Source of the DNA: Microcaldota archaeon
Lineage (GTDB): Archaea > Micrarchaeota > Micrarchaeia > Micrarchaeales > Micrarchaeaceae
Assembly: GCA_021810105.1 (NCBI GenBank)
Contig: JAJZJM010000004.1
Span: forward strand, 1 to 64,000
Reading direction: 5' to 3'
Length of the DNA: 64,000 bases
This document shows positions 1 to 64,000 of the stretch, piece after piece. Both the position numbers and the translations under genes were made by a program. Under the pieces are notes generated by a model, which was not told the DNA's origin, did not search any database, and saw only the letters and a list, made by a program, of their open reading frames with translations. Numbering within the stretch: the stretch's first letter is position 1; every line of letters begins with the position of its first letter.

Positions 1-113
1 TCCTGACTACCGCAGGACATGCGGGAAGTAACGCCTCTGGAGACGTTGTAAGACCTCGATTACAGGAGGCAGCCGTCGGTGAATCAGGAACTATACTTGG
101 TGGTTCAAGATGA
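1..113 (+). pseudogene. tnpB: 3' end of tnpB (copy 1, cut by window edge)
   Basis: Reading from base 3 gives the last 36 codons of the same TnpB found complete at 34693-35886 and 39479-40672, ending GTILGGSR and TGA at 111-113. Seen directly: near-identical nucleotide sequence to both complete copies, with a few substitutions such as His for Leu in the LTTAGHAG stretch. Only the C-terminal tail after the last RuvC aspartate lies in the window, so whether the gene is intact upstream cannot be told. TnpB is an RNA-guided nuclease of IS200/IS605-type elements. Confidence 0.9.
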
Positions 114-169
114 CCAATCAAAAAACCACCATTGGAAGCCCACCACCTTCAGTGGTGGGAGGGTGTCAC
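30..169 (+). ncRNA. omega RNA / right end of tnpB element, copy 1
   Basis: The 3' end of the tnpB reading frame and about 55 bases after it match the right ends of the two full elements. A stem-loop (CCCACCACC TTCA GTGGTGGG, 140-160) is followed by the terminal GTCAC ending at 169, where homology to the other copies stops. In IS605-family elements this region encodes the guide RNA (omega or reRNA), and the flank after the end is used as guide; here the guide would begin CAGAGCAAATATTT. The 5' limit given is approximate. Confidence 0.6.
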
Positions 170-268
170 CAGAGCAAATATTTTTTGAAAACTCTTTTTC
201 ATATTTGGTGCAGCAAAATCCTGTAGCCAGCCTTTATAGGTATCAATCTCTTCAGATAAGTTTTCCAA
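149..268 (-). pseudogene. N-terminal gene fragment cut by tnpB element
   Basis: On the minus strand a frame from a TTG at 268 reads LENLSEEIDTYKGWLQDF and continues for about 33 codons before it enters the right end of tnpB copy 1 at base 169 and stops at 149-151. The composition looks coding and a TATA-like AT stretch lies upstream. It directly follows the peptidase fragment at 319-487. The family is not recognised. Most likely the first codons of a gene whose remainder was displaced by the element; it could also be chance open frame. Confidence 0.35.
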
Positions 269-318
269 GCTTCGCTAATTCACATATACTCTTATACAGA
301 AATATTGAGGTGCACTTT

Positions 319-487
319 TCATTCAACAAGTTTCAGCATGACCCGACGCAGCTTTTCCATTTCTGACAAGCGTATCTGCTCCATTGTGGTGTGTGTCATC
401 TCTGCTCCGTAGCCCAGGTTTATGCACTGCATCCATCCTTTGTCGTTGAATATGTTGGCGTCAGATACGCCCCAAGTTGTCTCACAC
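319..487 (-). pseudogene. C-terminal fragment of M20-family (PepT-like) peptidase
   Basis: The minus-strand reading contains SDANIFNDKGW, then a Leu-Gly-Tyr-Gly segment and HTTMEQIRLSEMEKL, which is the C-terminal signature of M20 metallopeptidases of the tripeptidase type (GSDANIFN, NLG.G, the metal-binding His in HTT, then the final helix). About 55 residues remain of a family usually near 400. The 5' side joins directly to a left-end fragment of the tnpB element (488-535), so the first seven-eighths of the gene are missing and the product cannot be active. The frame stays open through the element fragment to 543. Confidence 0.6.
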
Positions 488-535
488 TTCGCTTTCATCC
501 CACGATTTAAATCGTGGGTTTTCCCGCTCACTTTG
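488..535 (-). repeat. Solo left-end fragment of the tnpB element
   Basis: Reverse complement of this stretch reads GTGAGCGGGAAAACCCACG, then the hairpin CCCACGATTTAAATCGTGGG and GATGAAAGCGAA, matching the left ends at 34610 and 39396. The flank before it is TTAT, as in both full copies. Homology ends after about 48 nt where the peptidase fragment begins, so an element inserted here was later mostly deleted together with part of the peptidase gene. Confidence 0.8.
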
Positions 536-780
536 ATAAGCATTTTGCAAATGTTCTCGTAACTGAAATCAAGCTAAAACGTTATAAGCCAAGCATGCAG
601 GCAAGCTATTTATACTTATTGACATGATTAGTATACAGCTGAAAGAGAAGAGAAAACGGCAGATTTAATGATGCATTATACTTACATCTACTACGGAAAA
701 GTACGCCAAGAAGATAGCTTAGGCCCCGTATAGGCAGTTTAGCCGCTGATCCTCTTGCTTTCGGCGCAAATGGTGCTGAA

Positions 781-2196
781 ATGGCAAAATCATACATAGA
801 TATAGTAAAATACATGGTTGAGGCAAGGTTTGAGATCTCAGGTTCTGTTGAAAAACCTGACATAATTGGAGCAATATTTGGGCAGACGGAAGGGCTTCTT
901 GGAGGAGACCTCGATCTTAGGGAGCTGCAGAAGAACGGAAAGATAGGAAGGATAGAGATAGACAGCTCAACATCGGGAAACAAGACATTCGGAAAGGTAT
1001 TCCTGCCGTCCTCACTGCCAAGGGTGGAAACGTGCATCCTGGCTGCTGCTATAGAGTCTGTAGACCGTGTCGGACCTTTCGAGACGAACATGAAGGTAAT
1101 GAAGATAGAGGATACAAGAAGCGAGAAGAGAAAAAAGATAATAACCAGGGCAAAAGAGCTGGTAAAAAACCTGCTTACAACAGAAATACCTGACAGCAGG
1201 GAGATAAGCGACCTTGTAGAGGCTGATGTGAAATCAAGCACTGTTGGCACGTATGGCCCAGAAAGTCTGCCTGCAGGTCCTGACATAGACAAAGACGAAG
1301 AGGTAATATTGGTAGAAGGGAGGGCGGACGTGATAAACCTCCTTAGGAATGACATAGCCAACTGCATAGCTGTTGGCGGAGCTGCCGGTACTATACCAAA
1401 GACGATAATAAGCCTGTGCTCAGCAAAGGAGGCCACCCTTTTTGTGGATGGGGACAGGGGAGGGGAGATGATTGTAAAGAATATAACCAGCATGGCGGAC
1501 ATAGACTTTGTAGCAAAAGCCCCTGACGGAAAAGAGGTTGAAGAGCTGACCAGGAAAGAGATAATAAAATCTCTCAGGGCCAGGGTTCCAATCGAGCAGG
1601 TCTTGGCTATGAACAGGCAGAGGCAGGATAGGTTCGAAGCATCGCACAACAGGCATATGCAGCAGAGGTTCCCGCAGAGGCCCCAGCCCGGTGAGCAGGC
1701 AAGGGAAATACTCAGCCCTTCACAGATAACCACAAACCTTCAAAAAGAAAGGCAAGGCGGAATGGATGATGAGCAGCATCAGCCAGAGCGCGAATTTTCA
1801 GGCTCTCGCGCTGGCTTGGGAATAAAAGACATGAATGGCATACAGGACGAAAACGAAGGTATGGATGCAATACCCAGCATAGAAATGCCGTCTGGCGAAG
1901 CCATGCATAGTGATGAAAATAAAAGATATACAGAATCGCTCTCAGAGTTGCACAACACATTAAGAGGAAGGTTATACTCGCAAGATGGCTCAATACTGGA
2001 AGAAGTTCCCATAAGGGAGCTGATACAGAGAGTACAAGCCGTGCCTGGTGTATCAGTAGTAGTTTTTGACGGTATAATAACCCAGAGGCTTGTAGATATA
2101 GCGCACGCCAAAGGGGTGAAAGAGCTCTACGGAATAAAAGCAAGCCAGGTTACAAGAAAGTATCCGGATATGGAGATACGCACGTCAGAAAAATAG
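781..2196 (+). CDS. dnaG: Archaeal DnaG primase
   Basis: Archaeal DnaG is a Toprim-fold protein linked both to primer synthesis and to the archaeal exosome. The N-terminal block EKPDIIGAIFGQTEGLLG and the RELQKNGKIGRIE motif are diagnostic. The Toprim domain follows, with VILVEGRADV near residue 175 and the acidic FVDGDRGG near residue 220. A low-complexity Gln/Arg/Pro-rich linker (about 280-385) leads to the C-terminal domain with VPGVSVVVFDGIITQRLVDIA. At 471 residues the length is normal for the family. The ATG at 781 is preceded by GGTGC, and the family block starts about 20 residues in. It stands alone, not in an obvious operon. Confidence 0.96.
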   Translation: MAKSYIDIVKYMVEARFEISGSVEKPDIIGAIFGQTEGLLGGDLDLRELQKNGKIGRIEIDSSTSGNKTFGKVFLPSSLPRVETCILAAAIESVDRVGPFETNMKVMKIEDTRSEKRKKIITRAKELVKNLLTTEIPDSREISDLVEADVKSSTVGTYGPESLPAGPDIDKDEEVILVEGRADVINLLRNDIANCIAVGGAAGTIPKTIISLCSAKEATLFVDGDRGGEMIVKNITSMADIDFVAKAPDGKEVEELTRKEIIKSLRARVPIEQVLAMNRQRQDRFEASHNRHMQQRFPQRPQPGEQAREILSPSQITTNLQKERQGGMDDEQHQPEREFSGSRAGLGIKDMNGIQDENEGMDAIPSIEMPSGEAMHSDENKRYTESLSELHNTLRGRLYSQDGSILEEVPIRELIQRVQAVPGVSVVVFDGIITQRLVDIAHAKGVKELYGIKASQVTRKYPDMEIRTSEK

Positions 2197-2210
2197 GCAT
2201 AAGAGCGGCT

Positions 2211-2266
2211 GTACAAGGAACCCTGGCGGACTTCCATCAAATATTGCGCGCCAGCTTGAATTGTAC
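2211..2266 (+). other. Nested stem-loop downstream of dnaG
   Basis: GTACAA (2211-2216) can pair with TTGTAC (2261-2266), and inside it CTGGCG (2223-2228) with CGCCAG (2249-2254). It lies between the dnaG stop and the padR promoter. It could be part of the dnaG 3' UTR or a small structured RNA; no poly-T run follows directly. Pairing is seen, function is not known. Confidence 0.3.
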
Positions 2267-2301
2267 GCGGCTGCCATTTGGTAAAAAACCCTTTACAAAG
2301 C

Positions 2302-2350
2302 CTTTTTATATATTAGTGTAGTTTAAATTTAAAATAGTTTAATTTAAATC
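2302..2350 (+). promoter_or_regulatory. padR promoter with imperfect palindrome
   Basis: A TATA-like TTTTTATATATT (about 2303-2313) is followed at 2321-2350 by GTTTAAATTT and AATTTAAATC halves that form an imperfect 30-bp dyad around the expected start of transcription. PadR proteins commonly bind such AT-rich dyads in their own promoters, so this is a candidate operator for autoregulation of the exporter operon. Binding is inferred. Confidence 0.4.
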
Positions 2351-2379
2351 GTGTTTTGTTGCAAGATTCGCATGACTTT

Positions 2380-2700
2380 ATGACCAAGGAAATGAGGCGC
2401 ACGATATTGAAGATTAGGATACTCATGAGCATAAAGAAAAAGAAAACATATGCGTATGCGATACTGAAAGAGTTCGGATCTGGAAGTTTTGCAAATTTCA
2501 TAGGCGGACAAATAAAAAATGATATATACAATTCCCTGTCGGCGCTAGAGAAATCGGGATACATCAAGCACTCTGTAAAAGTTACTCGCAACGGAGTGAA
2601 AAAATACTACAGCATAACCGCCAAGGGGATGAAAACCTCGAAGAACCTGAAGAAAGCTTTCAAGGAATCTATTGGGTATGCTATGAAAATGCTCAGGTAG
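2380..2700 (+). CDS. PadR-family transcriptional regulator
   Basis: A 106-residue winged-helix protein. Seen: MRRTILKIRILMSI helix, TYAYAILKEF, IYNSLSALEKSGYIKHSVKVTR recognition helix and wing, and KKYYSITAKG, the standard PadR signature (YxxLxxLexxGlI...YxlTxxG). The ATG at 2380 is preferred over the upstream TTG at 2356, because the family homology begins just after it. The stop is 4 nt before the ABC ATPase, so it is the first gene of an exporter operon and probably represses it until a toxic ligand is bound. Confidence 0.85.
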   Translation: MTKEMRRTILKIRILMSIKKKKTYAYAILKEFGSGSFANFIGGQIKNDIYNSLSALEKSGYIKHSVKVTRNGVKKYYSITAKGMKTSKNLKKAFKESIGYAMKMLR

Positions 2701-2704
2701 TGAA

Positions 2705-3697
2705 ATGCCAGACATAATAAAAATAGAAAATTTAGTCAAGAGGTTTGGCAGCCTTACAGCTGTAAATGACATCAATCTAAACATAAAGGAGGGCGAGATA
2801 TTCGGGCTTCTGGGGCCAAACGGCGCAGGCAAGAGTACAACCCTTAATATACTCCTAGGGCTTTTGGCTCCCACATCCGGAAAGGTTATGGTTAATGGCG
2901 TAGACATGCATAAGGATCCGCATGCGGCAAGAGAGGAAATAGGCATAGTGACTCAGGAGACTGTTGTAGAAGCGGAGCTTACAGCCGAGCAGAACCTGAT
3001 GATATTCGGCAGGCTTTATCACATACCTCCCGAGGAGCTGCAGAAAGATATAGATTTTGCTCTAGATTTGGCAGCGTTAACCAATTTCAGGAATGCATAC
3101 GCAGGAACATTCTCGGGTGGGATGAAGCGAAGGCTGGAAGTATCAAAGGCGCTTATGCATGCACCTAAACTAATCCTTCTTGACGAGCCCACAACCGGAC
3201 TGGACGTCCAGAACAGGACGCAGATTTGGAATCTTCTTAGGGAAATAAACAAAAAACAGAACGTAACCATACTTATGACAACGCAGTATCTTGAAGAAGC
3301 GGATCAGCTATGTAATAGAATAGGGATAATAGACCACGGAAAACTAATTGCGCTTGGCACACCAAGCGAACTCAGGCAAAAAATTGGCATGAGCAATATA
3401 ATAGAAGTGTCTGCCAATAAAGACAACCTTCAGAAAGTTGCAGCAGCATTCAAGAGCATCGGGCTAAATCCCACCACACTAAGCAACAAGGTAACCGCAG
3501 CTGGCGGAAGCTCAGCAACAAAGAAGATAGAGCTGCTAATAAAAGAGATTTCGTCCAAAAAAATTGAGATCCAAAACATAAGCATGCACGAACCTACGAT
3601 AGACGATGTATTCTTAAAGCTCACAGGCTCTCAAGTAAGGGATGAATCAGGGGCATTTACCGGAGGCAGAGGTTCAATGATGGGAAGGGGGAGATGA
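2705..3697 (+). CDS. ABC exporter ATPase (DrrA/ABC-2 type)
   Basis: ATP-hydrolysing subunit of an ABC-2 export system. The 330-residue protein shows Walker A GPNGAGKST (about 40), Q-loop TQE, signature FSGGMKRRLE, Walker B LILLDEPTTGLD, the D-loop and the switch region MTTQYLEEADQLC. The C-terminal extension with HEPTIDDVFLKLTG is typical of the daunorubicin-resistance/multidrug ATPase group. Its last codons overlap the permease start (ATGA), implying translational coupling. The substrate cannot be told from sequence; lipid, drug or polysaccharide are all possible. Confidence 0.93.
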   Translation: MPDIIKIENLVKRFGSLTAVNDINLNIKEGEIFGLLGPNGAGKSTTLNILLGLLAPTSGKVMVNGVDMHKDPHAAREEIGIVTQETVVEAELTAEQNLMIFGRLYHIPPEELQKDIDFALDLAALTNFRNAYAGTFSGGMKRRLEVSKALMHAPKLILLDEPTTGLDVQNRTQIWNLLREINKKQNVTILMTTQYLEEADQLCNRIGIIDHGKLIALGTPSELRQKIGMSNIIEVSANKDNLQKVAAAFKSIGLNPTTLSNKVTAAGGSSATKKIELLIKEISSKKIEIQNISMHEPTIDDVFLKLTGSQVRDESGAFTGGRGSMMGRGR

Positions 3698-4827
3698 AAA
3701 TGGGTTTGATTGGAGACGCATACACTCTTTTGCTTAGGGAGATGCTGATATTCAAGAAGAATCTTGGCGTTAACATAATCAGGTCATTGATATTTCCTCT
3801 AATTTTCATAATTCTTTTAGGAAGTTTTGGCAGCACGCCAAAGAACGTTCCAGTAGCAATCGTTAATTATAACAATGGACCCAGCGCGCTAAAATTCATA
3901 AATACTCTGGAATCTGGCGGCAGTATAGTTGTTGTATCCTCAACTACGCAAGCCGCTGCCCTCAATCTTCTTTCGCTGGGCAAAGTAGCAGGCGTTATTG
4001 TGATACCCTCTGTGTTCTCAAGCGGAACCGCATCTACGATTTACGTCTATCTGGACAACTCGCAGCCGCAGTCTGCAGAAGTGGTAAGCAGCCAAGTGTC
4101 GCTAGTGGCTTCAGAAGTTGGCTCTTCCACTTCAGTATCAGGCATCTCCCAAACAGATCCTCCAGGCCTGATAAAAGTAATCAGCAATTATGTATACGGA
4201 GCAAGCAGCAACTACCTGAGCTTTGTAGTGGGCGGGCTTCTTGTTATGGTGGCATCTTTCGGAGCTGTCTTTAGCTCAGGGTTCACCCTTCTTAGCGACA
4301 GGGAAATGGGCAACCTCAAGGCATTCTTGACAACTCCTATAAACAAATTCGCTATCCTGCTCAGCAAAATAGGATATGGCACATTCCAGTCCTTCCTTTC
4401 CGCCTTTATAGGGTTGATCATCGGAATACTCTACGGCGCAACAGTTGACGCCGGAATAGTGGGGTTCTTCGAGCTTATATGGATTATTTTCTTAGTGGGC
4501 CTTGGGTTCAGTGCTCTAGCGATAGCACTAGCAACAAGAATGAAGCAGCTCCAAACTTATGCTTTGGTGGCTCAGACTCTGGTCATGCCGCTCGCATTCC
4601 TCGGCGGCGCATTTGTTCCAGTAACGCTGCTGCCAAGTTTCTTGGTGCCGATTTCTGCCATAAACCCTCTAACATACGCTGTAAATGCTGTAAGGGATGT
4701 GATGATAAAGGGATTCCTCCCGCTATCTACACTGATCTCTACGTCTTTGATATTGATGGCTTTCGCAGGGGCATGCATGGTATTATCATTTGTCTTATTC
4801 AGAAATACTAGCACACAGCTTTCATAA
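3694..4827 (+). CDS. ABC-2 type permease
   Basis: Membrane partner of the preceding ATPase. There is one N-terminal membrane segment (about 22-42, IIRSLIFPLIFIILLGSF), a large extracytoplasmic domain of about 150 residues rich in Ser/Thr/Val, then five membrane segments from about residue 175 on. The motifs LLSDREMGNLKAFLTTP and AINPLTYAVNAVRD match the ABC-2 permease family. The start overlaps the ATPase stop by 4 nt. The following gene encodes an anchored surface protein 3 nt after the stop, so the four genes from padR form one unit. Confidence 0.92.
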   Translation: MKMGLIGDAYTLLLREMLIFKKNLGVNIIRSLIFPLIFIILLGSFGSTPKNVPVAIVNYNNGPSALKFINTLESGGSIVVVSSTTQAAALNLLSLGKVAGVIVIPSVFSSGTASTIYVYLDNSQPQSAEVVSSQVSLVASEVGSSTSVSGISQTDPPGLIKVISNYVYGASSNYLSFVVGGLLVMVASFGAVFSSGFTLLSDREMGNLKAFLTTPINKFAILLSKIGYGTFQSFLSAFIGLIIGILYGATVDAGIVGFFELIWIIFLVGLGFSALAIALATRMKQLQTYALVAQTLVMPLAFLGGAFVPVTLLPSFLVPISAINPLTYAVNAVRDVMIKGFLPLSTLISTSLILMAFAGACMVLSFVLFRNTSTQLS

Positions 4828-4848
4828 TAAATGATTATTGGTGAGAAA

Positions 4849-6081
4849 ATGAACGTAATAAGATCTGTCTTTCTGGCACTTGCCGTACTTGCGGCACTTG
4901 GAGGAGTAGCTGGCGCGCAATATACTAACGCCATTACTTTCTCCAACGTAATTGTGAGCCCGAATCCTGTTGTAGCGGGAAGCAACGTTACCATAGGATT
5001 CCAATTATACAATTCATACAACAGCTGGCTGTATAATGTAAACCTGCAACCAGAAGGAACTTATCCATTGCTCAATGTTTCTCCACTCAAAGGCATACAG
5101 ATAGGAATCTTGAATTCTGGGTTGACCGGAAACTACTTCAACTATACATTAACAATTCCTAACTCCACTCCTTCCGGAACATATACCCTGACGTTCCTTG
5201 CAACATATTTCGTTTACAGCCCTACAGGCGTAGACGTATCCACATCATCTCTACCTCTCAACTTCTATGTGCAGAACAAACCTGCGGTCAGAGTGGTTGC
5301 GTCAAATCCAATTCCGTCTACATTATACACCGGTTACAACCAGACCGTCAACCTAGTCATACAAAACGATGGATACGGAACCGCGAGAAACGTAAGCGTT
5401 TCAGTTCGCGGCGAGCAGGGACTCAACATATTGAGCTCAGTGACCTCTTTCTTCGTTCCAAACCTGACCGAAGGGGCTGCCGCCACAGAGCCAGTATTGG
5501 TGGCAGCGCAGGCTGGAGGCAATCCGTACATAATGGCAAACATTACTTACTATTCCTCTAACTTGAAGCAGCACTTTAGTACAAGTCAGAGAATAAACCT
5601 CAGCGTAGCTCCGGCCGCTCAGTTTGCTATAAGTTCCAGCAGCTCGAACCTTGTTCCAGGAGGAACGGACGTGCCTGTTCATTTTACCCTGACCAACACT
5701 GGCAACACAAATGCCACCGGGCTTCAATTGAGCCTAGAGACCTCTTATCCTATAACTCCAGTTGCAAGTACAGCATACGTATCCAACCTTGCGCCCATGG
5801 AGTCCGAAAACATTACATTCCTAGTAAGTGCAGACACGCAAGGCGTACCAGGCAACTATCCAGTAACTTTATATGAACAGTGGAAGCAGCAGAACGGAGC
5901 CCCAGACCAGCAATTCACAGGATCGAGCAACTATTACGTAAAAGTTGGCTCAGGCTCTTCCAGCATCTATTACATAGTTGCGGCTGCTGTAGTGATCCTG
6001 GTACTAATAGTTTTGCTGCTTAGGATGCTTAGGAAGAGGGGAAAGATGCAGCTAGGCGCACACAAAACGAGAAAAGCATAA
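4849..6081 (+). CDS. Membrane-anchored surface protein with CARDB/NEW3-like domains
   Basis: The protein has a signal peptide (VFLALAVLAALGGVAGA then QY), three Ig-like beta-rich modules, and a C-terminal membrane anchor (IYYIVAAAVVILVLIVLLL) with a short basic tail. Recurring phrases such as NPVVAGSNVTIGFQLYNS, NQTVNLVIQNDGYGTARNV and VHFTLTNTGNTNATGL are the pattern of COG1361/CARDB adhesive or accessory modules. Many Asn-X-Ser/Thr sites are visible. The ATG at 4849 follows GGTGAG and is preferred over 4831. In archaea such proteins often accompany ABC-2 exporters; a role in presenting or guiding the substrate outside is an inference. Confidence 0.8.
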   Translation: MNVIRSVFLALAVLAALGGVAGAQYTNAITFSNVIVSPNPVVAGSNVTIGFQLYNSYNSWLYNVNLQPEGTYPLLNVSPLKGIQIGILNSGLTGNYFNYTLTIPNSTPSGTYTLTFLATYFVYSPTGVDVSTSSLPLNFYVQNKPAVRVVASNPIPSTLYTGYNQTVNLVIQNDGYGTARNVSVSVRGEQGLNILSSVTSFFVPNLTEGAAATEPVLVAAQAGGNPYIMANITYYSSNLKQHFSTSQRINLSVAPAAQFAISSSSSNLVPGGTDVPVHFTLTNTGNTNATGLQLSLETSYPITPVASTAYVSNLAPMESENITFLVSADTQGVPGNYPVTLYEQWKQQNGAPDQQFTGSSNYYVKVGSGSSSIYYIVAAAVVILVLIVLLLRMLRKRGKMQLGAHKTRKA

Positions 6082-6111
6082 ATTCAAGGAAGTAGAGGCA
6101 TATGTGATATA

Positions 6112-6984
6112 ATGGGTATACTCTACGAAGGGCTGATAGATGCAGCAATGCGCAGGTACAATGTGCCCCAGTGGCTTAGGCCCTACATATACAAATACGC
6201 AAAGAAGAGCAATGTAGACACTATAAAGCAGGCAATAGGCTTCATAAACGTAAGAAGGAGGAAGGGCGAGCTTACAAAGAAGCACGTGATTCTGCCCAAT
6301 GGTACAAAGTTCGAGATAGACGCTGTGGTTCACATACTCAACCAGTTCTACTACGGCATAAGTAAGACCGGAGAGATAGCAAAGGCATGGTCTACCGACG
6401 CATCAACTGCTCTGGTCCCAGAGCTCGCCTCGCATTTCAGGGAGATCGCAGCTGCAAGGCAGAAGCACGCGAAAGCTTTAAGGAACATGATGGATGGCCT
6501 TGGAGGAAAAATATACGAGCCAACTACAGAAATAAAAGAGGTATTCGATAAGGTCAAGCTTATAGATGAACCTATAAAAAGGGCGCTAGCACTCGACATA
6601 ATAATCAGGGATGCATATTCCAGACCATTTGGTTTTATCTTTTACAAGGTCTTTTACCCGGTCTCGCCGGAATTCATGAGGTCCCTTGGCAAAGTATTCT
6701 CAATAAAATCATCAAGCGATGCGTGGATAGAGGAGTTCATATCCGATAGGCTAAGAAACGGCCAGATTACTGCGGAAGATATAATGGAGTTGTCAAGAGA
6801 GCTACTTAAGCTCATATACGTATCTATAGACTCAGAAATCCATCTGGCAAAAAAGGCCGGCATTGAGCCCGAGGCAAACCTTTTGCGAGACATATCCATA
6901 GCTTATCCTCTGCATACTCTCCAGGGCATGGGTGTAGGTATAGACATAAACTACGAAATGAAAAAGATAGTAAATGACAGATAA
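6112..6984 (+). CDS. Hypothetical helical protein (290 aa)
   Basis: I do not recognise the family. The protein is soluble and mostly alpha-helical. Its N-terminus (YNVPQWLRPYIYKYAKKSN) is followed by a basic patch INVRRRKGELTKK, a His-rich helix REIAAARQKHAKALRNMMDG and a hydrophobic helix RDAYSRPFGFIFYKVFYPVS, then a helical C-terminus. A ferritin-like four-helix bundle is conceivable from the spaced Glu/His residues but is not demonstrable. It starts 30 nt after the surface protein and ends before the Alba promoter; base composition matches its neighbours. Confidence 0.75.
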   Translation: MGILYEGLIDAAMRRYNVPQWLRPYIYKYAKKSNVDTIKQAIGFINVRRRKGELTKKHVILPNGTKFEIDAVVHILNQFYYGISKTGEIAKAWSTDASTALVPELASHFREIAAARQKHAKALRNMMDGLGGKIYEPTTEIKEVFDKVKLIDEPIKRALALDIIIRDAYSRPFGFIFYKVFYPVSPEFMRSLGKVFSIKSSSDAWIEEFISDRLRNGQITAEDIMELSRELLKLIYVSIDSEIHLAKKAGIEPEANLLRDISIAYPLHTLQGMGVGIDINYEMKKIVNDR

Positions 6985-7077
6985 TGCAAATCTTTTTATA
7001 GCCAAAGCAGAAAGAATAATCAAGTAATTTTGCAATAGGCATTATTCAAACCAATTTATCAATAACAAGGTGTAAAA

Positions 7078-7710
7078 ATGGCAGCAGAACAAAATCTCAG
7101 CATGGAAGATGCGCAGGAAAGCAATACGGTCTACATAGGCAAAAAACCGCTTATGAACTATGTTCTTGCAGTGGTTACACAACTTAACATGAACAAGAAC
7201 CCGATAGTGATAAAAGCAAGAGGCAAATCCATATCAAAAGCTGTAGATGTGGCTGACATAGTAAGGAAAAGGTTTGTGACAAATGTCAAAGATCCGAGCG
7301 ACAAGCTAATAACCATTGGTTCTGAGGAGCTGGCAAATGAGGACGGCACGAAATCAAAGGTCAGCTTCATACAGATAAATGCAATAAACTCGGCTTCAGC
7401 CAATCGCGCAGAGCCCGCAAACGCTCAGGTAGAAGACAGAACTATATACATAGGCAAAAAACCCACTATGAACTATGTTCTGGCGGTTGTGACACAGATA
7501 AACTCCGGCCTCTCAAATGTGATAATAAAAGCGAGAGGGAGCGCAATCTCAAAAGCGGTTGATGTAGTGGAAATAGCAAGGAACAGGTTTATACCTGGGC
7601 TTAAGGACCCAAGCGGGGAGAGCATCCAGATAAAATCCGAAGAGGTTGCGAACGAAGACGGAACCAAATCGAAAGTAAGCTCCATGAAGATACAGATAAC
7701 CAAAGTGTGA
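7078..7710 (+). CDS. Tandem two-domain Alba chromatin protein
   Basis: Alba proteins bind DNA and RNA as dimers of about 90-residue subunits. Here two complete Alba domains lie in one 210-residue chain: residues about 18-100 (VYIGKKPLMNYVLAVVTQ, IVIKARGKSISKAVDVADIV) and 122-210 (IYIGKKPTMNYVLAVVTQ, VIIKARGSAISKAVDVVEIA), joined by an Ala/Asn/Glu-rich linker. Each keeps the KARGxxISKAVD loop whose Lys contacts nucleic acid and the ANEDGTKSKVS segment. The halves are about two-thirds identical, so the gene arose by internal duplication. It has its own promoter, with an AT-rich stretch near 7000-7040. Confidence 0.92.
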   Translation: MAAEQNLSMEDAQESNTVYIGKKPLMNYVLAVVTQLNMNKNPIVIKARGKSISKAVDVADIVRKRFVTNVKDPSDKLITIGSEELANEDGTKSKVSFIQINAINSASANRAEPANAQVEDRTIYIGKKPTMNYVLAVVTQINSGLSNVIIKARGSAISKAVDVVEIARNRFIPGLKDPSGESIQIKSEEVANEDGTKSKVSSMKIQITKV

Positions 7711-7769
7711 ATGGAGATAGCTATATATTAATTACCAGCCTCTAGGTATTGTATCCGGTGGGAATTGTG

Positions 7770-9056
7770 ATGCGCAGCAATTATATCTCTGAGATAGGTC
7801 CGGAGCTGGATGGCAAGGAAGTTACACTGGCAGGGTGGGTTCATGAAGTGCGCGAAACAGGCAAGATAACCTTTCTCATCTTGAGAGACATAACCGGCAC
7901 AATACAGGTAATCGGCAAAGAGGGCGAGGTCGACTCCCAGACAATAAAGGCGCTTTCGCTTCCCAAAGAGAGCGTAGTGCGTATAAAAGGAAGGGTAAAG
8001 GCTAGCAAGGAAGCCAAGAAAGGGGTTGAGATAATTCCCAATGAGGTCTCCAACCTCAATCCACTCTCCTCAATTATTCCCTTCGAGGTAACAGGAAAAG
8101 TGCCTGCCGAAATTGACGTGAGGCTGAACAACAGGCATATAGATCTGAGGAGAAAAGAGACGCTCGCAATTTTCAAGATAGAGTCGACTGTCTTGAACGC
8201 CTTTGTATCTTTTTTCTCTAAAAAGGGATTCATGCAGATAAGGACTCCGTCCATGATCTCAGAGGCAAGCGAGGGAGGCGCTGACCTCTTTTCGGTCAAG
8301 TATTTTGAACGCGAGGCATACCTTGCTCAATCTCCGCAGCTCTACAAGCAGCTTGCAATAATAGGGGGCTTCGATAAAGTCTTTATGATAGTGCCGGTAT
8401 TCAGGGCTGAGAAATCCAATACAGTATACCATACCACAGAGTGCACCCAGATGGATATAGAGATGGGCTTTGCAGATCATAATGATGCGATTAAACAGCT
8501 TTCGGCGTGCTTTACAGCGGTGCTCAAAGAGGTAATGAAGAAAAATAAGAGAGAGCTAGAGATATTGGGCATTGAGCTTGAGCTGCCTAAAATTAAGACT
8601 GTGACCTACTCTAATGTAATAAAGAGACTAAGGGAAAAGGGGCATGCTGTTGCCCATGGGGACGATTTCTCAAAAGAGCACGAAAAGGCCATACAGGAGG
8701 AATTTGGCAATGCGGTAATAGTAAAAGAGTATCCTACAGAGGTGAGGGCATTCTATTCTATGCCTAAGGAGAACAACCCAAAACTATGCAACAGCTTTGA
8801 TCTCATATATAATGGATTTGAGATAAGCAGCGGCGCACAGAGGATACACAAGGCTGACCTTCTTATAGATGCGCTAAAATCGAAAGGGCTAGATCCTTCA
8901 AAATTTGAGTTCTACATAAACGCATTCAGGCAAGGTGCTCCGCCGCATGCTGGCTGGAGTATAGGACTTGAAAGGTTCGTAATGTGCATTACAAAATCAG
9001 GCAACATACGAGAGGCATCCCTATTTCCGAGGGATAGGAAGCGCCTTACACCATAG
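7770..9056 (+). CDS. aspS: Aspartyl-tRNA synthetase, archaeal type
   Basis: Class IIb synthetase. The N-terminal OB-fold (VTLAGWVHEVRETGKITFLILRD) binds the anticodon; the catalytic core carries motif 1 (FFSKKGFMQIRTPSM), motif 2 (FRAEKSNTVYHTTECTQMDIEMGF) and motif 3 (GAPPHAGWSIGLERFVM). At 429 residues it has the short archaeal length without the bacterial insertion. ATG 7770 follows GGTGGGA. The His in GWVHEV occupies the OB-fold position that is Trp in aspartate-discriminating archaeal enzymes, so it may also charge tRNA-Asn; that is an inference. It is in an operon with the DHH gene (7-nt gap). Confidence 0.95.
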   Translation: MRSNYISEIGPELDGKEVTLAGWVHEVRETGKITFLILRDITGTIQVIGKEGEVDSQTIKALSLPKESVVRIKGRVKASKEAKKGVEIIPNEVSNLNPLSSIIPFEVTGKVPAEIDVRLNNRHIDLRRKETLAIFKIESTVLNAFVSFFSKKGFMQIRTPSMISEASEGGADLFSVKYFEREAYLAQSPQLYKQLAIIGGFDKVFMIVPVFRAEKSNTVYHTTECTQMDIEMGFADHNDAIKQLSACFTAVLKEVMKKNKRELEILGIELELPKIKTVTYSNVIKRLREKGHAVAHGDDFSKEHEKAIQEEFGNAVIVKEYPTEVRAFYSMPKENNPKLCNSFDLIYNGFEISSGAQRIHKADLLIDALKSKGLDPSKFEFYINAFRQGAPPHAGWSIGLERFVMCITKSGNIREASLFPRDRKRLTP

Positions 9057-9063
9057 TGATTAG

Positions 9064-10047
9064 ATGACGATATACAGCGTGACGCACGTAAAGGACATAG
9101 ACGGCATGGCAAGCGCCGCCCTTCTTGTCAAGAATTTTGACATTCCAGTTAACAATGTCCTCTTCTTTGATCATTCAGATAAGGCCTTCTTTGAAATGAA
9201 GAAAGAGATCCTCTCAATAAAGCCTAAAAAATCCCTTTTCATATTCTCCGATGTGGGGCTAAACGAATTACTAGTTAAAAAATATACCCGCATGGCCGCA
9301 TTTCTAAAAAGGAAAGGTAACTCAATAATCTGGCTAGACCATCATGTATGGAGCGAGGATTCTATAATGGCGTTATCAAAGTATGCCAGCCTGATGATAG
9401 TTGGCGAAAACAAATTCTGCTGCGGCACAGATATAGTATACAAACTATTGTGCAAGAAAGACCAAAAATCAGAAAAGCTTGTCGAGTTTACTCATATATC
9501 GGACCTTTATCTCAAGCCTAAAAGTAAAGCACAGCTTAAAATGCTGGAGAGATACGCATTCGGTATAACATATTTGAATATGCAAAAAACTGAAATTAGG
9601 AATGCAAAACTGCGCAGGCTGATATATATTCTCTCGAAAGGCGATATAAATAATAGTTTGATAAGAGAATGCCACAGCAAATACACTAAGATACTTAGAA
9701 AATCATTGAGGTTTCTTGATGAGAGCGTGCAGATAATAAAAACAAAAAGAGTAAAAATTGCGCTAGGATTTGCTCCCAATCTTCAGAGCACCTTTGCAGC
9801 GCGTAGATTAATACTGAAAAAAAGGGCGCAGATAGGTGCATATGTCAACACTGAAAAAAGATCAAACGTTTCAACATGCTCCCTAAGAAGCATAGGAAAG
9901 GTTCACTGCCTTTACATTGCTGAACGTTTTCGAGGAGGTGGGCACCCCAACGCCTGCTCATTCAGGGTTCCAAAAAGATATGACGTAGAATCTGAAAAAG
10001 GAAAAAGGGCATTCATAAAAAGATTTGCAAAGCTGGCTTCTGATTGA
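9064..10047 (+). CDS. DHH-family phosphoesterase
   Basis: Predicted metal-dependent phosphohydrolase of the RecJ/NrnA-like superfamily. The N-terminal motif THVKDIDGMASAALL (motif I, DxDG), FSDVG (motif II) and WLDHH (motif III, DHH) provide the metal ligands; the C-terminal DHHA1 module ends with the RGGGHPNACSF glycine-rich substrate loop. At 327 residues it is the compact archaeal form. Candidate substrates are short oligonucleotides, pAp or cyclic dinucleotide products; sequence alone does not decide. It is cotranscribed with aspS and convergent with the aIF2 gamma gene, which ends 2 nt away. Confidence 0.85.
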   Translation: MTIYSVTHVKDIDGMASAALLVKNFDIPVNNVLFFDHSDKAFFEMKKEILSIKPKKSLFIFSDVGLNELLVKKYTRMAAFLKRKGNSIIWLDHHVWSEDSIMALSKYASLMIVGENKFCCGTDIVYKLLCKKDQKSEKLVEFTHISDLYLKPKSKAQLKMLERYAFGITYLNMQKTEIRNAKLRRLIYILSKGDINNSLIRECHSKYTKILRKSLRFLDESVQIIKTKRVKIALGFAPNLQSTFAARRLILKKRAQIGAYVNTEKRSNVSTCSLRSIGKVHCLYIAERFRGGGHPNACSFRVPKRYDVESEKGKRAFIKRFAKLASD

Positions 10048-10049
10048 AT

Positions 10050-11288
10050 CTAATCTATAATGCCATAGCCCGCAAGGCGCCATCTCTTAGAAGCGTTTCT
10101 CAGCACGGCTATCCTGGCCCCTTTCTCCGCACAGACTGGATTCTTAAGCTCTACCTCCACAGTGCTTTTCTTTATGGTTTTTGCATAACCTATAACTGTT
10201 GCAGTCCCTATCCCCATTAGCAGCGGCTCATACTCCTTTATTTTCTGAGAAGGTATGTCTTTCCTATCAATAGGGTAATACGCAATCTTCAGCAAAGAAG
10301 TGCTTTCAGGGAGCTTTCCAACATGGCCAACAAGGTTGCCCACAAGGCTATCAGATTTTACAAAAGCTGGGTCTATCTCTGTCGATATTCCTATAAGCCC
10401 TCCAGGCATCGCCTCGTCCATCATGTCTGAGCCATTGCTTATCCCAGTTATTACAGTAACAATATTTCTATAGGACTGCTTCTTAGATCCTGGCTCTTCG
10501 AAGTTTGCACCAGGCCTAAGCTCGATCTTATCCCCTATTTTCAGCACCCCTTTTTTCAGAGAGCCTCCTATCACCCCTCCTGAGAAACTGGAAAGTTTGC
10601 TGCCAGGCTTATTTATGTCAAATGATCTTACAACATACATTATCGGATCTGATTTAAGGTCTCTCTCAGGTCTTGGAAGTTCCGCTATCATCTCAAGAAG
10701 CACGTCAACGTTTACGCCCTGGTTGGTCATAACCGGTATTACTGGCGCATTTTCTATAGAGCTACCCTTAACAAATTCTTTTATCTGCATGTAATGTTTT
10801 ATTGCACCCTCTTTTCCGACTATATCAACTTTGCTCTGTACTATTATCACATTTTTTATCCCAAGCAGGTTTATTATCATAAGGTGTTCTCGGGTCTGCT
10901 GCATTGGGCACGGTTCGTTAGCAGCTATTACAAAAAGTATTGCGTCTATCACGCTTGACCCTGCGATAGCTGTTGCCATGAGGGTTTCGTGGCCCGGAGC
11001 ATCAAGCAGTGACACTCTCATAAGTGGCACAGATGCAGATTCGCAGTTTTTGCATTTTTCCTCAGTTGTATAAGCCGCAGCTCCTGCGCATTTAGGGCAT
11101 TTCCTTATTATTGCATCAGCATAGCCTAGCTTAATGGTCATGTTCCTTTTCAGGCTCTCACTGTGCTTGTCAGTCCAAATATGGGTTATTGCCCTTGTCA
11201 AAGAGGTTTTGCCATGGTCTATATGGCCAAGCGTACCTATGTTCATTACGCTTTGCTTTATGTCGGTTTTTTCCAATTTACCACTCAT
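10050..11288 (-). CDS. eif2g: Translation initiation factor aIF2 subunit gamma
   Basis: GTPase core of the heterotrimeric factor that brings Met-tRNAi to the small subunit. G1 is GHIDHGKTS (about 21-29), then the zinc knuckle CPKCxxxxAYTTEEKCKNC, G3 LLDAPGHE and G4 QSKVDIV, followed by domains II and III with KPGSKLSSFSGGVIGGSL and GGLIGISTEIDP. At 412 residues it is the normal length. The start overlaps the S6e stop by 4 nt (ATGA), so the two are translated together. Position and order (S6e then aIF2 gamma) are classic for archaea. Confidence 0.96.
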   Translation of the reverse strand: MSGKLEKTDIKQSVMNIGTLGHIDHGKTSLTRAITHIWTDKHSESLKRNMTIKLGYADAIIRKCPKCAGAAAYTTEEKCKNCESASVPLMRVSLLDAPGHETLMATAIAGSSVIDAILFVIAANEPCPMQQTREHLMIINLLGIKNVIIVQSKVDIVGKEGAIKHYMQIKEFVKGSSIENAPVIPVMTNQGVNVDVLLEMIAELPRPERDLKSDPIMYVVRSFDINKPGSKLSSFSGGVIGGSLKKGVLKIGDKIELRPGANFEEPGSKKQSYRNIVTVITGISNGSDMMDEAMPGGLIGISTEIDPAFVKSDSLVGNLVGHVGKLPESTSLLKIAYYPIDRKDIPSQKIKEYEPLLMGIGTATVIGYAKTIKKSTVEVELKNPVCAEKGARIAVLRNASKRWRLAGYGIID

Positions 11289-11686
11289 GCGGCGCTCTTC
11301 GGCTTGCTTTGGTCTTCAGCACCCTTTGGGAAGAGTTCGGATGGATCCTTTGCGCCGTATTCTACTATTACCGTATTTAGCTGCTCCACATCCTGGTTTA
11401 TCGTGTTGCCTCTTATCATGTTCCTGGTAAATATCCCTTTTAATTTTCCCGACCTGTTAGCCCTCTTAAATATGTGCGTCTTTATGCTTCCCTGTATACT
11501 TTTATGCAGTGGGAATCCGCTGTTGTCGCTGCCACCAGTTATCTTTAATTTGTATCCAGCAAGCCCTATGATGCTTCCATCAATCGTATCGCCTATCTTG
11601 TAATTTAGTACAAGGCCTACCTTATCTTTCGGCAAATCCGCCTGCGCACTTCTTCCGCTCTTTGGGTCAGAATAAACTATCTTCAT
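11285..11686 (-). CDS. rps6e: Small-subunit ribosomal protein S6e
   Basis: A 133-residue protein. It shows the S6e hallmarks MKIVYSDPKSGRS, GDTIDGS, the GLAGYKLKITGGSDNSGFPLHK segment and MIRGNTINQDVEQLN. The ATG at 11686 is chosen because MKIVYSDP is the family N-terminus and AAGGTAA precedes it; an upstream TTG at 11701 would add five residues. A short Lys/Ser/Ala tail ends the protein. It is second in the operon after the eL41-like gene and overlaps the aIF2 gamma start. Confidence 0.95.
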   Translation of the reverse strand: MKIVYSDPKSGRSAQADLPKDKVGLVLNYKIGDTIDGSIIGLAGYKLKITGGSDNSGFPLHKSIQGSIKTHIFKRANRSGKLKGIFTRNMIRGNTINQDVEQLNTVIVEYGAKDPSELFPKGAEDQSKPKSAA

Positions 11687-11821
11687 ATAATTACCTTGCA
11701 AAACAGAAAAAGTCCGTTTGCTTAGATTTAGTTATGCGCTAAAGTAATAAAAAGGTTTTCGGCAGTGTGTCATATCTGCACATCTGTGCAATTTCAATTT
11801 ATTCTCCAAATACTTGGCTTT

Positions 11822-11908
11822 TCACTTCTTCTGGAGCCTGCGCAGTCTTCTCTTCTTCCTTGCTTTTGCCCTGTTGAATTTCGATGTCCTCATCCTTATC
11901 ACTTGCAT
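11822..11908 (-). CDS. eL41-like tiny ribosomal protein
   Basis: A 28-codon frame on the minus strand beginning MQVIRMRTSKFN and continuing RAKARKKRRLRRLQKK. The core lines up with eukaryotic eL41 (25 residues, RAKWRKKRMRRLKRK) with one inserted residue. A TATA box, CTATAAAAG, sits about 24 nt before the ATG, the spacing of a leaderless archaeal transcript, with a purine-rich BRE-like stretch before it. The gene precedes rps6e and aIF2 gamma on the same strand, a translation neighbourhood. The caveat is that Arg/Lys-rich sequences align easily. A second ATG at 11893 is possible. Confidence 0.5.
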   Translation of the reverse strand: MQVIRMRTSKFNRAKARKKRRLRRLQKK

Positions 11909-11927
11909 CTTTCTTTTACGAGTAAGC

Positions 11928-11936
11928 CTTTTATAG
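11928..11936 (-). promoter_or_regulatory. TATA box of the eL41-like/S6e operon
   Basis: Minus strand reads GGAAAGCTATAAAAGG, with TATAAAAG centred about 24 nt upstream of the ATG at 11908. GGAAAGC in front resembles a BRE. The rest of the 11909-12119 interval holds no further open frame that I can support; it contains the divergent start of the GTPase fragment. Confidence 0.55.
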
Positions 11937-12119
11937 CTTTCCTTGGGCTTTCAAAGCCTTCTTGGAAAGCATCTCCGCAACATCTATTAATCTTCTAAAT
12001 CGTATATGTAATCATAAAATACAGTGCTTTAAATGATAATCTAGTTTTTCATAAAGAAATAAGGTTTTGGTAGTGACTCTAAGTCGCTAATACGTAAGGC
12101 GTGTCTTTGAAATATAAAA

Positions 12120-12458
12120 ATGGTGATATTTACGCCCAGGAAAAATATAAAAAAAGAGAAATTAGAAAATGCTCTAAACAAATTACAAAAGGTCTACGAT
12201 AAGGCGCCCAGGTATCCAAGGCCGGATATGCCGTGGGACGATAGCTACAAAGCTATGCTGAAGGCTAAGATAAAGAAATTGAAGCTAGAATTGATAGAGG
12301 CCAGCAAAAGAATTCACCTAGATGGGTTCTACATTAGGAAGCTAGGCGACGCAACTGTCGCGCTTGTGGGTTTTCCGAATGCGGGTAAATCGTCACTGAT
12401 TAATGCAATAGCTAGCACCAAATCAAAATCTGCTCAGTATGCTTTTCATAAGAACTAA
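12120..12458 (+). pseudogene. DRG/COG1163-type GTPase, truncated after the P-loop
   Basis: The N-terminal 109 residues fit the DRG-like GTPases: a charged helical region (LKAKIKKLKLELIEASKRI), then KLGDATVALVGFPNAGKSSL with the P-loop GFPNAGKSS and the segment SKSAQYAF, which in intact proteins is followed at once by the switch I sequence TTL. Here the homology ends at base 12446 and three foreign codons lead to a stop. G2 to G5 and the TGS domain are absent. The downstream sequence is an antisense LanC-like gene, so the break coincides with the edge of the AT-rich island. The rest of the GTPase is not in the window. Confidence 0.85.
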
Positions 12459-13068
12459 GATGGTCATTTTTTATATAAAAATAAAATTTCTTATTTCCAT
12501 CTCCACATAAATTTACGAAAGTCCTTAAAATAGTTTCAAGTGCGTATCTTACTCTTTTTGTTTTGTTTTTATATAACAAATAAGCTCCAACACCACTCAT
12601 ACCATTAATTATATCATATGATGATCTAGATATCCCATCTTTTTGAGTGTTTAGTGTTTCTGAAAATTTCACTGTTTTTGTAAGCAATAAATCATCAAAA
12701 GTTTTAATTAGGTTATTGTATCTAGTAAAATTTCTCGATAAAAACACTGCTGACATAGCTATTCCGCTTAAGCCACTAAATAAACCAATGTCTAACTCCT
12801 TTTCTTTTTCTAAGCTATTTACTGTTATCTCTAAGCATTTTTTCCCTAACACATCCCACTTTTCATCGGGAAAAATAATATCGAAATACGAACAGGCAAG
12901 CGCTATCCCTGCATAACCGTCAGCAATATTATAATTAACTTGATTATTCCCTATAAAATTCGAATCTAATTCTATGCGATTATAAATCATTTTTTTACTA
13001 ATTTTTATAATATTGTTAATTTCCTTCATATGGTTGTTTGGAATTTTTAATGGTTCCCAATTAGACAT
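12412..13068 (-). pseudogene. LanC-like cyclase, C-terminal half missing
   Basis: LanC proteins are alpha/alpha-barrel zinc enzymes that add Cys thiols to dehydroamino acids in lanthipeptides. The 218 residues show the repeated barrel motifs YAGIALACSYFD, LFSGLSGIAMSAVFLS and YDIINGMSGVGAYLLYK. The active-site part with the AHG motif and the Cys, Cys-His zinc ligands normally follows, but the frame runs into the remnant GTPase at 12447/12446 and ends there, its last residues being antisense GTPase sequence. It probably lacks catalytic activity. It follows the S41 peptidase by 4 nt in the same operon. Confidence 0.8.
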
Positions 13069-13072
13069 TGCA

Positions 13073-14248
13073 TCAACGACTATTTAAATAATATATGGCC
13101 TTTTGTAATATTACATCTTTATTCATTTTAATGTCCTCTATGCTCGGGCAAACTTCTATATCGGGCTTTATACCTCTACCCTCAAACCGGGATCCATCAG
13201 GAAACTTTACAAGGACTGAACCTATCGCTATTGATATACCATTTGGAAATGTACATATATACGGATCGCCGTCTGTTCCTGCGGTTTTTGTGCCGAATAT
13301 GGTGGCTCTTTTATTGTCTTTGAACGAAAATAGAAAATCTTCGGCAGCTGAAACTGTCCCCTCATTAACAAGTATTGCTAAATTGCCATTATACGCATTT
13401 TTATAAGGATCTTTATATTCTGATGGATAATTTACAATGCCGTAGGTTTTTTTCTTATTCCTGCCATACATTATACTTAGCGACGTTTTCGGTTTAATTA
13501 TACAATAATTAAATCTCCTGTATTTTTTATTCATTAATAATTTTAATAACCATAATGGGGTAGCTCCGCCGTCATTATTCCTAATATCTATTATAATATT
13601 TTTGTATCTGATGTGTTTCTTTATATATTTAAAAGCTGTTTTTGCATAAATGCCTGAACTAAAACTCGGAATTTTTATATAAACTATCTTATCATCTATA
13701 ATTTTTAATAACGGTTTTAAATCTGGCTTATCTAAGAACCTTTTAACACGTATAACTTCTCCGCTATCTAATCCTATCTTAGTACCGGTTAATAAAAACG
13801 GGGTAAGAAAAAGTTTATTCCTAGCTTCTCTCTCGCTTGAAGCATTTATATATATAGTTTTTCCTTTAAAAAATTTTTCTGCAGTAGTTCCATTTACATT
13901 TTGTATTGCGCGCCCAATTTTAACATTTTCACGCGAACTCGAATCTATAATCCATTTCCTCTCATAGTCGTGATAGAATACATGGAACCTTAAAGAATTG
14001 CCATAAATCTTATAAAGCCACGGATCAAAATACCAACTATGCCCATTCTTTAGCTCGCTTATGAATTCCATCATTACTAATCCAAACAAGTACCTATCTT
14101 TTGTTTCTGTTACTCTTTTAATGTATCTCTTATATAATTTTTCCAGATTAAAATTTTTGATGCTCTCTCTATGGGCAAAATAATTGTCTATAGATTGTAA
14201 TGTCTTATAGAAGATTAAAAGCCTAGTATATAAATTTAGGGTAGACAC
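13073..14248 (-). CDS. S41-family serine peptidase
   Basis: C-terminal-processing-peptidase-like protein of 391 residues. The N-terminal 100 residues are helical, with GHSWYFDPW recalling the tricorn/CtpA pre-protease region. The catalytic part shows NIIIDIRNNDGG (family IDLRxNxGG), NEGTVSAAEDF with the nucleophile Ser, and FGTKTAGTDG with the general-base Lys, then GRGIKPDIEV. No signal peptide is visible, so it probably acts in the cytoplasm. The GTG start is the first in frame. It pairs with the LanC-like gene, so leader or tail trimming of a peptide is a reasonable guess. Codon use is AT-rich, unlike the core genes. Confidence 0.85.
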   Translation of the reverse strand: MSTLNLYTRLLIFYKTLQSIDNYFAHRESIKNFNLEKLYKRYIKRVTETKDRYLFGLVMMEFISELKNGHSWYFDPWLYKIYGNSLRFHVFYHDYERKWIIDSSSRENVKIGRAIQNVNGTTAEKFFKGKTIYINASSEREARNKLFLTPFLLTGTKIGLDSGEVIRVKRFLDKPDLKPLLKIIDDKIVYIKIPSFSSGIYAKTAFKYIKKHIRYKNIIIDIRNNDGGATPLWLLKLLMNKKYRRFNYCIIKPKTSLSIMYGRNKKKTYGIVNYPSEYKDPYKNAYNGNLAILVNEGTVSAAEDFLFSFKDNKRATIFGTKTAGTDGDPYICTFPNGISIAIGSVLVKFPDGSRFEGRGIKPDIEVCPSIEDIKMNKDVILQKAIYYLNSR

Positions 14249-14318
14249 GCAATCATTGTATAATTAATTGATATTATCTTATTGCTTTATTAGTATAATA
14301 TTTATTAGATACTATCTT

Positions 14319-15290
14319 TAGGCTTTGTAGAAATCCTCTATTCTGACTTATAACCGAGGGATTTTAACCCCTCGGTTCATTTTGATTTTGGCGATCAAAA
14401 TGACTAGAGAACCTATCTATCGAAAATTTATAGATGTATGCCTGAAAGTCGGGAAAAGGTACCTCCGATCTTATTCGAGTAAATATTCGAAGAAGACGTA
14501 TACCCAGCCGCAGTTAACTGCTGCTGTCTGTTTGATGAAAAGGGAGCGTAAAACATACAGGGATATCGTCGATTTACTGCCAGAACTCGGAAAATACTTT
14601 TCATTTGGCAAATCGATACCGCATTGGACAACTTTACAGAAGTTCCTGAAACGGATTCCACTCGGGATTTGGGACCTGATTCTTGTCGGAACGTACAAAC
14701 TATTCTGCGCAAGAAATGTGAACACCGCAATAGACGGAACAGGTTTTGACGAACTCCACGCATCGCATTATTACGAAAAAAGAGTCGGAAGAGACATCAA
14801 CAAACGGCGTTTCATGAAACATTCAATATTTGTTGATACAGATTTCCAGGCGATAATCTCATCATGTGGCAAGGAATCAGGCCCACATGACACACTCGAC
14901 TTCAAACCGCTGATAAAATTCGGCAGTAGATTTGTAAAAATCAAAACCGTCACCGCAGACAAGGGATATGATTCTGAGGAAAACCATAGGTTTGCAAGGG
15001 AGGAGATCGGTGCCGAGTCGATAATACCGGCGAGAAACGATAATTCCGTGTGGAGAATGCGTGGTCACTATAGGAAGAAGATGAGAAGGGACTTCCCCCT
15101 AAAGAAATACCATCAAAGGTCAAAAGTCGAGACAATAAATGCCGTTGAAAAGAGGAAATTCGGACAAGATCCCAGGAGTACAAAATTTGAAATGAGGCAA
15201 AAGGAGTTGAAACTCATCGACATCGTTTATAATGTCTACAGGTTCAACAACAAATTTTATTTGTTGTTCATAGGATTTCTACAAAGCCTA
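14319..15290 (+). mobile_element. DDE insertion sequence (IS5/IS4-like), about 0.97 kb
   Basis: Perfect 17-bp terminal inverted repeats GGCTTTGTAGAAATCCT (14321-14337 and its complement 15272-15288), each flanked by TA on the outside. TATCTTTA stands on both sides (14313-14320 and 15289-15296), so the target duplication is either 8 bp, or TCTT if the TA belongs to the ends. One transposase gene fills it. The element sits between the S41 operon and the radical SAM operon, which were about 0.45 kb apart before insertion. Intact repeats indicate a recent insertion. Confidence 0.9.
14352..14377 (+). other. Stem-loop ahead of the transposase start
   Basis: AACCGAGGG (14352-14360) pairs perfectly with CCCTCGGTT (14369-14377) over an 8-nt loop. 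It lies between the left inverted repeat and the transposase ATG. Insertion sequences often carry such a structure to damp translation from transcripts entering from outside; that role is inferred. Confidence 0.5.
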
Positions 15291-15398
15291 TCTTTAATAT
15301 CTAACGACTCTTATCAAAGCTTTAAAACTTGTAGTACAATCCTGGAGCGGTGTCCTACGGTGCCGGGATCGAATCTCTCGCACTACTGTCAAGCTTAA
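14400..15398 (+). CDS. IS5/IS4-like DDE transposase
   Basis: The 332-residue protein has an N-terminal helical DNA-binding part (about 1-100) and a DDE core: Asp in NTAIDGTGFD, Asp in TADKGYDSEEN and Glu in KVETINAVEKRKFG. ATG 14400 is chosen over the upstream TTG at 14382. The C-terminal YNVYRFNNKFYLLF reaches the right inverted repeat, and the frame has no stop inside the element: it runs through the repeat and adds about 35 residues encoded by flanking DNA before TAA at 15396-15398. The frame is otherwise undamaged, so it is probably active. Confidence 0.85.
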   Translation: MTREPIYRKFIDVCLKVGKRYLRSYSSKYSKKTYTQPQLTAAVCLMKRERKTYRDIVDLLPELGKYFSFGKSIPHWTTLQKFLKRIPLGIWDLILVGTYKLFCARNVNTAIDGTGFDELHASHYYEKRVGRDINKRRFMKHSIFVDTDFQAIISSCGKESGPHDTLDFKPLIKFGSRFVKIKTVTADKGYDSEENHRFAREEIGAESIIPARNDNSVWRMRGHYRKKMRRDFPLKKYHQRSKVETINAVEKRKFGQDPRSTKFEMRQKELKLIDIVYNVYRFNNKFYLLFIGFLQSLSLISNDSYQSFKTCSTILERCPTVPGSNLSHYCQA

Positions 15399-15529
15399 AA
15401 ACGATTTTGAAAAGACGCACAAGCTTGCTAAGAATACCCGAGTCATATGAATCGGTAAAAAGCGCGCTACTAAAGGTTTCCAAGACTCATTCCTTTTATC
15501 AGAATGCGATCGCCGAACTTCGCGGCTAA
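15350..15529 (+). CDS. Hypothetical short frame, possible gene remnant
   Basis: A GTG-initiated frame of 59 codons reads SYGAGIESLALLSSLKTILK and ends YQNAIAELRG. It looks coding by composition (balanced residues, two helices likely) and is less AT-rich than the surrounding island. No family is recognised and no ribosome-binding site is clear. It may be the end of a gene whose front was lost. It overlaps the tail of the transposase frame in another phase, and its last codons contain the 13-nt match to the tRNA-Gly 3' end. Confidence 0.3.
   Translation: MSYGAGIESLALLSSLKTILKRRTSLLRIPESYESVKSALLKVSKTHSFYQNAIAELRG
15503..15515. repeat. 13-nt match to the tRNA-Gly 3' end (att-like)
   Basis: AATGCGATCGCCG occurs here and at 20994-21006, where it is the discriminator and acceptor end of the tRNA-Gly gene plus two bases outside. 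The two copies are in the same orientation and bracket the small-peptide/radical SAM operon (about 5.5 kb). tRNA 3' ends are usual integration sites, so this could be the distal attachment site. Thirteen bases is short for a firm call and no integrase gene is present between them. Confidence 0.3.
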
Positions 15530-15707
15530 AGCATATTCCGCTACCGATATACAACGCTATACAATTATCTTATATCTGATATTACGATATAGCTTAGCAG
15601 TTATATAAGCTTTAAATCCGAAAGAATGATACGCATTAGGAGTTATAGCAATCTGATTGCTATATTGCCTAAATATGTTGACAGTGAATAATTACTTAGG
15701 AGAGAAG

Positions 15708-15815
15708 ATGATCGGCCTTGTATTGTGGGTTGTGACTTTCCTAATGCTTGGGCTTGCTGCACAATCTTTTCAGGATGGGTTATTCATGACTTTTGTCCCA
15801 AAGTCGAATCCTAAG
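15708..15815 (+). CDS. Small membrane peptide (35 aa)
   Basis: An ATG at 15708, preceded at good spacing by TAGGAGAG, opens a frame MIGLVLWVVTFLMLGLAAQS with one hydrophobic helix and a short polar tail containing one Cys (DFCPKVES). An in-frame ATG at 15675 would add 11 residues. It lies just upstream of the candidate precursor peptide on the same strand. It could be an export, immunity or second precursor peptide; nothing more can be said. The region 15530-15674 shows only AT-rich sequence. Confidence 0.4.
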
Positions 15816-15858
15816 AAAGTTATAAATAATAGTTAGCATAATAAGAAAATGTGATTAG

Positions 15859-15984
15859 ATGGGACTACATATAAAAAAGGAAGCAAAGGAGGAAATGGAC
15901 ACCGATATAATATTAGAGACGGCTACAGTAGACCCTAAATTTTATGCATTCCTAAAAAAGGGTGGGCACTGCTGCATGGGCTGA
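15859..15984 (+). CDS. Candidate RiPP precursor peptide (41 aa, ...KKGGHCCMG)
   Basis: A short frame directly upstream of two radical SAM genes. The N-terminal 34 residues look like a leader: charged at first (HIKKEAKEEMDTD), then ILETATVDPKFYAFL. The C-terminus is KKGGHCCMG, with adjacent Cys residues after a Gly-Gly pair, a typical leader/core border. A TATA-like TTATAAATA (15821-15829) precedes the ATG by about 30 nt and GTGATT lies just before it. Thr residues at about 21 and 23 and Cys at 38 and 39 are the obvious sites for modification. Leader, core and chemistry are inferred from context; the frame itself is plain. Confidence 0.65.
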   Translation: MGLHIKKEAKEEMDTDIILETATVDPKFYAFLKKGGHCCMG

Positions 15985-16051
15985 AGCTGACACCTTTATT
16001 ATATTTTTAGGGAGGCAAAGTTAGTGTATACTATCAAAGCGGTGTTCTAAG

Positions 16052-17170
16052 ATGAAAGTTACACGTCTTGAAAATATTGGCATACTAGTTAACGATGACT
16101 CTGTCTTAGGTAGCTACTTTTTAGCGAAAAAGATTCCACCCAATTGTAAGGTAATTGATAATAGAACTGATAACAAGAAAAGACTAAACGCTCCAATATA
16201 CTTAGATATATACCCATCATTTTTATGTAATTTCAGATGCTCTTTCTGTTATTTAAAACTTTTAGGAATAAATTTAACAGATTCTAAACAGATGTCAAAT
16301 GAAACTATAAATGCCACTATAAAGATGTGTGAAGACCATGGCATAAGCACAATAAATATATTAGGTGGAGAACCCTTACATCCACTTACTTGGTCTACTA
16401 CGCGCAAACTTATCGAAAGAGCACATGAAAAGGGAATTGGGGCTGATGTAACAACAAATGGTTCCTTTTTAACTGAAGAAATTGTTAGCTTTATGAATAA
16501 GAATCAGACAAAATTGAATTTGTCACTTCATAGCCTGCAGTCTAATAATAGCAAAGAAATATTAGGATTGGATGTGTCACAAAGATTAAGAGATATCATA
16601 CTTAATGTCGTAGATGGAAAAATTAACTATGGTTTAACCACTGCCATACTAAAAACAAATATTAATGAGATTGAGCAATTAATAAGCTTTGTCAATACTC
16701 TCTCAACCTGTGGCGCTTGGGTCTGGAGATATGTTACAGTATTTGGGAATTTTGACAAATCCACACTTTACTCTGCCAGGGAATTTTTTGAATTATACAA
16801 GAAATACAAGAGTCAGATAAAAAAGAATGTTTATTTTGATGGACCATTCAGTTACAAGTACTTAAATATTAAGCCATTAGAGACAGAGTTTGATGCGGTG
16901 CTATCTCCATGTTGTAATCCAGGCGAATCAAAAGCAGAGACCCTGCCGGATGGAACTGTCTATTCCTGTATCCTTTTTTATGGCGACAACAACCAAGTAA
17001 TGGGCAATGTATCTACAGGAATCAATTTTACCAAAAGCTATGGTTATAAAAAAGTTTCATGTAGCAATTCTTTATGTAGTTACAACAAGTACTGCACTGG
17101 TTGTACCGCTTATGCAAATAGAACAGGTATAAAATTTGATGATCGCTGTGAGTACACACAAAAAACATAA
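16052..17170 (+). CDS. Radical SAM protein with Cys-rich SPASM-like tail
   Basis: A 372-residue enzyme expected to make a 5'-deoxyadenosyl radical and act on a peptide. The canonical cluster motif is CNFRCSFCY (CxxxCxxC) near residue 60, followed by NILGGEPLHP, the Gly-rich SAM-binding GGE motif. After the partial TIM barrel the C-terminal 90 residues are Cys-rich: SPCCNPG, the PDGTVYSC strand, then CSNSLCSYNKYCTGC and a last Cys at DDRCEY. This matches SPASM or twitch auxiliary-cluster domains of peptide-modifying members. An N-terminal 50-residue segment could contact the leader. It begins 67 nt after the candidate precursor, with which it probably shares a transcript. Confidence 0.88.
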   Translation: MKVTRLENIGILVNDDSVLGSYFLAKKIPPNCKVIDNRTDNKKRLNAPIYLDIYPSFLCNFRCSFCYLKLLGINLTDSKQMSNETINATIKMCEDHGISTINILGGEPLHPLTWSTTRKLIERAHEKGIGADVTTNGSFLTEEIVSFMNKNQTKLNLSLHSLQSNNSKEILGLDVSQRLRDIILNVVDGKINYGLTTAILKTNINEIEQLISFVNTLSTCGAWVWRYVTVFGNFDKSTLYSAREFFELYKKYKSQIKKNVYFDGPFSYKYLNIKPLETEFDAVLSPCCNPGESKAETLPDGTVYSCILFYGDNNQVMGNVSTGINFTKSYGYKKVSCSNSLCSYNKYCTGCTAYANRTGIKFDDRCEYTQKT

Positions 17171-17507
17171 AAACCAAAACTTTATTAGACTGAAAGGTGT
17201 AATAGCATTTCCAAGAGATACTTCAGGGGAAGCGTTTATCTTGCAAGGTTCTAATAAAAAAAAGTTTAAAGACAAATTTATACTTATTGCAGAAGCCACA
17301 TATCCGGAATATTTACCAATAATGCTTAAGTCAAGTGGTATAGTTACTGAAGTAGGCGGTATATTGTCACATGCAGCAATAGTAGCGCGCGAATTTAGTA
17401 TACCCTGTGTTGTAGGAGTAAAAGGTGCAACAAGTAAAATAAAGGAGGGGGATCAGGTTATTATAAGAAAAAATGGTGTTGTACTTGTTAAACACAAGCG
17501 AGAATGA
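17136..17507 (+). CDS. Stand-alone phosphohistidine (PEP-utilising mobile) domain
   Basis: The roughly 115-residue protein is the swivelling His domain found in pyruvate phosphate dikinase, PEP synthase and rifampin phosphotransferase. It shows ILIAEATYPEYLP, then the signature GGILSHAAIVAREFSIPCVVG with the phospho-accepting His, and GDQVIIRKNGVV. It lacks any ATP-grasp or PEP-binding part; the ATP-grasp half is a separate gene at 19573. It overlaps the end of the first radical SAM gene and the start of the second by about 35 nt each. ATG 17136 or 17139, or GTG 17148, could start it. Partner exchange between the split halves is inferred. Confidence 0.85.
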   Translation: MMIAVSTHKKHKNQNFIRLKGVIAFPRDTSGEAFILQGSNKKKFKDKFILIAEATYPEYLPIMLKSSGIVTEVGGILSHAAIVAREFSIPCVVGVKGATSKIKEGDQVIIRKNGVVLVKHKRE

Positions 17508-19572
17508 TGTAAGCTATCTAATTAAAGACAAAATGATGCAGAGAGGCTTTCGTTACTTATACAAAAATTCTGATGAATTTCGATTAGAAATCATGGATTT
17601 AAAGAAAAATATTTCTCTACTTACAAATGAGGTATTAACAGAAGAAGTGCTAGAAAAGGTCAGCCAATTTGTTGATAATAGAATAGAAAACTATTTAAAG
17701 GAATTGAGGGACGAGGATGAATATATTGCAAAGACTGTCAACAAAATAAAGATTGCGGATGCTGAAGTAGCCCTTTCTGAATTATACTTCAAATCTCAAA
17801 TATACTTTTTGTATAATGAAGTATTCACATATGGCGCAATGGACTTGATCCTTAGAAAGCAGATAACAAAAAACAAATTAGACGTAGAAAAGACTTTGCT
17901 TGGACTATCTAATTATAAAGGCACCGCAGTACACACAGTATACAAGATGCTTACAGGATTTCAAATTCCCAATACAAAACTTGAATTTATCAAATTGCAA
18001 AAAAGAGACGCGAAATTTAGGAAAGCTATTGGTACACTTAGTACTAATATCGCGGATTATTTTGAAGAAAAACCAACACTAAACGAAATATACTATATGA
18101 TTAAGGCAGCGAGTGAACATGCAAATTCGGTTAATACAGAAACAAGTCTCCCAGATATAGGAAAACCTCTAATCCAACTTTATGTCTTTATTGTTAATAC
18201 TCAGAGGAAATTATTTATATCCCAAAATATATATATAAATGCAACAAAAAAAATATTTAAGAAATTCCCAAAATTGGACAAAGTATATGGCGGTCAAAAA
18301 CCTAAAGGTCCTTTGCTAGATTTGTATCTAGATAAAATAAAGGAATTAAAAGGACATAAGCTACTACAGCCAAATATATACTATAATGGCTTCGTATTCA
18401 ACCTTGATGAACGGAAACATACTCGCTTATCTGATAGGGGCAGTAAGATCATAGAAGCAATTATCAATAAAAAAGTTGCTGATGGTATATCAATACTAGA
18501 TGCCGGTAACATAGTTAAAAAATTAAACGACGAAGGCATAATTGAGAAGGATGTACAAAAACCAAAAAAGCCAAGTTCCTATATTTTTATGCTGGAACTG
18601 GCTTTAGGCTGCAATCTTAACTGCACAATATGTTTTAATAGAGGTTTTAAGCGCCAAAGGATAGTTACAGTAGATGAGTGGTGTAAGATAATATACTCGA
18701 TTCCAAAAGGGTCACAAATAATCCTCTTTGGAGGTGAACCATTTTTTTATCCATGGGTAGGCAAGATAATAGATTATATACAAGAAACCAACAAAAAGGA
18801 AGAAAGGCATTGGAAAGTAGAGGCATTTACTAACGGCGTACTTACAAATAAAATACTAGATAGCTTAAAAGGAAAAGAAAGGTTAAAATTGATATTTAGT
18901 ATAGATGGTCTTCAAGATGCCCATGACACCATAAGAGGCAAAGGTGCATTTAACCATGCTATAGAGACCATAAAACGGTTAAAAACCGAGACATTACATG
19001 AGATAGAGGTAAGGAGTGTAGTTACAGCAAAAAATTATAACTCTGTAAAGGAGTTTATAAATTTTTTCAAGCGTCTTGGTGTAGATGAAATAACATTTAC
19101 CGATCTGCATGTAACTGGCAATGCAAAAAAACATTTAGATTATGTTTTAACTCCAGATCAGAGACTAAACGTATTGCATTGGCTTGGTAATTACAAAGAT
19201 TCCATATTGACAAATGGCTATTCTGATTCTGAGATATACCCAAATAGTTGTGGAATAGGTTTCAATAGAATATATATAAGGAGTGATGGCTTAGTTAATG
19301 GCTGTTCAGAATTAGATGTCTCTGAATATAATATATCCAATGCCAAACTTAATAAAAAAGGTGTACTTGAAAATCCTAGAAACCTAATACCCAAGTTTGA
19401 GAGAGATGAATTTAACAGTTCTGACTCTGATTGTGCCAAATGCGGTTTATTATATTTATGTGGTGGTGGTTGCAGATCTCGTGCACTAAAGCAAACAGGA
19501 AATATCAACAGTTGTGATGTAGTACAAAAGGAAGACATAATTAGAGTATTAAATAAAATTAAGGGTAATTAA
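17473..19572 (+). CDS. Large radical SAM-SPASM protein with N-terminal extension
   Basis: A 699-residue protein. Residues 1 to about 300 are helical and match no family I know. About 305-355 (NLDERKHTRLSDRGSKIIEA and the helix after it, to LNDEGIIE) resembles a PqqD/RRE winged-helix leader-binding module. The radical SAM core starts with CNLNCTICF (about 379), then FGGEPFFYP and FSIDGLQDAHD. The SPASM tail has CGIGFNRIYIRSDGLVNGC and CAKCGLLYLCGGGC, the usual CxxCxxxxxC pattern. Such architecture is typical of enzymes that modify ribosomal peptides. The 300-residue front might hold the substrate site that the split dikinase lacks; that is speculative. Confidence 0.85.
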   Translation: MVLYLLNTSENDVSYLIKDKMMQRGFRYLYKNSDEFRLEIMDLKKNISLLTNEVLTEEVLEKVSQFVDNRIENYLKELRDEDEYIAKTVNKIKIADAEVALSELYFKSQIYFLYNEVFTYGAMDLILRKQITKNKLDVEKTLLGLSNYKGTAVHTVYKMLTGFQIPNTKLEFIKLQKRDAKFRKAIGTLSTNIADYFEEKPTLNEIYYMIKAASEHANSVNTETSLPDIGKPLIQLYVFIVNTQRKLFISQNIYINATKKIFKKFPKLDKVYGGQKPKGPLLDLYLDKIKELKGHKLLQPNIYYNGFVFNLDERKHTRLSDRGSKIIEAIINKKVADGISILDAGNIVKKLNDEGIIEKDVQKPKKPSSYIFMLELALGCNLNCTICFNRGFKRQRIVTVDEWCKIIYSIPKGSQIILFGGEPFFYPWVGKIIDYIQETNKKEERHWKVEAFTNGVLTNKILDSLKGKERLKLIFSIDGLQDAHDTIRGKGAFNHAIETIKRLKTETLHEIEVRSVVTAKNYNSVKEFINFFKRLGVDEITFTDLHVTGNAKKHLDYVLTPDQRLNVLHWLGNYKDSILTNGYSDSEIYPNSCGIGFNRIYIRSDGLVNGCSELDVSEYNISNAKLNKKGVLENPRNLIPKFERDEFNSSDSDCAKCGLLYLCGGGCRSRALKQTGNINSCDVVQKEDIIRVLNKIKGN

Positions 19573-20319
19573 TTGAGAGATATAGTTCTTCAAACAGAGA
19601 GCAGTTCTAGGAGAATTGTTGGTGGAAAAGCATTTTCTCTTTTAGTACTAAATAAAGCAGGGTTCAATATCCCTCCTTTTTTTATTCTTACCACCAAAAC
19701 TACGCAGTATCTAAAAAATCGGGATGTACATAAAAAGTTTCTTTTAGAAATTAAAAATACATACAAAACTGCCATAAAAAACGGCAAGGTGGCTGTACGT
19801 AGTTCTACCACCATAGAAGATTCACGGAAATCAAGCTTTGCAGGCCAATTTAAAACCGTGTTAAACGTTGATATAAATAATGTATATGGAGCAATTGAAG
19901 AGGTTTATTTATCTATACCCAAGGTTGTAGCTGCTTATGGACCGAGAATTAAACATGGTGCTAAGATTGAAATGGCAATAATAATACAAAAAATGGTAAA
20001 CCCCGATAAAGCAGGAGTTATATTTACAGCAGACCCTATAAACGGCAATAAAAGCAAGATAATAATAGAGGTTGTAAAAGGACTAGGCGAAGCTTTAGTT
20101 TCAGGATCAAAAACACCAACTAAATATTATATTTCTAAAACGCATAGCAATATATTGAATCGCAGCGGTAAAAACCTAATCCTCCTTGGAGAATTGAAAC
20201 AGTTATGCGATATAGCTATATCAATAGAAAAACTATTTGACTATCCCCAAGACATAGAATTTGCAATAAAAAAAGGCAAAATATATATATTACAAAGCAG
20301 AGATATAACCACATTATAA
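19573..20319 (+). CDS. Stand-alone dikinase ATP-grasp domain (PPDK-N type)
   Basis: A 248-residue protein equal to the N-terminal nucleotide-binding domain of PEP synthase, pyruvate phosphate dikinase and rifampin phosphotransferase: VGGKAFSLLVLNKAGFNIPP, VAVRSSTTIEDS and SFAGQFKT (the basic ATP-binding strand), IIIQKMVNPDKAGVIFTADP, EVVKGLGEALVSG and the terminal DIEFAIKKGKIYILQSRDIT with Glu/Gln/Arg ligands. Nothing follows the QSRDIT end, where the full enzymes continue into the His domain. TTG starts directly after the stop of the radical SAM gene. With the His domain at 17136 it makes one enzyme in two chains, whose likely job is to pass a phosphate from ATP to a substrate made or bound by this operon. 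Confidence 0.87.
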   Translation: MRDIVLQTESSSRRIVGGKAFSLLVLNKAGFNIPPFFILTTKTTQYLKNRDVHKKFLLEIKNTYKTAIKNGKVAVRSSTTIEDSRKSSFAGQFKTVLNVDINNVYGAIEEVYLSIPKVVAAYGPRIKHGAKIEMAIIIQKMVNPDKAGVIFTADPINGNKSKIIIEVVKGLGEALVSGSKTPTKYYISKTHSNILNRSGKNLILLGELKQLCDIAISIEKLFDYPQDIEFAIKKGKIYILQSRDITTL

Positions 20320-20895
20320 TTTATCAAGCACATATTTCCTTTTAAGTATTCTTAATGCACTGCTAAACGATAGCTTCCAATAAATAGGCCCTATCAATTG
20401 ATAAAATTCATGCATTATTTTTAATTTGTGATTTCTGTAAAAAGACAGCATTCCTTTCTTTGTTTTCAATATTCTCCACTCGACTATAAAATTGCTAACC
20501 CCTTGTGTTCTGTTAAATGACTTATATGTTCTTTCCAATGTTATATTATCTCCTATTATTGAAGTTAAGAAGAAATCAAATGCGACTATCTCACTAGGCA
20601 TCCAAAATTCACAGACTAATTTGCCACGAACACTTTCTGCTATGGCTGCTATAGCTCTTACCCAATTTATAGGTTCACCCCATATATCAGGATATCGTAT
20701 AATGCATAGGTCATACTTTTCTTTAGTCATTTTGTAATTTTCTATCCAGAAAAATTGTTTAGATATATGTAAATTTTTGAATTTTGTTGTATTTACTTTT
20801 GTAAGCGGACCATAAGCATCTACTCTATCAAATTGCTCCATCTCTTTGTTCAAATCTTTGGCATCTTCAAATGCCAAAAGCAAGCATTTTTTCAT
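20314..20895 (-). CDS. Hypothetical protein, possibly methyltransferase-like
   Basis: 193 residues from the ATG at 20895 (an upstream start at 20925 would add ten). The middle section YDLCIIRYPDIW, then NWVRAIAAIAESVRGKLVCEFW and ITLERTYKSFNR resembles the second half of a class I Rossmann methyltransferase (the strand ending in RxP and the following helix and strand), but no GxGxG SAM loop is visible. The C-terminal 60 residues are basic and hydrophobic (SFYRNHKLKIMHEF, LRILKRKYVL). It converges on the ATP-grasp gene with a 6-nt overlap. The family is uncertain. Confidence 0.6.
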   Translation of the reverse strand: MKKCLLLAFEDAKDLNKEMEQFDRVDAYGPLTKVNTTKFKNLHISKQFFWIENYKMTKEKYDLCIIRYPDIWGEPINWVRAIAAIAESVRGKLVCEFWMPSEIVAFDFFLTSIIGDNITLERTYKSFNRTQGVSNFIVEWRILKTKKGMLSFYRNHKLKIMHEFYQLIGPIYWKLSFSSALRILKRKYVLDKL

Positions 20896-20995
20896 AAGAA
20901 CATACTCGGTAAATATGTATAACATGCATTTGACAATATTTAAGTCTTTAGGGAAGAGGAAGAGAACTGAACATGCCTTCGTCGTAAAGCATAAA

Positions 20996-21069
20996 TGCGA
21001 TCGCCGGGATTTGAACCCGGGTCTTTGCCTTGGAGGGGCAAAGTCCTGACCAGGCTAGACTACGATCGC
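20996..21069 (-). tRNA. tRNA-Gly (TCC anticodon)
   Basis: Cloverleaf on the minus strand: acceptor GCGATCG/CGATCGC, D arm GTCT...GGAC, anticodon stem extendable to 7 bp (CTTTGCC/GGCAAAG) around the loop CCTCCAA giving TCC, T arm CCGGG TTCAAAT CCCGG, discriminator A, no encoded CCA. Position 33 is C rather than the usual U. The gene closes the AT-rich island on its right; its 3' end faces the island, as expected for an integration site. Confidence 0.93.
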
Positions 21070-21185
21070 ACAGCTAATTATTGATGCATAAAGGTTAAAA
21101 ATAGGCTACATTTAAAATTTCGAAAAAATACTTAAAAAAAAGCTGGCATCATCGCGCTCTGCTCAGCCCAACCATATCTGCATTG

Positions 21186-21452
21186 TTACCAACGGTCTTT
21201 CTCTGCTGCTATTATCAGTGCAGCGGCGCCGAATCTCATTTTCCTCCTCTTGGCCTCTTTCATTGCCTTGAGGGTGTATTCTGCAGTTTTCTCTGCTAGA
21301 ATGGATTTTAGCGCAGTTCCCGCGCTCTCATCCCATTCCAGTGCCCCGGCTTCGCTGAAGACCTCTGCTACGTCGCTCTCACTGAGAGCTTTCGTCGCTT
21401 TCCTCTTCACCCTGAGAGCCAGTAGCTCTCCCCCATCTTTTCCACTTCTCAT
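21186..21452 (-). CDS. Histone-fold protein with N-terminal tail
   Basis: An 88-residue basic protein. Residues about 28-86 fit the histone fold: helix 1 DVAEVFSEAGA, loop, long helix 2 SAGTALKSILAEKTAEYT and on to KAMKEA, loop KRRKMRF, helix 3 GAAALIIAAE. Archaeal histones follow the same plan (helix 1 ending in EAGA, and the RKT-type basic loop 2). Unlike the usual 65-70-residue archaeal form it has a 25-residue N-terminal tail with LRVKRKATK. ATG 21452 follows GGGGGAA and is preferred over the TTG at 21461. If correct, it would package DNA together with the tandem Alba protein. 21462-21693 holds only promoters and AT-rich sequence. Confidence 0.5.
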   Translation of the reverse strand: MRSGKDGGELLALRVKRKATKALSESDVAEVFSEAGALEWDESAGTALKSILAEKTAEYTLKAMKEAKRRKMRFGAAALIIAAEKDRW

Positions 21453-21693
21453 TTCCCCCAACTCTTTAACTTAAATTTACTGTCTTCTCATTCCACATAC
21501 TCTTTGTGATGAAGTATATATTTAAATGTTTAGTGGAGGTTTCTAACATATACTTAGAATATTTACAGATTAATGGCTAAATATATAAAAAGAATTTTAT
21601 TTTAGAATGTCCCTACGTATACAAAAAATAAACAGGTGCTTCTAATCAATTAAGCTGCAAGACCACATTTCCAAAAACATATTCGTTATTAAT

Positions 21694-22266
21694 CTAAATT
21701 GTGCTCCAGAGGCTATTAAAGTGCTGTTTCAATGCTGATATTCTTTCTGCATCAAATGTCACTTCTATATGCTCTATGTTCTTTCTTGTTCCCGAGTAAG
21801 TCAGGTTTGCGCTTCCAAGTATTGCAGAACTATCCGATATATAGAGCTTTTCATGTATGAACTTGGTATCTGATACTTTTACCGCAATCCTGTTCTTCAG
21901 CATCGCAGCCCTTTTCACAGCTATTACAAGAAGTATCACCACAACCGGTATCAGCAGCAGTTCAAGGTAGTACAGCTTTAAAAAGAAGAATATCACCTCC
22001 AATATTATGAAGTATATTGCGGCCTTTATGTAGCCAGCCCCCGGTCTGCTCTTCCGTATTAGCTTAACCGCATCAGAGCTTACTACAGAATTAGAGGTGA
22101 TTATTCGTACTTGCCTTCTTCCAGATGCCCATATCAGCATCCTGGCATAATACTCGTTTATGTATGGGCAAACTATAAGCAGTTCAGAGCGCGTTTTTTC
22201 TTTAATGAGCTTATCTATTTCTTTATAGGTTTCATCTCCGCTATAGCTGATGTTCCGCTCTTCCAT
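21694..22266 (-). CDS. Membrane-bound phospholipase D-like protein
   Basis: 190 residues with a single HKD catalytic motif near the C-terminus: HEKLYISDSSAILGSANLT. The N-terminal half (ELLIVCPYINEYYARMLIWA, RQVRIITS) is the first PLD-fold strand set. A hydrophobic hairpin of about 40 residues (about 95-140, IYFIILEVIFFFLKLYYLEL and LIPVVVILLVIAV) is inserted in the middle, so it should sit in the membrane. One HKD implies a dimer, as in small PLD nucleases. The substrate could be phospholipid or nucleic acid. Confidence 0.82.
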   Translation of the reverse strand: MEERNISYSGDETYKEIDKLIKEKTRSELLIVCPYINEYYARMLIWASGRRQVRIITSNSVVSSDAVKLIRKSRPGAGYIKAAIYFIILEVIFFFLKLYYLELLLIPVVVILLVIAVKRAAMLKNRIAVKVSDTKFIHEKLYISDSSAILGSANLTYSGTRKNIEHIEVTFDAERISALKQHFNSLWSTI

Positions 22267-22370
22267 TCAATCGGTTATCTAGGAAGTCAACCTCTTAAAT
22301 ACTTTTGTTACAGATATTAAAGCTTGTTGCGTAATTAAGTATTTTAACCTAGAACTGAAATGGTAGTGTA

Positions 22371-25300
22371 ATGATTAATCTAAACGAGCGCGAAGAAAAA
22401 ATATTGGACTACTGGAAAACCAATAGCGTAGATGAATCTGTTCGTTTAAAGAACAGAAACTGCAAGAAGTTCTATTTCCTTGATGGTCCACCATATGTGA
22501 CCGGAAATATAGCAAGTCATCACATCTGGGTGGTTACTATAAAGGACATAGTTTTGCGTTATAAGAGATATAACCACTACAACGTTCATGATAGGCCTGG
22601 TTTTGATGTCCATGGGCTACCCATAGAGAATAAGGTTGAAAGGAAACTAGGCATAAAGTCAAAGAATGACATAGAGAGCAAAATTGGTGTAGAAGAATTT
22701 ATTCGTCAATGCAAGAACTTTGCAGAAGAGCAGATGAAAGAAGCTACAAAAATGTATATAAGATACGGCTACTCTGCCAATTTCAATGAGACATATATTC
22801 CCCTAAAAAATGCATACATGAGCAAGGGATGGATGATACTCAAGAAATTGCATAAAAAGAATCTAATCTACTCTGATATGCAAGCTCTCGCTTTTTGTCC
22901 GCAGTGCGGCACTGTATTATCATCCCAGGGGCCGGAAATAGAATATTCGGATGAGACTGACGCCTCGATATTTGTCAAGTTTCCTGTGTTAAGATCCGCA
23001 AAGCTCCAACTGGGCAAAAATGCGTTCCTGGTAGTCTGGACAACGACTCCGTGGACATTGCCTGCAAACATGGCCATCGCAGCCAATCCAAAAGCACGAT
23101 ACGTTGTAGTCGAGTCTAATGGCGAAAACTATGTAATTGCAAAAGAAAGGCTTGATGCTTTTGTGGAAGCAACGAATTTGAATGTTATAATAAAAAACGA
23201 ATTTTATGGGTCTGAATTAGGAGGGCTTCAGTATTCCAATCCATTGGAAAACAAGATACCCATGCAAAATAAATTTTCAAAGTATCACAAAGTCCTTTTG
23301 GATGAAAATTTAGTATCAATCTCAGAAGGTACCGGGCTGCTTCATGTGGCTCCTGGCCACGGGCCGGAGGATTATAAGCTAGGAAAGGAAAATAAGATAC
23401 CTATTTTTTCTCCTGTGGACGAGCATGCACATTATACGGAAGAAGCTGGTGCCTATAAAGGGCTAAGCATTCCATCCGAGGCAAACATTGTAATTCTCCG
23501 AGATCTCAAAGATACTGGAAACCTCTTATTCCAAGGTGAGGTAAAGCACACGTATCCGCACTGCTGGAGATGCGGCAGCAAACTGATATTTAGGGCGACA
23601 AAGCAGTGGTTTGTTAATGTAAAAAAATTAAAGAAAAAAATGCTTATAGAAAATAAAAAAATAAAATGGCACCCGGATGTTGCGCAGAAATGGCAGGAGG
23701 ATGCCATAGAAAGTTCTCCCGATTGGTGCATTTCAAGGCAAAGGTATTGGGGCACGCCTATACCGATATGGGTGTGCGGCGGGTGCAACTCTTTCGACGT
23801 AATAGGATCTATCGAGGAGTTGGTAGCCAGGGCAGGACTTGCTGCCGCACCTGAAGACATCCATAAGCCCCATGTGGACAAGATCAGGATTAAATGCGAC
23901 AGCTGCGGAGAAACAATGCAAAGAATACCCGATGTCTTTGACGTATGGTACGATTCTGGAGTATCACACACAGCAAGCCTGACTGATGAGGAGTTCAATG
24001 AGCTCTTTCCAGCAGACTGGATAACAGAAAGCAGGGATCAGATAAGAGGGTGGTTCAGCATGCTGCTAAGAACAAGCGTAGGCGCATACGGTAGGCGCAG
24101 CTTCAATGAAGTTAATATAGGAGGCATGATACTGGACGAGATAGGAAGGGAGATGCACAGGCATCTGGGCAACTCAACAAATGCGTCTGACCTCCTTAAT
24201 ATAGCATCTGCAGATGGCTACAGGCTATGGAATTCCAGGCACCCCCGGTGGCAAGAACTAAGGCTGAAGAAAAAGGAGTTGGAGGAATCGGATGGTGACA
24301 TACTCACTCTATATAATATCGCTGAGTTGGTAAAGGAGTTTGCTAGCCTGTCCAGCTACGATTTGAAGAACGTTAAGAGACCTAACATTAACAGGGCTCA
24401 AGTTGAAGACAGGTTCATATTGTCAAAACTCAATTCTCTTATTAGCAGAGTAAATGAAAGCATGCGCGTCTACAGCATAGACGAGGCAATAAATGAGATA
24501 AGGCACTTTTTTGTAGAGGATTTCAGCAGGTTTTATCTCAGATATGCAAAGCAGAATATTTCATACGGAACTAAAAGCGAGCTGAAAAAGACCACAGGAG
24601 TGGCTGCATATGTTCTTCGGAATGTTCTGATACTCATATCAATTGTAACTCCATTCTCAGCAGAATACATCTTCCAAAATTTATTTTCAAACAACGAAAA
24701 GTCCATATTCCTGCAGGAATGGCCAAAATCAAATAAAAGATTTATCGACGATGAACTGGAAAAAAGGATAGAGATTGCAAGAGGGGCGATCTCTGCAATT
24801 TTAAGCAGCAGGGAAAAAGCAGGCGTAACTCTGAGGTGGCCTATTGCCAAGGCAACTATAGAAGTTACCGATGACCAAATATATACCGAAATTCAGGAGA
24901 TGTCGCAGCTCATCGAAGGATATACTAACGCCAAGAAGCTAGAGATTATAAAAGTGTCGGGAGTAAAAAAGGAGATAAAACCCCTTTACGCAAAACTAGG
25001 CCCAGTATTTAAGAGCATGGCTGGAACTGTAGCAGATGCTCTTAAATCCGCAAACCCGGAAGATCTCGAAAAAGGAGTTGCAGAATCCGGAGAGTACCTG
25101 CTTAGGACGCAGAGTGGTAATTTTACCATAAAGCCAGAACACTTCACCATAATAGAGAAAGCAGAGGAGGGAGAAAGGGCCTCTTTTAATCACGGAATTG
25201 CATATATAGACAAGAAGCTTGACAGAGGTCTGATGAATGAGGCGCTAGTAAGGGAGTTAACAAGGCATGTACAGCTTATGAGGAAAGAGGCGGGCCTCTC

Positions 25301-25493
25301 TAGACTAGATAAAATAGACTTAGGCATAACAGCCCCCCAGGAAATAATGAATGCCTTAAACTCTGATCTGAAATCTGTAAAGAGGATCATAATGGCTAGA
25401 AGGATAAACGAGGGGCAAATAGCAGAGAGCATAAGCAAGAAGGTAGACATTGCGGGTATGGAAGCCACACTGTACCTAAAAAAGGATAGCTAA
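22371..25493 (+). CDS. ileS: Isoleucyl-tRNA synthetase
   Basis: Class Ia synthetase of 1040 residues. The HIGH equivalent is GPPYVTGNIASHHIW (about 36-50), with GFDVHGLPIE after it. The editing domain has TTPWTLPANMA and GLLHVAPGHGPEDY; a Zn site CWRCG precedes SRQRYWGTPIPIW. The place of the KMSKS loop reads DEIGREMHRHLGNS (about 588-601): archaeal relatives often have MHKS there, so both usual Lys and Ser are replaced by Arg and His. The anticodon-binding helices and C-terminal domain are present. The strong promoter region and isolated position suggest single-gene expression. Confidence 0.96.
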   Translation: MINLNEREEKILDYWKTNSVDESVRLKNRNCKKFYFLDGPPYVTGNIASHHIWVVTIKDIVLRYKRYNHYNVHDRPGFDVHGLPIENKVERKLGIKSKNDIESKIGVEEFIRQCKNFAEEQMKEATKMYIRYGYSANFNETYIPLKNAYMSKGWMILKKLHKKNLIYSDMQALAFCPQCGTVLSSQGPEIEYSDETDASIFVKFPVLRSAKLQLGKNAFLVVWTTTPWTLPANMAIAANPKARYVVVESNGENYVIAKERLDAFVEATNLNVIIKNEFYGSELGGLQYSNPLENKIPMQNKFSKYHKVLLDENLVSISEGTGLLHVAPGHGPEDYKLGKENKIPIFSPVDEHAHYTEEAGAYKGLSIPSEANIVILRDLKDTGNLLFQGEVKHTYPHCWRCGSKLIFRATKQWFVNVKKLKKKMLIENKKIKWHPDVAQKWQEDAIESSPDWCISRQRYWGTPIPIWVCGGCNSFDVIGSIEELVARAGLAAAPEDIHKPHVDKIRIKCDSCGETMQRIPDVFDVWYDSGVSHTASLTDEEFNELFPADWITESRDQIRGWFSMLLRTSVGAYGRRSFNEVNIGGMILDEIGREMHRHLGNSTNASDLLNIASADGYRLWNSRHPRWQELRLKKKELEESDGDILTLYNIAELVKEFASLSSYDLKNVKRPNINRAQVEDRFILSKLNSLISRVNESMRVYSIDEAINEIRHFFVEDFSRFYLRYAKQNISYGTKSELKKTTGVAAYVLRNVLILISIVTPFSAEYIFQNLFSNNEKSIFLQEWPKSNKRFIDDELEKRIEIARGAISAILSSREKAGVTLRWPIAKATIEVTDDQIYTEIQEMSQLIEGYTNAKKLEIIKVSGVKKEIKPLYAKLGPVFKSMAGTVADALKSANPEDLEKGVAESGEYLLRTQSGNFTIKPEHFTIIEKAEEGERASFNHGIAYIDKKLDRGLMNEALVRELTRHVQLMRKEAGLSRLDKIDLGITAPQEIMNALNSDLKSVKRIIMARRINEGQIAESISKKVDIAGMEATLYLKKDS

Positions 25494-25513
25494 AAAGCGC
25501 AATAAATTTGCGA

Positions 25514-25729
25514 TCATTCGCTTATTTCCTTTACGGCAGAGTCCTTCAAAGTCTTGAAAGCGTGTCTTCTATTGAGATTGCTCCAGCAGTCCTTGCATAT
25601 GACAAGCCTTCTTGTTTTAGGGCTTCTCGCGCTGCTTTTTGTACAACTATTGCATATCTTTCTTCCGCAATAATTGCAAGCCTCATACCTGTATACTTCC
25701 TTTTTGCATCTTTCGCATATGAATAACAT
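25514..25729 (-). CDS. Small four-CxxC zinc-finger protein
   Basis: 71 residues with CERC, CNYC, CNSC and CKDC pairs at about 5, 18, 26 and 46, a spacing that fits two cross-braced zinc sites (treble-clef or FYVE/RING-like). The rest is basic (KSSARSPKTRRLVICK) and ends in a helix. The frame starting at 25749 in another phase lacks this pattern and is a shadow. The role is unknown; nucleic acid or protein binding is likely from fold class. It is convergent with ileS, 20 nt apart. Confidence 0.8.
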   Translation of the reverse strand: MLFICERCKKEVYRYEACNYCGRKICNSCTKSSARSPKTRRLVICKDCWSNLNRRHAFKTLKDSAVKEISE

Positions 25730-25792
25730 GCACGTACCTCAGTAACCAATAAAAATTTACTTAGCGTTAGTTAAAGATTACAAGGAATATTC

Positions 25793-27064
25793 ATGAGAGC
25801 GTATATAAAAACCTATGGGTGCACTCTAAACCAGGCAGATACAGCGATAATGGAAGGGCTGCTTTCCAAATCAGAGATAGACGTGACTCAGGAGGGCGAT
25901 AAAGCCGATGTTGTGCTATTCAACACCTGCATAGTCAAAAAACCAACAGAGCAGAAGATATTTTATTCAATAAAGCAGGCGGCATTGCAGGGAAGGCGCA
26001 TAGTTGTGGCGGGCTGTATGTCTGCAACAAGGAAGCAGCAGATACTATCGATAGCACCGAACGCCACAATAATGACACCCAACAATGTGCATATGGTCGT
26101 CGAGGCTGTAAAATCCGCAGCAGCAGGCGTACAGGGCAACTTCGATTCCAAGGCAAAAGTGGACAAGTCTCTTTTCCTAAATCCCAAGGAAGGAACTATA
26201 GCGAAAATTGCAGTAAATGATGGCTGCCTGAGCTCCTGCTCATTCTGCGAGACAAAGCTTGCGAGGGGCCCGCTAAAAAGCTTTTCAGAGGAGCTTATAA
26301 TTGGTGCAATAAAGAAAAGTGTATCAATGGGTGCAAAGGAGATACAGCTAACTTCCCAAGACATGGGGGCGTATGGCAGAGACAAGGGCACCGGAATTGT
26401 GCAATTGATGGAAAAGATAGCAAGGCTGGACGGGAATTTCAAGGTAAGGATTGGGATGCTGAATCCGGAACACATGGCATATCTGGGAGAAGGTTTCATT
26501 GAGCTTATGAAAGACGATAAGTTCTACAAATTCGTCCATATACCCGTCCAATCCGGAAGCGACAGAGTGCTATCTCACATGAAGAGGGATTACACAATAG
26601 AGGAGTTTAAGTTGTGCGTGGATATGGTCAGAAAGAGGATGCCAGAAGCGACTATAGAAACCGACATAATAGTAGGATATCCTCTTGAGTCTGTAGAGGA
26701 TTTTAATGCAACAATGAAAGCGATAAGTGAAATAAAGCCGAATGTCACAAACATTTCAAAGTTCTCTCCAAGGCCTGGTACTCCGGCAGGAAGGATGAAG
26801 CAGCTGAGCAACATTGAGGTCTCCAGGAGGTGCAAAGAGCTTTCGAGGAAGGTTAGGGCGCTGCAGCATGAATTAAATGAAACAATGATAGGAAAAAGGT
26901 TCAATGTGGTGATAACGGAAAAAACCGAGGTTTCATCAAACGGAAGGACGCCTTCCTACAAGCAGGTAGTAATTCCCGGAGAAGAGAGAGGCATTGGAAG
27001 CACGATTGATACATATATATATGCAGCATCGGCAAATGTATTGTACGGGAGGGAAGCGCAGTAA
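25793..27064 (+). CDS. MiaB-like tRNA methylthiotransferase (MtaB/CDKAL1 group)
   Basis: Radical SAM enzyme that adds a methylthio group to t6A37 in tRNAs. Order: MTTase N-terminal domain with IKTYGCTLN and VLFNTCIVKKPTEQ (Cys ligands) and VVAGCM; radical SAM motif NDGCLSSCSFCETKLARG; QLTSQDMGAYG; C-terminal TRAM-like part. At 423 residues it has the archaeal length. ATG 25793 follows GGAATATTC. It is followed by gatDE 12 nt on, a run of tRNA-related genes. Confidence 0.92.
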   Translation: MRAYIKTYGCTLNQADTAIMEGLLSKSEIDVTQEGDKADVVLFNTCIVKKPTEQKIFYSIKQAALQGRRIVVAGCMSATRKQQILSIAPNATIMTPNNVHMVVEAVKSAAAGVQGNFDSKAKVDKSLFLNPKEGTIAKIAVNDGCLSSCSFCETKLARGPLKSFSEELIIGAIKKSVSMGAKEIQLTSQDMGAYGRDKGTGIVQLMEKIARLDGNFKVRIGMLNPEHMAYLGEGFIELMKDDKFYKFVHIPVQSGSDRVLSHMKRDYTIEEFKLCVDMVRKRMPEATIETDIIVGYPLESVEDFNATMKAISEIKPNVTNISKFSPRPGTPAGRMKQLSNIEVSRRCKELSRKVRALQHELNETMIGKRFNVVITEKTEVSSNGRTPSYKQVVIPGEERGIGSTIDTYIYAASANVLYGREAQ

Positions 27065-27076
27065 TATGGTGCGGAT

Positions 27077-28402
27077 ATGTACTCGAAAGAGATAACCAAA
27101 TCATTGAAAGAGAAGGGCATAAGCATAGGCGACTTGGTAAAAATCGAATATGATAATGTTTCAATGGAGGGCGAACTTATGCCAAAGACCGAGACTGGAA
27201 GCCCAGAAACTGTAATAATAAAGCTAAAGAGCGGATATAACATCGGGATTTCGTTTGATAAGGTGCGCTTAACAAAAATTGCAGATTCACACGGACCTGT
27301 AAAATTTCCATCAGCAAAATTGGCGCAGGATAAGGAGCTGCCAAAAATAACCCTGCTTTTCACAGGAGGCACAATAGGCAGCAAAGTGGACTACAAAACC
27401 GGCGGAGTACACCCACTGATAAAGCCAGAGGAACTTTTCTATGATGTTCCAGAATTGTCCAAAATAGCAAGAGTTGATGTCAAGAACCCATTCAGTATAT
27501 TTAGCGAGGACATGTCGCATAAAGAGTGGGCAAGGATCGCAGAAGAAGTTGCCAAAGAGCTGGATAACGGCGCGCGAGGAGTGGTTGTGGCCATGGGAAC
27601 CGACACAATGCACTATGCAGCCGCGGCACTCAGCTTCATGCTGGAAAACCTGAATGCCCCTGTAGTTATAACAGGAGCGCAAAGAAGCAGTGACAGGGGA
27701 TCTAGCGATGCATTCATGAATCTAATCTGCGCAGTCCAGATAGCTGCAAAATCCGACATAGCAGAAGTCGGAATCTGCATGCACAGTTCAAGCTCTGATG
27801 ACAGCTGCCACTTCCTTAGGGGAACGAAAGCGAGGAAAATGCATTCTACAAGGAGGGATGCGTTTAGGCCTATAAATTCAATCCCTATAGCAAAAATAAC
27901 CCACGATGGAAAGCTAGATTATATCGGCCAGTATAAAAAGATAGGAAATGGCAAAGTTAAAACAAAGAACGGGTATGACAGCAGTGTAGCCCTGATAAAA
28001 GCATATCCAGGGTCAGACCCCGGATTAATTGATTTTCATGTAAGTGCAGGATGCAAAGGAATAATTATAGAAGGCACAGGGCTTGGGCATGCGCCCATCT
28101 CTCCCTCAGATGAGAATAAGTCATGGGCGGGCCATATTGAGAAAGCAGTGAAAAAGGGAGTTGTTGTAGGAATGACATCCCAGACTCTTTACGGAAGGGT
28201 AAATCCAAATGTATACAGCACAGCAAGAAAGATAGCATCTCTAGGAGTTGTTTACTGCGAAGACATGACTCCCGAGACTGCGCTAGTAAAGCTTGGGTGG
28301 CTGCTTGGCAATTACGACAAGAAAACCGCAGAAGAGCTGCTTGGTAAGAATATTGCAGGAGAGATAAGCCAGAGAAACGAGCTGAACGAATTCCTAGTGT
28401 GA
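27077..28402 (+). CDS. gatD: Glu-tRNA(Gln) amidotransferase subunit D
   Basis: Archaea-specific amidotransferase that makes Gln-tRNA from Glu-tRNA. GatD releases ammonia from Asn/Gln by its asparaginase domain. Seen: a 90-residue N-terminal SH3-like domain (GDLVKIEYDNVSMEGELMPK), then LLFTGGTIGSKVD with the first catalytic Thr (about 94), MGTDTMHYAAAALSF with the second Thr-Asp pair, and TGAQRSSDRGSSDAF. 441 residues, normal length. It lies 12 nt after the MiaB-like gene and its stop overlaps the GTG just before the gatE ATG. Confidence 0.96.
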   Translation: MYSKEITKSLKEKGISIGDLVKIEYDNVSMEGELMPKTETGSPETVIIKLKSGYNIGISFDKVRLTKIADSHGPVKFPSAKLAQDKELPKITLLFTGGTIGSKVDYKTGGVHPLIKPEELFYDVPELSKIARVDVKNPFSIFSEDMSHKEWARIAEEVAKELDNGARGVVVAMGTDTMHYAAAALSFMLENLNAPVVITGAQRSSDRGSSDAFMNLICAVQIAAKSDIAEVGICMHSSSSDDSCHFLRGTKARKMHSTRRDAFRPINSIPIAKITHDGKLDYIGQYKKIGNGKVKTKNGYDSSVALIKAYPGSDPGLIDFHVSAGCKGIIIEGTGLGHAPISPSDENKSWAGHIEKAVKKGVVVGMTSQTLYGRVNPNVYSTARKIASLGVVYCEDMTPETALVKLGWLLGNYDKKTAEELLGKNIAGEISQRNELNEFLV

Positions 28403-28404
28403 GC

Positions 28405-30249
28405 ATGCGCGACGAAGACTACTACAAAAGCATAGGCTTTATGTGCGGACTTGAGCTGCATCAAAGGCTTGCCGTTGCGAAGAAGCTTTTTTGCGACTGC
28501 CCCACCAACATAATACCAGCAATAAAAGAAAACGAATGGAGTATAGAGAGGCAGCAAAGGGCGATTGCCGGAGAGCTCGGCACAATAGACATGTCTTCTG
28601 GCTTCGAGGCACAAAAAGGGCGAAGTTTTGTCTATAAAGTGGCAGAGGGCAGATCCTGTCTTGTTGAAATAGACGAAGAGCCTCCTCACAGCATAAACGA
28701 GGAGGCGTTGCACATATCTCTATCATTTGCAAAAGCGCTTAATATGAAGATAGTGGACGAAATACAACCAATGAGAAAGGGGGTTGTTGATGGGAGTGAT
28801 CCAAGCGCATTTCAAAGGACTTTCATGATCGCTTTTGACGGTTATACAGAAATCAATGGCAAAAGGGTAGAGATTCCCTCTATATTCCTAGAAGAGGAGT
28901 CATGCAGGTCAGATTCCGCTTCCGGAAGGAAGGTCATATACAGCGTAGATATGCTCGGAGTCCCGCTTGTTGAGATAGATACATGGCCTTACTTGAGGTC
29001 GCCGAAAGAGGCCAAGGAGGTTGCAATGCAGATCGGCACTATGATGAGGATATCCGGCAAAGTCCAAAGGGGAATAGGCTCGATAAGGCAAGACGTGAAT
29101 GTATCTATAAAAGGGGGTTCGCGGGTAGAGATCAAGGGGATGCAGGAACTGGAGAGCATGGACCTGCTCATAGATAATGAGATAATAAGACAGCAGGAAT
29201 TATTGAAAATAAGGGATGAGCTTGTAAAGAGGAAAGCTGCGGTAGGAGAGAAAGCAAAGCTTACTCAGATATTCAATGGCACAAAAGCCAAGCTAGTTTC
29301 GAACAGCATAAGCAAAGGCGGCGAAGTATACGGGTTCAAGCTTTCTGGCTTCAATGGCCTTCTCGGCAGGGAGATACTGCCAAACAGGAGGCTCGGCACA
29401 GAGATAAGCGAATATGCAAAATCTGCAGGAGTTGGCGGGATAATCCATAGTGATGAGAGCCTTGCAGGATATGGCTTTTCGCAGAGCGAGATTGATAAAG
29501 TCAAGAAGGGATTGGGCGTAGATGATGGGGATTCCTTCATTATTATAGTGGGAGAAAAAGAGGTGATAGGCACGGCAATAGAGTTTGCAATCCTTCGTGC
29601 CAAATATGCGATATCAGGAGTCCCGCCAGAAACAAGGGGTGCTATAAACGACGGAACATGTTCGACGCGTTTCCTCAGGCCCCTTCCGGGAGGGTCAAGG
29701 ATGTATCCGGAAACAGATGTCAAGCCCATACAAATAACCGAAAAGATGCTTGCATATGCATCTAACTCTGCGCCGAATCTGGCAAATGAGGAAAAGTCGC
29801 TTATGCTTATGCTTAAGGACAAGGTTTTGGCGAAAAGAATGCTGCTCTCCCAAAAGCTTGGCGTCTTCAAAGAGCTCTCAGAAAGGTCTCAAGATCCTGA
29901 ATTCATAGCAAATATACTTCTTCAGAAATTTACAGAGCTCAGGAGAGCTGGATTCGAAGTAGAGTTGATAAGCACGCAGAGGCTGTCTGAGCTTTTCAGC
30001 GCGTACGATAAAGGAGAGCTCACAAAGCAGGCGGTGGAAGAGGTCCTTAAGAAGCTGTCAGAGAAGGACCAAAGCGTCGGCAGCATAATAACAAAGGAAG
30101 GGCTAAGCAGGATAAAAGGCACGGAGCTGAAGAGGCTTGTTGAGAAGCATGTGTCTGAAGGCAAAAGCAAAGCAGAGCTTATCAAGGAGATAATGTCGAA
30201 GCACAGGCTAAAAATAGACGGTGCAGAGCTGAATAATATTCTGAAATAA
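28405..30249 (+). CDS. gatE: Glu-tRNA(Gln) amidotransferase subunit E
   Basis: Kinase/transamidase subunit that phosphorylates Glu on tRNA-Gln and receives ammonia from GatD. Hallmarks are GFMCGLELHQRL, the C.CP zinc-like CDCP, RPLPGGSRMYPETD, and a GAD/AspRS-like insertion domain (about 270-390) followed by the helical YqeY-like tail. ATG 28405 is preferred over the GTG at 28399. 615 residues, normal length. It shows that Gln-tRNA is made indirectly in this organism. Confidence 0.96.
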   Translation: MRDEDYYKSIGFMCGLELHQRLAVAKKLFCDCPTNIIPAIKENEWSIERQQRAIAGELGTIDMSSGFEAQKGRSFVYKVAEGRSCLVEIDEEPPHSINEEALHISLSFAKALNMKIVDEIQPMRKGVVDGSDPSAFQRTFMIAFDGYTEINGKRVEIPSIFLEEESCRSDSASGRKVIYSVDMLGVPLVEIDTWPYLRSPKEAKEVAMQIGTMMRISGKVQRGIGSIRQDVNVSIKGGSRVEIKGMQELESMDLLIDNEIIRQQELLKIRDELVKRKAAVGEKAKLTQIFNGTKAKLVSNSISKGGEVYGFKLSGFNGLLGREILPNRRLGTEISEYAKSAGVGGIIHSDESLAGYGFSQSEIDKVKKGLGVDDGDSFIIIVGEKEVIGTAIEFAILRAKYAISGVPPETRGAINDGTCSTRFLRPLPGGSRMYPETDVKPIQITEKMLAYASNSAPNLANEEKSLMLMLKDKVLAKRMLLSQKLGVFKELSERSQDPEFIANILLQKFTELRRAGFEVELISTQRLSELFSAYDKGELTKQAVEEVLKKLSEKDQSVGSIITKEGLSRIKGTELKRLVEKHVSEGKSKAELIKEIMSKHRLKIDGAELNNILK

Positions 30250-30251
30250 GG

Positions 30252-31331
30252 CTATAGGTACTTTGAACCTTTTTTGAGTATCAATAAATCATCCTCTATC
30301 CTTACCCCGCCAAAACCATCTATATATATGCCTGGTTCGTTGCTTATCACCATCCTCTCCTTCAGCTTGTAATGGGATAGTGGCGAGAATCCAGGGCCAT
30401 CATGGACGTCTATTCCTACAGAGTGCCCTAATGCATGCGTGAACTTTCCAGCGTACATTCCTCCTTTTGCTTTGTTTATATAGTCGCTCGCTGCTATGTG
30501 CACAGTGTCTGCATACGCATCTGGCACAGCTCGCTCAAGAGCAGCTTTTTGCGCAGCATCAACTGTGTTGTATATATCTAGCATCTTCCTGTATTTGCTC
30601 CCCTTCTTCTCCGGCTTGAATATGAATGTACGGGTGACGTCTGAGCAATATCCCCTATACCTTGCTCCTGCGTCTATCAGCACAAAACTATTATTCGAAA
30701 GTTTTGTATTGTCCGGGACATGATGCGGCACTGCCGAATTAGCCCCAAAGCACACTATCGTTTCAAATGAGGGCGAGCTTGCACCATAGTCCAGCATCAT
30801 CGAGTCAAAAGTCTTAGCAAGCTCCTTTTCAGTCATTCCGCTAAAAAATTCCCCCTCTATCTGAGATAGGGCTTTTTTTACTATGTTATTTGCTATCCCT
30901 ATAAGCTCTATTTCATCCCATTCCTTTACCTGCCTTGCAGATATAAACCTTCCACTTATGTCGATTATTTTTTTCGGTAAGATGTCTTTTTTAAGCCGAT
31001 TGTAGGCACCATAAGGAAGGAAATTGCCATTTATCCCGACAATTTTCCCTTTCAGTTCCTTTAGGTTTTTAAGCATCTCATCCCTGCTGTTTACACATAC
31101 TACCTCTAGGCCTTTTGCTGGATTGTCTTTTGCAACTCCATAATCTAGCTGCGTAGTGATCAGCTTTGCGGATTCACCCTCCGCAATAACAACAGAACCT
31201 TCAAACGACCCAGAATATATGCCTGTAAGGTATGTGAAGTTGCTGTCGTGATAAGATGTATTCATAATTAAAGCAAAATCGGCATCTGAACCTTGCAGCA
31301 CTCTTCTGATGCGCGGCCTTATGTCCTTCAT
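30252..31331 (-). CDS. M24 metallopeptidase (Xaa-Pro dipeptidase-like)
   Basis: 359 residues in two domains: an N-terminal creatinase-like domain (about 1-125) and the pita-bread M24 domain. Metal ligands are in VLIDAGARYRGYCSDVTRTF (two Asp), HALGHSVGIDVHDGP (His), NEPGIYIDG (Glu) and GGVRIEDDLLI (Glu). The catalytic His is in VPHHVPD. The motifs fit Xaa-Pro aminopeptidase/PepQ proteins that finish peptide breakdown. It is divergent from the NreA-family gene across 57 nt and convergent with gatE. Confidence 0.92.
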   Translation of the reverse strand: MKDIRPRIRRVLQGSDADFALIMNTSYHDSNFTYLTGIYSGSFEGSVVIAEGESAKLITTQLDYGVAKDNPAKGLEVVCVNSRDEMLKNLKELKGKIVGINGNFLPYGAYNRLKKDILPKKIIDISGRFISARQVKEWDEIELIGIANNIVKKALSQIEGEFFSGMTEKELAKTFDSMMLDYGASSPSFETIVCFGANSAVPHHVPDNTKLSNNSFVLIDAGARYRGYCSDVTRTFIFKPEKKGSKYRKMLDIYNTVDAAQKAALERAVPDAYADTVHIAASDYINKAKGGMYAGKFTHALGHSVGIDVHDGPGFSPLSHYKLKERMVISNEPGIYIDGFGGVRIEDDLLILKKGSKYL

Positions 31332-31388
31332 GGAATAATATCTATTGAAAAGGATATAAACTTACGCAAACAATATCAAATTGAGAGC

Positions 31389-32642
31389 ATGGAAAGGGCA
31401 GAAATACTGGCAGAGATATCTGGCATAAACAAGGCAAATTATGCCATAAAAAGATCTTCCATCGTCTATCAGCATATGCGTGACCCCGCACTTCTCCGTT
31501 ATTATTACAGGATTAAAATGCAGCCCCTAACTGCCCGCATGGATCTACAGGGATCCTCTCCCACTGACATATTCATAGGAAGGGCCAATTATCCAAAGGT
31601 GTATATTGGACCGATGCTGCCTCCAGAATTCGGAGATACCTCATTGCTCGCCACTCCTGAGAGGTGGACGGACATATCTATGGACCAGATAGTTGAGTTC
31701 AGGTCAAAGCTTGTGAGGGGCATGTATCTTTCAAACGTAAAAGATGTGGAAAAAGGCAGAGTGCAGGAGCAAGTACGGGATCTGGCGCTATCGGAAAGCC
31801 CCGCAGACTCAGAAATGTTATTCCAAAAAAAGCCATTTGTTAAGATGGCGCTCCAAGACGAGGTTCAGCCATTTGGCCCCAGCGCAATAATGAAAAACTT
31901 CGAGCTTTATAATTTTAAGGCAGATACAAGAATAGAAAACCTGTATTTTGACACTGATGCAAAGGCGACTACCGCCATAAAGGAGTTGTACAAGAAAGGA
32001 GTTGAAGTATCCAAAATACAGAAATCTCTTTCGGCCGGGCTCTTCGGAATTCAAAGGAACAGGAGATTTGTCCCAACAAGGTGGAGCATTACTGCGGTAG
32101 ATGATACTCTTTCAAAGGACAATCTCAAAGAGGTAAAAAGTTTTGACAGCATAGATCATATTCAGGTATATTATTATGTATCGTTGGACAACAGGTGGCT
32201 CATTGCATTCATACCCGGAAGCTGGCAATATGAATCTGCAGAGGCATGGTATCCAAATACGGTGTGGAACGTTGACGGCGCAAACATATCAATATTCTCA
32301 TCTTATGAGGGGTACAATGGAAGGAAGGAGTATGCAGAAATAGGAGGGTGCTATTATGCTGCTAGGCTGGCTGTCACTGAAAAGTTGAAAAAGGTCAAAC
32401 GGCAAGCCATGGTGCTAATACTCAGGGAGGTGCACGAAGGTTATCTAATGCCTGTTGGTGTTTGGAATGTCAGGGAGCACGTAAGGGAGGCTCTTAGAGG
32501 CACTCCCGAATCATTGTACAGCGTCGATGATCTCTTTAACTTCATAAAGAAAAAGCTTGACATTCCGCTTAAGGAATGGATAAAGAACAGCACAATGCTG
32601 AGAGAACTCCTTATGCAGAGAAGAATACGGGATTATGTATGA
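31389..32642 (+). CDS. NreA/NreB-family DNA-repair protein (DUF650/DUF651)
   Basis: Conserved archaeal protein implicated with PCNA in repair of alkylation damage. The core phrases IFIGRANYPKVYIGPM, MALQDEVQPFGPSA, RRFVPTRWSITAVDDTLSK and GGCYYAARLAVTEKL are typical of the family. The N-terminal CxxC zinc finger of NreA proteins is not seen. The extreme C-terminus QRRIRDYV fits a weak PIP box (Q..I..Y), the position where family members bind PCNA. The ATG at 31389 is chosen because the upstream codons overlap the divergent promoter; the longest frame starts at 31293. Confidence 0.88.
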   Translation: MERAEILAEISGINKANYAIKRSSIVYQHMRDPALLRYYYRIKMQPLTARMDLQGSSPTDIFIGRANYPKVYIGPMLPPEFGDTSLLATPERWTDISMDQIVEFRSKLVRGMYLSNVKDVEKGRVQEQVRDLALSESPADSEMLFQKKPFVKMALQDEVQPFGPSAIMKNFELYNFKADTRIENLYFDTDAKATTAIKELYKKGVEVSKIQKSLSAGLFGIQRNRRFVPTRWSITAVDDTLSKDNLKEVKSFDSIDHIQVYYYVSLDNRWLIAFIPGSWQYESAEAWYPNTVWNVDGANISIFSSYEGYNGRKEYAEIGGCYYAARLAVTEKLKKVKRQAMVLILREVHEGYLMPVGVWNVREHVREALRGTPESLYSVDDLFNFIKKKLDIPLKEWIKNSTMLRELLMQRRIRDYV

Positions 32643-32701
32643 AACAGGATTAATCTGCATTTTATTTTAATATTTTTTCAAACTCAAAGCTTTAGCTTAA
32701 A

Positions 32702-33742
32702 TCATTTTTTCCTTATAAACATCTCTTCAACAGCAGATTTAACTATTTTAGTGTAATTATTTTCTGGCATTATGCCAATGTATTGCTCTACCGCCTCTTT
32801 AGCCTTGGCTCCATACTTGTCCCGTACAGACTCAGCATATCCAATCCCATCATACTTTTCGATTAGCGATCTAATATAATTTATTTCATCAGACGTCTTG
32901 TCATCTCTCTTCTTCTTGTATATTGCATCGATCTTGGCTTTTTCTTCTTTTGTCGCATTTTTATATGCATGAAGAATTATTAGAGTTACCTTACCTTCGT
33001 AAATGTCACCAAAGTTTTTCTTTCCAAATTCTTTTTCATCAGCAACCATATCAAGTATGTCATCAGTAATCTGGAACGCTATTCCGGCATTATATCCCAT
33101 CTGTTTTAAGATCTTCAAGTCTGTTTCCGATCCATTTCCTGTCAAAGCCCCTATCTGCATAGGCCCGTATACTGTATAATAGCATGTTTTGCTATCTGCT
33201 ATTCTTAAGTAAAACGATTCATCAACTTTTGACAGATCTTTGACGTGATGTATAAACTCATTTTCTATATATTGGCCTTCGACTGTGTAGGATAGCATAT
33301 CATAGAACTTGTCATACACGGCGCCTCCGCGTTCAGGACCCCTCTCCTTCACATAATCATTCAGCATTTTCCACATGGCCATCTGCCCTGTATTTGATGC
33401 ATTCATAGCATGCACCCAACCGTATATCTTTTGTGCAGCAGGTTTTCCACGCCTTAGATCAGCATCGTCTTCAATATCATCCTGCATAAGAATCCAGTCC
33501 TCTGAAAGCTGCTCTGCCGCTGCAGGAAGTATAGCATCTTTCAAAGTGGCACCGTACAAATAAGCCGTAAGCAAAACTAGTCCTGGACGCCTATATTTTC
33601 CCTGACGGTCTATGTAGTCTCTCATTATCTTGTAGTGCTCAATCGGGTCCTTTATAGGCACATACTCGCAGATCTTGTTATATATACTCGCTCTATGGGC
33701 CTCGACAAAATCTTTGAATGTGTTGAAGTTTGTATCGCTCAA
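32702..33742 (-). CDS. Trans-polyprenyl (GGPP-type) synthase
   Basis: Head-to-tail prenyl synthase giving the C20 (or longer) chain for archaeal lipids. The first Asp-rich motif is MQDDIEDDADLRRGKP (DDxxD), the second QITDDILDM; GQYIENEF and the FGKKNFGDIYEGK basic segment are also present. 346 residues, all-helical. Residues before DDxxD (LSEDWIL) have Trp where chain length is controlled, so product length is open. It works with the GGGP synthase at 59186 in membrane lipid synthesis. Confidence 0.92.
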   Translation of the reverse strand: MSDTNFNTFKDFVEAHRASIYNKICEYVPIKDPIEHYKIMRDYIDRQGKYRRPGLVLLTAYLYGATLKDAILPAAAEQLSEDWILMQDDIEDDADLRRGKPAAQKIYGWVHAMNASNTGQMAMWKMLNDYVKERGPERGGAVYDKFYDMLSYTVEGQYIENEFIHHVKDLSKVDESFYLRIADSKTCYYTVYGPMQIGALTGNGSETDLKILKQMGYNAGIAFQITDDILDMVADEKEFGKKNFGDIYEGKVTLIILHAYKNATKEEKAKIDAIYKKKRDDKTSDEINYIRSLIEKYDGIGYAESVRDKYGAKAKEAVEQYIGIMPENNYTKIVKSAVEEMFIRKK

Positions 33743-33786
33743 AATATCATCGTCTTCTGCAACTTATTCTCTGTGCGAAATTCAGA

Positions 33787-34161
33787 TTAGGATGTTGCTT
33801 CTCCATTGAATGTTATTCCAAGTATGGATCCCACCAATGCAATTGCAAATCCTATCAAAGGAAGTATGAAATTGCCAGCGTTGGCTAGCCCTATTATGCT
33901 GAATATTAATGCCACAACAGACCATATATGCGTCCTTGTAAGGTGCTTTGTGTACAGCGCGAACCCAGATATGAATACCACTACTGCAGCTATAATCGAA
34001 AGAGCGAATTGGCCTGCAGGTCCGGCATACCCGTTGATTGTTGCAAGAGCTACTCCAAGGTCCGGCAGAAGAAGAGTTCCGAGCAAGGCTATTATGCCAC
34101 CTACAACAACCAGTCCCATTGCAAGAATGGGATATTCCATTCCGTTTCTTCTTTGTGCCAT
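33787..34161 (-). CDS. Small four-helix membrane protein A
   Basis: 124 residues from ATG 34161, which follows GGTGTT; the frame could start at 34182. Four hydrophobic segments: AMGLVVVGGIIALLGTLLL, FALSIIAAVVVFISGFALY, IWSVVALIFSIIGLANAG and LIGFAIALVGSILGITF. The same plan and several matching positions (ALYTKHLTRTHIWSVV against MMYTATTRNSVNTWGVV) show it is a paralogue of the next gene. Function is unknown; soluble termini are short. Confidence 0.75.
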   Translation of the reverse strand: MAQRRNGMEYPILAMGLVVVGGIIALLGTLLLPDLGVALATINGYAGPAGQFALSIIAAVVVFISGFALYTKHLTRTHIWSVVALIFSIIGLANAGNFILPLIGFAIALVGSILGITFNGEATS

Positions 34162-34171
34162 GTCAACACCA

Positions 34172-34531
34172 TTATTTTTCATTATTGGTGGCGCCTAATA
34201 TGCCTCCTATAATGCCTAATATAAATCCTATTATGAAGCCGCCTCCATTCGCTATGCTAACCAGGCTAAACACTATTCCAACAACTCCCCATGTGTTTAC
34301 TGAGTTCCTTGTAGTTGCAGTGTACATCATAAATGCGGATACGATCATTGCAATTCCGGATATGATTCCTACTGCGCCAAGAAGGCCTCCAAGCACTCCA
34401 AGTTTTATCAATGACAGAAATGCAACTCCCAAAACCGAAATCAATATGCCTCCCAGCAGCACAAGCAGTCCTCCTATAAGCTCTAGCACAAATGGTGCCG
34501 TAGGCCTGTTTATTCTTCTTGCAGATGCCAT
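34172..34531 (-). CDS. Small four-helix membrane protein B
   Basis: 119 residues, almost wholly hydrophobic, with Gly-rich helices (LIGGLLVLLGGILISVLGVA, LGGLLGAVGIISGIAMIVSA, VVGIVFSLVSIANGGG, IGFILGIIGGILGA). It is a paralogue of protein A, whose start lies 10 nt beyond its stop, so the pair is one operon. Glycine zippers suggest oligomer packing in the membrane. The family is not named with confidence. Confidence 0.75.
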   Translation of the reverse strand: MASARRINRPTAPFVLELIGGLLVLLGGILISVLGVAFLSLIKLGVLGGLLGAVGIISGIAMIVSAFMMYTATTRNSVNTWGVVGIVFSLVSIANGGGFIIGFILGIIGGILGATNNEK

Positions 34532-34692
34532 TCATACACCTACTTAAGATATGAACTAAAGCTTTAAATACATACCTAATTAGCAAGAAGTTTTTTATAT
34601 GCTCGTTATAAATGTGAGCGGGAAAACCCATGATTTAAATCGTGGGATGAAAGCGAACCGCAACACATATAAGATTTAATGGCGAAAAGGAT

Positions 34693-35886
34693 ATGTTCAT
34701 CTTGAAAAAGACGTACAGATACAGGGCGTATCCTTCAAAGGAACAGAAGGCAAGATTGAATAGGCAGATGTATCTATCGAAACAACTCTACAACCTTCTT
34801 CTTGAACAATCACAAAAATACTTCAAGGAAACTGGAAAGACCTTCACGAAATACGACATGAATAAATGGATTACAAAACTCAAAAAGAAGAACCCAGAAT
34901 TCAATGAACTATATTCCCAAGTCTGCCAAAATGTCGCAGACAGAGTCTCAGGGGCATACAAGAACTTCTTCAGAAGGATAAAGGAAAGAAAACAGGGAAA
35001 GAAAGTCAAGGGAGGTTTCCCACGTTTCAAATCATACGTCTCTTCATTGACTTACCCACAATCTGGTTTCAAGCCCGAAAAGAAGAAGGTTTCCGTTTCA
35101 AAAATCGGCAGGATAAACTTCGTCAACCACAGGGATATGGAAGGAAAGATAAAGACACTTGCGATAAAACAGACAAAATCGCAGGAATGGTATCTCACAT
35201 TTTCCACTGAAAAGGAAGATATCTCTCTCTTCTCAAACAATAAACCACAAGTAGGGATGGACTTGGGACTAAAGGAATATGCAACACTATCCGACGGAAT
35301 GAGGATTTCGAATCCAAGGATATCGGATAAATCCATCTGCAAACTGAAAACAATCCAGAGAAGGCTCTCAAACAAGAAGAAAGGAGGCAAGAACAGGAGA
35401 AGGGCAAAAATAAAACTTGCAAGGATATCGGAACATATCGCAAGGCAGAGGGACGACTTTCTTCACAAGACCTCATATCGTCTTGTAAATTCATACTCAT
35501 TCATTGCATACGAGGAACTGAAGATTGCGAATATGGCAAAGAACCATAATCTTGCAAGACAGATAACGGATGCTTCTTGGGGCAACTTCACCCAATATCT
35601 CTGTTACAAGGCTGAAAGTGCTGGTTGCAGAGTCGTCGGCGTGAACCCAAGGAACACAACAAGGACATGCAGTAAATGTGGAAACATACAGGATATAGGA
35701 TTGGGTGAAAGGACATATCTCTGCCAAAATTGCGGACTGAAGATTGACAGAGATTTGAATGCCTCAATAAATATCCTGACTACCGCAGGACTTGCGGGAA
35801 GTAACGCCTCTGGAGACGTTGTAAGACCTCAACTACTGGAGGCAGCCGTCTGTGAATCAGGAACTATATTTGGTGGTTCAAGATGA
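34693..35886 (+). CDS. tnpB: TnpB RNA-guided nuclease, copy 2
   Basis: 397 residues. N-terminal helix-turn-helix/wedge region (KTYRYRAYPSKEQKARLNRQ), RuvC-like core with Asp in GMDLGLKEYA (about 190), Glu in YEELKIANM (about 273) and Asp in IDRDLNASINI (about 352), and the zinc ribbon CSKCG...CQNCG. All three catalytic acids are present, so it should cut DNA next to its TAM (TTAT by the left flanks). It keeps the element in place after transposition by cutting empty sites. About 95% identical to copy 3, with differences clustered. Confidence 0.93.
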   Translation: MFILKKTYRYRAYPSKEQKARLNRQMYLSKQLYNLLLEQSQKYFKETGKTFTKYDMNKWITKLKKKNPEFNELYSQVCQNVADRVSGAYKNFFRRIKERKQGKKVKGGFPRFKSYVSSLTYPQSGFKPEKKKVSVSKIGRINFVNHRDMEGKIKTLAIKQTKSQEWYLTFSTEKEDISLFSNNKPQVGMDLGLKEYATLSDGMRISNPRISDKSICKLKTIQRRLSNKKKGGKNRRRAKIKLARISEHIARQRDDFLHKTSYRLVNSYSFIAYEELKIANMAKNHNLARQITDASWGNFTQYLCYKAESAGCRVVGVNPRNTTRTCSKCGNIQDIGLGERTYLCQNCGLKIDRDLNASINILTTAGLAGSNASGDVVRPQLLEAAVCESGTIFGGSR

Positions 35887-35942
35887 CCAATCAAAAAGCC
35901 ACCATTGGAAGCCCACCACCTTCAGTGGTGGGAGGATGTCAC
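35803..35942 (+). ncRNA. omega RNA of tnpB copy 2
   Basis: The 3' end of tnpB plus about 55 nt downstream, closing with the GTGGTGGG hairpin and GTCAC. By analogy with characterised TnpB systems this is the RNA scaffold, and the guide would be the flank beginning ATGAAATGGGGTATT, part of the DUF1634 gene. The 5' border is approximate. Confidence 0.6.
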
Positions 35943-36319
35943 ATGAAATGGGGTATTATGAATATCGCAACAAGCATATTTATCAAGACTATCGCTGTTA
36001 TCACAGTATATACTGAGTTTCTTTTTTGGAAGAACCAGAAGACAGAGAGGAGGACGCGTGCTACAGGAGTTGCTATAAGTATGGCAAGGCCCAGCATTAT
36101 ATAGTATACTCCATCGAGCGACTCAAGCCCATTTTGCATTGAGCCGAATCCTATGACGGAACTGTTAAGGCTGGATGTTGGCGAAGCTATGACAGACAGA
36201 CTATACCTGCTCGCCCCAGGGACAAGCAGCAGCAATGCCAGTCCTATCAGTATCACAATTATGCTCACTACAACTCCTATGCGCAGTGTATTCCCTATTA
36301 TGTATTCAAGGTCTGTCAT
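35939..36319 (-). CDS. DUF1634-like membrane protein
   Basis: 126 residues, three membrane segments (IGVVVSIIVILIGLALLLLV, YIIMLGLAILIATPVARVLL, VYTVITAIVLINMLVAIFII). The pattern IGVVVSxxxIxxGL and LGLxILIATPVxRV is DUF1634, often next to TauE/SafE exporters, as here (ATGA overlap). The last codon and stop lie at the edge of tnpB element copy 2: TGA comes from the element's terminal GTCAC. Without the element the frame would end PHFI-stop, so the protein is changed only in its last residue. Confidence 0.85.
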   Translation of the reverse strand: MTDLEYIIGNTLRIGVVVSIIVILIGLALLLLVPGASRYSLSVIASPTSSLNSSVIGFGSMQNGLESLDGVYYIMLGLAILIATPVARVLLSVFWFFQKRNSVYTVITAIVLINMLVAIFIIPHFM

Positions 36320-37161
36320 AATATTCCTCTAAGTATCATCTCTACTCCAAGCACTACAAGCACAACTATGAAGAGAGTTCGTATTCCTACGTTTCTCATG
36401 GAGTTGAGCTTCTTCGAGCCTATGTACGCTCCTATAAGGACTCCTACTGCAGCTGTGCCTGCTATGAAAGGCTGTATGTATCCGAGCTTCCAGTATATCG
36501 CTGTGCCTACGGCCGCAGTCACGCCAATCATAAAATTGCTTGTCGTAGTGCTTACCTTCTGCGGCAGGTTCATCGCCTGGTCCATGCTCAATACCTTTAG
36601 CACTCCTGAGCCGACCCCAAGAAGGCCAGATATTATGCCTGCAGCAAGCATTATCGCTTCTGACTGCATCCATCTTATTCCATGGTAATTCACGCGTCTT
36701 TTCAGGTACTCGTCATAATAACTGCCTTTGAGTTGGAAGAACTTTGTTGTCCTGTCTGGAGGCATGCGCTTAGGCAGCTCAAGCTTCCTCTTTTTGAATG
36801 ATTGGTATACTGATGAAAGCAGCACAATTCCGAATACTACGAATATTATGGACAATGCGCCTATTTTGTATATGTAAGCTGCAAGAAGGGATCCCCCGAT
36901 GGCGCCCAATGTTGTGGCAATCTCAAGAGACATTCCTATTTTGACATTGGTTATCCTGTCTCTCACGTATGCGCTTGCAGCTCCGCTCGAGGTTGCTATT
37001 GTTGCTATAAGTGCAGAGCCTGTTGCATAATACAACGGAACTCCAAGCCCTAATGAAAGAAGAGGCACAAGCACTATTGCGCCTCCGAGTCCAACCAACG
37101 AACCAATGAACCCAGCCGCAATGCCTCCTATCAGCAGTAGTATAAAGAACAGAAGCACCAT
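36316..37161 (-). CDS. TauE/SafE-family anion exporter
   Basis: 281 residues, about eight membrane segments in two repeats: GGIAAGFIGSLVGLGGAIVLVPLL at the start and GIISGLLGVGSGVLKV in the second half, the Gly-rich inverted-repeat signature of TauE/SafE (sulfite, sulfonate or related anions). A soluble loop of about 50 basic residues (about 110-155) divides the halves. It overlaps the DUF1634 gene by ATGA, a frequent partner. Transport of a sulfur anion or organic acid is inferred from family. Confidence 0.9.
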   Translation of the reverse strand: MVLLFFILLLIGGIAAGFIGSLVGLGGAIVLVPLLSLGLGVPLYYATGSALIATIATSSGAASAYVRDRITNVKIGMSLEIATTLGAIGGSLLAAYIYKIGALSIIFVVFGIVLLSSVYQSFKKRKLELPKRMPPDRTTKFFQLKGSYYDEYLKRRVNYHGIRWMQSEAIMLAAGIISGLLGVGSGVLKVLSMDQAMNLPQKVSTTTSNFMIGVTAAVGTAIYWKLGYIQPFIAGTAAVGVLIGAYIGSKKLNSMRNVGIRTLFIVVLVVLGVEMILRGIL

Positions 37162-37820
37162 AGTCTAGATACTATGCCTCTTTATTAAAGCATTGCGCTT
37201 TCAGCTACACGCCAAGATTCGTCCGATGACGAAGCCAAAGAAAAGCAAATATATATGCAAAATAAAATACTAACATGGTAACAAAATCTAAGTCAAAAAT
37301 TGATGAACTTGTTCCAGATTTGCGCGAGTGCATACCGGGGATTAGCACGATGAGACTTAGGAAGGCAGAGCAGGGTGCCAGAGAAGTAACTCAAAAGAGG
37401 CACATTCGATTAACGAATGGATTTCCTGAGGTATGAGGTTGTTGCAGAATGAATGGCAGCGCATTGATGTGCGTTGCCATTCATAATCTTCTAGTTTTAC
37501 CGTAAGCTAATTTTTGTGATAAGCGGCAACAAATAGCAAAGACATAAATAACTGCATCAATATAAAATATTGAAGAAGGACTTCAGATAAGGTACAGCAG
37601 TAATTAAATCTTATCCTAAAGTCGAGTAAAGAAAGCAAGCAAAAACTAGGGTTCTCAGAGCGGAAAGTTGTGAGAGCGTTAAATGCTTTTGCGATTTAGG
37701 CACTTGAAATCTGTAAGTCGCTGAAATTCTTCTTCTGTAATATTAAAAAATTAAAGGCAAGCAAAGTTGTGCAAGCCATCCGAACTCTCGTTATAACCTG
37801 TTTATATTCATAATATGATT
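37162..37820. other. Intergenic region without a supported gene
   Basis: 659 bases. A TATA-like AAATATATATGC near 37248 precedes two short overlapping frames (ATG 37276, 25 codons; ATG 37350, 28 codons) that would join by a single-base shift; neither has a recognisable product. A strong inverted repeat lies at 37451-37482. The remainder is AT-rich with no long frame or second tRNA. A small RNA gene is possible. Confidence 0.5.
37451..37482. other. 13-bp stem-loop
   Basis: GAATGGCAGCGCA pairs with TGCGTTGCCATTC (one G-T pair) over a 6-nt loop. No T-run follows. It could be part of a small RNA or a protein-binding site in the 37.2-37.8 kb gap. Confidence 0.45.
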
Positions 37821-37895
37821 TGCTCCCCCCGGGATTTGAACCCGGGTTCTGGGGTTGAAAGCCCCATGTCCTTGGCCGGACTAGACGAAGGGAGC
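37821..37895 (-). tRNA. tRNA-Glu (TTC anticodon)
   Basis: Minus-strand cloverleaf: acceptor GCTCCCT/GGGGAGC (last pair T-G), D arm GTCT...GGAC, anticodon stem TGGGG/CCCCA with loop CTTTCAA (TTC), T arm CCGGG TTCAAAT CCCGG, discriminator A, CCA not encoded. This tRNA can serve GAA/GAG; Gln-tRNA comes by the GatDE route. Confidence 0.95.
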
Positions 37896-37920
37896 TCGTT
37901 AGAAATAGGAAATCAGATTA

Positions 37921-38541
37921 TTAAGATATGTGCTTTGATATTTCCTCCATTATTTTTTTATGCACTTCGTCGCTGCTAGAATCTGCATCTATAACTCTTA
38001 CTTCCCCCCACCTTAGCTTAGGGGCCTTTGCTAGCTTTATATATCCCTCCCTGACTTTTTTCTGCATTTCTGTATTTTCGAACCTATCGGGTTTGTTATT
38101 TCTTTTCTCTATCCTTTCTCTTGCAGTTTTTATAGGAACATCCAGTATAACAGTCGCTGCGGGTTTTGGAAACAGGACACTATTTACACGAAGAAGCTCC
38201 TCCATATCCAGACCTAATGCGTATGCATATGCAGCTGTAGAGTAATAATATCTGTCGCATATGACTGTGCTTCCGTTTGCAAGCCTGGGTTCTATAATGT
38301 TATATACGTGCTGTGCCCTGTCTGCTGTAAAAATAAGCTGCACAGTAAGAGGATCTATAGTTTCGCCTTGCTCTTTCAGTTCATTTCTTATAATTTTTCC
38401 CAGTCCGTTATTAGTGGGCTCTGCAGTAAGCACCACATTACCATTCCCTCTCCTAAGCATCTCATCAAAAAGCATTCTAGCCTGCGTGGTCTTTCCAGAT
38501 CCGTCTATTCCTTCCAAAACAAGCAGTTTTCCTCTTGCCAT
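37921..38541 (-). CDS. tmk: Thymidylate kinase
   Basis: Phosphorylates dTMP to dTDP. 206 residues with P-loop EGIDGSGKTTQ, the DRYYYSTAAYAYALG motif and TAEPTNNGLGKIIR, all typical. The lid region RERIEKRNNKPDRFE carries basic residues. It stands divergent from dcd across 70 nt, and with the split thyX forms a pyrimidine deoxynucleotide cluster. Confidence 0.95.
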   Translation of the reverse strand: MARGKLLVLEGIDGSGKTTQARMLFDEMLRRGNGNVVLTAEPTNNGLGKIIRNELKEQGETIDPLTVQLIFTADRAQHVYNIIEPRLANGSTVICDRYYYSTAAYAYALGLDMEELLRVNSVLFPKPAATVILDVPIKTARERIEKRNNKPDRFENTEMQKKVREGYIKLAKAPKLRWGEVRVIDADSSSDEVHKKIMEEISKHIS

Positions 38542-38611
38542 TAAACCACTCTTAATTCAAGCCGATGATATTTATTGTTTTCCGTTCATTTATAACAAAT
38601 GCGGTGTTTGA

Positions 38612-39172
38612 TTGATATTGTCTGATTACGACCTTGCAAATGCTCTAAGGCATAAAAGAATTGTGATAAGCCCTCTATCCAAGGAATCGATAAGAGAGAA
38701 TGGAATAGATTTCAGATTATCAAATGAGATTGCAAGGCACGGTACTCACGGTAAAGGTTTTGTACTAGACCCTGAAAACGAAGAGAATGTAAAGCACAGC
38801 TATTCTGTAGAGCATAATTCCAAAAGGCTGGTAATAGGGGCAAACGAACAGGTTCTTCTCTCGACAATGGAGTACATAGAGCTGCCTGATGACATAATGG
38901 GTTTTGTAGAGTTAAGAAGCACATGGGCAAGGCACGGGATTTCGCTTCCGCCTACCATAATAGATGCAGGTTTCAAAGGCACAGTCACACTGGAAGCAAT
39001 AAACAATGCCCCCTATGCTATAGCATTAAAGCCCAAACAGAGGTTTGCGCATATCATATTCATGAAGACAAGCAATAGGGTGATGAATAGCTACAGCGGA
39101 AGATACCTTGGCCAGAATGGGATAAAGCTCCCAAAAGTGCTGAAGAATAAAGGAAAAGGCAAGGACAGGTAA
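38612..39172 (+). CDS. dcd: dCTP deaminase
   Basis: Converts dCTP to dUTP (or dUMP in bifunctional forms). 186 residues: SIRENGIDFRLSNEIARHG, VLLSTMEYIELPDDIMGFVELRSTWARHGISLPPTIIDAGFKG with the catalytic Glu region, and PKQRFAHIIFM. The start is TTG 38612, preceded by GCGGTG. It provides dUMP for thymidylate synthase, whose local gene is broken 100 nt further on. Confidence 0.94.
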   Translation: MILSDYDLANALRHKRIVISPLSKESIRENGIDFRLSNEIARHGTHGKGFVLDPENEENVKHSYSVEHNSKRLVIGANEQVLLSTMEYIELPDDIMGFVELRSTWARHGISLPPTIIDAGFKGTVTLEAINNAPYAIALKPKQRFAHIIFMKTSNRVMNSYSGRYLGQNGIKLPKVLKNKGKGKDR

Positions 39173-39274
39173 GTTATTAATGCAAGGGTGCCAGATTAAG
39201 AGCAAACGGAATGCTGCCGACTCCTCTTATTTAGGGTCCAATTACAGTTTAAAAGAAAAGCAAGGGGTGTAGAC

Positions 39275-39397
39275 GTGGAGATAAGAAAAACTGTACGTGA
39301 CGGTGCTTTGGGCAGCTCTCCTCTAGAGGACAGGATGGTTAGGCCAAGAACCGATGCTGCGGAGGAGATAATAGGAGTAGGATTTTCCGTATTATAA
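39275..39397 (+). pseudogene. thyX: thyX 5' fragment
   Basis: A frame from GTG 39275 (after GGGGTG) reads VRPRTDAAEEIIGVGFSVL and stops at TAA inside the left end of tnpB copy 3. In the long ThyX type the segment ending in PVL is followed by DHG..., so these 40 codons are the N-terminal extension of flavin-dependent thymidylate synthase. The break falls after VL, within the TTAT target. Confidence 0.6.
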
Positions 39398-39478
39398 ATG
39401 TGAGCGGGAAAACCCACGATTTCAATCGTGGGATGAAAGCGAACCGTAACACATATAAGATTTAATGGTGAAACGGAT

Positions 39479-40672
39479 ATGGTCATCTTGAAAAAGACAT
39501 ACAAATACAGGGCGTATCCTTCAAAGGAACAGAAAGCAAGATTGAATAGGCAGATGTATCTCTCGAAACAACTCTACAACCTTCTTCTTGAACAATCCCA
39601 AAAACACTTCAAGGAAACTGGAAAGACCTTCACGAAATACGACATGAATAAATGGATTACAAAACTCAAAAAGAAGAACCCAGAATTCAATGAACTATAT
39701 TCCCAAGTCTGCCAGAATGTCGCAGATAGAGTCTCAAAGGCATATAAGAACTTCTTCAGGAGGATAAAGGAAAGAAAACAGGGAAAGAAAGTCAAGGTAG
39801 GTTTCCCACGTTTCAAATCATACGTCTCTTCATTGACTTACCCACAGTCTGGTTTCAAACTCGAAAAGAAAAAGGTTTCCGTTTCAAAAATCGGCAGGAT
39901 AAACTTTGTCAACCACAGGGATATGGAAGGAAAGATAAAGACACTTGCGATAAAACAGACAAAATCGCAGGAATGGTATGTCACCTTCTCGGCTGAGAAG
40001 GATGATGTACCTCTATTCTCCAATAACAAACCACAAGTAGGGATGGACTTGGGACTAAAGGAATACGCAACTTTGTCTGATGGAACAAAAATCCCAAATC
40101 CGAGAATCTCGGATAAATCCATCTGCAAACTGAAAACAATCCAGAGAAGGCTCTCAAACAAGAAGAAAGGAGGCAAGAACAGGAGAAGGGCAAAGATAAA
40201 ACTTGCAAGGATATCGGAACATATTGCAAGGCAGAGGGACGACTTTCTTCACAAGACCTCATATCGTCTTGTAAATTCATACTCATTCATTGCATACGAG
40301 GAACTGAAGATTGCAAACATGGTAAAGAACCATAATCTTGCAAGACAGATAACGGATGCTTCTTGGGGCAACTTCACCCAATACCTCTGCTACAAGGCCG
40401 AAAGTGCTGGTTGCAGAGTTGTAGGTGTGAACCCAAGGAACACAACAAGGACATGCAGTAAATGTGGAAACATACAGGATATAGGATTGGGTGAAAGGAC
40501 ATATCTCTGCAAGAATTGCGGACTGAAGATTGACAGAGATTTGAATGCCTCAATAAATATCCTGACTACCGCAGGACTTGCGGGAAGTAACGCCTCTGGA
40601 GACGCTGTAAGACCTCAATTACAGAAGGCAGCCGTCAATGAATCAGGAACTATATTTGGTGGTTCAAGATGA
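39479..40672 (+). CDS. tnpB: TnpB RNA-guided nuclease, copy 3
   Basis: 397 residues with the same RuvC acids (GMDLGLKEYA, YEELKIANM, IDRDLNAS) and zinc ribbon CSKCG...CKNCG as copy 2, so it is predicted active. Between codons about 165 and 210 many silent and replacement changes against copy 2 are packed together while the rest is nearly identical, and a second patch of silent changes lies near 40420, which suggests gene conversion from a third copy. Confidence 0.93.
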   Translation: MVILKKTYKYRAYPSKEQKARLNRQMYLSKQLYNLLLEQSQKHFKETGKTFTKYDMNKWITKLKKKNPEFNELYSQVCQNVADRVSKAYKNFFRRIKERKQGKKVKVGFPRFKSYVSSLTYPQSGFKLEKKKVSVSKIGRINFVNHRDMEGKIKTLAIKQTKSQEWYVTFSAEKDDVPLFSNNKPQVGMDLGLKEYATLSDGTKIPNPRISDKSICKLKTIQRRLSNKKKGGKNRRRAKIKLARISEHIARQRDDFLHKTSYRLVNSYSFIAYEELKIANMVKNHNLARQITDASWGNFTQYLCYKAESAGCRVVGVNPRNTTRTCSKCGNIQDIGLGERTYLCKNCGLKIDRDLNASINILTTAGLAGSNASGDAVRPQLQKAAVNESGTIFGGSR

Positions 40673-40728
40673 CCAATCAAAAAACCGCCATTGGAAGCCC
40701 ACCACCTTCAGTGGTGGGAGGATGTCAC
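40589..40728 (+). ncRNA. omega RNA of tnpB copy 3
   Basis: Right-end region as in copies 1 and 2. The predicted guide is the downstream flank AAGGTATCTTATGAGG, which is thyX sequence. The 5' limit is approximate. Confidence 0.6.
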
Positions 40729-41461
40729 AAGGTATCTTATGAGGCACAGGCATACTACTCCTTTCGAGATGGTTGAGATAAAGCTCAGAGTCCGCTTACC
40801 AATATACGTAGCAAGACAGTGGGTTAGGCACAGGACTGCAAGCATAAACGAATACTCCGCAAGGTATTCTATAGTCCCGGATGAGTTCGAAGTCCCGAAC
40901 GAAAATGAGATAATGGGGCAGTCGGAAAGCAACAGGCAGGGGAGCGAAGGTGCACTCCCAAAAGAGACAACGGAATGGTTTAGAAAAGAAATATCCAATA
41001 TCTCTGAAAATTCTTACAATATATATTCTGAGGCATTGAGAAGAGGAGTCTCAAAAGAAACCGCAAGGATAGTTTTGCCTCTAAATACATATACGGAATG
41101 GTATTGGAAAACAAACCTCTGGAACATGTTTCATTTCCTTTCATTAAGGATGGATGCTCACGCGCAGAGGGAAATAAGAGCATATGCAAATACTATAGCA
41201 GAGCATATAGTTGCCAGGATAGCTCCTATATCGTATGAGGCGTTCACAGATTTTGTTTTGGGTTCGACCTCGTTTTCTAAGAAGGAAAAGTCTGCACTAT
41301 CATTTCTCATAAGGGGCAAAGGAGACCTGGAAAAAGCATGCGAATATGCAGGTCTTAAATTGAAAAAAATCGACGGAACAAATATGAAAACAGGAGAAGG
41401 CGTAGAGTTCGCAAAAAAGATTGAAGCAATAAAAGAAAAATGCGATACGACCTTCTCCTAA
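40729..41461 (+). pseudogene. thyX: thyX 3' fragment (catalytic part)
   Basis: From RYLMRHRHTTPFE on, the frame matches flavin-dependent thymidylate synthase: VARQWVRHRTASINEYSARYS is the ThyX signature (RHRxxSxNExSxRYS), then YTEWYWKTNLWNMFHFLSLR and the C-terminal extension. The region between PVL and RYLM, about 40 residues including the first helix and part of the FAD/dUMP pocket, is absent. A frame starting inside the element (ATG 40691) could still give a 256-residue product, but without that segment activity is doubtful. Confidence 0.85.
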
Positions 41462-41514
41462 GCAAATCTGCCTTTTGCAAAAGCTCCGCTTTTCGTCTTT
41501 TATCAGCTAAGGAG

Positions 41515-41808
41515 TTATCTCATTGCAAGGTCTGATACTTCTGCACTAGCTCCGCTCTCGTTCTGGGGTTTTGACTGCCCTGTACCTGAAACAAGAACAA
41601 CGTCTCCTATGTTCTTTACATTTTTGAACAGGACGCTTTTTTGCTGGAGTATCTTTCTTACTTCTGCCTTGTCTGAGTTCTTCCATTCCTGCATAAGCAG
41701 TCTGCTTACTTCTCCTCTCTCAAGGTCGACTATTGCATCCCTGACCTCTCCGAGATACTGCCCTCCATCGCTGTAGATGTCCATGCTGTATATTTCACTT
41801 ATTTTCAA
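41515..41808 (-). CDS. PRC-barrel domain protein
   Basis: 97 residues: IYSMDIYSDGGQYLGEVRDAIVDLERGEVSRLLM is the PRC-barrel motif (a small beta-barrel in RNA-maturation and photosynthesis proteins), followed by VLFKNVKNIGDVVLV and a polar tail. Archaeal stand-alone PRC-barrel proteins are common and poorly understood; a role with RNA or membranes is possible. It is divergent from tfb. Confidence 0.85.
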   Translation of the reverse strand: MKISEIYSMDIYSDGGQYLGEVRDAIVDLERGEVSRLLMQEWKNSDKAEVRKILQQKSVLFKNVKNIGDVVLVSGTGQSKPQNESGASAEVSDLAMR

Positions 41809-41876
41809 CCAATCACCTGAGTATGAGTGTTATAATAAGCTTAAATATTTTGTGCATGGAGCATGTGACTGGAAGT

Positions 41877-41892
41877 TTTCGGTTAACCGAAA
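41877..41892. promoter_or_regulatory. Perfect 16-bp palindrome upstream of tfb
   Basis: TTTCGGTTAACCGAAA, perfectly symmetric, lies in the divergent region between the PRC-barrel gene and tfb. TATA-like GGTTTAAATATC (about 41960) and GGATTTAAAAATC (about 42002) follow toward tfb. A dimeric regulator site is likely from symmetry; the binder is unknown. The 16-bp length with no spacer is unlikely by chance in this small space. Confidence 0.45.
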
Positions 41893-42064
41893 GATGTGAG
41901 CATTTGTAAAATGGCTGAAAGTGCGGTTTTGGGGGTCTACGACGAATCTCTTATAGAAAGGTTTAAATATCTTTTTATCCACAATATTATTGCTAGTTTT
42001 AGAAGGATTTAAAAATCTTTATGCTATTCGAAAGAGTGGCAATAGCGCTCAAAAAGTGATTTTA

Positions 42065-43171
42065 ATGTCAAATACCAAGAAAACAACGAAATCAAAGCAG
42101 CCTAACGAAGAGGGTGTGAAGAGAATAGTAGTCAGCGATAATAGATTAAGCATTGAGGATTCATCTGCAAAAAGAAGGAGGGGCAGGCCAAGGGGAAGCG
42201 TAAGGGAAGCGCTATACGGAACAAACGAGATGGTAAGCCAGTCTTCCGCACAGCAGGACTTCCTTGAAAAGAGGAGATGCCCAAGCTGCGGATCCGCAGA
42301 TATAATCTCCGACAGCGAACGTGGAGAAAGAGTCTGCAACAATTGCGGTTTAGTGATAGAAGAGAATGCAACCGACTCTGGCCCGGAATGGAGGGCATTT
42401 GACTCTGACCAGAGGAATTCAAGGTCCAGGACGGGTGCTCCTATAAAGTATACAAAGCCAAACAGGGGTCTTGTAACCGAAATAGACCTGTACAATAAGG
42501 ATATAAGAGGAGTTAGAATACCCTCAAAGAGGCAGGCGCAGCTTTACAGAATGAGGAAATGGCACAAGCGCGCAAGCATATCGAACTCTAGCGAGAGGAA
42601 TTACCTTATAGCATTGCCTGAACTCACAAGAGTGTCGAGCTATCTGGGTCTTCCGGAGAACATAAGGGAGAACGCAGCTTTGCTTTACAGGAAATGCGTA
42701 CAGAGCAACATGATAAGAGGAAGGCCTATAGAAACTGTAGTCCAGGCTGTTATATATGCAGCCTGCAGAAGTGCCGGAATGCCAAGGACTCTTGACGAGA
42801 TATCCAGCATATCAGGATTGCCTAAGAAAGAGATAGGAAGGGCATACAGAGTGATATCGCACGAGCTAGGCCTGAAAATCCCTCTTACAGATCCGATAAG
42901 CTACGTACCAAGATACATAAATTCATTAAAGCTTAGCGGCGAGGCACAGGAAAAGTCTGTTGAGCTGCTGAAGCATGCCATGAAGAAAGGGCTTGTTTCC
43001 GGAAGGAGCCCTACCGGCGTAAGCGCAGCTGCAGTTTACATAGCAGGCGCGCTCTGCGGCGAAAGGCGCACCCAGAAGGAGGTTGCAGACGTAGCAGGAG
43101 TAACAGAGGTAACCATTAGGAACAGGTACAGGGAGCTGAAGGAGCAGTTGAACATAGATGTAAATCTCTGA
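42065..43171 (+). CDS. tfb: Transcription initiation factor TFB
   Basis: TFIIB homologue that bridges TBP-promoter and RNA polymerase. 368 residues from ATG 42065. Zinc ribbon CPSCG...CNNCG (about 78-98), B-finger/reader region EWRAFDSDQRNSRSRTGAP, and two cyclin folds (LPELTRVSSYLGLPENIREN and the SPTGVSAAAVYIAGAL repeat). Before the ribbon is an unusual 70-residue extension with RRRGRPRGSVRE, an AT-hook. Upstream in-frame codons (to 41990) overlap promoter elements and are left out. Confidence 0.95.
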   Translation: MSNTKKTTKSKQPNEEGVKRIVVSDNRLSIEDSSAKRRRGRPRGSVREALYGTNEMVSQSSAQQDFLEKRRCPSCGSADIISDSERGERVCNNCGLVIEENATDSGPEWRAFDSDQRNSRSRTGAPIKYTKPNRGLVTEIDLYNKDIRGVRIPSKRQAQLYRMRKWHKRASISNSSERNYLIALPELTRVSSYLGLPENIRENAALLYRKCVQSNMIRGRPIETVVQAVIYAACRSAGMPRTLDEISSISGLPKKEIGRAYRVISHELGLKIPLTDPISYVPRYINSLKLSGEAQEKSVELLKHAMKKGLVSGRSPTGVSAAAVYIAGALCGERRTQKEVADVAGVTEVTIRNRYRELKEQLNIDVNL

Positions 43172-43374
43172 TTTAGCCCAGCCGGTTGCCATGCGTGGAA
43201 GCTTAGCCTAGGATTAGCTCTGCCAACTCAATTAAAGCAAGCTTTTCGGATGGGTTAGACATCTGTCAAATTTTTTTAAACCTGCAGAGCAAGCTTAAAA
43301 GCTAATCGGTTCAATGTTTATATGAGCATGGGCGACAAGTCAACCAGGCTCTGAGAAAAAACAGGGTTGGGAAA

Positions 43375-43620
43375 ATGAATGGGATAGATGGAGGCGTAGA
43401 GGAAGGAGTAGAGTACGACATGCGGGTAAATGCAAAAGGTGCACGCGGCGAGGGAATAGGCAGAATCGGCAGCTTTGTTGTTTTTGTCAACAACGCAAAG
43501 ACAAGGATAGGCAATAGCTACAAAGTAAAAGTTACAAAAGTGCACAGGACATTTGCATACGCAGATGTTGCGAACCCAAGAAGGGATTTTGTAGGGAACG
43601 GAAGCATGATTGAGTTCTGA
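43375..43620 (+). CDS. TRAM-domain protein
   Basis: 81 residues; the TRAM fold is seen in VEYDMRVNAKGARGEGIGRIGSFVVFVNNA, then GNSYKVKVTKVHRTFAYADV. Small archaeal TRAM proteins bind RNA and act as cold-shock-like chaperones. A purine-rich GGGTTGGGAAA precedes the ATG. It sits before the proteasome/aCPSF1 operon with its own promoter. The 43172-43374 gap shows no other gene. Confidence 0.9.
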   Translation: MNGIDGGVEEGVEYDMRVNAKGARGEGIGRIGSFVVFVNNAKTRIGNSYKVKVTKVHRTFAYADVANPRRDFVGNGSMIEF

Positions 43621-43738
43621 TCCGAGCCAGCAAACCCTTTTATACTTAATGGTATTAATCTATCTAGGCGAATTATCAAGGCACTCGGCTTTTTAGATAC
43701 GCTAAGGCTTATCATGTGCCGTGCCTGGGGTTTATTGC

Positions 43739-44374
43739 ATGGAACCAAAAATAGAAAAATATATGAAAGGTACTACGACTATAGGCATGATCTGCTCTGA
43801 TGGAGTAGTGCTGGGAGTCGACTCTAGGGCTACTGCAGGCAACTTCATTGCAAGCACAGAAGCGAGAAAAGTCTTCAAGATAGATTCTAATATAGGGATG
43901 ACTATTGCAGGCGGGGTAGGCGATGCCCAGGAGCTTGTAAGGATACTAAAAGCGCAGAACGAGATATACAAGATGAATGAAGGCAGGTCTCTTACTCCAA
44001 AGTCAGCGTCATCATTGCTCTCAATAATAATGCAGCAGAACAAAATGATGCCGTATATGGCATGGGTCATGGTTGGAGGGCTTGACGGAAATACCCCTCT
44101 GCTTTACTCTATAGATGCTTTTGGAGGTTCGATAGAAGAGAGCAAATTCACTTCCGTAGGAAGTGGATCAGACACGGCATTGGGATACATAGAAGACGCA
44201 TACAAGAAGGGAATAACAACAAAAGAGGCCGTAAAGATAGCAGCTAAGGCGCTCTCTATAGCGATGAGGAGGGATTCCGCAACCGGAGATAATATCCTTG
44301 TGGCAACAATAACCAAGGCGGGCTACCTGGAATACTCAGGCAAGGATCTTGAGAAATTCATTTCGTCTAAATAA
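43739..44374 (+). CDS. psmB: Proteasome beta subunit
   Basis: Catalytic subunit of the 20S proteasome. Propeptide MEPKIEKYMKG is cut before Thr12, the nucleophile in GTTTIGM; the partner residues are Asp in GVDSRATAG and Lys in EARKVFKI. SVGSGSDTALGYIED and RDSATGDNI complete the fold. 211 residues. ATG 43739 is chosen so that the propeptide has the usual length; the longer frame begins at 43721. It is followed 55 nt later by aCPSF1, a common archaeal pairing. Confidence 0.95.
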   Translation: MEPKIEKYMKGTTTIGMICSDGVVLGVDSRATAGNFIASTEARKVFKIDSNIGMTIAGGVGDAQELVRILKAQNEIYKMNEGRSLTPKSASSLLSIIMQQNKMMPYMAWVMVGGLDGNTPLLYSIDAFGGSIEESKFTSVGSGSDTALGYIEDAYKKGITTKEAVKIAAKALSIAMRRDSATGDNILVATITKAGYLEYSGKDLEKFISSK

Positions 44375-44429
44375 TGTGTCAGTATCTGTAAAGATGCGAA
44401 ATTGGGAATAGCGACAGACCAACCCATCA

Positions 44430-46394
44430 GTGATTTTTTTGGAAAATGAAAGCAATACGGCTAATGCAAAAGAGCATATGGATGAACTTTTTGGAAAGAT
44501 AGAGGATATGCTGCCCAAGGAGGCCGGGTTTGTAAAGGCAGAATTCGAAGGCCCAGATATCGTCATATATGTAAAGAATATAAAGATGGTTTATTCTGAC
44601 GATACTGTGATTAGGGGCATAGCCTCTTCAATAAAGAAAAAGCTCGTCATAAGGAGCGATGAGAGCTCCCTCATGGCCCCTGAGAAAGCAAAGCCAATAA
44701 TAGAAGGAATAATTCCGCCAGAAGCCGTAGTCGCCGGAATGAGGTTCATGCCTCGCTTCTCCGAGATTTACATAGAGGCCATGAAGCCTGGCCTGGTGAT
44801 AGGAAAAGGCGGCATGACTTTAAAGAGAATCGCAATGGAAACGGGCTGGACTCCAAAAGTGCTTAGGACTCCGACAATGAGCAGCGAGGTAATCTCCGGA
44901 GTGCGCCAGCTTATGTTTAACGAGGAAGATTTCAGGAAGAAATTCCTCGGAAAGGTGGGCAAAGACATCAATAAGGTTTTGGTAAAAAGCGATTGGCTGA
45001 AGACTACGGCATTGGGAGGCTACAGGGAGGTCGGAAGAAGCAGCCTTCTTATAGAAACAAGGGGGTCAAAAATAATAATCGACTGCGGAATAAGCCCTGA
45101 GCCTGCCGCAAGGGGCGCTGACGCAAACAGCGGCGCAGAAAACAAGGCATTTCCATATCTTGACAGCGCAAACATATCAATAAACGAGCTTGACGCGGTA
45201 ATAATAACGCACGCCCACATGGACCATATGGGTTTTATTCCGTATCTATTCAAATACGGATATGAGGGCCCGGTATACTGCACGCCGCCAACAAGGGATC
45301 TTGCCGCATTGCTTCTAAAAGACTATGTAAAGCTAATCCAAAGAGGAGGCGGCACGCCGCTTTACGACGAGAAAGACGTTAGGAAGACCCTTATGCACAT
45401 GATAACAAGAGAATACGGCGAAGTAACAAATATTACCGACGAAATAAAACTAACATATCATAACGCAGGCCATATACTCGGAAGCGGGACCGTGCATCTG
45501 CATGTTGGAGAAGGAATGTACAACATTGTGCACACCGGCGACATGAAATACGGATTTACAAGGCTGCTAGATCCTGCAGCTGTAAAATACCCCCGGATAG
45601 ATTCCCTTTTCATAGAAAGTACCTACGGAGGCAGCAACGATAACAACTTAAACAGGAGGGATGCCGAAGCGCAGCTTATGAATATAATAAAAAGGACGAC
45701 AAGCAATAACGGCAAGGTGCTGATACCTGTATTTTCTGTAGGCAGAAGCCAGGAGATGCAACTCGTGCTTGAGAGCAACATGACATCTGAAGGCCCGTAC
45801 AAGAGCGATGCTCCGGTATTGCTGGATGGCATGATACTAGAGGCGAGCGCAATACATACCGCATATCCGGAGTACCTGAAAGAGGGCATAAAGAACAGAA
45901 TACTCAATAACAGGTCCCCATTCGAGAGCGAGATATTCGAGGTAATAAAGGGCGAAAGAGAAGAGACCGCTGACAAAGGACCTGCTGTAATACTAGCGAG
46001 CGGAGGCATGATGAACGGAGGGGCTAGCGTAGAGCATTTCAGAATGCTTGCGGAGGACCCGAGGAATGCCATAGTCTTTGTAGGCTTCAACAGTGCAAAC
46101 TCTCTCGGAAGAAGGCTTCAAAACGGGCTCAAAGAGGTTGTTCTTCCTGATGAAGATGGAAAGCTTACTCCTATAAAAGTGCAGATGTCTGTCCATACAG
46201 TGGACGGGTTTTCTGGCCATAGCGACAGAAGGCAGCTTATCAATTTTGTCGAGAACCTCAGGCCAAAGCCCAAGAACATATTCACCATGCATGGAGAGGA
46301 GTCAAAATGCGAGGATCTTGCCAGGTCCCTATCAAGGATAATGCATGTAGATGCAAGGGCACCCATGAATCTAGACACTGTAAGGCTGAAATGA
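44430..46394 (+). CDS. aCPSF1 (FttA), KH-domain beta-CASP ribonuclease
   Basis: Endonuclease that terminates archaeal transcription by cutting U-rich 3' ends. Two N-terminal KH domains (MPRFSEIYIEAMKPGLVIGKGG), metallo-beta-lactamase motif HAHMDHMG (about 263), the beta-CASP insertion (about 390-560) with SVGRSQEMQLVL, ASGGMMNGGASVEHF, and motif VHTVDGFSGHSDRRQL. 654 residues, GTG start at 44430. The catalytic His/Asp set is complete. Confidence 0.95.
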   Translation: MIFLENESNTANAKEHMDELFGKIEDMLPKEAGFVKAEFEGPDIVIYVKNIKMVYSDDTVIRGIASSIKKKLVIRSDESSLMAPEKAKPIIEGIIPPEAVVAGMRFMPRFSEIYIEAMKPGLVIGKGGMTLKRIAMETGWTPKVLRTPTMSSEVISGVRQLMFNEEDFRKKFLGKVGKDINKVLVKSDWLKTTALGGYREVGRSSLLIETRGSKIIIDCGISPEPAARGADANSGAENKAFPYLDSANISINELDAVIITHAHMDHMGFIPYLFKYGYEGPVYCTPPTRDLAALLLKDYVKLIQRGGGTPLYDEKDVRKTLMHMITREYGEVTNITDEIKLTYHNAGHILGSGTVHLHVGEGMYNIVHTGDMKYGFTRLLDPAAVKYPRIDSLFIESTYGGSNDNNLNRRDAEAQLMNIIKRTTSNNGKVLIPVFSVGRSQEMQLVLESNMTSEGPYKSDAPVLLDGMILEASAIHTAYPEYLKEGIKNRILNNRSPFESEIFEVIKGEREETADKGPAVILASGGMMNGGASVEHFRMLAEDPRNAIVFVGFNSANSLGRRLQNGLKEVVLPDEDGKLTPIKVQMSVHTVDGFSGHSDRRQLINFVENLRPKPKNIFTMHGEESKCEDLARSLSRIMHVDARAPMNLDTVRLK

Positions 46395-46397
46395 GGC

Positions 46398-47513
46398 TCA
46401 GAATATTCCGAATTTTCTTTTTTTGGCTGGGTCAAGGTTTGCAAATTTTTCCAAGAGGTCTCTCTGTTCCGGATTGATGTGCTTTGGAATATCTACTATT
46501 ATGTTAATTACCTCGTCTCCGGTTCCAGTTGAGTTAAAACGCGGCATTCCCTCTCCTTTTAGAGTTACAGTGCTTCCATTCTGCGTACCCTCCCCCAATT
46601 CAACTTCCTTCTCTCCGTTCAGGGTGGGGATTGGCACTCTGCCGCCAAGCGCTGCTATATAAAAAGGTACGTGCAGGTCAAGATGCAGGTTCGACCCGTC
46701 TCTTTTAAAGGTCTTGTCCTTTAGAACGTTAACGTCAACATAAAGATCCCCCTGCCTGCTCTTTCCGTAATCTCCCATGCCCCTGACCCTCAAGCGCGTT
46801 CCAGTATCGACTCCTTTCGGTATGGTGACTTTTATCCTGTTTTCTGTCTGCATCTTTCCAGTTCCATTGCAAGACCTGCATACAGCCGAAGGTATCTTCC
46901 CTTCCCCTCCGCATTTCGGGCAAGTGCTTATCGATTGCATTATTCCAAACGGACTTCTCATTGTCGTAGCTACCTGTCCTCTTCCATTGCACTTCTCGCA
47001 GGTTACTATCTTGCTTCCGGGTTTTGCTCCGCTTCCTCCACAAGTCTCGCATCTTATTACATGCCTTACGTATATATCCTTATCAACCCCCTTCGACGCA
47101 TCAAGAAGGGAGATGTCCACCTTGGCGAGTATGTCGCTTCCAACATCCCCTTCATTCCCTCTCTGATTGAAGCCGAACATGTTGTTGAGGATATCGTTCC
47201 CGCCGAACGATCCAAATCCGAAGTCTATCCCCATTGTCTTAAGCACATCCTCTATGTTGAAATTCCTGAAGATATCCTCCTGGGTGAACCTCTGGTTGAA
47301 GCCTTCAGGGCCGTAAGAGTCATACTGCTTTCTTTTCTGCTCGTCGCCCAGAACAGCATATGCCTCGTTTACCTTTTTGAATTTTTCTTCTGCTGCCTTG
47401 CTCTTGTTTCTGTCAGGGTGGAATTTTAGAGCAAGCTCTCTATAAGCCTTCTTTATGTCCTCTTGGCTCGCCTCTTTTGGCACCCCCAGTACTTCGTAAT
47501 AGTCTTCCGGCAT
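46398..47513 (-). CDS. dnaJ: DnaJ chaperone (Hsp40)
   Basis: Co-chaperone of DnaK. J domain [20 protein letters not shown] with HPD (about 34-36), a short Gly/Phe region ([10 protein letters not shown]), four zinc repeats [32 protein letters not shown], and the C-terminal substrate domains. 371 residues, type I. It is third in the grpE-dnaK-dnaJ operon, starting 29 nt after dnaK. Confidence 0.96.
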
Positions 47514-47542
47514 TGGTTCATCGATCTAATTTATATCCAAAA

Positions 47543-49372
47543 TCACTTCTCTACCTTGTAATCTGCGTCGGTTGGGCCCGCTCCTGCATCTTCCCCTCCC
47601 TGCTGGTTATCTCCAGTAGCCGATCCGGAATCTTTGTACATGCTAGAGCCGATCTCCTGCAATGCCTTGGAAAGCTCCTCGGATTTTCTTTTTATCTCTG
47701 ATATGTCCTCACCTTTCAGGGCATTCTTAAGCTCCTCTTTAGCATCGTTTACCTTTTCGTAAACCTCCTTGGGTATCTTATCTTTATACTCCTCCATGGT
47801 CTTCTCTGTACTGTATACCAAAGCTTCGCCGGAGTTCTTCGTCTCAACCTGCTCCTTGAGGCGAGAATCCTGCTCCTCGAACTTCTGGGCGTCTTTTATC
47901 TTGTTCTCTATGTCCTCGCTGCTCATTTTGTTCGGCGCTACTATATCCATGCCCTGGGCTTTGCCGGTTGCCTTATCCTTTGCCGTTACATGCAGTATTC
48001 CGTTCGCATCTATGTCGAAAGTTACCTCTACCTGCGGCACCCCTCTTCTTGCTGGAGGTATCCCGGTAAGGGTAAACCTTCCAAGCTGCACGTTATCCTT
48101 AGCCATGGCGCGCTCTCCTTGGACTACTATTATGTCAACGCTTGTCTGGCTGTCTTCAGCTGTGGAAAATATTTGCGATTTCTTTATAGGTATGGTGGTG
48201 TTTCTCTCTATTATCTTTGTGGCTATGCCTCCAAGGGTCTCTATGCTGAGTGACAACGGCGTTACGTCAAGCAGGACTATGTCTTTCACCTCGCCTGTCA
48301 TTACTCCCGCCTGTACTGCTGCACCCAGAGCCACAGCTTCCATAGGGTCTACTCCCCTCTCTATTTTTTTACCAAGAAGCTGCTCTACGTACCTCTGGAC
48401 TATCGGCATTCTTGTAGGGCCTCCTATCAGTATTATCTTGTCAAGATTGCTTGGCTCCAATTTTGCATCCTTCATCGCCTGCATTACTGACTTTGCAGAT
48501 CTTTCTATTATGGGTACGACAAGGGACTCCAGTTTTGCCCTTGTAAAAGTATACGTGAAATTTATAGGATTGCCTTTTTGGTCCTTTGACAGGAAGGGAA
48601 GGTTTATCTCTGTGTTTAGCACAGTGGAAAGCTCTATCTTCGCACGCTCTCCGCTCTCCCTTAATCTCTGCATGGCCTGGTGGTCTTTTGTTATATCTAT
48701 TCCAAATTGGGTTTTTATCTCGTTGGACAGCATATCGACTATCGAATTATCCATGTCAGTGCCTCCTAGCTGCGTATCTCCGCTTGTAGAGAGGACTTCG
48801 AAGACACCCTTCCCGAATTCCATTATGGTTACGTCAAGGGTTCCTCCTCCTAAGTCATATACCATTATCTTCATGTCCTTTCCTCCTTTGTCCACGCCGT
48901 ACGCGAGAGCTGCCGCTGTAGGTTCGTTTACAAGCCTTACAACCTCCATGCCAGCAATCTGTCCTGCGTCTTTTGTGGCCTGCCTTTGATTGTCATTGAA
49001 ATAAGCAGGCACTGTTATTACCGCTTTTGTAACTTCTTCTCCAAGGAATGCCTCTGCATCTTTCTTTATTTTCTGGAGAAGCATTGCTGATAGCTCCTGC
49101 GGGCTGTACTCTTTGCCGAATATTTTGTATTTATATCCAGTTCCCATCTTTCTCTTGAATGCGCTTACTGTTCCATCAGGATTTGCAACCGCCTGCCTTC
49201 TTGCCGGTTCTCCGACCAGCCTCTGTCCATCCTTAGTTATGGCTACATAGCTAGGAAACGCTTTTCCGTATAGGGTCGTTCCCTCGCTGCTTGGTATTAT
49301 TACTGGCCTGCCTCCTTCAAGTACGGCTGCGGCAGAATTCGAAGTTCCTAAGTCTATTCCTATTATTTTCAT
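47543..49372 (-). CDS. dnaK: DnaK chaperone (Hsp70)
   Basis: 609 residues: phosphate loop [61 protein letters not shown], linker [13 protein letters not shown], and substrate domain [20 protein letters not shown]. The Gly-rich acidic tail is short. The gene is bacterial in type, as in other archaea that have it, implying ancient transfer. ATG follows GGTGAAAAC. It lies between grpE and dnaJ. Confidence 0.97.
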
Positions 49373-49400
49373 GTTTTCACCAAATATGACTCAAATCAAT

Positions 49401-49961
49401 TCAGACTTTTGCTTCATCAGCCTCTTTTGCAATTATTACCGAAGCAGGTCTGATCATTATTCCGTTTAACGAGTAGCCTTTCTTGACTACCTCTATTATT
49501 GTTCCTGGTTTTCTTTTTCCGTCTGGCCTCGAGAGTATTATCTCGTGTTTATATGGGTCAAACGCTCCCTTAGCTTCTATCTCGCTAAGGCCCGCTCTTT
49601 TAAGCGAATCTATCAGGTTGGAATATACCATCTCTATTCCTTTTGAGAGGTCTTTTCCTTCCGAATTACCATGTGCCATAAGGGCGAGTTCAAACTCGTC
49701 TAGTACTGGTAGCACATTCCTGATCAGCTCCGCTTTTCCTATGTCTTTGGCTTTTTCAATATCCGCCCTTGTCCTCTTCTTATAATTATCGAATTCAGCT
49801 GCGAGCCTGAGCATCCTGTCCTTTAGCTCAGAGTTCTGATCCTGGTGCTGCTCTTTCATCTCTTTATCTTTTGCCTCTTTTTCCTTCTTTTCAGGAGCAG
49901 TATTTATGCTCTCTGCACCATTTTCTCTCTTCTCTACATCTTTTTCTTCTTCACCGCCCAT
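49401..49961 (-). CDS. grpE: GrpE nucleotide exchange factor
   Basis: 186 residues. A charged coiled-coil N-terminus of about 60 residues is followed by RMLRLAAEFDNYKKRTRADI and the C-terminal beta domain (HEIILSRPDGKRKPGTIIEV and YSLNGIMIRPASVIIAK), the GrpE signature. It exchanges ADP on DnaK. It is second in the operon, 4 nt after the regulator. Confidence 0.94.
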   Translation of the reverse strand: MGGEEEKDVEKRENGAESINTAPEKKEKEAKDKEMKEQHQDQNSELKDRMLRLAAEFDNYKKRTRADIEKAKDIGKAELIRNVLPVLDEFELALMAHGNSEGKDLSKGIEMVYSNLIDSLKRAGLSEIEAKGAFDPYKHEIILSRPDGKRKPGTIIEVVKKGYSLNGIMIRPASVIIAKEADEAKV

Positions 49962-49965
49962 AGTA

Positions 49966-50388
49966 TCACTTCTTCACCGCTTTGTTCGGTCTCGGCTGCA
50001 TAAGGCTATCAAATTCCTTTGCAACATCAAGCATTCTCTGCATCTCCCTTTCGATGTCATATTCAAGCTCTTCAATCACCTTTGACATCTCGTTTGCTCT
50101 AAGATAATATTTCCTGCCCCTCTTCACAGCGATTCCTGTCTCTATGAGCCTGTTCAAATGGTATATGACAGTGCTCCTTGATAGGTCTGTATCAAGGTTC
50201 ATCTCTGAGCTGGATATTCCCTCGTTGGCTCTTGCAGAATAAAACAGCTCTTTTAGTATCTTCTCCTCTATGTCATCGCTGTCATTTGCAGAAAGTCCAA
50301 GCGCAGTGCAAAACCATTTAAGCAAAGCTTCAGGACTATCAGTATCCGGCCTCTCCAATGACCTGATCGCTATCTTTCGCATGAACAT
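49966..50388 (-). CDS. Winged-helix regulator of the chaperone operon
   Basis: 140 residues: a helical N-terminus, then an ArsR-like winged helix ISSSEMNLDTDLSRSTVIYH, LNRLIETGIAVKRGRKYYL, and a helical tail (VIEELEYDIEREMQRMLDV) likely for dimerisation. As first gene before grpE-dnaK-dnaJ, with a palindrome over its own start codon, it is the probable heat-shock repressor, a stand-in for bacterial HrcA. ATG at 50388 or 50382. The 50400-50580 gap holds the TATA-like AAATATTTAAAC and a small hairpin. Confidence 0.82.
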   Translation of the reverse strand: MFMRKIAIRSLERPDTDSPEALLKWFCTALGLSANDSDDIEEKILKELFYSARANEGISSSEMNLDTDLSRSTVIYHLNRLIETGIAVKRGRKYYLRANEMSKVIEELEYDIEREMQRMLDVAKEFDSLMQPRPNKAVKK

Positions 50389-50399
50389 ATATTATGTTC
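50383..50399. promoter_or_regulatory. Operator-like palindrome over the regulator start
   Basis: GAACATA TAT TATGTTC: perfect 7-bp inverted repeat with 3-bp spacer, about 15 bp downstream of the TATA-like AAATATTTAAAC on the minus strand and covering the first ATG. In a leaderless transcript this is the start site, so a dimer bound here would block the polymerase. It is the likely site of the winged-helix protein encoded behind it. Confidence 0.55.
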
Positions 50400-50579
50400 C
50401 AATAAGTTTAAATATTTTACTATTTTTATCAAATTTAATTGATATATCAATTTAAAGTTGACATTGTAAAAAGCTGCAAAAATGCGCAGCTGAGGAATGC
50501 ATATTGACAATTAGATCAATGATTTTAATTTAGAATAAAAGCAAAAAAGCCAAGTTTAAGATAAAGATGCCTTGCCGAT

Positions 50580-51083
50580 TTACTCATGCCTGAGTATCGG
50601 TCTGACTGAGCACTTGTTCAATCTCAAGATCTCTTCATCATTTCTTTTCGCGAACAACTCGAGCATTTCTCTGCCCTTTGCTCTTGAAATATCTGCCTCT
50701 TCGCGAGACAGCATATTCGGCATTAAAATAGCATTCGGAAATGCTCCCATTTGTATCGATAGGGGCGTGTAATCAAAAGGATAAGTCATCCTTATCTCAG
50801 ATTCTAAATCTGATATCGCTTTTCTATTTATTCCATAAACTGAGCCCTGACTGGCGGAGTGATCCAGGTATCCGGTAAAAAAGCTGCACACAATCTCGTT
50901 TGGTTCGGAGCGCAGCCTGTCAAGTGCAGCCCCGAGCATATGCCTTGCAAGAAGTTCTTTCTCACTGTCCGCCTTTTTCATTGCATTGCATACTTCCTTT
51001 TCAAGATGATGCACTACAGAAATCAACTTTGAAGAGTGCAATTCCTCTTTATTTGCTGGCTGCTTTTGCAAAAAGCCTCCCAT
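50580..51083 (-). CDS. Hypothetical protein (167 aa)
   Basis: Soluble, mixed alpha/beta protein with no family I recognise. Helical N-terminus (SKLISVVHHLEKEVCNAMKK, ARHMLGAALDRLRSEPNE), a middle part with FTGYLDHSASQGSVYG and YPFDYTPLSIQMGAFPNAIL, then a helix EEADISRAKGREMLELFAKR. Codon use matches the chromosome. It lies between the heat-shock operon and tRNA-Val. Confidence 0.7.
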   Translation of the reverse strand: MGGFLQKQPANKEELHSSKLISVVHHLEKEVCNAMKKADSEKELLARHMLGAALDRLRSEPNEIVCSFFTGYLDHSASQGSVYGINRKAISDLESEIRMTYPFDYTPLSIQMGAFPNAILMPNMLSREEADISRAKGREMLELFAKRNDEEILRLNKCSVRPILRHE

Positions 51084-51162
51084 AAAATCATATAACCATA
51101 ATTTTACATGATATTTATTGATTACCTTAAGGACGACAATATGCGTAATCCTTGGTTAGAGA

Positions 51163-51234
51163 TGGGCCCGGGGAGAATTGAACTCCCGGTCTTCACCTTG
51201 TGAAGGTGACGTCTTACCATTCGACTACGGGCCC
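51163..51234 (-). tRNA. tRNA-Val (CAC anticodon)
   Basis: Minus-strand cloverleaf: acceptor GGGCCCG/CGGGCCC, anticodon stem TCACC/GGTGA with loop TTCACAA (CAC), T arm GGGAG TTCAATT CTCCC, discriminator A. CCA is not encoded. Similar in its acceptor and D arm to the tRNA-Val(GAC) at 62010. Confidence 0.95.
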
Positions 51235-51286
51235 TTGAATTTAATTCGCGCTCTTATTTATAATATTTACCTGTGAATATTGCTGC

Positions 51287-51820
51287 ATGAAGCTATATAC
51301 CGGAAGGGGGGACGGCGGCGAAACCGATACGCTAGGTTTAGGCAGGGTTCTTAAGGATTCCCCTATAGCAGAACTTCTTGGAAACATAGACGAATTGACC
51401 AGCAGCATAGGTGTTGCAATCTCTTTCATAGGCCCTGGCAAGCTTGCAGACACGCTATCTGAGCTGCAGAATAGGTTGTTTAGAGCAAGCGCAGAGGTGG
51501 CTTCCTCTCCAGCCAAAAAGGTAAAAAGCATAGATAGCAGCGATCTAGAGTGGCTTGAAAAAGAAACGGATTCAATTTCAAATAGGCTTCCGAAACTTAA
51601 AAAATTTGTAATGCCTGGCAGAAATCCCGAATCTGCATTGCTGCATCTCTCAAGGGCGGTAGCAAGGCGCGCCGAAAGGTCTGCGGTAGCTGCGTCTAAA
51701 TCATCGGAAATCTCACCCGAAATGCTCGCATTTATGAACAGGACTTCATCGTTGCTATTTGCATGCGCATTGCTTTCAAATAAGAATAAAGGCGTAAAGG
51801 AGAAGAATCCCTCTTATTAA
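51287..51820 (+). CDS. Cob(I)alamin adenosyltransferase, PduO type
   Basis: Transfers the adenosyl group of ATP to cob(I)alamin. 177 residues: N-terminal KLYTGRGDGGETDTLG nucleotide loop, then VMPGRNPESALLHLSRAVAR with RRAERSA, the PduO signature of the five-helix bundle. ATG 51287. Its presence implies an adenosylcobalamin-dependent enzyme (for example a ribonucleotide reductase) or salvage of cobalamin. Convergent with scpB, 4-nt overlap. Confidence 0.93.
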   Translation: MKLYTGRGDGGETDTLGLGRVLKDSPIAELLGNIDELTSSIGVAISFIGPGKLADTLSELQNRLFRASAEVASSPAKKVKSIDSSDLEWLEKETDSISNRLPKLKKFVMPGRNPESALLHLSRAVARRAERSAVAASKSSEISPEMLAFMNRTSSLLFACALLSNKNKGVKEKNPSY

Positions 51821-52323
51821 GTGGCCCCTCCACCAGTCAGATTAAAGTACTCCTTGAATTTCTGCGTAGTCTCAAGGCGCTTGCTCCTTCCATCCCTATA
51901 TGCTTTTACAAAATCTCCATCGGTAAGCTCTTTCACATATAAGTACGTAGTGCTTCCAAAAGCCTTAACAATAGAGCTCTGCGCTATTGGCTCATTTTTG
52001 CTTATGTATGCCAATATCTTCAATGCGCCTTTGGATATGTCAGGCTGCCCTGCAAGCGTGCTCACTATTTTTCCATATGGATCTTTAACGCTCATTATAT
52101 ATTTGTCCCCTATCTTCAGTATGCACAAAGCCCTTCCGTCAGATTTTGAGCTTTCAACCATCAAATCAAGCGCCTTTTTCACATACCCTATTGATGCAAC
52201 TCCCGCAATCCCTGCAAGCTCATCTGCTGACATGGCTCTGCCAGATACGAATAATGCCGCCTCAAGTATGTTCCTCTTCTCATCAGATTCAGGACGCTCT
52301 GCCTTTTCTTCCAATCTTTTCAC
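51817..52323 (-). CDS. scpB: SMC-ScpAB complex subunit ScpB
   Basis: 168 residues: two winged helices, with NILEAALFVSGRAMSADELA, SIGYVKKALDLMVE, then KGALKILAYISKNEPIAQSS and YLYVKELTDGDFVKAYRDGR. It binds ScpA and closes the SMC ring in chromosome folding. Its start lies 35 nt inside the end of scpA, so the two are translationally coupled. Confidence 0.9.
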   Translation of the reverse strand: MKRLEEKAERPESDEKRNILEAALFVSGRAMSADELAGIAGVASIGYVKKALDLMVESSKSDGRALCILKIGDKYIMSVKDPYGKIVSTLAGQPDISKGALKILAYISKNEPIAQSSIVKAFGSTTYLYVKELTDGDFVKAYRDGRSKRLETTQKFKEYFNLTGGGAT

Positions 52324-53023
52324 CAGTAATCTTTATCAGTATCTCTCCAAAGAAATCTTCTTGGAAGATTCCTATTTTGTTTTCGTGGGCAAGGAAGAGT
52401 ATGGGTACAAATACATTTGTCAGTATCTTTTCCGCATCTAAAAATTCAGAGGATAAAATTGAGAAGGTGGTCATTCCCTCCTTATCCGCAATGCTTGTTA
52501 TCCTCTCCATTAGCTTCTCTTTCTTTTCGTCTATATCCTCGGTTTCTATTACTATGTTTATAGGTGCAACCATGCGTTCATGCTCTATTTTTCTTTCGGC
52601 TTCCACTTTGATTGCAGAGTCCAAAGCCAAAAGCAGTTCTTCCAAAGTCACCTTCCTTTTCGGCTGCATTCTGGCTCTTGGCACAAGTGCTTCTACATTG
52701 GGCCTCTCGGAACGCATTTCCATAGGATCCGCAGGCGTTTCTTCCTGTGTTGGAGCAAATATGGACAGAGTATCGCTTTTCATCCTAAGCAGTATAGAGG
52801 CTGCAAGCACTATATTTGCAGGCACCTTCAATTCAAGTACCTTCATCTTCCTTATTGCTGATAGGTATTCATCAACAACTTTTGATATGTCTACGTCCCA
52901 CGGGTCTAGCTGGTTTGATGTAACTAGCTCTATAAGTAACTCTCTCCACGTAGAATTCTGCACAAATTCCTGAAGGTCCATCTCACGGTGAACCACTGCT
53001 GTGGTCGCCTCGGTCGTCGCCAT
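52289..53023 (-). CDS. scpA: SMC-ScpAB complex subunit ScpA
   Basis: Kleisin subunit, 244 residues. The N-terminal STWRELLIELVTSNQLDPWDVDISKVVDEYL helices (SMC neck-binding) and LVPANIVLAASILLRMKSDTL are typical (the real text starts KVPANIV); the C-terminal winged helix (about 170-240) ends in the scpB overlap. It works with SMC and ScpB. Start 53023 or the internal ATG 15 codons in, just before DLQEF. Confidence 0.9.
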   Translation of the reverse strand: MATTEATTAVVHREMDLQEFVQNSTWRELLIELVTSNQLDPWDVDISKVVDEYLSAIRKMKVLELKVPANIVLAASILLRMKSDTLSIFAPTQEETPADPMEMRSERPNVEALVPRARMQPKRKVTLEELLLALDSAIKVEAERKIEHERMVAPINIVIETEDIDEKKEKLMERITSIADKEGMTTFSILSSEFLDAEKILTNVFVPILFLAHENKIGIFQEDFFGEILIKITGEKIGRKGRAS

Positions 53024-53077
53024 CTAACCTAATAATATTAGGAAGCGAAACTTTAAAAGCAGATTGGGCAGGCGGAA

Positions 53078-54112
53078 TTATACTTTATGCAAGTAAAGGT
53101 CCATGACAATCTCAATTTCGCTGTGGGAATAGTCTCTCACCTTCCTCCAACCCTGCAGCCTGAGTTTTCCTGCGCCTCCCAGCTCTTTCCTCAGCTTTTT
53201 GATACCTTCCTTTGCTGGGCTCTCCTTCCCAACGAACATGTATATATGAATTTTCCCATTTCTTTTTGACATGCTGGCTGCCTGGCGTATAAAGCTGTGG
53301 CTATCTTTAGGCAAGGGCATTATTACCCTGTCAGCAAAATTTTTATAGTTCTTTGCAACTTTACCAGCATCTCCGCACACCGGTGCAACATTTCCCACCT
53401 TATTCAGCATTATATTCTTCTTCATCATCTCGTATGCATTCTTGTTTAGTTCAACCGCAACAATAGCAGCATTGGGATTTTTTTTGGCAAGCTCTATAGC
53501 AAAAGGCCCTACTCCCGCAAACAGCACCATTACATTCTCCTTACCCTTTGACAATGAGGATATTCTCTGCCTCTCAAAAGAAAGCCTGACAGAGAAAAAT
53601 GTTTTTCGAACGTCAAACACGAACCTGCATCCGTTTTCTGTCATATCTGCAATATATGTTCTTTTCCCTGCAATATGCCGTAGCTTTCTTATTCTATATC
53701 TGCCAGATACAGGGCCGGCCTTTGCCAAAACCGTAGTTATCCTCTTGGATGATAACATTATCTCGCTTGCGTATCTTTTTGCGGATGTAGATGAGGGATC
53801 ATCAGCCTCTATAATCGCGATGTTCCCCAATACATCATATCCCCTTGCTATGCTTCGATGCCGGTCAAGTTCGCGCTTTCTGACATCTGGCTTTTTACCT
53901 TTTTTATCAATAAGCGTTCCGCCATTTTGTCTAATAAGCTTTTTAATGGTTGCAGTTGCAATAGTAACTGGAAATAAAACATAGCTGTCGCTATGTAGGG
54001 CGTCTGTATTATTCGCTAATACGCCATTTTTGGCCAACGCGCACCTTAGCTTCTCGGCATGTTCTTTCTGCACTTTTGCGTAATGCATATATGCATCTCG
54101 GAAAATTGACAA
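53078..54112 (-). CDS. Trm5/Tyw2-like tRNA methyltransferase
   Basis: 344 residues: an N-terminal D1/D2 region (about 1-165), then RKTFFSVRLSFERQRI, the SAM-binding loop VLFAGVGPFAIELAKK and the acidic VAVELNKNAYE. The catalytic motif usually NLP reads MPLPKDS. The family includes Trm5 (m1G37) and Tyw2/Taw2 (wyosine side chain); the RKTFFSVRLxxER phrase fits Trm5 best. It sits between scpA and spt5, divergent from spt5. Confidence 0.85.
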   Translation of the reverse strand: MSIFRDAYMHYAKVQKEHAEKLRCALAKNGVLANNTDALHSDSYVLFPVTIATATIKKLIRQNGGTLIDKKGKKPDVRKRELDRHRSIARGYDVLGNIAIIEADDPSSTSAKRYASEIMLSSKRITTVLAKAGPVSGRYRIRKLRHIAGKRTYIADMTENGCRFVFDVRKTFFSVRLSFERQRISSLSKGKENVMVLFAGVGPFAIELAKKNPNAAIVAVELNKNAYEMMKKNIMLNKVGNVAPVCGDAGKVAKNYKNFADRVIMPLPKDSHSFIRQAASMSKRNGKIHIYMFVGKESPAKEGIKKLRKELGGAGKLRLQGWRKVRDYSHSEIEIVMDLYLHKV

Positions 54113-54160
54113 ATGCGATTAATTAAGATTTAACCAATGTAATATGGTGTGAGTGGTTTT

Positions 54161-54607
54161 ATGTTTTTCGTTGTAAAAGTAACCTCCGGGCAGGAAAAGA
54201 TTGCCGCAAATATGTTGCAAAATAAACTTTCAAAGGAGCAACTTCCAATATACTCAATACTTGTAGTTGAGGGGATGCGCGGTTATATTATAGTCGAAGC
54301 TGAGGATGAACTAACGGTCAGGAGTTTCATAACAAAGGAGCGCAACATAAGGGGTGTGCTGTCCAAGCCTTTGAGCGACCCTGAAGTGGAAAAATTGCTT
54401 GCCGCAAAGACATATGCACAAGAGATTGCTAATGGTGACATAGTTGAGTTTACGGGCGGACCGTTTAAAGGGTATAAGGCAAAGGTGCTCAGGGTTGATG
54501 AAGCTAAGAGCGACATAACCGTTGAACTTATGGACGTTGTAGTCCCTATACCTATAACAACTAAGATGGCTACAGCGAGAGTTATACAAAAAAAACAGAA
54601 GAGCTGA
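54161..54607 (+). CDS. spt5: Transcription elongation factor Spt5
   Basis: NusG/Spt5 processivity factor, 148 residues: NGN domain (MFFVVKVTSGQEKIAANMLQ, YSILVVEGMRGYIIVEA) and KOW domain (GDIVEFTGGPFKGYKAKVLR). The ATG at 54161 starts the NGN fold and follows GTGAGTGG. It pairs with Spt4 on RNA polymerase. rpl11 follows 4 nt later, a conserved archaeal order. Confidence 0.95.
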   Translation: MFFVVKVTSGQEKIAANMLQNKLSKEQLPIYSILVVEGMRGYIIVEAEDELTVRSFITKERNIRGVLSKPLSDPEVEKLLAAKTYAQEIANGDIVEFTGGPFKGYKAKVLRVDEAKSDITVELMDVVVPIPITTKMATARVIQKKQKS

Positions 54608-54611
54608 TAAA

Positions 54612-55079
54612 ATGGCAGAAGTAACTATAACTGGATTGGTAGAAGGAGGAAAAGCTACAGGCGGTCCGCCGCTTGGTCCTGCATTGGGGCCTCTAGGCGT
54701 TCCTGTAAATGACATAATAAAAGAGATTAACGAAAAGACAAAGTCATTTGAAGGATTGAAGATATCTGTAAAAGTTATAGTAGACAATACAACCAAAAAA
54801 TTCAGGGTTGAGGTAGGTTCACCCTCAACAAGCGCACTGATATTGAAAGAGGTTGGCGCCCAGACTGGGGCTAAGACAAAAGAGGAGAGCATAGGCAACA
54901 TAAGTATAGAGCAGGCGAAGAAAATAGCAAAGGCAAAGGAACTGACAATGTATGGGGGCTCGCTGGCAGCAAGAGTCAAGCAGGTGCTTGGGACTTGCAA
55001 GAGTATGGGCGTGAAGTGCGAGAACGAAGACCCAAAGATAATAATAAAGAAAATCAGCAGCGGAGAGATAAAGGTCTGA
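54612..55079 (+). CDS. rpl11: Large-subunit ribosomal protein L11
   Basis: 155 residues with EGGKATGGPPLGPALGPLGV at the N-terminus and the RNA-binding C-terminal domain (IGNISIEQAKKIAKAKE, VLGTCKSMGVKCEN). It binds the GTPase centre of 23S rRNA. The usual partner rpl1 does not follow; instead there is a 204-base gap (55080-55283) with a TATA-like CTTAAATAT before the next gene, and nothing else supportable. Confidence 0.96.
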   Translation: MAEVTITGLVEGGKATGGPPLGPALGPLGVPVNDIIKEINEKTKSFEGLKISVKVIVDNTTKKFRVEVGSPSTSALILKEVGAQTGAKTKEESIGNISIEQAKKIAKAKELTMYGGSLAARVKQVLGTCKSMGVKCENEDPKIIIKKISSGEIKV

Positions 55080-55283
55080 GGCCAAATCCAAAGCACGGTT
55101 ATTTTAACAGAGCCTTAGGAGATTTAAACGCAGCTCCAGCTTCTTATACGTCTGCCAACGCAATGGGCGCATAAGACGTAGTTTGGCTTGGGATGTTTGC
55201 AAAGACTCTATTCCTGCGGAACACTCCCACCAAAAACCAATAAACTTAAATATCATAAAAGCCCTAAAAATATATGGGTTATC

Positions 55284-56666
55284 ATGGCATCAAAAATAAT
55301 CAAGGAAAATGCCGAAGGAAAAACTTTAAATGATTTAAAAGAGCAAAAAGAATGGATAACTGACTCTCTTTCAGAAGTGAAAGATGGGTTGCGGGGGCTT
55401 CGCGGGCTTAGTAAAGAAGATGACAAGTTAATAATTGCCGGAATAAAAGCGTTTTCTATTCTGGAGGAGGTAAACAAGGTGGGTACTCCTGATTTGAAGA
55501 GAGAGATAAGGTCAGCTGTAAAAAAAGAGCTGCATAATGCGGCTGAAGTTGCAATCGAAGCAAAATCGCAGAATGCGGCATTCTCGTACTTAAATCAGTT
55601 TGTCTACAAACATATTCCATTAGTGGGGAACAGAATTCGTGCCTATGGAGATACAAACGAAAAAGATGAATATTCGGATGCCATCTACGCGATAAATAAG
55701 CTTCGTTTGGAATTACATTCACTTAAGGAGCAGTCAAAAGACGAAGGATCTGATTACAGGATTGTAGCAAAATTAGGCGGCATAGACAACAAGGCATCTG
55801 TCGAAAGAGTACTGGATACGCTCAGGAATTTACTCGATACCTCTGATGTATCTTCCGGAGTCAATGCCATAAGGAACATTATTCTGGCGGGTGAAATACA
55901 GAAATATATTGTCTATGCGTGCGCTGAAGCTAAAAAATTGAGCAGGTCTGGCGCCTTAGTCGGTGAAGTTGCCGAATATCTTAATAATTTCGATCCGAAG
56001 TTAAATTATAGCGAAAATGAAAAAACTAACAAGGCAACCATATCATCGAATCCAGGAATCCAGAGTGTGGTTGATTCTGCAGAAAAAACAATTCCAAAGA
56101 TAAACAAAAAATGGAAAATTATGATAAAGTATTATGTAAATAACGTTATCTGGGCCGATGAGATTCTAAGAAAAGAGAGTAATAAAGGGCTTAATGATGC
56201 TCTGCACAATAATTCCCTTACGGATGAACAAGCGATTCAGCTGTACAAATTGCTCATGACGGAATGGGTTTCAAAGAACGAATTTGCATCATCCTTGCTT
56301 CCAAAAGTAAATGCCATAAGCACGGCTGAAGACATGTTGCTAGTGGGTAGAATGGCTATTAAGAAATATCTCAATGAGTTTACCAGAGTTAAATTGAATT
56401 CCCTTGGATTCTCAAAAGAGCACATAGCTCTAGTGACAAGTGAAAACGAAGACAATGATCACTATCTCCTAAAAGACTGGGAGGGAATACAGCTCAGGCT
56501 ATGGCAGTTGTTCCTTAGCAAAAAGAAAAAGGTAGACAACTCTGTGGAGATACTGCCGCCTCCGCCAACTTTAGAAGACGGCTTAGGTCAAGAAGCAACA
56601 GATGACAACGCGGCTAAATTAGAAGATATGCTCAGATCAATGCCACCGCCGCTTGTTGTGCCATGA
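55284..56666 (+). CDS. Hypothetical large helical protein (460 aa)
   Basis: No family recognised. Almost entirely helical, with charged heptad-like stretches (EGKTLNDLKEQKEWITDSLS, IKAFSILEEVNKVGTPDLKR) and a Pro-rich C-terminal tail: EILPPPPTLEDG and MPPPLVVP. No membrane segment or signal peptide. ATG 55284 follows TATA-like TAAATATCATAAAA by about 30 nt; the frame runs upstream to 55188 without support. A scaffold or filament-like role is conceivable only from composition. Confidence 0.7.
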   Translation: MASKIIKENAEGKTLNDLKEQKEWITDSLSEVKDGLRGLRGLSKEDDKLIIAGIKAFSILEEVNKVGTPDLKREIRSAVKKELHNAAEVAIEAKSQNAAFSYLNQFVYKHIPLVGNRIRAYGDTNEKDEYSDAIYAINKLRLELHSLKEQSKDEGSDYRIVAKLGGIDNKASVERVLDTLRNLLDTSDVSSGVNAIRNIILAGEIQKYIVYACAEAKKLSRSGALVGEVAEYLNNFDPKLNYSENEKTNKATISSNPGIQSVVDSAEKTIPKINKKWKIMIKYYVNNVIWADEILRKESNKGLNDALHNNSLTDEQAIQLYKLLMTEWVSKNEFASSLLPKVNAISTAEDMLLVGRMAIKKYLNEFTRVKLNSLGFSKEHIALVTSENEDNDHYLLKDWEGIQLRLWQLFLSKKKKVDNSVEILPPPPTLEDGLGQEATDDNAAKLEDMLRSMPPPLVVP

Positions 56667-56701
56667 ATGCCAGGATAAGCCAGGCAAAGGCTCCGCTTTG
56701 C

Positions 56702-57103
56702 CTACTTTCTGATAATGGCCTTAATCTCTCCTGTTAGCCTTTTTATCTGCTCTATGTCCCTTAGCTCGTCTTCTTCCAATTCGTCATCAGGCCCTCTTTT
56801 TAGCCTTTCTTCTATGGTGTTAATGAAATCAAGCCAATCCTCAGCATCTTCATTTACCAGTTCCATTACGGCAGAATCTTTTTTGAATAGGTCTAGTATC
56901 TGTATCAATTTCATGTTGTCCTCTATCTCCTCGTTTTTCCTCAGCCTATCGACTATATGCTCCCTTAATTGTTCTATCTCTTCAGAATTTATCTTGTTAT
57001 TTTGCTTTATGGCAGATCCCATGGCATCTATCAGTTCAAGTATGGCTCCATGCAGTTTTGCAAGAAGCTGAGATAATGAGAATCCTTTCAAGTCTATAGC
57101 CAT
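56702..57103 (-). CDS. Hypothetical acidic helical protein
   Basis: 133 residues, rich in Glu/Asp/Lys helices (LSQLLAKLHGAILELIDAMG, SEEIEQLREHIVDRLRKNEE, DELEEDELRDIEQIKRLTGE), likely a helical bundle or coiled coil. ATG 57103 (second of ATGATG) follows GGTGAT; upstream codons to 57124 are possible. It has its own promoter in the 57125-57244 gap shared with the divergent PRODH gene. Function unknown. Confidence 0.7.
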   Translation of the reverse strand: MAIDLKGFSLSQLLAKLHGAILELIDAMGSAIKQNNKINSEEIEQLREHIVDRLRKNEEIEDNMKLIQILDLFKKDSAVMELVNEDAEDWLDFINTIEERLKRGPDDELEEDELRDIEQIKRLTGEIKAIIRK

Positions 57104-57244
57104 CATATCACCTACTGTTTCCAATCCAAATGCTCTTATTATACATATTTAAAGTATGCTAGCGTAAAGCTACATACATTTGCTTCGTATGCTTTAATAA
57201 CGTATGAATATCTTTAAATAGATTAAACAGATAAAGTCCTTTTA

Positions 57245-58126
57245 GTGATTGTATTGAGAGAGGAGCATAGGCTCATAAAGGGTTTGGTATACAGGGTAGT
57301 GAGAAAACACATAGCAGGAGCCACGCTCAAATCCGCTCTTGATGAGGTAGGGAAACTTAATGCGCTAGGAGCCAACACAACATTGACTTTCCTTAACGAG
57401 AAAGTCTCAGACAATACAAAAGCGAAATACAATTCTAATGCATACATACAAATCATAAAGCAGGTTTCAAGGCTGCATATGAAATGCTCAATCTCTGCAA
57501 GGCTGTCGCAACTGGGTTTTAACATCGACGAGGAATGCGCTGAGCGCTGCCTGGCTGAGATTTTGGATGCTGCGAGGAAGGGTTCGATAAAAGTTTGGAT
57601 CGAAGCGGGACGCGGCGTTGGTCAGGACAGGCTTATAGACGCATATGCGAAATATATGGCGGATTCCGATATGCTAGGCATAGAGATGTCAGTAAACAAC
57701 ATAACATATATGAAAAAACTCGCAGGCGTTATAAAAAAAGGAGCGCCAGTAAGACTGACCAGAAATCCATACTTTTTCGGCGATGAGCGAGAAGGAAGAA
57801 AGGACACCAAAGAATACCTAAATGCATATGCAACTTCAATAAAAGAGCTTTCACGCTCAAAAGCGGAAATATGTATTCAGGAATCTGATGATCGGCTTAT
57901 ATCAAAAGTTGCTGGAATCTCCAAGAGAAACCAAAGGGATTTAATATTTGGCATGCCATTTGGCTATAGTTTTAAGAAGATAAATCGGCTTCTTAAGATG
58001 AAGATGAAAGTAGATGTATATGTTCCATACGGGCAGGACTGGATACCTTATGCCATATATGGTTTAGCTGGCAATAGGCTTCGCAGAATTGCTATGGCGG
58101 TATTGGATGGAGAAAAACAGGTGTGA
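57245..58126 (+). CDS. Proline dehydrogenase family protein
   Basis: FAD-dependent TIM barrel that oxidises proline to pyrroline-5-carboxylate. 293 residues: ALGANTTLTFLNEKVSD, CSISARLSQLGFNIDEEC, and near the end FGMPFGYSF and DVYVPYGQDWIPYAIYGL, the typical PRODH sequence order. The usual RL.KG.Y loop appears as VRLTRNPYF. GTG start about 27 nt after TTTAAATA, hence a leaderless mRNA. It is in operon with the SDR gene, stop and start regions overlapping. No P5C dehydrogenase is nearby. Confidence 0.82.
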   Translation: MIVLREEHRLIKGLVYRVVRKHIAGATLKSALDEVGKLNALGANTTLTFLNEKVSDNTKAKYNSNAYIQIIKQVSRLHMKCSISARLSQLGFNIDEECAERCLAEILDAARKGSIKVWIEAGRGVGQDRLIDAYAKYMADSDMLGIEMSVNNITYMKKLAGVIKKGAPVRLTRNPYFFGDEREGRKDTKEYLNAYATSIKELSRSKAEICIQESDDRLISKVAGISKRNQRDLIFGMPFGYSFKKINRLLKMKMKVDVYVPYGQDWIPYAIYGLAGNRLRRIAMAVLDGEKQV

Positions 58127-58128
58127 AC

Positions 58129-59181
58129 ATGCCCTCTGAGAAAAAAAGCAAGGTTATAAGTCTTGTTACAGGAGGGACGACCGGGTTGGGCAGCGCTTTG
58201 ATAAGACGGCTTCTCGCGGAAGGCGACGAAGTTAGGGCTGTGCTAAAGAACGCTCCGTCAAAGCAATCCGAATGGCGGTCTTTGCCTCCTGGATCCATAC
58301 CGTATGTTGTAGACATTACATTAAAAAGAAAAGAGGATAGGGATAACCTTCGGGCTGCGGCTAAAGGGGTTGATAGGGTATTTCATATAGGAGGAGCCTC
58401 GTACAACTCAAAGTTCAGCTACGATGAACTCATAGAAATAAACGTCATAGGTACGGAAAACCTTCTCCAGGCGCTGGTTGAGGCTAATCCTCCTGACAGA
58501 AAGATTCATTTTCTATATGCTAGCAGCGTTACTGTATATGGCTATAGAAGGAAAAATGAGGTTATAAATGAAAGCACACAGCCAAAGCCTGGCAGCCATT
58601 ATTCAGAGAGCAAAGTTATGGCAGAGCACCTCATAGAGTCCTTTTCAGAAGGCCACCCAAATTTAAGGTATACGATATTCAGAATGGGCACTCTCTACGG
58701 GCCAGGATATGAAGAGCCTTACTTCTTCAAGGCATTCAGGCTTATTAAAGAGGGCAAGATGAGGTACATAGGCAAGGGGGATAACCACCTCACACTATTG
58801 CACGTTGATGACGCTGCAGATGCGTTCGCATTGGTTGCTGGCAAACCAGGAATTACTAAAAATACAACATACAATCTTACAGACGGTCAGCCGCACACTC
58901 CAAGAGAGCTGTTCTCATTTACTGCAAAAGCCATGGGTGTCAAGCCTCCTGATAAAAGCGTGCCTGGCGCTGTAGCAAGGCTGCTATCGAAGACTGCCAA
59001 CATAACATACGATGAATACGAATTTATGGCCAGCGATAGGATAGTTGACATATCAAAATTAAATAGAGAGACAGGATTTTATCCGGCAAGGAATGTTGAA
59101 GCGGAAGGTTTGCTGATGATACAGCATTTCCTTGCCAAAGAATCGGAAGGCAAATTTGCAGGAAAACACAAATTAAGATGA
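58129..59181 (+). CDS. NAD-dependent epimerase/dehydratase (extended SDR)
   Basis: 350 residues. Rossmann start VISLVTGGTTGLGSALIRRL (GxxGxxG), YASSVTVYGY with catalytic Ser, and YSESKVMAE with Tyr and Lys (YxxxK). RMGTLYGPG and LLHVDDAADAF fit the sugar epimerase/3-beta-HSD-like group. Substrate unknown: a nucleotide sugar, isoprenoid or steroid-like alcohol is possible. The ATG at 58129 follows the GTG at 58123. GGGP synthase follows after 4 nt. Confidence 0.88.
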   Translation: MPSEKKSKVISLVTGGTTGLGSALIRRLLAEGDEVRAVLKNAPSKQSEWRSLPPGSIPYVVDITLKRKEDRDNLRAAAKGVDRVFHIGGASYNSKFSYDELIEINVIGTENLLQALVEANPPDRKIHFLYASSVTVYGYRRKNEVINESTQPKPGSHYSESKVMAEHLIESFSEGHPNLRYTIFRMGTLYGPGYEEPYFFKAFRLIKEGKMRYIGKGDNHLTLLHVDDAADAFALVAGKPGITKNTTYNLTDGQPHTPRELFSFTAKAMGVKPPDKSVPGAVARLLSKTANITYDEYEFMASDRIVDISKLNRETGFYPARNVEAEGLLMIQHFLAKESEGKFAGKHKLR

Positions 59182-59185
59182 TTTT

Positions 59186-59983
59186 ATGAAACCAGGTAAA
59201 GTTGATTTATACATAAACGAAATATTGGGATCGAAAGGTGCGATGTTATTCAGCCTGATAGACCCTGTGGACTACAGAAACACAGACGCTGCGATAAATA
59301 CCGCCAAGGAAGCCGCTGACGGAGGTGCAGACATAATACTACTGGGCGGCAGTGTAGGCGCGGCAGGAAATCTTCTGGACAGCGTAGCTAAGGGTATAAA
59401 AGACGCCATAGACGTGCCCCTCGTCCTTTTTCCTGGCAATACCAGCACAATGACAAAGCATGCCGATGCGGTTTACTTTACATCACTGCTCAATTCCAGA
59501 AACCCATACTGGCATACGCAGGCACAGATGCTTGCCATACCTTTGATAAGAGAGTCCAAGATAGAGACCTTGCCTGTAGGTTACATACTTGTGTACCCGG
59601 GAGGGACTGCAGGATGGGTGGGAGATGCAAACCTAATACCAAGGGAAAAGCCAAATATAGCAGCTATGCTTGCGCTCACAGGCGAGCACATGGGACAACG
59701 ATTCATACTCACTGATACCGGATCCAACCCCCATGCGCAGGGATGCGGGGCAATTCCATCAGAGATGATAAGGGCGGTAAAAAGAGAGATAAGCGTGCCT
59801 TACATAGTCGGCGGTGGCATAACTACCATATCCGAAGCGAAAAGGGTCTTCTCAAGCGGCGCAGATGTAATACAGATAGGCACAGCTTTCCAGGACGGAA
59901 AGGATGGAAGCGTAAAAAAGAAGGCAACCGCATTCTCAAAAATTGCAAAGGAGGAGGGGCTTAAAAAGTTGCGCACGCAATAG
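59186..59983 (+). CDS. Geranylgeranylglyceryl phosphate synthase
   Basis: Forms the first ether bond of archaeal lipids from glycerol-1-phosphate and GGPP. 265-residue TIM barrel: FSLIDPVDYRNTDAAI, GADIILLGGSVG, VLFPGNTSTMTKHADAVYF, EAGSNP replaced by TDTGSNPHAQ, and VGGGITTISEAKRVFSSGAD for phosphate binding. The length is the archaeal group II type. It uses the C20 chain made by the synthase at 32702. Confidence 0.94.
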   Translation: MKPGKVDLYINEILGSKGAMLFSLIDPVDYRNTDAAINTAKEAADGGADIILLGGSVGAAGNLLDSVAKGIKDAIDVPLVLFPGNTSTMTKHADAVYFTSLLNSRNPYWHTQAQMLAIPLIRESKIETLPVGYILVYPGGTAGWVGDANLIPREKPNIAAMLALTGEHMGQRFILTDTGSNPHAQGCGAIPSEMIRAVKREISVPYIVGGGITTISEAKRVFSSGADVIQIGTAFQDGKDGSVKKKATAFSKIAKEEGLKKLRTQ

Positions 59984-59987
59984 AATA

Positions 59988-61100
59988 ATGACTGAGAAGA
60001 TGAGAGAGATATATGCTCTCGAGCTTTCCCTTCTTGCAAAGGAGCTTAAGAGATTTGAAGGGTTCTACATAGACAAATTCTACGAGATAGGCGGAGACTC
60101 TTTCAGGATAAGGATGAGCAGGAAAGGCGTAAGAGCCGAGCTGATATGCTCCCTTAAGAAAGGGCTGTGGGAGGCAACCGAGGTGCCAGTTCAGGATTCG
60201 GCTTCAAACTTTACCATGGCAATGAGGAAAAGGACTGCAGGATTCTTAATCTCAGGGATAGAGCAGGTTGCCAATGACAGGATAATCATGTTCAGCCTGT
60301 CAAAAGGAGATGCAAAAATAAAAATGATATTTGAGATGCTTGGCAAGGGAAATCTCATAATTGCCGAGCAAGACATGAAAGTAAGCCTTGCATACAGGCA
60401 GGAGAGCTTCCGGGATAGGGAGATAAGGAATGGGAAACCCTATTCTATGCCCAAGAATGATTTTCTCCCATACGGTTCCGTCAGGCTTGCCAAGGAAAGA
60501 ATCCTTAAAGGAAAGGGCAGCATAATATCCGATCTCAGCAAAGCCGTGAACATAGGTCCTCTCTACCTTGAAGAGGCAATAGTAAGATGCGATCTGAACC
60601 CAAGGCTCAGCAGCTCTGAGATCTCCGCAGAGCAGATAGACAAGATAATGGATGAGATAGACAACATAGCGTCGTCCGCTGGCGGGAAGTGCACCATATA
60701 TTCAAAAAACGGAGAGCATGTTGATTACTCTGTGTGCAAAATTAAGAAGTACGAGGCATTTGAGCGTAAAGAATTTGGAAGCGTAATGGAAACTATAAGG
60801 GAATTCTATTCAAAAGGGATATTGCAGGTAGAAACTATCCCTAAAGAGAATAAGGAGCTGAAAGACGTGCTAGCCAGCATAGATAAGCAGAAAAAGCTAG
60901 CCGAAGACGCAGTAGAGATGATAGAAAGCAATAAAATGATAGCAGAGTCAATATTCAGCAGGATGAATGAAATAAACGTCATTATAAGTATGCTGCAAAG
61001 GGAGAAGAGGATTACCAAAGAAGAGCTTCAAAAAGCAAGCGGTAGCATAAAGATAATAGAGCTTGATCTAAAGAGCAAGATGGTTACAATAGAGGTGTAG
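59988..61100 (+). CDS. NFACT-N protein (RqcH/NEMF-like) lacking NFACT-R
   Basis: 370 residues. Residues about 1-150 have the NFACT-N features EIYALELSLLAKELKRFEGF and ELICSLKKGLWEA, RIIMFSLSKG, and LIIAEQDMKV; about 160-230 is helix-hairpin-like (YLEEAIVRCDLNPRLSSSEI), then a coiled coil (LKDVLASIDKQKKLAEDAVE). Archaeal RqcH proteins go on with a further coiled coil and the NFACT-R domain to about 650 residues. Here the gene stops cleanly and rnz begins 3 nt later, so the shortening looks natural rather than a frameshift. It binds stalled 60S/50S-type subunits in the full-length family. Confidence 0.8.
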   Translation: MTEKMREIYALELSLLAKELKRFEGFYIDKFYEIGGDSFRIRMSRKGVRAELICSLKKGLWEATEVPVQDSASNFTMAMRKRTAGFLISGIEQVANDRIIMFSLSKGDAKIKMIFEMLGKGNLIIAEQDMKVSLAYRQESFRDREIRNGKPYSMPKNDFLPYGSVRLAKERILKGKGSIISDLSKAVNIGPLYLEEAIVRCDLNPRLSSSEISAEQIDKIMDEIDNIASSAGGKCTIYSKNGEHVDYSVCKIKKYEAFERKEFGSVMETIREFYSKGILQVETIPKENKELKDVLASIDKQKKLAEDAVEMIESNKMIAESIFSRMNEINVIISMLQREKRITKEELQKASGSIKIIELDLKSKMVTIEV

Positions 61101-61102
61101 AT

Positions 61103-62002
61103 TTGCCGCTTCCTATAAAAATAGTTTTTCTTGGAACTTCAGGGTCTGCTCCGACAAAAGAGCGTAACCTTCCCAGCGTGGCTATAGAGTACGAGGGACG
61201 GGTATACCTGTTTGACTGCGGAGAGGGCACGCAGAGGCAGCTCCTTATGAATTCAATAAGCCCCCAGAAGGTGAAAGCGGTATTTATAACGCACATGCAC
61301 GGCGACCATGTAATAGGAATAGCAGGGCTAATACGCACGCTGGCATTGAATAAGAGGACGGAGCCTTTGGAGATATTCCTGCCTGCCGGGGAAGAGAAGA
61401 AGCTGATGCCGCTAATAACATTTGACAAAGCGGTTATAGGATATGAAATAATCATAAAAGGGGTAAAATCCGGAGTGGCTATGAAAGGAAAAGGATTTTC
61501 AGTGCGTGCATTCAAGCTAAAGCATTCGGTTCCAACATATGGCTACTGCTTCCAGGAAAACGACAGAGTGCGCTTTGACTCCAAAAAATGCAAAGAACTA
61601 GGCATAGAAGGCGGCATGTATTCGGAACTGGAAAGAAAAGGCAGGATAAGAATAGGGAGGAAAATCATAAGTTTAGGCAGCGTAGCAAAAGAGTCAAAAG
61701 GAAGAAGGATCATTTATGCTGCAGATACAAGGCCAACTAATGCAACCTCCAAAATTTCAAAAGGAGCAGACCTAATGATACACGAAGCCACATATGCTGA
61801 GGAATTCCAGAAATTAGCGCTGCAGAGGATGCATTCCACATCTGCAGAAGCGGCGCGAGTGGCTAAGAATGGAATGGCAAAGCGGCTCATAATATTCCAC
61901 ATGAGCGCAAGGTACAAATCCCCGTCAGTGCTACTTGCAGAGGCAAGAAAGGTATTTAAAAATTCAGAGGCAGCATATGATGGCATGGTGATAACTCTCT
62001 AG
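61103..62002 (+). CDS. rnz: Ribonuclease Z
   Basis: tRNA 3'-end endonuclease of the metallo-beta-lactamase fold. 299 residues: FLGTSGSAPTKERNLPS, LFDCGEGTQRQLL, THMHGDHVIG (HxHxDH), the exosite arm region LALNKRTEPLEIFLPAG, AADTRP and HMSARY. TTG start at 61103. The tRNA-Val gene follows after 7 nt, so both may be on one transcript. Confidence 0.94.
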   Translation: MPLPIKIVFLGTSGSAPTKERNLPSVAIEYEGRVYLFDCGEGTQRQLLMNSISPQKVKAVFITHMHGDHVIGIAGLIRTLALNKRTEPLEIFLPAGEEKKLMPLITFDKAVIGYEIIIKGVKSGVAMKGKGFSVRAFKLKHSVPTYGYCFQENDRVRFDSKKCKELGIEGGMYSELERKGRIRIGRKIISLGSVAKESKGRRIIYAADTRPTNATSKISKGADLMIHEATYAEEFQKLALQRMHSTSAEAARVAKNGMAKRLIIFHMSARYKSPSVLLAEARKVFKNSEAAYDGMVITL

Positions 62003-62009
62003 CAGATAT

Positions 62010-62081
62010 GGGCCCGTAGTCGATCGGTAAGACGTCACGTTGACAACGTGAAGATACGGAGTTCGACTCTCCGCGGGCCCA
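62010..62081 (+). tRNA. tRNA-Val (GAC anticodon)
   Basis: Plus-strand cloverleaf: acceptor GGGCCCG/CGGGCCC, anticodon stem TCACG/CGTGA with loop TTGACAA (GAC), T arm CGGAG TTCGACT CTCCG, discriminator A at 62081. The bases after it read CCA (62082-62084), so CCA is encoded here, unlike the other three tRNA genes. Accessory genes begin right after its 3' end. Confidence 0.95.
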
Positions 62082-62130
62082 CCAAAAAGTAAGATATTAA
62101 ACGTGATGACATAATTGGGCAACTGAGGTA

Positions 62131-62400
62131 GTGGCAGCATTTGGCGTCTTTTTGGCTTTTTCTCATAGATTTTTAAAAGCCGTATTTAGTAAGCCAAGTC
62201 ATAAGAAAGATTTAACTTTTGCATTCCTCGCACCAGTAATGCCTTCTAAATTTGCATATACGTTATCATTTGTTTCCGTATTATTTATAAAAAATTATGT
62301 CAATTTAAGTTCTATATTTTATTTCGTTGCCGTGCTCTTTTTCTTTTTTATGGTCACTTCCTTAATTTTTCTTATTAAATACTTGTATAATACCTTGTGA
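62131..62400 (+). CDS. Small membrane protein
   Basis: 89 residues from a GTG, with about three hydrophobic stretches (AAFGVFLAFSH, SKFAYTLSFVSVLFIK, SIFYFVAVLFFFFMVTSLIF). AT-rich composition and Phe-heavy helices set it apart from core genes. It lies between tRNA-Val and the AIPR gene. Function unknown; it may be a mobile-region gene or a membrane part of a defence pair. 62401-62529 holds the promoter of the next gene (TATA-like CCAATATATAAT). Confidence 0.5.
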   Translation: MAAFGVFLAFSHRFLKAVFSKPSHKKDLTFAFLAPVMPSKFAYTLSFVSVLFIKNYVNLSSIFYFVAVLFFFFMVTSLIFLIKYLYNTL

Positions 62401-62529
62401 TAGTCTATACGAGTGATTTGGATAAATAATTAGCCATATCTCATTTTTACGGTGGGATTGGAGACAGCACGGAAAGACTTAAATGAATAGATCCAATATA
62501 TAATTCATAACTATAATATCGATGATAAT

Positions 62530-64000
62530 ATGGCTTACGATGCACTTTTAGACAGTTTTAATAACTTCAGGAATGATCTAGATGTTAGCCAGTCAATCAA
62601 AGATAATAAATCTGCAATATGGTCAATTTTTGCACTAACATTAAAATTTCCTAACGAAACTCCTGAAAGTCTGATAAATGAAAGTTTAGTAGATGGCACT
62701 GACGATGGGAAAGTTGATCTCATATTTTTCAATGAGGAGGCTAAAAAAGCGATAATAATACAGACTACCTACTGTGCAGAAATAAAAGATGTTGCACCTA
62801 CAAACAAGGCCGATGATTTAAATACAGCAGCAAGCTGGTTACTATCACGAAATATAGACGAAGTACCAGAAAGAATCAGGACTAAAACAGAAGAACTGAG
62901 AAATTATTTAAGTAATAAGAATGTTGAAACTATCGAGTTTTGGTATGTTCATAATTGTAAGGATTCAGATGCTGTAAAAAGAAACCTCGTAAATGTAGAA
63001 TCAACTTCTAAGAATGCTCTGGAGAGCATGGGTAACAACACAGTGACTACATTTGCAAGAGAGGTAGGTATAGATACCATACTTAAATGGTATAAAGATT
63101 CCGAAACGCCTATTCTAGTTAGCGATGAGTTCAGAATAGATGTAAAATATGGGTATCCGTTAAGCGCCAGCAAGTGGAATGCGTATATGACTTCTGTTTC
63201 TGCGGGATGGTTGTATTCTCTCTATAGACAATATGGCGATGAGTTGTTTTATGCAAACATAAGAGGTTACATGGGAGGCGGAAGAAAAGATAAGAGCATA
63301 AATAATGGAATAAAGGCTACCTGTGAACAGGAGCCTGAGAATTTTTGGATCTATAATAATGGTATAACCTGCATGGTTAATGGATTAAATGTAGAGGATA
63401 AAGCAGATAGCACCGGAAAGGTTGTGATTATAAAAGGTATATCTATAGTAAACGGTGCACAAACAACAGGAGCTATAAGTGAATTGGCCAACGCGCCACA
63501 AAATGCGTATGTACCAATCAGATTTGTTAGATGTGAAAAAGATGTTATAGATAACATAATAGAATATAACAACACCCAAAACAGTATCAAATCTGCTGAT
63601 TTTAGGAGTAGAGATGCGATCCAGAAACGTTTAATGGAGCAGTTTAGCTATAGAACAGACGTTAAATATGAAGGTAGGAGAAGCATATTAGTTAGACCTA
63701 GTCGAACTGTTATTTTCCTTCAGAGAGACGAGGTTGCGCAGATAACAGCCGCATTCCATCAACATCCATTCATGGCATATCACCAAAAGACAAAAATATG
63801 GGAAGACGAATCAAAATACGACAAAATTTTTAATGACTCAATCTCTTGCATGCACATTATATTCGCAGAGACACTATACAGAGCGATATTATCGATAAAA
63901 GAGGAACTTATTATGGCAGATCCAGCGGTCTTAACCGACACCAAAAAGAAACAGCTGGATTTTTTCAGAAAAAGAGGTTCCACAATCATTCTTACAACAG
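62530..64000 (+). CDS. AIPR-family defence protein (3' end outside window)
   Basis: An uninterrupted 490-codon frame running off the window. The C-terminal two-thirds match the AIPR (abortive infection phage resistance) family: YANIRGYMGGGRKDKSINNG, then NFWIYNNGITCMVNG, ISIVNGAQTTGAISEL and IIEYNNTQNSIKSADF. The N-terminal part resembles a Mrr-type PD-(D/E)xK nuclease, with Asp in GKVDLIFFN and a strand IIIQTTY in which Gln and Thr stand where Glu/Gln-x-Lys is usual. It is AT-rich and adjoins a tRNA, as expected for a transferred defence gene. Confidence 0.85.
   Translation, partial: MAYDALLDSFNNFRNDLDVSQSIKDNKSAIWSIFALTLKFPNETPESLINESLVDGTDDGKVDLIFFNEEAKKAIIIQTTYCAEIKDVAPTNKADDLNTAASWLLSRNIDEVPERIRTKTEELRNYLSNKNVETIEFWYVHNCKDSDAVKRNLVNVESTSKNALESMGNNTVTTFAREVGIDTILKWYKDSETPILVSDEFRIDVKYGYPLSASKWNAYMTSVSAGWLYSLYRQYGDELFYANIRGYMGGGRKDKSINNGIKATCEQEPENFWIYNNGITCMVNGLNVEDKADSTGKVVIIKGISIVNGAQTTGAISELANAPQNAYVPIRFVRCEKDVIDNIIEYNNTQNSIKSADFRSRDAIQKRLMEQFSYRTDVKYEGRRSILVRPSRTVIFLQRDEVAQITAAFHQHPFMAYHQKTKIWEDESKYDKIFNDSISCMHIIFAETLYRAILSIKEELIMADPAVLTDTKKKQLDFFRKRGSTIILTT

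Follow-up and report, generated by a model that had tools for sequence, protein, structure and literature searches.

PigC and RedH couple two molecules by means of a dikinase-like fold, and we know of no RiPP class in which phosphoryl transfer by a dikinase serves as a modification route. Our search of the open-access literature found no paper that treats radical SAM genes together with dikinase or PEP-utilizing genes in connection with RiPPs. The two-chain dikinases HpeHI, PpsAB and CreHI are functional, and the phosphorylatable histidine of swivel domains lies in the motif T/SxxGGxxxH (PMC12167813), while the roles of the ATP-grasp residues are described for RPH (PMC4844700).

Here we analyze a five-gene operon in a 64,000-nucleotide stretch of a Micrarchaeota genome (the window). 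The operon occupies positions 15859-20319 of the forward strand and encodes a 41-aa peptide, two radical SAM enzymes (rSAM1 and rSAM2), a free swivel domain (HIS) and an ATP-grasp domain (PPDK_N). We read it as a RiPP-type peptide maturation system with a dikinase split into three parts, and give this reading a probability of roughly 0.5.

Organization of the operon

The following features were assigned to the locus.

15820-15829, + strand: TATA-like box TTATAAATAA, archaeal type (read from the sequence, no statistics)
15859-15984, + strand: candidate precursor peptide, 41 aa, MGLHIKKEAKEEMDTDIILETATVDPKFYAFLKKGGHCCMG (frame position as given by the earlier note)
16052-17170, + strand: radical SAM enzyme 1, rSAM1 (PF04055, 1e-14)
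17136-17507, + strand: lone swivel phosphohistidine domain, HIS (PF00391, 5e-25; start probably ATG 17139)
17473-19572, + strand: radical SAM/SPASM enzyme 2, rSAM2 (PF04055, 2e-17)
17473-18342, + strand: domain X, N-terminal part of rSAM2, aa 1-290 (without family match)
18361-18540, + strand: RRE-like (PqqD-type) segment of rSAM2, about aa 297-356 (strands, then two helices)
18586-19518, + strand: radical SAM core and SPASM cysteine set of rSAM2 (motifs, solved relatives)
19573-20319, + strand: lone dikinase ATP-grasp domain, PPDK_N (PF01326, 8e-50)
20314-20925, - strand: convergent gene, protein of 193-203 aa, no known family (same place in genome G181)

All five frames that the earlier note had assigned to one operon are present at the stated positions, and the four enzymes have the Pfam families listed. 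HIS and PPDK_N stand on either side of rSAM2 in overlapping or touching frames, both in this genome (G000) and in G181. The G+C content of the operon genes is 0.32-0.35, versus 0.42-0.44 for the host.

Candidate precursor peptide

The precursor frame ends in ...FYAFLKKGGHCCMG, with a Cys pair (C38/C39) near the C-terminus; it has no Trp and no Ser/Thr after T23. The commonest peptide phosphorylation is thus unavailable in the core, and Tyr29 is the sole side-chain hydroxyl near it. The TATA-like box lies ~34 nt upstream of the precursor ATG, a position implying that the 5' leader of the transcript would be very short or absent. An ATG frame of at least 30 aa with at least two Cys in its last 8 residues was observed once, versus 0.019 expected from the shuffled spacer in this post hoc comparison. 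With a G+C content of 0.41, the frame is nearer to the host than to the operon genes.

No homolog of this peptide was found, as a search of 295 genomes gave chance-level matches only. Its similarity to the precursors of three other genomes of the order (G052, G172 and G265, described below) is not significant (p 0.07-0.29), and an A-F and Cys pattern common to the window and G052/G172 precursors was rejected on the same grounds. For the pairing of a Cys-bearing precursor with a maturase, the window provides the frame with its Cys pair and TATA-like box; a conserved precursor is known from sister clusters only.

Other dikinase clusters in the order

At least three more clusters in the order place a split or fused dikinase next to RiPP-type genes. 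In G172, a 46-aa precursor is followed by HIS-X-PPDK_N, and radical SAM is absent. This precursor is homologous to a 48-aa precursor located upstream of three radical SAM genes in G052 (score reached in 0 of 2000 shuffles); a profile of the G052/G172 precursors gave no further members. In G155, HIS and PPDK_N are accompanied by a radical SAM gene, a SagD-type YcaO and a slot protein that also carries a C39-like peptidase domain; immediately upstream lies a frame of 29 aa that contains CTT. G265 has a PPDK_N-HIS fusion and a Cys-ended frame of 56-60 aa, whose last residues are YCGTKPCKGEYS; its radical SAM gene is AlbA-like and lacks close relatives in the order. Finally, a radical SAM gene adjoins PPDK_N-HIS-C in G001.

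Radical SAM enzymes and domain X

The radical SAM CxxxCxxC motif and the cysteines of SPASM auxiliary clusters are present in the radical SAM enzymes of the operon. rSAM1 contains CNFRCSFC, GGEP and SPASM-like C-terminal cysteines of variant spacing; its closest solved structures are SuiB (5v1q, 2e-13) and CteB (5wgg), and its C-terminal third is 77% identical to the G181 protein. The motifs of rSAM2 are CNLNCTIC (380-387), CX2CX5CX3C (654-667) and C681, and its closest solved relatives are CteB (1e-11) and SkfB (1e-9). The HMMER alignment of rSAM2 with CteB begins at CteB residue 47, upstream of the CteB radical SAM core. No significant sequence match to an RRE was found in rSAM2. The top Foldseek matches of the corresponding segment, whose model is weak (pLDDT 53), include the RREs of TbiB1 (5v1u, 5v1v) and CteB (5why) at non-significant E values of 0.5-2; these weak matches and the predicted secondary structure of the segment are compatible with an RRE.

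Domain X has no match in Pfam or PDB and is predicted, at low confidence, to be all-helical; the AlphaFold model of rSAM2, built from three sequences, is poor (pLDDT 41). In comparison with G181, this domain shows a dN of 0.25 and a pS of 0.65. Since it occupies the slot between HIS and PPDK_N that is filled by separate proteins of ~320-540 aa in G172, G056 and G155, we propose domain X as the phosphoryl-acceptor domain. Homology of domain X to the other slot proteins or to the C-terminal domains of single-chain dikinases is not supported (hhalign probabilities below 1% with shallow alignments).

A different reading of the locus is a small-molecule or cofactor pathway in which the dikinase would phosphorylate a molecule (perhaps phenolic) on domain X, the radical SAM enzymes would modify the same molecule, and the 41-aa frame would be incidental. 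Small molecules are the substrates of the characterised dikinases of this type that we found described (PMC4844700, PMC12167813). Within the limits of the comparison the precursor is unconserved, it differs from the operon in G+C content, and domain X has no known peptide-binding relative. However, radical SAM/SPASM enzymes that carry an RRE-like segment and have CteB, SkfB and SuiB as nearest relatives typically act on peptides. In addition, the split dikinase of G172 follows a precursor whose homolog precedes radical SAM genes, and that of G155 accompanies a SagD-type YcaO. We regard this pathway as unlikely, though a serious contender.

Dikinase components

The PPDK_N residues K19, R76, T95 and E229 align with K22, R117, T136 and E297 of RPH and are kept in all three orthologs. 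The swivel motif TEVGGILSHAAIVARE contains His79 (counted from TTG 17136) and corresponds to T/SxxGGxxxH (TEVGGILSH79); the HIS protein of the window is 68-72% identical to the G181 and G065 copies. Every residue that the RPH/HpeHI mechanism uses in the ATP-grasp and swivel domains is thus present in the operon. Searches of Pfam and PDB and hhalign comparisons with dikinase C-terminal domains found no homolog of a RIF-binding-like second-substrate domain in domain X.

For both dikinase chains, the best NCBIfam relatives include PigC and RedH, and the precursor core offers a free C-terminus and no Ser/Thr. Both observations would suit a RiPP operon whose dikinase turns a carboxylate (that of the C-terminus, of Asp or of Glu) into an acyl phosphate, leading to ligation, amidation or a ring, but not to a phosphopeptide, in analogy to the coupling reaction of PigC/RedH. 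No second substrate or ligase partner was recognised, however, and we consider this variant rather improbable. The best scores of the ATP-grasp and swivel domains are against PEP synthase, as would fit an ordinary split PEP synthase or pyruvate phosphate dikinase next to unrelated radical SAM genes. This explanation is very hard to maintain, because no PEP/pyruvate-binding C-terminal domain was found in the operon's proteins, this genome (G000:C2) and others of the order encode full-length single-chain dikinases, and the two dikinase genes flank rSAM2 without gaps in both G000 and G181.

Conservation of the operon and its flanking genes

The order rSAM1-HIS-rSAM2-PPDK_N is kept in G181 (KMA_Bin04), which belongs to another family of the order, with 65-77% identity, and a decayed copy of the operon occurs in G065 (YF4.bin12). 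The earlier note had stated that a gene order unique to this genome, together with an unconserved precursor frame, would count against the RiPP reading. The enzyme part of the order does recur. For the precursor no homolog was found; the G181 contig begins inside rSAM1, so that the position of the precursor lies beyond the contig end, and the G065 copy is decayed. With rSAM2 alone as query, GTDB and viral contigs yielded no relatives; only the alignment recovered the two Micrarchaeota loci, and the plasmid search gave generic radical SAM matches only.

The four operon enzymes are under purifying selection, with pN of 0.13-0.21, pS of 0.54-0.71 and dN/dS of about 0.1-0.2 between the window and G181. 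The window has intact frames and catalytic residues, and so does G181 over the part covered by its contig. This argues against a decaying mobile island without present function, which we also consider very improbable, despite the low G+C content of the island, its IS5 element and truncated neighbours, the decayed G065 copy, and the lack of the operon in eight other genomes of the genus that were searched.

The convergent gene downstream, which the earlier note overlooked, is 73% identical to its G181 counterpart in the same position and, among 164 genomes, is present only in the two with an intact operon.

Upstream, the LanC-like frame (12412-13068) is a cut fragment ending at ~12441 that matches positions 3-139 of a 350-position profile; the zinc-ligand half, kept in G185, is missing, and LanC was rejected as a pathway member. 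An IS5 transposase (14382-15398) separates the LanC/S41 pair from the operon. Seven genomes without the operon also have S41 homologs, and membership of S41 in the pathway is unsupported. Neither a transporter nor a dedicated leader peptidase conserved with the operon was seen. The earlier idea of a lanthipeptide-like route, in which phosphorylation would prepare an elimination and LanC would close a ring (the leader being removed, in this view, by S41), could appeal to the presence of both frames less than 4 kb upstream at similarly low G+C, but it is practically eliminated by the loss of the zinc ligands, the intervening IS5 element, the operon-independent S41 relatives, a core without Ser/Thr, and the lack of any recognisable LanB or LanM in the neighbouring proteins scanned, apart from the LanC-like fragment.

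Proposed mechanism

The view of the locus as a RiPP-like operon with a two-chain dikinase, put forward in the earlier note, draws support from gene order, catalytic residues, the RRE-like segment and the sister clusters. The closeness of rSAM2 to the thioether-forming maturases CteB and SkfB and of rSAM1 to SuiB, the convergent gene restricted to the genomes with an intact operon, and the precedent of functional two-chain dikinases are consistent with it. In our estimate the pathway is probably of RiPP type; if so, the dikinase very likely belongs to it, and given both, chances are even that the peptide itself accepts the phosphate.

In the RiPP-type reading, the 41-aa peptide would be the substrate of the operon enzymes, with its N-terminal part docking on the RRE-like segment of rSAM2. 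rSAM1 and rSAM2 would make cross-links using C38/C39, most likely Cys thioethers. The ATP-grasp chain would phosphorylate His79 of the free swivel domain, and the swivel would then deliver the phosphate to an acceptor bound at domain X. In this way, one enzyme-bound peptide may undergo both radical chemistry and phosphoryl transfer. The first candidate acceptors are Tyr29, the only side-chain hydroxyl near the core (known two-component dikinases phosphorylate phenols), and the C-terminal carboxylate, which would be activated. More tentatively, the system may represent a new RiPP class in which a dikinase in three parts sends phosphate via a free swivel to a peptide on a radical SAM/SPASM enzyme and so couples radical cross-linking with phosphoryl transfer, as one branch of wider dikinase-assisted pathways in Micrarchaeota.

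If this is true, the enzyme logic of dikinases with a swivel phosphohistidine, which in the cases that we found described phosphorylate small molecules, extends to RiPPs, and peptide-making clusters persist in ultra-small DPANN archaea whose genomes are smaller than 1 Mb. Four cluster types are on hand for direct tests of dikinase-assisted pathways.

Comparison with known systems

As in HpeHI, PpsAB and CreHI, the ATP-grasp and swivel domains of the operon are on separate chains with the same catalytic residues and swivel motif. In those systems, however, one chain carries both the swivel and the acceptor domain, and a phenol is phosphorylated. In the operon, the swivel stands alone as a protein of ~123 aa, the domain proposed as acceptor is joined to an RRE-like segment and a radical SAM/SPASM enzyme, and the first gene encodes a peptide. 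RPH and PigC/RedH likewise have ATP-grasp and swivel His domains and, in addition, a domain for the second substrate, but on a single chain, for antibiotic or prodiginine-type substrates and without radical SAM; domain X has no detectable similarity to them.

The ranthipeptide and sactipeptide maturases (CteB, SkfB, PapB, AlbA) share with this system a radical SAM core and SPASM cysteines, and possibly an RRE and a short Cys precursor, to which the RRE-like segment and the candidate peptide would correspond. In contrast to them, the operon has an additional N-terminal domain of ~290 aa, two maturases and a dikinase, and all its NCBIfam matches are far under the cut-offs (79 of 340 bits for PapB). 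For the streptide-type maturases, SuiB is the nearest solved relative of rSAM1, but the precursor has no Trp and hence no Lys-Trp core, and the KxxxW score is far under its cut-off (49 of 500 bits).

The G172, G155 and G265 clusters also have a dikinase, split or fused, next to a short frame that resembles a precursor, with RiPP-type enzymes in G155 and G265. They differ from the window in their slot proteins, which are unrelated in sequence, and in having no radical SAM (G172), YcaO with a C39-like domain (G155) or a fused dikinase (G265). The conserved gene set of the window seems suited to modify a small peptide with a pair of radical enzymes and a split phosphate-transfer machine, a combination for which we found no counterpart among described peptide-making pathways and which has altered forms in related archaea.

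Operon layout and component enzymes

The gene set is real and conserved, and we found no description of it in the open-access papers searched. All five elements that the earlier note had read as a RiPP operon are present at the positions it gave, with the enzyme frames overlapping or touching as it had stated. The operon is laid out as follows:

15820-15829: TATA-like box, ~34 nt upstream of the precursor ATG (identified by eye)
15859-15984, + strand: candidate precursor of 41 codons (frame in the sequence)
16052-17170, + strand: rSAM1, radical SAM enzyme (PF04055)
17136-17507, + strand: HIS, lone PEP-utiliser swivel domain (PF00391)
17473-19572, + strand: rSAM2, radical SAM enzyme (PF04055 at aa 377-531)
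19573-20319, + strand: PPDK_N, lone ATP-grasp domain (PF01326)

The nearest solved structures are SuiB (2e-13) and then CteB for rSAM1, and CteB (1e-11) and SkfB (1e-9) for rSAM2. Both enzymes score far under the NCBIfam cut-offs and thus fall outside the named maturase families. Upstream of its radical SAM core, rSAM2 has a segment with the strand and helix order of a leader-binding element (RRE); in a low-confidence model of this segment, the RREs of TbiB1 and CteB were among the top Foldseek matches, which were not significant. A Pfam search recognised no domain in aa 1-350 of rSAM2.

The PPDK_N residues K19, R76, T95 and E229 align with K22, R117, T136 and E297, the ATP-site residues of rifampin phosphotransferase (PMC4844700), and HIS carries TEVGGILSH, which fits the published motif surrounding the phosphorylated His of swivel domains (PMC12167813). 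A PEP synthase is ruled out by architecture, because no PEP/pyruvate domain was found in any of the operon's proteins. In the operon, the acceptor domain has a single candidate: the first 290 aa of rSAM2, which are unassigned (domain X).

Conservation and origin

Among 295 genomes of the phylum, a full-length rSAM2 relative (67% identity) was found only in G181 (KMA_Bin04), from another family; the relative in G065 (YF4.bin12) is broken, its rSAM1 being decayed as well, and the match in G046 is to a generic radical SAM only. A profile scan of ~85,000 species genomes turned up only G181 and G065, both titled Candidatus Micrarchaeota. The enzyme order rSAM1-HIS-rSAM2-PPDK_N is kept in G181 with the convergent gene behind it; the precursor is not covered by this comparison, since the G181 contig begins inside rSAM1. 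For every gene compared between the window and G181, pN was 0.13-0.21 against a pS of 0.54-0.71, and thus both copies are under purifying selection. Among 164 genomes, the convergent 193-aa protein occurs in exactly the two with an intact operon, and it has no match in Pfam or PDB.

The operon was probably acquired by this genome, since it was not found in the eight other searched genomes of the genus and its G+C content is 0.32-0.35 versus 0.42-0.44 in the surroundings. Dikinase genes lie near an IleRS gene in four genomes (window 20995-25493, G001, G056 and G227; loci L064, L068, L078), which suggests a shared insertion spot. An IS5-family element (14295-15314; 43-nt inverted repeats, 79% complementary) separates the S41 gene from the operon. 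The decayed operon of G065 is followed (L015, 12535-17742) by one gene resembling class II tRNA synthetases, two resembling methyltransferases, a weak match to HisRS, and an S66 LD-carboxypeptidase, from the family that includes MccF; together they may form a further cluster for a small molecule or peptide.

Elimination to a LanC-type lanthionine ring, as the earlier note had envisaged, is not viable, because the window LanC-like frame is cut at ~12441 and is without the half bearing the zinc ligands, S41 relatives occur in seven genomes without the operon (in unrelated neighbourhoods where inspected), and T23 is the last Ser or Thr of the candidate precursor. The cut falls where a diverged N-terminal fragment of a DRG-type GTPase starts (12120-12458), itself cut at the low-G+C island border; an intact relative of the fragment is present elsewhere in the genome (G000:C3, 69.5% DNA identity over 141 nt). 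G185 keeps the zinc-ligand half of LanC, which there adjoins a full LanB dehydratase (L027, 15-4582; PF04738, 5e-114), which gives this Micrarchaeota genome a gene pair of the class I lanthipeptide type.

Dikinases beside peptide-type genes

PPDK_N genes were identified in 38 of the 164 genomes of the order, most of them encoding single-chain dikinases. Their neighbourhoods revealed further split or peptide-linked dikinases in five genomes, listed here with a related precursor locus in G052:

G172, L065, 6727-9384, - strand: 46-aa Cys-containing precursor frame, HIS, 322-aa protein, PPDK_N; split dikinase, no radical SAM
G155, L070, 2340-10049: 29-aa frame (...LTLVCTTGKPNSV) directly upstream, HIS, 541-aa slot protein (between HIS and PPDK_N) fused to a C39-like peptidase domain, SagD-type YcaO, PPDK_N, 433-aa protein, MoaA-like radical SAM
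G056: HIS, relative of the G155 slot protein, abhydrolase, PPDK_N
G265: 56-60-aa frame ending YCGTKPCKGEYS, AlbA-like radical SAM, PPDK_N-HIS fusion
G001: radical SAM, PPDK_N-HIS-C, spermidine-synthase-like
G052, L081, 5062-10289: 48-aa Cys-ended precursor, then three radical SAM genes

The G172 and G052 precursors are homologous (YFDDTW-KAF---YS-PC; score reached by 0 of 2000 shuffles), so that a single precursor family accompanies radical SAM genes in G052 and a split dikinase in G172. No other independent dikinase-peptide link in our analysis is as strong. The similarity of the window precursor to it is not significant, and its membership is not proven by this link. An unusual dikinase order was seen in G092 (L074, 260-4279), where a 1339-aa protein combines two swivel His domains with a PPDK_N domain at its C-terminus.

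Proposed mechanism and comparison with known dikinases

We propose that the operon enzymes modify a peptide. Most likely, the candidate peptide would dock on rSAM2, the radical SAM enzymes would cross-link it around C38/C39, and HIS would take phosphate from PPDK_N and pass it to an acceptor at domain X. The acceptor may be Tyr29 (known two-component dikinases phosphorylate phenols), the carboxylate at the C-terminus, or a small molecule that joins at a later stage. That the radical and phosphate steps share a substrate is best argued from the fusion of domain X to a radical SAM enzyme with an RRE-like segment; the candidate precursor is the weakest link of the RiPP reading. The two-chain dikinases HpeHI, PpsAB and CreHI all act on phenols or phenol derivatives (PMC12167813). 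The operon resembles them in having its dikinase on separate chains, but differs in that its swivel domain is a free protein.

Follow-up and report, generated by a model that had tools for sequence, protein, structure and literature searches.

A candidate RiPP precursor with a vicinal-cysteine tail beside radical SAM and split dikinase-type genes in a micrarchaeal genome

The closest described relatives of the locus analyzed here are the radical SAM/SPASM RiPP systems, represented by the sactipeptide and ranthipeptide maturases SkfB, CteB and PapB and by SuiB, and the mycofactocin system (MftA, MftB, and MftC), in which a short precursor is modified at its C-terminal tail. A further related group is the PEP synthase/rifampin phosphotransferase family, which carries an ATP-grasp domain and a phospho-histidine swivel domain. 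The genomes of Micrarchaeota are tiny, and few biosynthetic pathways have been recognised in them. In a 2025 survey, radical SAM RiPPs were predicted across archaea and RiPP clusters were reported, but not characterised, in DPANN (PMC12144867). In the open-access literature we found no paper that combines Micrarchaeota, radical SAM and RiPP, none that combines radical SAM and RiPP with a PEP-utilizing or rifampin phosphotransferase, and no precedent for a dikinase in a described RiPP pathway.

We analyzed a stretch of 64,000 nucleotides (the window) from contig JAJZJM010000004.1 of a Microcaldota archaeon, whose assembly (GCA_021810105.1) comprises 821 kb in five contigs and is about 94% complete. 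In this stretch a frame of 41 amino acids is followed by the genes of a radical SAM protein (rSAM1), a PEP-utiliser swivel protein, a second radical SAM protein (rSAM2) and a PPDK_N-type ATP-grasp protein (Table 1). Each of the four enzyme genes overlaps or directly adjoins the next, as expected of a single operon. Translation of the 41-aa frame gives MGLHIKKEAKEEMDTDIILETATVDPKFYAFLKKGGHCCMG, with the final residues KKGGHCCMG. The first-pass annotation had described a frame that ends in HCCMG after a double glycine and is accompanied by radical SAM genes; reading the sequence gives exactly this frame, and the radical SAM genes lie downstream of it. With moderate confidence, we take the 41-aa frame to be the precursor of a radical SAM RiPP, made by a pathway that includes a split dikinase-type phosphotransferase.

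Table 1. Positions in the window of the cassette genes, the predicted promoter element and the features to their left.
Feature	Position	Strand	Remarks
Truncated GTPase	12120-12458	+	left of cassette
Truncated LanC	12412-13068	-	left of cassette
S41 peptidase	13073-14248	-	left of cassette
IS5 transposase	14382-15398		left of cassette
TATA-like box (TTATAAATA)	15820-15828	+	purine-rich AGAAAG before it; score 7.2
Candidate precursor peptide, 41 aa	15859-15984	+	ATG to TGA; C-terminal GGHCCMG; coding score rank 1/211
rSAM1, 372 aa, SPASM-like cysteines	16052-17170	+	Pfam PF04055 E 1.4e-14
PEP-utiliser swivel (phospho-histidine) protein, 123 aa	17136-17507	+	PF00391 E 4.7e-25; overlaps both neighbours
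rSAM2, 699 aa	17473-19572	+	PF04055 E 1.6e-17; full SPASM motif
PPDK_N-type ATP-grasp protein, 248 aa	19573-20319	+	PF01326 E 7.9e-50
Convergent gene, 203 aa (193 aa from second Met)	20314-20925	-	same place in G181

Frames of at least 30 residues are so common here (136 overlap the surrounding 18 kb stretch) that the length of the 41-aa frame is by itself no evidence, and the frame has no match among the models of Pfam, NCBIfam and PHROGs. Codon usage was scored with a model trained on the long genes of the window, with the frame itself left out. It ranks first among the 211 ATG frames of 30–80 aa, with 0.243 per codon where real genes give 0.02–0.21; as the score reflects amino-acid composition in part, it supports the frame as a gene and does not prove it. 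The frame is also the only one, out of 526 window frames of 25–100 aa, with CC in its last eight residues and GG in its last 15, a motif that was picked only after the frame had been seen. A short precursor-type gene with a coding signal adjoins a maturase gene, 67 nt 5′ of rSAM1, and is presumed to encode its substrate. Directly 5′ of the frame lies AGAAAGTTATAAATA, with a TATA-like core at the usual distance, 31–39 nt before the ATG (-39 to -31), and a nearly leaderless transcript of the frame is therefore predicted. The box scores among the higher values of the window's genes, a score equalled by about 4% of random island windows, and no TATA match ahead of rSAM1 scores as high. Judged by these signals, the predicted promoter is positioned for the 41-aa frame, not for rSAM1, and the frame looks like a real gene. 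A separate frame of 53 aa (15675-15836), which encodes a single hydrophobic segment, has its end overlying the TATA-like box. The best hit to it elsewhere (E 3.9e-4) spans 23 residues of a frame that is interrupted by a stop.

Two other explanations bear directly on this evidence. The frame may be no gene at all but a stretch left open by chance within the operon's promoter region, next to an insertion element, as would suit the commonness of chance frames of this length, the lack of a homologue and a rearranged neighborhood with IS5 and truncated genes. Such a stretch would, however, have to rank first of 211 in coding score, to lie behind a promoter that fits it rather than rSAM1, and to carry an ending with CC and GG that no other short frame of the window has, and we consider this decidedly unlikely. 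Alternatively, a short frame directly ahead of an operon could encode a regulatory leader peptide that acts in attenuation of rSAM1. Against this, the RNA between the frame and rSAM1 is less stable than its shuffles (z +1.44) and the only Rfam match nearby is a tRNA, so that a leader peptide appears extremely improbable.

Both radical SAM proteins contain a CxxxCxxC motif and cysteine sets of the SPASM type; neither is matched by the SPASM model of Pfam. The nearest solved structures are those of SuiB (5v1q) and CteB (5wgg), then others such as MoaA, for rSAM1, and those of SkfB and CteB for rSAM2. NCBIfam models of peptide maturases and of cofactor enzymes match broadly, all with scores far under their cut-offs; among the named classes (ranthipeptide, sactipeptide, SCIFF, and Clo7bot) no maturase model exceeds its curated cut-off, with PapB at 79 against 340 bits. 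Based on the cysteine sets and the structural relatives, a peptide-maturase character of both rSAM1 and rSAM2 is supported. PADLOC viperin models also match the two proteins (E 1.1e-21). We rejected viperin on the NCBIfam model, which gives 66 bits against a cut-off of 180, and the SPASM-type cysteines also speak against it.

In rSAM2, a helical N-terminus (residues about 1–295) is followed by a probable RRE (about 300–370) and then by the radical SAM/SPASM domain. The segment 300–370 matches no Pfam model; it has the position of an RRE, directly before the catalytic domain, and the predicted topology of one. In a Foldseek search of this segment against 350,542 chains, TbiB1–leader complexes came first and CteB and a lasso B1 protein were among the top 20, with no E below 0.4 and a query model of pLDDT 53. 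An AlphaFold2 model of the whole rSAM2 (pLDDT 35) was used only as a hint of secondary structure. A relation between the helical N-terminus and the helical domain of the D. radiodurans split dikinase was also considered and rejected, with no likeness by BLASTP or hhalign.

Like the described radical SAM/SPASM RiPP systems, the locus has a short precursor candidate beside radical SAM/SPASM enzymes, one of them with a probable RRE, has cysteines in the presumed core, and finds its best sequence matches among solved structures in these systems. It differs from them in that its operon includes a split dikinase, its presumed core has only about five residues, and all named NCBIfam models stay far below cut-off. 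With mycofactocin it shares the short precursor with a C-terminal tail that is, here presumably, modified, and rSAM2 matches the MftC model with E 5.9e-21; the scores, however, are 75 bits for rSAM2 and 40 for rSAM1 against a cut-off of 265, and no other mycofactocin gene is recognised in the cassette. The end of MftA also differs from HCCMG. The earlier proposal of a RiPP precursor next to radical SAM genes is supported by position, coding signal, promoter and the character of the two enzymes. The thioether or metal chemistry that it attached to the HCCMG tail would be a conceivable further step.

The swivel protein retains GGILSHAAIVARE and the ATP-grasp protein retains VRSSTTIED, GLGE and QDIEF, and both proteins are conserved in the two related genomes described below. 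Since these motifs are intact, phosphate transfer from ATP to the swivel histidine by this pair is plausible. The same two domains are found in the PEP synthase/rifampin phosphotransferase family. Here, in contrast, they are encoded by two separate genes around a radical SAM gene, the ATP-grasp protein lacks any PEP/pyruvate domain and no third domain is recognisable, and we do not place the pair within that family. A full-length PEP synthase-like gene is found elsewhere in the source genome. Other split dikinases are found on the D. radiodurans plasmid CP1 and in Haladaptatus, where the annotation shows no radical SAM gene in the vicinity. Provided that the 41-aa frame is indeed the precursor, the system is radical SAM RiPP-like and is distinguished by its association with a split dikinase.

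A possible pathway can be suggested in which an operon of RiPP type, spread by horizontal transfer, would begin with the 41-aa frame as its precursor gene. The RRE of rSAM2 would bind the charged leader of the peptide, and rSAM1 and rSAM2 would modify its short C-terminal tail, in which the His, the two Cys and the Met are the obvious targets. The ATP-grasp protein would transfer phosphate from ATP to the histidine of the swivel protein for delivery, and in this way the split dikinase may phosphorylate or activate the peptide or its product. Finally, an unlinked protease would free the modified tail. The frame, its coding signal, the order of the genes, the intact catalytic motifs and the purifying selection on the enzymes are observed; we infer the role of the peptide as substrate of the cassette enzymes, as well as the reactions, the acceptor of the phosphate and the form of the mature product. 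The cassette contains neither a protease nor an exporter gene. For C39 peptidases (PF03412) the genome, about 94% complete, gave one sub-threshold match on another contig (19.2 against 22 bits); cleavage after Gly-Gly by such a peptidase is not supported, and as none exceeds the cut-off, release of the tail would need an unlinked protease.

The HCCMG end can also be explained by a 41-aa protein that acts unmodified, with this end as a metal-binding tail. Mercuric reductase has a vicinal-cysteine tail of comparable layout, and a free C-terminus in which vicinal Cys are accompanied by His and Met, as well as the strong coding signal, would fit such a protein. Yet the frame heads a peptide-modification operon, and no metal transport or resistance gene is found among the cassette genes, which makes an unmodified metal binder unlikely. 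If the RiPP reading is true, radical SAM maturases paired with a separate phosphotransferase, working from ATP to histidine to substrate, would widen the known RiPP chemistry and would give a handle on products of Micrarchaeota, whether these serve as cofactors inside the cell, bind metal or act as signals. More tentatively, and with low confidence, we suggest that the cassette may stand for a class of radical SAM products of DPANN archaea that is new, be they peptides or cofactors derived from a peptide. Two SPASM-type enzymes would remodel a vicinal-Cys tail of about five residues, and the split dikinase-type phosphotransferase would phosphorylate or activate it.

The region from about 12440 to 20925 has a GC content of 29–37%, except for the IS5 transposase, and most of the flanking sequence has roughly 40–46%. 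Judging from this and from the genes to its left, the cassette region looks like a rearranged, horizontally acquired stretch. The truncated GTPase and the truncated LanC genes, which point toward each other, meet at about 12412-12458, in what looks like a recombination junction or an assembly join, and a full-length relative of the GTPase is found elsewhere in the source genome (G000:C3:267065-267331). LanC and the S41 peptidase (12412-14248) were considered as parts of the same pathway and rejected for now, based on their opposite direction, the IS5 transposase in between and the truncation of LanC; the genomes with related cassettes, G181 and G065, gave no LanC. On the right side, the convergent gene belongs to no family in Pfam, NCBIfam or PHROGs.

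This setting raises the question of whether the operon makes a RiPP from, or modifies, another substrate that is encoded elsewhere, with the small frame being incidental or accessory. Radical SAM RiPP enzymes sometimes work on unlinked precursors, and genes may have been moved away by the insertion element that lies upstream. On the other hand, the 41-aa frame sits at the usual position of a precursor and the cassettes hold no other candidate, none of their frames being a convincing rival with a Cys-containing tail. We regard a substrate encoded elsewhere as very unlikely and keep to the 41-aa frame as the candidate precursor.

rSAM2 was found in three of the 301 Micrarchaeota genomes searched, namely the source genome, G181 and G065. 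G181 keeps the order of rSAM1, swivel, rSAM2, ATP-grasp and convergent genes, with 65–77% identity. Compared with the source cassette its dN is 0.14–0.22 and its dS 0.95–2.1, and dN so far below dS indicates purifying selection on the cassette enzymes; the convergent gene shows 73% identity with dN 0.18 and dS 2.1. The first base of the G181 contig falls within rSAM1. G065 has lost most of rSAM1, and stops interrupt both the remnant and rSAM2; its swivel and ATP-grasp genes keep intact frames, and the decayed cassette is immediately preceded by tRNA genes. As the precursor segment is missing from both loci, its absence there speaks neither for nor against the precursor. In G181 and G065, too, the GC content of the cassette is below that of much of its surroundings. 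A protein search of the 301 genomes for homologues of the peptide gave nothing beyond chance-like matches; those that could be read lie in unrelated frames. In viral contigs neither a DNA pattern for KGGHCCMG nor rSAM1 or rSAM2 was found, and a scan of genome contigs for rSAM2 gave only KMA_Bin04, whose contig JAGDYB010000001.1 is evidently the same as that of G181.

Downstream of the decaying cassette in G065, a stretch of similarly low GC (G065:C32 10680-15887) holds genes that, by eye from their sequences, resemble a class II aminoacyl-tRNA synthetase, two methyltransferases and an S66 peptidase. Lanthipeptide systems in an archaeal survey were of class II only and confined to haloarchaea (PMC12144867). 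In another Micrarchaeota assembly, a short contig (G185:C14:1-5138) encodes a complete LanC (PF05147) and a full-length LanB-type dehydratase (PF04738, PF14028), at 15-1340 and 1439-4582. This pair would be class I lanthipeptide enzymes, with contamination being possible on a contig of such length. A further Micrarchaeote has a RiPP-like cluster (G052:C11 7316-12289) with three radical SAM genes, two of which match Pfam SPASM, a 118-aa protein without a family, and an arginase-family protein that, as a guess, might be a peptide arginase making ornithine.
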